Of a stretch of 7,954 nt of DNA, positions 1 through 7,954 are shown piece after piece (position 1 is the first letter of the stretch; every line of letters starts with the position of its first letter). Made by a program: the position numbers and the translations under genes. This DNA comes from an uncultured Rhizobiaceae group bacterium (GTDB lineage: Bacteria > Pseudomonadota > Alphaproteobacteria > Rhizobiales > Rhizobiaceae): assembly GCA_905479965.1 (NCBI GenBank), contig CAJQOR010000435.1:1-7954 (forward strand), written 5' to 3'. Below the pieces are notes generated by a model. It did not search any database and was not told the origin of the DNA. It saw only the letters and a program-made list of their open reading frames with translations.

Positions 1-272
1 ATTGAACCAACACATGGTGAAATCAAGCGATTGATATGGCGAACCAGTGTGGATTTACCAGAGCCTGAAAGACCCATGATACAAAAAACTTCGCCCTTAT
101 TGACGTTGATGCTAACATCTTTAACGCCGACTACGGCACCATATTGTTCCAAAACTTCTGCTTTAGAAAGATTATCTTTCCTAATGGCTTCAAATGCCTC
201 TTTGGCGCGATCCCCAAATATTTTCCAGACATTATTGGCCACCACGACATTCTCGTCACCCGATGTGATCAT
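1..272 (-). CDS. proV: Glycine betaine/proline (osmoprotectant) ABC transporter ATP-binding protein, ProV/OpuAA type, N-terminal part only
   Basis: This is the cytoplasmic ATPase of a quaternary-amine importer. It powers uptake of glycine betaine, proline betaine or choline together with a permease and a periplasmic binding protein, presumably located beyond the left edge. Only the first 90 residues are visible. The start of about 45 residues contains NNVWKIFG (13-20) and a stretch to LEQYG (41-45) that resembles the ProV-specific N-terminal extension, which simple ABC ATPases lack. It is followed by GVKDVS and the Walker A loop GLSGSGKST (67-75), then VRHINRLI. The sequence leaves the window before the Q-loop, so signature, Walker B and CBS domains cannot be checked. 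The ATG at 272 is preceded by GGGAG about 11 bases upstream. The gene is divergent from the biotin operon and probably unrelated in function. Family assignment is confident; the exact substrate is not. Confidence 0.9.
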
Positions 273-338
273 GCCAAAATTTACTCCCGAACCCTGTTTT
301 TAGTATTCTTTTATCATTTTTTTGGACTTTTTGCGTCT

Positions 339-366
339 ATATTAGCGCGCTCGACAATAACTGCAA
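339..366 (-). promoter_or_regulatory. Candidate sigma70-type promoter for the leftward proV-like gene
   Basis: Read on the minus strand, TTGCAG (366-361) lies 16 bases before TAATAT (344-339). These match three and four of six consensus positions respectively. The predicted transcript would start near 332 and have a leader of about 60 bases before the ATG at 272. This is a pattern match by eye with no other support. Confidence 0.35.
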
Positions 367-432
367 GTCTTATATGATAATTTTACACTCATAAGCATGG
401 CTAATGTCTGGCATTAATCTTGATTATGCTAA

Positions 433-451
433 TTGGTCTAAAAATGACCAA
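433..451. repeat. Perfect 6-bp inverted repeat TTGGTC-N7-GACCAA, possible operator or hairpin
   Basis: The arms are exact reverse complements with a seven-base AT-only spacer (TAAAAAT). A 19-base dyad between divergent genes is typical of a dimeric regulator site. The arm sequence resembles the half-sites of FadR-subfamily GntR regulators (TGGT...ACCA), but those normally have a spacer of only one to three bases, so the regulator is unknown. The dyad is directly seen; the function is inferred. Confidence 0.4.
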
Positions 452-494
452 GGAAAAGTTGGTGAAAGTGGGAGATAATTTCACGCAATGGTTT

Positions 495-530
495 TTGGTG
501 ACTAGACCCATCTTGCCTATACCGTTATAG
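495..530 (+). promoter_or_regulatory. Candidate promoter of the thioesterase-bioMNY operon with an overlapping dyad
   Basis: TTGGTG (495-500) and TATACC (518-523) are separated by 17 bases, an ideal sigma70 spacing with modest box matches. The -10 box lies inside the inverted repeat CTATACCGTTATAG (517-530, arms CTATA/TATAG), where a bound repressor would block initiation. The dyad does not match the alphaproteobacterial BioR consensus as I recall it (TTATMKATAA) nor the long BirA palindrome. Low to moderate confidence. Confidence 0.35.
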
Positions 531-561
531 CTCGCAACAGCAAAAAGCTAATAGGTTTTAT

Positions 562-568
562 AAAGGGA
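562..568 (+). promoter_or_regulatory. Ribosome binding site that decides the TTG start of the thioesterase gene
   Basis: AAAGGGA lies eight bases before TTG at 577. The in-frame ATG at 592 would sit 23 bases from it, too far for normal initiation, so the TTG is preferred. Confidence 0.6.
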
Positions 569-576
569 TTAGCAAT

Positions 577-984
577 TTGAGTGCTCATAGAATGAAAGTG
601 CCCTTTCGCGATGTCGATATGCATGGCCACGTGCATAACTCAGCTTATATTTGTTATTTTGAAGAAGCTATTACAGATTGGATTGAACAAAATAACTTTG
701 TGTCCGACATCAATCCTTTGACGTCTGAGTATCGTTTTTTCATTAAAAAGATCGAGCTGACTTATCATTTGCCAGCGCATTTTAATAACCAATATGAGAT
801 TGTAGTCTCGCTACAAAAACTAGGCAATACGAGCATTACTTTCTTTAGTGAAATGTTTGATAAGAGCCAAGACGAAGCCAGATTGATTGTTGAAGAAAGC
901 GCCGTTTGGGTGTTTGTGGATAAGATGGGTCAACCGTCTCCAATTGCGTCTCCCTTGCGTGATAAATTGTCGGCGCTTTTATAA
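577..984 (+). CDS. Hotdog-fold acyl-CoA thioesterase (4-hydroxybenzoyl-CoA thioesterase/YbgC family)
   Basis: A 135-residue protein, the usual size of a single hotdog domain, predicted to hydrolyse an acyl-CoA (or acyl-ACP) thioester in the cytoplasm. The family signature is clear: FRDVDMHGHVHNSAY at 10-24, with the conserved aspartate at position 14 at the head of the motif and the long hotdog helix following (YFEEAITDWIEQ). The more usual form is GHVNNxxY; here the second residue pair is His-Asn. The substrate cannot be read from the sequence. The gene starts with TTG after a good Shine-Dalgarno; an ATG at 592 is the alternative. It is the first gene of the operon, and its stop is separated by one base from the bioM start, so it is very likely co-transcribed and translationally coupled with bioM. 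In this context it may release or proofread a CoA-bound chain handled by the downstream ligase and thiolase; that is inference. Confidence 0.85.
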   Translation: MSAHRMKVPFRDVDMHGHVHNSAYICYFEEAITDWIEQNNFVSDINPLTSEYRFFIKKIELTYHLPAHFNNQYEIVVSLQKLGNTSITFFSEMFDKSQDEARLIVEESAVWVFVDKMGQPSPIASPLRDKLSALL

Positions 985-985
985 T

Positions 986-1687
986 ATGTTGAAACCTGAT
1001 GAAAAATTGGCGCTGGAATTTACCGATGTAAATTTGGTGCGCAATGACCAGAAGATTTTGCACAATCTCAATGTTTTAACATCAGAACATAGGATTGGTG
1101 TTATAGGTGCTAATGGCTCAGGAAAGAGCTCTTTTGCACGGCTCTTAAACGGATTGCTTACCCCGACCGATGGCAGTGCGAAGATACTGGGGTATGATGT
1201 AAAACAAACGCCAAAAGATGTCCGCCGACAGGTGGGGTTTGTCTTTCAAAATCCTGATAATCAAATTGTCTATCCTGTCGTATCAGAAGATATCGAATTG
1301 GGTTTAAAAGGGATGAATGTGCCTAAAGCTGAGCGCAAAGCAAAAGTTGAGGAAATTCTATCCCGCTTTAATCTCTTGCACCTTAAAGACCGCTCGGTGC
1401 ACATGCTAAGCGGTGGTGAGAAACAGATGATTGCATTATCGTCTGTGTTGATCATGCAGCCTAAAATGATCGTTTTTGATGAACCAACAACCTTGCTTGA
1501 TTTGCGAAACCGAAACGCGGTTGCTTCAACGATTATGGCGCTTGAACAATATGTTGTTTTAGTGACGCATGATTTAGAACTGTTAAGTGCGTTTGATCGC
1601 GTTTTGGTTTTCAATGAAGGTCGGATCGCAGCTGATGATAGTCCAAAAGAAGCGATCGCTTGGTATAAACGCAAGATGGCAGGCTGA
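986..1687 (+). CDS. bioM: Biotin ECF transporter ATPase subunit BioM
   Basis: ATP-binding subunit of the tripartite biotin importer BioMNY; it hydrolyses ATP on the cytoplasmic face and drives BioN/BioY. The 233-residue protein has all ABC motifs in order: Walker A GANGSGKSS (41-49), Q-loop with Gln88 in VFQNPDNQIV (86-95), signature LSGGE (141-145), Walker B MIVFDEP (161-167, Asp165 and Glu166), and the switch His195 in VTHD. The segment NPDNQIV...VSEDIELGL is characteristic of ECF-type A components (CbiO/EcfA group); the bioN and bioY neighbours identify it as BioM. The ATG at 986 is chosen because the domain begins right after it. An in-frame start at 887 would add 33 residues that are only an out-of-frame reading of the thioesterase gene. 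No Shine-Dalgarno is visible, fitting translational coupling to the upstream stop one base away. It overlaps bioN by one base (TGATG). Confidence 0.93.
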   Translation: MLKPDEKLALEFTDVNLVRNDQKILHNLNVLTSEHRIGVIGANGSGKSSFARLLNGLLTPTDGSAKILGYDVKQTPKDVRRQVGFVFQNPDNQIVYPVVSEDIELGLKGMNVPKAERKAKVEEILSRFNLLHLKDRSVHMLSGGEKQMIALSSVLIMQPKMIVFDEPTTLLDLRNRNAVASTIMALEQYVVLVTHDLELLSAFDRVLVFNEGRIAADDSPKEAIAWYKRKMAG

Positions 1688-2286
1688 TGGATCTATCGTT
1701 TTATCTGCATGGCAATTCAGTTCTTCATAAAATGCCTACTTGGAGCAAATTTGCATTGCTCGTTGCTTTTTCAATTGCATTTTATGCCATCCATGACTTT
1801 CGGATTTTGATTGCAATTTTGGTTTTAGTAATTTTGTTGGTGGCATATATCAAAGTGCCGATGAAGCGGTTAAAAACGATGTTTGCGCTTCCACTTTTTA
1901 TGGTGGTGTTGTTTTCTATCTTTAGCTTTGTTGTGAATGATGTGAATGCAGCTCTTTTGACATTCTTTAGACTATCCAGTCTGGTTATCCTTGCTGCCTG
2001 TGTGACAGTGACCACAAAGATTGAGGATTTCATGGCCTTTATCGAAAACCTTTTGTTGCCATTGTCATTCATCCCCTTTATTAAGCCGAAGACAGTTAGT
2101 CTAACACTGTCGTTAACATTGCGGTTTATTCCGGAGATTTTTAAATTGGGGATGGACATCAAAGAGGCGCAGGCTGCTCGCGGTTTGAAATCAAACCCGA
2201 TCGCACTCATTGTACCATTAATTGTTTTAACTTTAAAACGTGCGGACGATATTTCAGATGCACTTGACGCAAGAATGTTAGACTAG
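1687..2286 (+). CDS. bioN: Biotin ECF transporter transmembrane coupling subunit BioN
   Basis: T component (EcfT/CbiQ superfamily) of the biotin importer, joining the ATPase to the substrate-binding subunit in the cytoplasmic membrane. The 199-residue protein has several hydrophobic segments (roughly 22-35, 38-56, 65-84 and 92-108), followed by the cytoplasmic coupling region. The diagnostic Ala-Arg motifs that dock into the ATPase are present: ARG at 164-166 in AQAARGLKSNP, and a second ARM at 195-197 in DALDARML at the extreme C-terminus. Length and organisation agree with the rather short BioN proteins. The ATG overlaps the bioM stop by one base, a sign of coupled translation, and no strong Shine-Dalgarno is seen. 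Confidence 0.92.
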   Translation: MDLSFYLHGNSVLHKMPTWSKFALLVAFSIAFYAIHDFRILIAILVLVILLVAYIKVPMKRLKTMFALPLFMVVLFSIFSFVVNDVNAALLTFFRLSSLVILAACVTVTTKIEDFMAFIENLLLPLSFIPFIKPKTVSLTLSLTLRFIPEIFKLGMDIKEAQAARGLKSNPIALIVPLIVLTLKRADDISDALDARMLD

Positions 2287-2304
2287 TTCATTTCTTTTAT
2301 AATT

Positions 2305-2310
2305 GGAGAG
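2305..2310 (+). promoter_or_regulatory. Ribosome binding site for bioY, favouring the TTG at 2315
   Basis: GGAGAG, with its GGAG core six bases before TTG 2315. An upstream in-frame TTG at 2303 overlaps this site and has no good Shine-Dalgarno of its own, so the shorter form is preferred. Confidence 0.6.
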
Positions 2311-2314
2311 TAGT

Positions 2315-2872
2315 TTGGCTACCAAAGATATTGTTTTCATCGCATTGTTCGCGGCTATCATCGCAGCATTGGGCTTTTTACCGGCTATTCCGGTTGCAGG
2401 AATACCTGCACCGATCACTGCACAAACACTTGGTGTGATGCTTGCTGGCACAATTTTAGGGCCAAAACGTGGTGCGCTAGCAGTTGCGGTCTTTTTAGTT
2501 TTGGTCTTGGCTGGACTGCCTTTGCTCGCTGGTGGACGCGGCGGAATTGAGTACTTTGTTGGAAATAGCGGTGGGTTTCTCGTTGGCTGGTTCTTTGGCG
2601 CTTATGTCGTCGGCTTTATTGTGAAAAACTTCATATCAGATACGCAGATTAATATCAGAGCGCATTTCATTATTTTAATAGCATGCTTTCTGGGTGGAAT
2701 TTGTGTCGTGTACCTTCCTGGTATTTTGTGGATTGCGCGCAATACAGGCTCGTCTTTCGCAGATGTCTATCTTGGCTCTCTGGTCTTTATACCGGGTGAC
2801 TTTATCAAAGCAATTGTTGCAATGCTTGTGACGGTTGCTGTTCGACGTATTTACCCAATCGCACTTAAGTAA
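2315..2872 (+). CDS. bioY: Biotin ECF transporter substrate-binding subunit BioY
   Basis: S component of the biotin importer: an integral membrane protein of about six helices that binds biotin with high affinity and toggles in the membrane when driven by BioMN. From the TTG at 2315 it is 185 residues, the normal BioY size. Family landmarks are PITAQTLGVMLAG (33-45), a glycine-rich LLAGGRGG (70-77), GGFLVGW (86-92), and the C-terminal PGDFIK (160-165), whose Asp and Lys are conserved in BioY. Hydrophobic stretches lie at about 6-25, 54-72, 88-103, 117-138 and 153-176. TTG 2303 would add four residues (MESS), which belong to the ribosome-binding region. It lies 28 bases after bioN and 11 before the acyl-CoA ligase. 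Biotin is the expected substrate; a related vitamer or precursor cannot be excluded. Confidence 0.93.
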   Translation: MATKDIVFIALFAAIIAALGFLPAIPVAGIPAPITAQTLGVMLAGTILGPKRGALAVAVFLVLVLAGLPLLAGGRGGIEYFVGNSGGFLVGWFFGAYVVGFIVKNFISDTQINIRAHFIILIACFLGGICVVYLPGILWIARNTGSSFADVYLGSLVFIPGDFIKAIVAMLVTVAVRRIYPIALK

Positions 2873-2883
2873 TCCGGTAGATC

Positions 2884-4374
2884 ATGCCATTTCATGTCAA
2901 TATTGAAAAATGGTGTGATCTAGAGCCTGATACAAATGCTGTCACGATAGGTTCTGATACAAATTCGTTTAAGGAACTGATTTGCGCGCGCAATGACGTG
3001 GTCAGCCGCATTGATGCTATTGAGTTGGGGCAATCACAAGGCAATACTGATGGACGTGTCGTTGCGCTGGTGGCTGAAAATTCGGTCGAATTTATAAGTC
3101 GGTTTTTAGCGTCAACGTACGGGAAAAACTGTTGTTTTCTTTTGTCCTCTGCGCTTAAAGCAGCTCAGATACAAACGGTATGCAAAGACATTAAACCTGA
3201 TTTATGTTTCTCGCATCCTCTATTAGAAGGATTTGAGCATCGCGATTGTAAGGTTATCTCGTCAAAAGCGATCGCGGATCGCCCAATTGTTATAAATGAA
3301 GATGGCGCTAAGACGCCATTTTTAATTGGACTAACCTCAGGAACGACATCTCGGCCCAAAGCCTTCATTCGCAATCGACAATCGTGGCAAGGTAGTCTTG
3401 CGCAAAGCCGTGCAGTTTTTGAAGTTGATGCAGCAACGACTACAGTTTCACCGGGACCGTTGGCTCATGGTTTGTCGCTTTATGCGATGGCGGAAACATT
3501 ATCAGCAGGAGCGCATTTCATATCGATGGAAAAGTTCGATCCTGTTGGATTGGCTAAACTCATCAAGCAACATAATGCCAAACGCTTGGTGATGGTGCCA
3601 ACAATGCTTTCCGCTTTATGTAAAACTCTTGAAACGCAAAATATTAAGCTTGATCAAGTTACTTCGATTGTATCTGCTGGTTCAAAGCTTGACGCAGCTT
3701 TATTAAAGTGGATGCAAAACTATATGCCGAACGCGAAGGTGTTTGAATATTACGGCGCATCAGAGCTTGGGTTTGTTACCTATACAGTTCGACAATCTGG
3801 AGATGATGCGGATGGTACAGCTGATGTTGGGCAAGCCTTCCCCGGTGTTGAATTGGCGATTATGGACACTCATGATGAGCGAGTTGCCAACGGTCAGTCC
3901 GGCAAAGTTTGCGTTAAAAGCGAATATATCTGCGATGGATATGTTTCTCAAAAAGATGATGTTGGGTTTTCATTGGTAAATGGATGGGCAAGCGTTGGCG
4001 ATGTCGGATTACTTAATGAGGATGGTAAACTGGTTTTAGCTGGTCGCGAAGGCGATATGATCATATCTGGCGGTAACAATATTTATCCTGCGAGTGTTGA
4101 AATGGTGCTAAAGAGCTTGAACAAAGTGGAGGATGCCATTGTCATGGGAATGGATGATGCGCATCTTGGCTCAAAACTAGTCGCTATCATATCGGGTGAA
4201 AAATTACACAAGACAGATGTAATCAACCATTGCCAGCGAAAGCTTGCCGTTTATGCTATTCCCAAGGTGTTTTATTACATTCAATCTTGGCCGATGACGG
4301 AAAGTGGTAAAATTTCGAAAAAGACATTGATGGATTGGGTGTCGACAAAAAATGACCAGTTACAGCGATTCTAG
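2884..4374 (+). CDS. AMP-forming acyl-CoA ligase (FadD/YhfT-like) in the biotin transport operon
   Basis: A 496-residue member of the class I adenylate-forming superfamily. It is predicted to activate a carboxylic acid with ATP and CoA to an acyl-CoA by way of an acyl-adenylate. The core motifs are complete: P-loop LTSGTTSRPKA (150-160), YYGASELG (289-296), SVGDVG (370-375), the hinge block REGDMIISGGNNIYPASVE (388-406), and the C-terminal ESGKISKK with the presumed adenylation lysine at 476. The N-terminal part is shorter and more divergent than in long-chain FadD. PGPLAHGLSLY (190-200) probably lines the acyl or CoA site. It begins 11 bases after bioY with a weak ribosome site and overlaps the thiolase start by 23 bases. 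From memory, Bacillus yhfT, a similar ligase, is also linked to a bioY gene. The substrate is unknown; a pimelate-like or other medium-chain acid is a guess from context. Confidence 0.87.
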   Translation: MPFHVNIEKWCDLEPDTNAVTIGSDTNSFKELICARNDVVSRIDAIELGQSQGNTDGRVVALVAENSVEFISRFLASTYGKNCCFLLSSALKAAQIQTVCKDIKPDLCFSHPLLEGFEHRDCKVISSKAIADRPIVINEDGAKTPFLIGLTSGTTSRPKAFIRNRQSWQGSLAQSRAVFEVDAATTTVSPGPLAHGLSLYAMAETLSAGAHFISMEKFDPVGLAKLIKQHNAKRLVMVPTMLSALCKTLETQNIKLDQVTSIVSAGSKLDAALLKWMQNYMPNAKVFEYYGASELGFVTYTVRQSGDDADGTADVGQAFPGVELAIMDTHDERVANGQSGKVCVKSEYICDGYVSQKDDVGFSLVNGWASVGDVGLLNEDGKLVLAGREGDMIISGGNNIYPASVEMVLKSLNKVEDAIVMGMDDAHLGSKLVAIISGEKLHKTDVINHCQRKLAVYAIPKVFYYIQSWPMTESGKISKKTLMDWVSTKNDQLQRF

Positions 4375-5557
4375 TTTGGGTGCGGAGCATCGACCCGTCA
4401 TCATTGCTGCAAAGCGCTCACCCATTGGTCGTGCCAATGGATTGTTGAAAGATATTTCTGCTGAAGATCTTTTATCATCGCTTTTGATTGATGTAATCCA
4501 AGGGGCAAGTTTTAAAGCGTCTGATATTGATGATGTGATTGTTGGTAATGCTGCAGGCGGCGGTGGAAATGTTGCGCGTTTAGCTACACTCATGGCAGGG
4601 TTTGATATTCATGTTCCAGGTCTTACCATTGATCGGCAATGCGGCGGCGGTCTTGAAGCAATTAATTTGGCTTGCCGGATGGTCATGTCTGGCGCAGGGC
4701 AATTTTATCTTGCCGGTGGGGTTGAAAGTGTGAGTACAGCGCCAAAGCGCGCAAAGAAAATATCGTCTTCAATTGATGATCTGGAATTTTACGATCGCGC
4801 AAGATTTTCTCCCGATAGCATTGGTGATCCCGATATGGGGGTTGCGGCTGAAAATGTTGCAAAGACGTATGATATTTCTCGCCAACGTCAGGATGAATTT
4901 GCCTTGCTAAGCCATCAGCGCGCCATCAATGCACAAAAGCTTGGAAAGTTTGATGATGAAATAGTACCGATTTCAATTGGTGATATTGTTCAAGATCAAG
5001 ACGAATGCCCCAGAGAAGATACGAGTTTGGATAAACTTGCATCCCTGCCATCTAAATTTGCCGCAGACGGTTCGGTTACTGCGGGTAATTCCTGTCCTTT
5101 AAATGATGGTGCAGCCATTGTTGTTGTTACGAGTTTAGCAAAGGCTCAGCAGTTGGGGGTCGGGCGTGCGATTGAATTCATTGATGGTTGTGCACGTGGG
5201 GTTGATCCCAACCATTTAGGTATTGGACCGGTCGCATCGACAAATCATTTGCTCGTCCGTCAATCACAGATTTCGTGCGATAATCTACAGTTTGTTGAGT
5301 TTAATGAAGCATTTGCATCACAAGTGTTAGCGTCACTTGATGGATTGGGTCTCGCATCTGATGATATCAATTTGGATGGAGGTGCACTTGCGCTTGGTCA
5401 TCCTTTTGGCGCCTCAGGGGCTATTTTGGTTGTTCGTTTGTTTTCTCAAATGGTCAGAGATGAAAATTTTCAAAACGATGCCGTTTCGCTTGCAACATTA
5501 GGGACTGCAGGCGGTATGGGTGTCAGTGCGTTTTTTAGATCAAGGAAGGTAAGCTAG
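4352..5557 (+). CDS. Thiolase-family protein (YhfS-like) lacking the second catalytic cysteine
   Basis: A 401-residue thiolase-fold protein, a family that cleaves 3-oxoacyl-CoA or condenses two acyl-CoAs. The nucleophile Cys97 is in DRQCGGGLEAI (94-104). The NEAF motif (318-321) supplies the oxyanion-hole Asn318, and GGALALGHPFGASGA (343-357) carries the catalytic His350. The normal C-terminal motif is CxGGGxG; here LGTAGGMG (383-390) puts Gly384 (codon GGG, 5501-5503) at the position of the acid/base cysteine. The frame is intact, so this is a substitution and not decay. The enzyme may have a different rate, direction or substrate. The ATG at 4352 overlaps the ligase gene by 23 bases, with no clear Shine-Dalgarno; TTG 4376 is a less attractive alternative. 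It overlaps the SDR gene by one base. Co-transcription with bioMNY parallels, from memory, yhfS of Bacillus. Confidence 0.88.
   Translation: MTSYSDSSLGAEHRPVIIAAKRSPIGRANGLLKDISAEDLLSSLLIDVIQGASFKASDIDDVIVGNAAGGGGNVARLATLMAGFDIHVPGLTIDRQCGGGLEAINLACRMVMSGAGQFYLAGGVESVSTAPKRAKKISSSIDDLEFYDRARFSPDSIGDPDMGVAAENVAKTYDISRQRQDEFALLSHQRAINAQKLGKFDDEIVPISIGDIVQDQDECPREDTSLDKLASLPSKFAADGSVTAGNSCPLNDGAAIVVVTSLAKAQQLGVGRAIEFIDGCARGVDPNHLGIGPVASTNHLLVRQSQISCDNLQFVEFNEAFASQVLASLDGLGLASDDINLDGGALALGHPFGASGAILVVRLFSQMVRDENFQNDAVSLATLGTAGGMGVSAFFRSRKVS
5542..5549 (+). promoter_or_regulatory. Strong ribosome binding site for the SDR gene
   Basis: AAGGAAGG lies seven bases before GTG 5557, inside the last codons of the thiolase. 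It supports the GTG start, which overlaps the TAG stop as TAGTG. Confidence 0.75.
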
Positions 5558-6309
5558 TGCAGCAATCCGGTTTTAAAAATATTGTTATTTCTGGCGCATC
5601 CAGCGGCATTGGGGCCGAACTGGCGATCCAGCTTGCCGGGCAAGGCGTCACGCTTTGTTTGCTCGGGCGTGATGCGGAGCGACTTAATGAGGTATGCGAA
5701 AAATGCCAGACCCAAGGCGCATCCGCATCAACTCATATAGTTGATGTGCGTGATGATCAGCACATGCATGATCTTTTGCTTAAACTTGATGATCAGCATT
5801 TATTTGATCTTGTAATAGCGAGCGCTGGAGTGGGACGACAATACGAAGATACCGATTTCATCCGCCTCACCACTGAGATCAATGTGTTTGGTGTTTTAAA
5901 TATGGTTGAACCGCTGCTTCCGCGTTTGAAAGAGCGCAATAAGGGACAGGTGGCGGTATTAAGTTCACTTGCTGGATTTCGCACATTTGGGCGACCAGCG
6001 GGATATTCAGCCAGTAAAGCTTGGGTCCGGCTTTATGGCGAAGCTTTGCGCGGGCAATATGCAAAATATGGAGTTGGGGTAAGTGTTGTCTGTCCGGGTT
6101 TTGTGAAAACACCGATGGTGCAAAATGCGCCGAAAAACATGTCCGTTATGCCTGTTGAAAAAGCGGTAGAAAAAATCATTCGCGGACTAAAGCGCAACAA
6201 TGGACGTATAATTTTCCCATTCCATCAAGCGTTTTTCATCTGGCTGATTTCGACTTTGCCGACACAATGGTTAGAGGCGTTCTTTATCAAACAAATGGAC
6301 GATCGTTGA
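5557..6309 (+). CDS. Short-chain dehydrogenase/reductase, NADPH-type, last gene of the biotin-linked operon
   Basis: A 250-residue classical SDR predicted to interconvert a keto and a hydroxyl group with NADP(H). The nucleotide-binding loop is SGASSGIG (12-19), and Arg38 after strand 2 (LLGRDAERL) favours NADPH over NADH. ASAG (88-91) stands for the usual NNAG. The catalytic set is complete: Asn109, Ser137, Tyr150 and Lys154 (YSASK). The last 30 residues (about 219-246) are strongly hydrophobic and aromatic, which could lie on the membrane or form a substrate lid. The GTG start follows an excellent Shine-Dalgarno and overlaps the thiolase stop by one base. Next to a ligase and thiolase, a 3-oxoacyl-CoA reductase or 3-hydroxyacyl-CoA dehydrogenase role is reasonable, but SDR substrates cannot be read from sequence. 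It ends two bases from the convergent MDR gene. Confidence 0.87.
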   Translation: MQQSGFKNIVISGASSGIGAELAIQLAGQGVTLCLLGRDAERLNEVCEKCQTQGASASTHIVDVRDDQHMHDLLLKLDDQHLFDLVIASAGVGRQYEDTDFIRLTTEINVFGVLNMVEPLLPRLKERNKGQVAVLSSLAGFRTFGRPAGYSASKAWVRLYGEALRGQYAKYGVGVSVVCPGFVKTPMVQNAPKNMSVMPVEKAVEKIIRGLKRNNGRIIFPFHQAFFIWLISTLPTQWLEAFFIKQMDDR

Positions 6310-6311
6310 TA

Positions 6312-7289
6312 TCAGAGCGCTAGCAACACCTTGCCCGATCGATTTGGATCATCAAGCACTTTTGCGGCGTTTTTAATCTCGTCAATTGGCAGAGTTTTAT
6401 AAACACGAGTTGTGATCGTGCCATCTAAGATAAGTTCTGCGGTTTTATCAAACATCTGTTGGATATCTTCATAAGGGGCGGAATGTACCCAATTGCGAAG
6501 CCAGTATAGTTTTAATGCGATATCCGGTCGATGCTTATTTAAATTTTGGCTGATTGGAATGCCAGATAATAACCCATAATGCACAATCATGCCGCCGATT
6601 TTTAATGACCTAGCAAGCGCTTCGGCTTTTGGCCCCCCAATAGCATCAAACATGACATCGAAGTTATGATATGTCTTTGACTTGATAAATGCATCTTCAT
6701 TTTGAACAGAAATTGTGTCGCCAAAAACGGTGTTTAATTCCTGTTTTGAACGATCTGATCGTGCAAGTGCTGTCACTTTCGCTCCGATCTTTAAGCATAA
6801 CTCGATAATGATATGACCAATCTCTGAGTTCGCCGCATTGACCAATACCGAGTTCGACCTATCAACTATTGCGATTTCATCCACCATTTTTAATGCGGTC
6901 ATTGGATTGATATAAGACATGGCCGCGTCTTGCGGTGCGAGGCGGTCATTCATCGTAAAACAGTTTTGAGCCTTTGCGAGTTGAAACTTTTGCCAAGTGC
7001 CTGATTGGCGGATTGGCATGACGCGTTCACCAATTTTCAAATGTAAAACATTTGCACCTATTTGATGTACTAAACCCACGCCCTCAAACCCGGGTCGAAA
7101 AGGTAGCTGTGTGCGCCCACGATATGCCCCGCTTATTGTGATGATGTCAGATGGATTTATTGGAGCATACTCCATTTTGATCAAAACTTCGTCTGGCCCG
7201 CAATGAGGCAGATCGGTCGTCTCAATTTCAATCACATCTTCAAGCTTTCCAAACTGATGAATTATTGAGCAGGTGTTTAAAATTTGCAT
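6312..7289 (-). CDS. MDR-family 2-enoyl-thioester reductase-like oxidoreductase (MECR/ETR1 type, zinc-free)
   Basis: A 325-residue medium-chain dehydrogenase/reductase. It resembles NADPH-dependent trans-2-enoyl-CoA/ACP reductases more than alcohol dehydrogenases: APINPSDI (42-49), GAYRG (54-58) with Tyr56 at the catalytic tyrosine position, GFEGVG (67-72), GTW (97-99) and NPMTA (128-132). The cofactor loop is NAANSEIG (151-158), followed by ALARSDR (174-180), where basic residues suggest NADPH. No zinc-binding cysteine cluster is present. Quinone-oxidoreductase-like activity is the main alternative. The ATG at 7289 has AAGG eight bases upstream (7298-7301). It is transcribed towards the biotin operon and divergently from the ATP-grasp gene, so it is not part of the operon transcript. 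Its chemistry would nevertheless complement a ligase, thiolase and ketoreductase set. Confidence 0.83.
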   Translation of the reverse strand: MQILNTCSIIHQFGKLEDVIEIETTDLPHCGPDEVLIKMEYAPINPSDIITISGAYRGRTQLPFRPGFEGVGLVHQIGANVLHLKIGERVMPIRQSGTWQKFQLAKAQNCFTMNDRLAPQDAAMSYINPMTALKMVDEIAIVDRSNSVLVNAANSEIGHIIIELCLKIGAKVTALARSDRSKQELNTVFGDTISVQNEDAFIKSKTYHNFDVMFDAIGGPKAEALARSLKIGGMIVHYGLLSGIPISQNLNKHRPDIALKLYWLRNWVHSAPYEDIQQMFDKTAELILDGTITTRVYKTLPIDEIKNAAKVLDDPNRSGKVLLAL

Positions 7290-7395
7290 AGGATGAACCT
7301 TATGGCTTTCTTAGCGAGTTGGAAATTCTTATAATCATTTGAGAAATATAGTTTTTGGGGGTTGTAATCAATTGTTAGAAATGTAGTCTTTTACT
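7290..7395. other. Divergent spacer between the enoyl-reductase-like and ATP-grasp genes
   Basis: This 106-base AT-rich spacer must hold promoters for both genes. A perfect TATAAT (7330-7335) is present on the plus strand but has no convincing -35 box. On the minus strand TTGATT and TATATT occur 15 bases apart (about 7343-7369). Neither is strong enough to call firmly, and no clear operator or terminator is seen. Confidence 0.35.
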
Positions 7396-7954
7396 ATGAG
7401 TAAAGATCCAGTTTTCTTTGATGAAATGTTTGCGAAGGGCATTGACCCACGTAGTCCTTATCAATCTGTACACGAATGGGTTAATTCAGAAGACCCAAAA
7501 ACTCTTACCAAAAAAGCAGAAGAAGCGGAGTTGTTTTTTCGCCGAACAGGTATCACCTTCAATGTTTATGGAGATGATGCTGCAACCGAAAGGTTGATCC
7601 CGTTTGATATCGTGCCGCGTATTTTGGCAGCAAGAGAGTTTTCCAAACTTGCAGAAGGTATTGAGCAGCGCGTTCAAGCGTTAAACGCATTTTTGCATGA
7701 TATTTATCACCGCCAAGAAATTTTAAAGGCGGGTGTTGTCCCCACCGGTCTTATTGCAAACAACGTCGCGTTTGAACCAAAGATGATTGGTTTTACGCCT
7801 CCTGGAAATATTTATACACATATTGTAGGTGTTGATATTGTGCGCACAGGTGAAGATGATTTCTTTGTGCTTGAAGACAACGCACGCACACCATCTGGGG
7901 TCTCCTACATGCTGGAAAATCGTGAAACGATGCTTCAGATGTTTCCGGAATTGT
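7396..7954 (+). CDS. Circularly permuted ATP-grasp type 2 protein (DUF404/DUF407 group), N-terminal part, runs off the window
   Basis: The visible 186 residues match the start of the circularly permuted ATP-grasp family, which is predicted to form an amide or peptide bond using ATP; the substrate is not established. The order of conserved blocks is FDEM (8-11), FFRRTGITFNVYGD (47-60), ERLIPFDIVPRIL (65-77), QRVQALNAFLHDIYH (91-105), and HIVGVDIVR followed by LEDNARTPSGVSYMLENRE (158-176). No stop is reached and the nucleotide-binding half lies outside. The frame is open throughout with no sign of damage. The ATG at 7396 is the only sensible start, since an in-frame TAG lies just upstream (7384-7386); no good Shine-Dalgarno is visible. 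In proteobacteria such genes are commonly followed by an alpha-E domain (DUF403) protein and a transglutaminase-like protease, which may lie to the right. Confidence 0.9.
   Translation, partial: MSKDPVFFDEMFAKGIDPRSPYQSVHEWVNSEDPKTLTKKAEEAELFFRRTGITFNVYGDDAATERLIPFDIVPRILAAREFSKLAEGIEQRVQALNAFLHDIYHRQEILKAGVVPTGLIANNVAFEPKMIGFTPPGNIYTHIVGVDIVRTGEDDFFVLEDNARTPSGVSYMLENRETMLQMFPEL

Follow-up and report, generated by a model that had tools for sequence, protein, structure and literature searches.

Genes and features of the locus

The window analysed here is the whole 7,954-nt stretch of contig CAJQOR010000435.1 (positions 1 to 7,954, forward strand), and it carries a run of seven forward-strand genes in which a biotin importer stands among CoA enzymes. 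The first gene (577–984, TTG start) encodes a hotdog thioesterase of the YbgC/FadM type (PF13279, TIGR00051). The three components of a BioMNY transporter follow, encoded together: a BioM-type ECF ATPase (986–1687; ABC_tran, ECF_ATPase_1), a BioN-type ECF transmembrane T component (1687–2286; CbiQ PF02361, 54 bits) and the biotin S component BioY (2315–2872, TTG start; PF02632, 128 bits). The run ends with an AMP-forming acyl-CoA ligase (2884–4374; PF00501, PF13193), a thiolase-fold enzyme with an altered active site (4352–5557; Thiolase_N, Thiolase_C) and an SDR, a candidate 3-ketoacyl-CoA reductase (5557–6309, GTG start; adh_short, 131 bits). An MDR oxidoreductase gene on the reverse strand (6312–7289), MECR-like and a candidate enoyl-thioester reductase, converges on the run, its stop lying 2 bases from that of the SDR gene. 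Recognised by a profile match and by conservation of its neighbourhood, it is the eighth member of the conserved set, which we refer to as the cassette.

A sequence-only reading of this DNA had described the genes from 577 to 6309 as lying head to tail, with gaps of 28 bases or less or overlaps and with no terminator between them, and the ORF coordinates bear out this layout. The thioesterase and bioM genes are 1 base apart, bioM and bioN overlap by 1 base, bioN and bioY are separated by 28 bases and bioY and the ligase gene by 11, while the ligase and thiolase genes overlap by 23 bases and the thiolase and SDR genes by 1. Across the entire window 10 terminator candidates were predicted where shuffled sequences give 8.4 (sd 3.3), so that none stands out, and neither Rfam nor a tRNA scan returned a hit in it. 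The start of bioM is placed at the ATG at 986, within a longer frame that opens further upstream, and the TTG start of bioY agrees with the MATKD of its relatives. The best NCBIfam model for BioM is ECF_ATPase_1, at 203 bits under a cut-off of 315, and a 16-member cassette profile of BioY returned a single PDB match at E ≤0.001, to BioY itself (4dve, 155 bits).

Upstream of the operon, at 517–530, lies the inverted repeat CTATACCGTTATAG, a candidate operator or promoter element. Its pattern occurs once in the window and not at all in 200 shuffles; it is conserved in three further loci (L002–L004) and absent from all others of the 128 loci searched. The BioR palindrome consensus, in the form that we take it to have, was matched exactly neither in the window nor in 81 loci; with one mismatch allowed, three sites in the same set lie no more than 400 bases from a cassette gene. 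The scan therefore offers no evidence for BioR control. A search of upstream regions for 10-mers and palindromes common to clades found nothing consistent.

Recurrence of the gene set beside biotin importers

The neighbourhood survey covered the 80 best named genome loci by ligase, with 417 weaker ligase relatives left out, and counted genes within 6.5 kb of the ligase. Gene content was taken from profile searches; clustering of greedily chosen longest ORFs was dropped, as the overlapping ORFs of GC-rich genomes seemed to confuse it. The thiolase is present in 80 of the 80 loci, the thioesterase in 75 (it is missing from 5), the MDR in 74 (missing or beyond 6.5 kb in 6) and bioMNY in 51, where rough arithmetic, assuming one BioY per 5 Mb genome and treating as independent loci that are not, would expect about 0.2 bioMNY linkages in 80 by chance. 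The cassette appears in at least eight gene orders, in alpha-, beta- and gammaproteobacteria and in Actinomycetota. The suggestion that the tie of ligase and thiolase to bioMNY extends across phyla is thus upheld, and its confinement to this one strain is excluded. The SDR is less constant: no more than 22 of the 80 loci have one of any kind within 6.5 kb, and 12 of these are Rhizobium loci in which the gene lies beyond the MDR. An SDR comes after the thiolase, as in the window, in L002–L004, L017, L028 and L031 as well.

Broader genome samples show the same association. Among 119 genomes of the family of Erwinia persicina (G030, the seed), BioY occurs in three and the cassette thiolase in two of those three, the third BioY adjoining a divergent ligase–thiolase pair. 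Among 240 genomes of the class of another carrier, G015, a cassette-level thiolase occurs in three (G015 itself, G054 and G083), each time with the ligase and BioMNY. L028 and L070 have a gene for biotin protein ligase next to the set, whose neighbours in Streptomyces lydicus include bioB, bioD and bioA. S. lydicus produces alpha-dehydrobiotin; we found no paper in open-licence PMC with both the organism and the compound. The link of the enzyme set to biotin is well supported. In 28 Rhizobium loci, however, no bioMNY accompanies the enzymes within the examined stretch (up to 9 kb on each side), and the tie of enzymes to importer is accordingly not absolute.

Comparison with known systems

The parallel that had been drawn with a biotin-regulated yhfU–yhfT–yhfS group of Bacillus is a real one. 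Passages of PMC4016012 describe a BioY-like yhfU and a B. subtilis BirA whose binding to the yhfUTS operator requires both biotin and ATP; passages of PMC6391492 describe biotin-dependent repression by S. aureus BirA of the bioY and yhfS–yhfT promoters in an E. coli reporter. As far as these passages go, the Gram-positive systems share with the window a BioY associated with an acyl-CoA ligase and a thiolase, linked in the window at 2315–5557; theirs belong to the biotin regulon, and this response to BirA and biotin fits a role in supply rather than degradation. The window differs in adding dedicated bioM and bioN genes, the thioesterase, the SDR and the MECR-like MDR.

It differs also in that its ligase and thiolase fall under both equivalog cut-offs: the best equivalog-level NCBIfam model is PRK07638 for the ligase (290 bits, cut-off 518) and PRK06690 for the thiolase (376 bits, cut-off 498), which we take to be the YhfT and YhfS models, respectively. 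The same two models were best, and always below cut-off, in four of four loci (the window, L064, L078 and L132), and PRK06690 passed its cut-off in one of 14 control genomes. Searches of open-licence PMC returned the Gram-positive operons, but the passages returned neither give a tested function for the yhfT/yhfS ligase and thiolase nor mention the extended set. The importer part of the window resembles the BioMNY ECF biotin transporter, to which it adds CoA enzymes that are co-transcribed by layout; the C. glutamicum operon that appears in part of PMC3398298 as bioYMN includes no CoA enzyme in that name.

These comparisons also bear on an explanation in terms of lipids, in which biotin shortage disables acetyl-CoA carboxylase, the enzymes activate acyl chains and, with no need of the carboxylase, lengthen or remodel them, and proximity to bioMNY reflects joint regulation only. 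Such an adaptation would account for the enzymes that stand apart from bioMNY in Rhizobium, and a fatty acyl-CoA synthetase (3r44) is found at rank 18 of the structural matches of the ligase. In S. aureus, according to part of PMC12642757, biotin limitation raised membrane fluidity, an effect ascribed to acetyl-CoA carboxylase. The BirA-controlled yhfT and yhfS have elsewhere been termed putative fatty-acid enzymes. Against this, the linkage in 51 of 80 loci is to an importer, feeding lipids needs no dedicated thioesterase, and a Pfam scan of 27 neighbouring ORFs in 13 loci found no fatty-acid synthase or carboxylase gene, the one exception being an SDR near L127 that scores best, though below cut-off, with the NCBIfam model FabG. 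We consider the lipid explanation unlikely.

The enzymes and the altered thiolase active site

The predicted structure of the ligase resembles those of many adenylate-forming enzymes and points to no substrate. The thioesterase scores 72.6 bits with TIGR00051, over the cut-off of 68.7; the hotdog Asp motif is present, D14, G17, H20 and N21 are invariant in 13 aligned cassette members, and the nearest solved structures are thioesterases and YbgC. For the MDR, a 13-member profile lies nearest to 3gms, a putative reductase (299 bits), and then to human trans-2-enoyl-CoA reductase (210 bits), and N45, P46, S47, D48, G54, A55 and Y56 are invariant in the 13 members, the tyrosine presumably being the catalytic Tyr of MECR-type enoyl reductases. 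The MDR thus shares with the MECR/Etr1 trans-2-enoyl-thioester reductases a profile match and the NPSD...Y stretch, although it is closer to 3gms, and enoyl reduction is its candidate function.

These assignments weigh upon the proposal that the ligase and thiolase run beta-oxidation, trimming long-chain analogues of biotin to biotin or degrading biotin itself. Ligase, SDR and thiolase do serve the steps of beta-oxidation too, and enoyl-CoA hydratase genes were seen near the set, with uncertain membership, in three loci only (L063, L078 and L127). Yet Pfam detected no acyl-CoA dehydrogenase, either in the window proteins or in the 27 neighbouring ORFs scanned at 13 cassette loci. The MDR is like an enoyl reductase, biotin represses the S. 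aureus relatives in the passages cited above, and carriers without genes for ring assembly could ill afford to lose biotin. Oxidative shortening is on these grounds improbable.

A predicted-structure search confirms the thiolase fold of the window enzyme and gives no substrate. Residues are compared below in what we take to be the numbering of the Zoogloea ramigera thiolase. The window enzyme shares the fold of this biosynthetic thiolase and retains the equivalents of Cys89, Asn316 and His348 (C97, N318 and H350), but it has G384 where the second catalytic cysteine, Cys378, is expected and C248 in place of Ser247. Such an active site is unusual. The nucleophilic cysteine is kept in 80 of 80 cassette loci and the equivalents of Asn316 and His348 in all 79 readable loci (L063 is cut), and the Cys378 position is glycine in 78 of 79 and alanine in L060. 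Among the database matches listed, all 120 proteins, the window's own included, have glycine there, and in the three PDB alignments shown the residue is Cys in 1ulq and 4n44 and Ser in 4n45. Loss of the second catalytic cysteine should weaken an ordinary condensation with acetyl-CoA, and this counts against the salvage scheme proposed below.

Biotin synthesis capacity of the carriers

Among 32 genomes of relatives that carry the set, a sample to which the window's own genome does not belong, BioY is present in all 32; bioA, bioB and bioD exceed their curated cut-offs together in the same 10 genomes and none of the three does so in the other 22, which include the three nearest named relatives. 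Many carriers seem unable to make biotin, and the set may serve to repair or remodel biotin-like molecules that the cell has scavenged, instead of making biotin anew. Counting against the salvage scheme proposed below, carriers in the family of G015 are no poorer in bioB than the rest of that family: the gene is present in 4 of 12 carriers and in 33 of the 187 other genomes (Fisher p 0.24). Rhizobia are often biotin auxotrophs; according to part of PMC8914248, about half of 181 rhizobial genomes are without biotin synthesis genes.

The sequence-only reading had offered two roles for the CoA enzymes, supply of pimeloyl-CoA through activation and extension or shortening of dicarboxylates, and processing of the side chain of biotin vitamers; the first is disfavoured by the 22 of 32 carriers without bioA, bioB and bioD over cut-offs, and the second survives and is favoured. 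Pimeloyl-CoA supply would account for a ligase and a thiolase, and it agrees with the 10 carriers that have the three genes and with their place beside the set in S. lydicus. The thioesterase would nevertheless destroy pimeloyl-CoA, and strain CIAT652 requires added biotin according to part of PMC8914248; the ligase matches an entry in a CIAT 652 plasmid record at 36 per cent. In the 22 carriers this first role is contradicted, and we regard it overall as very improbable.

Proposed pathway and its meaning

We tentatively propose, while holding it more open to doubt than to belief, that the operon serves the salvage of ring-intact biotin vitamers by putative activation, extension or reduction, and release of the side chain. 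BioMNY would import biotin-like compounds, uptake by BioY of those with altered side chains being putative, and the ligase would convert the side-chain carboxylate to a CoA thioester. The thiolase-fold enzyme may then add two carbons or exchange the acyl group, the SDR may reduce the 3-keto thioester and the MECR-like MDR the 2-enoyl thioester, with the hydratase step usually provided by the host, and the hotdog thioesterase would free the acid. The net outcome would be the conversion of side-chain-damaged biotin to biotin, the damaged forms being, we presume, bisnorbiotin or beta-keto-, beta-hydroxy- or alpha-dehydrobiotin. We infer the substrates, the direction and every reaction of this scheme; what has been observed is the gene content, the association with biotin importers across distant bacteria, the presence of the set in genomes that lack ring-assembly genes, and the unusual active site of the thiolase. 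With reverse beta-oxidation the set shares the types of thiolase, ketoreductase and enoyl reductase and a terminal thioesterase; it differs in that it would be fed from a vitamin importer, in that a hydratase is mostly not seen and in its altered thiolase.

In another account the ligase would do no more than hold imported biotin as biotinyl-CoA and the thioesterase would free it again, with the other enzymes acting elsewhere. Most of the 51 loci linked to bioMNY do have both ligase and thioesterase beside it, but the thiolase is at least as tightly tied to the ligase (80 of 80 loci, with overlapping genes in the window) and the MDR is present in 74 of 80; such metabolic trapping is very improbable.

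The salvage of vitamers can be stated in a more specific and more doubtful form, as a vitamin repair in which a valerate side chain shortened or altered by beta-oxidation might be re-extended and reduced to biotin by a widespread cassette, the second catalytic cysteine of its thiolase having perhaps left the 378 loop for the Ser247 site. If this is true, the thiolase would illustrate the relocation of a catalytic residue in a natural enzyme, and if biotin auxotrophs such as those among the rhizobia can rebuild biotin from its breakdown products, the yhfT and yhfS genes of Bacillus and Staphylococcus would gain a testable function and the pool of usable vitamin would be larger than has been assumed.

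Gene organisation

Seven genes lie head to tail on the forward strand between 577 and 6309, an order proposed in the sequence-only reading and borne out by ORF coordinates and family matches: a hotdog thioesterase (577-984), BioM (986-1687), BioN (1687-2286), BioY (2315-2872), an AMP-forming acyl-CoA ligase (2884-4374), a thiolase (4352-5557) and an SDR (5557-6309). They are separated by gaps of 1, 28 and 11 bases or overlap by 1, 23 and 1 bases, and their family assignments are secure at superfamily level. An MDR oxidoreductase gene (6312-7289) runs convergent to the operon, its stop 2 bases from the end of the SDR gene. The end-cut gene of a ProV-like glycine betaine/proline ABC ATPase (3-272, reverse strand) is divergent from the operon, with an ABC match at the equivalent place in L002-L004, the nearest named relatives of the window; the other outer gene, of which the window holds the start, encodes a circularly permuted ATP-grasp protein (7396-7953). 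The inverted repeat CTATACCGTTATAG at 517-530, some 47 bases upstream of the thioesterase start and conserved in L002-L004, is a candidate operator or promoter element.

Linkage of the enzymes to the importer

Among the best 120 matches listed, relatives of the window ligase fall at 61-70 per cent (including Lentilitoribacter and Rhizobiaceae MAGs), followed by five at 47-51 per cent and others at about 40 per cent or less. A 26-ligase alignment run against named genomes gave 497 relatives, the best 80 of which were used for locus counts, cassette membership being assigned by profiles grown from the window proteins within 6.5 kb of the ligase. By this measure a thiolase accompanies the ligase in 80/80 loci, the thioesterase in 75, the MDR in 74, bioM, bioN and bioY each in 51 (in one of these, L065, the contig is short and the bioM doubtful) and any SDR in 22. 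The 29 loci without bioMNY within 6.5 kb are 28 from Rhizobium and one from Erwinia rhapontici. The contig of the latter starts just before the MDR gene, and a different contig of the same genome carries BioM, BioN and BioY at its end, as expected if this genome shares the gene order of the other Erwinia. In Rhizobium, BioY lies away from the enzymes in all four genomes searched, with BioM and BioN adjoining it in both genomes inspected.

Judged from record titles, the 51 linked loci come from Ensifer/Sinorhizobium, Shinella, Shimia, Cognatishimia, Rhodobacter, Ferruginivarius, Nitratireductor and Aestuariivirgaceae, from Rhizobiaceae and Rhizobiales genomes lacking a genus name, from Ramlibacter, Erwinia, Pantoea, Rouxiella, Streptomyces, Nocardiopsis and Marinactinospora, and from one unplaced proteobacterial MAG; two further genera, Azospirillum and Streptantibioticus, are represented by plasmids. 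The linkage suggested from a single sequence thus holds across phyla, and its restriction to one strain is excluded. Eight cassette gene orders occur among the linked loci (ignoring the SDR, orders merely missing members and L065, and pooling L017 with L031 since the L017 MDR lies just past the 6.5 kb limit), and the genes have therefore been reshuffled yet have stayed together. Between-locus distances over 16 loci correlate at Pearson 0.72-0.83 for enzymes against transporter parts and 0.82-0.90 for enzyme against enzyme, which is weak support because shared ancestry of the hosts contributes.

The association also appears in genomes not chosen for linkage. Of 240 genomes from the class to which Shinella H4-D48 (the seed, locus L067) belongs, the cassette thiolase profile matched three, seed included, at 579-622 bits, the next two matches scoring 365 and 360 bits; both non-seed genomes (loci L126 and L127) carry BioM, BioN, BioY, ligase and thiolase together. 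The cassette thiolase occurs in 12/199 genomes of the seed's family. In the family of Erwinia persicina (seed; 119 genomes), BioY was found in three genomes, two of them with the cassette thiolase. The third BioY, at locus L132 (4732-9693, in a 3.6 Mb genome), belongs to a bioY, bioM, bioN group divergent from a ligase shortened to 380 aa, a weaker, further altered thiolase and a gene of 234 aa that no NCBIfam model matches; PRK07638 and PRK06690 are the best equivalog models for this ligase and thiolase, as they are for those of the window.

Two sets of neighbours are in keeping with a link to biotin: a gene for a biotin protein ligase, bearing GRGR and KWPND motifs, adjoins the MDR gene in two loci (L028, 6705-7484; L070, 6576-7355), and bioB, bioD and bioA adjoin the cassette in Streptomyces lydicus (L119, 615-13825). 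The S. lydicus locus also has a P450 gene and a BioF-like gene of uncertain ORF start that scores 383 bits with the bioF model, below its cut-off of 426; second bioB, bioA and bioD copies lie elsewhere in that genome. Enoyl-CoA hydratases occur near the cassette in L063, L078 and L127. In three lineages an MFS transporter gene adjoins the ligase or thiolase (L017, 7813-8997, by Pfam; L092, 12208-13443, by record annotation; L127, about 5540-6790, by eye).

Enzyme active sites

The predicted thiolase structure (mean pLDDT 87.7) resembles thiolases with query TM of 0.83-0.90 among the 50 matches listed. Aligned with solved thiolases, the cassette enzyme retains the nucleophilic Cys, the Asn of NEAF and the His of GHP. 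Across the three alignments listed, the position of the second catalytic Cys (Cys378 in Zoogloea ramigera numbering) carries Cys for 1ulq and 4n44 but Ser for 4n45. Among the 79 readable cassette loci, 78 have Gly there and L060 has Ala; all 120 database proteins listed, which include that of the window, have Gly as well. A Cys takes the place of Ser247 in 79/79 readable loci and 120/120 database proteins listed. The simplest readings of this altered site would be a moved catalytic cysteine or a Cys-His-Asn condensing centre resembling that of KAS III. The L132 thiolase has Ala at the second-Cys position, no Cys at the Ser247 site and, by eye, no NEAF Asn. One cassette thiolase copy (L106, G341:C1:1129977-1131155) has an internal TGA in the reading used and is possibly decaying.

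The closest match to the MDR profile is 3gms, with human trans-2-enoyl-CoA reductase second, and the thioesterase retains the hotdog Asp motif. For the ligase model (mean pLDDT 85.2), structural matches at 19-23 per cent identity include a plant enzyme (5ie0), MenE, MatB and a fatty acyl-CoA synthetase; the structure search gave no pointer to substrate.

Ring-assembly genes and the role of the cassette

BioY is present in all 32 carrier genomes (a set leaving out the L027 genome), and bioB, bioA and bioD score above curated cut-offs in the same ten. Sub-cut-off bioB and bioA matches occur in all 32, and weak bioD matches (22-27 bits) in five more. Among the 22 carriers without the three genes above cut-offs are three MAGs (L002-L004), R. 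johnstonii 3841 and Shinella H4-D48; the chromosome record of the last is titled complete. As the three genes are often clustered, their absences are not independent of each other, and an individual draft may lack the region; such a loss in 22 genomes is unlikely. R. etli CFN42, R. phaseoli CIAT652 and S. meliloti 1021 are described as auxotrophs in PMC8914248. Ring assembly is therefore not required by the cassette, which disfavours pimeloyl-CoA supply, one of the two roles put forward in the sequence-only reading. That the cassette replaces ring assembly does not follow: in the family of Shinella H4-D48, bioB was not depleted in carriers (4/12 against 33/187 others; p 0.24).

The other proposed role, side-chain remodelling of imported ring-intact vitamers, fits better, given the enzyme types, the tie to a biotin importer and hosts often without ring-assembly genes. 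The ligase would activate the vitamer side chain, the thiolase-fold enzyme would condense or exchange acyl groups, the SDR and MDR reductases would act in the remodelling and the thioesterase would release the product; substrate, direction and enzyme roles are all inferred. Gram-positive relatives are under biotin control according to PMC6391492 and PMC4016012, which fits supply rather than degradation. The strongest alternative is a role for the enzymes in sustaining lipids when biotin is short. Vitamer remodelling, though unproved, is the best of the candidates, and the cross-phylum link between enzymes and importer now reaches well past a single-sequence observation.
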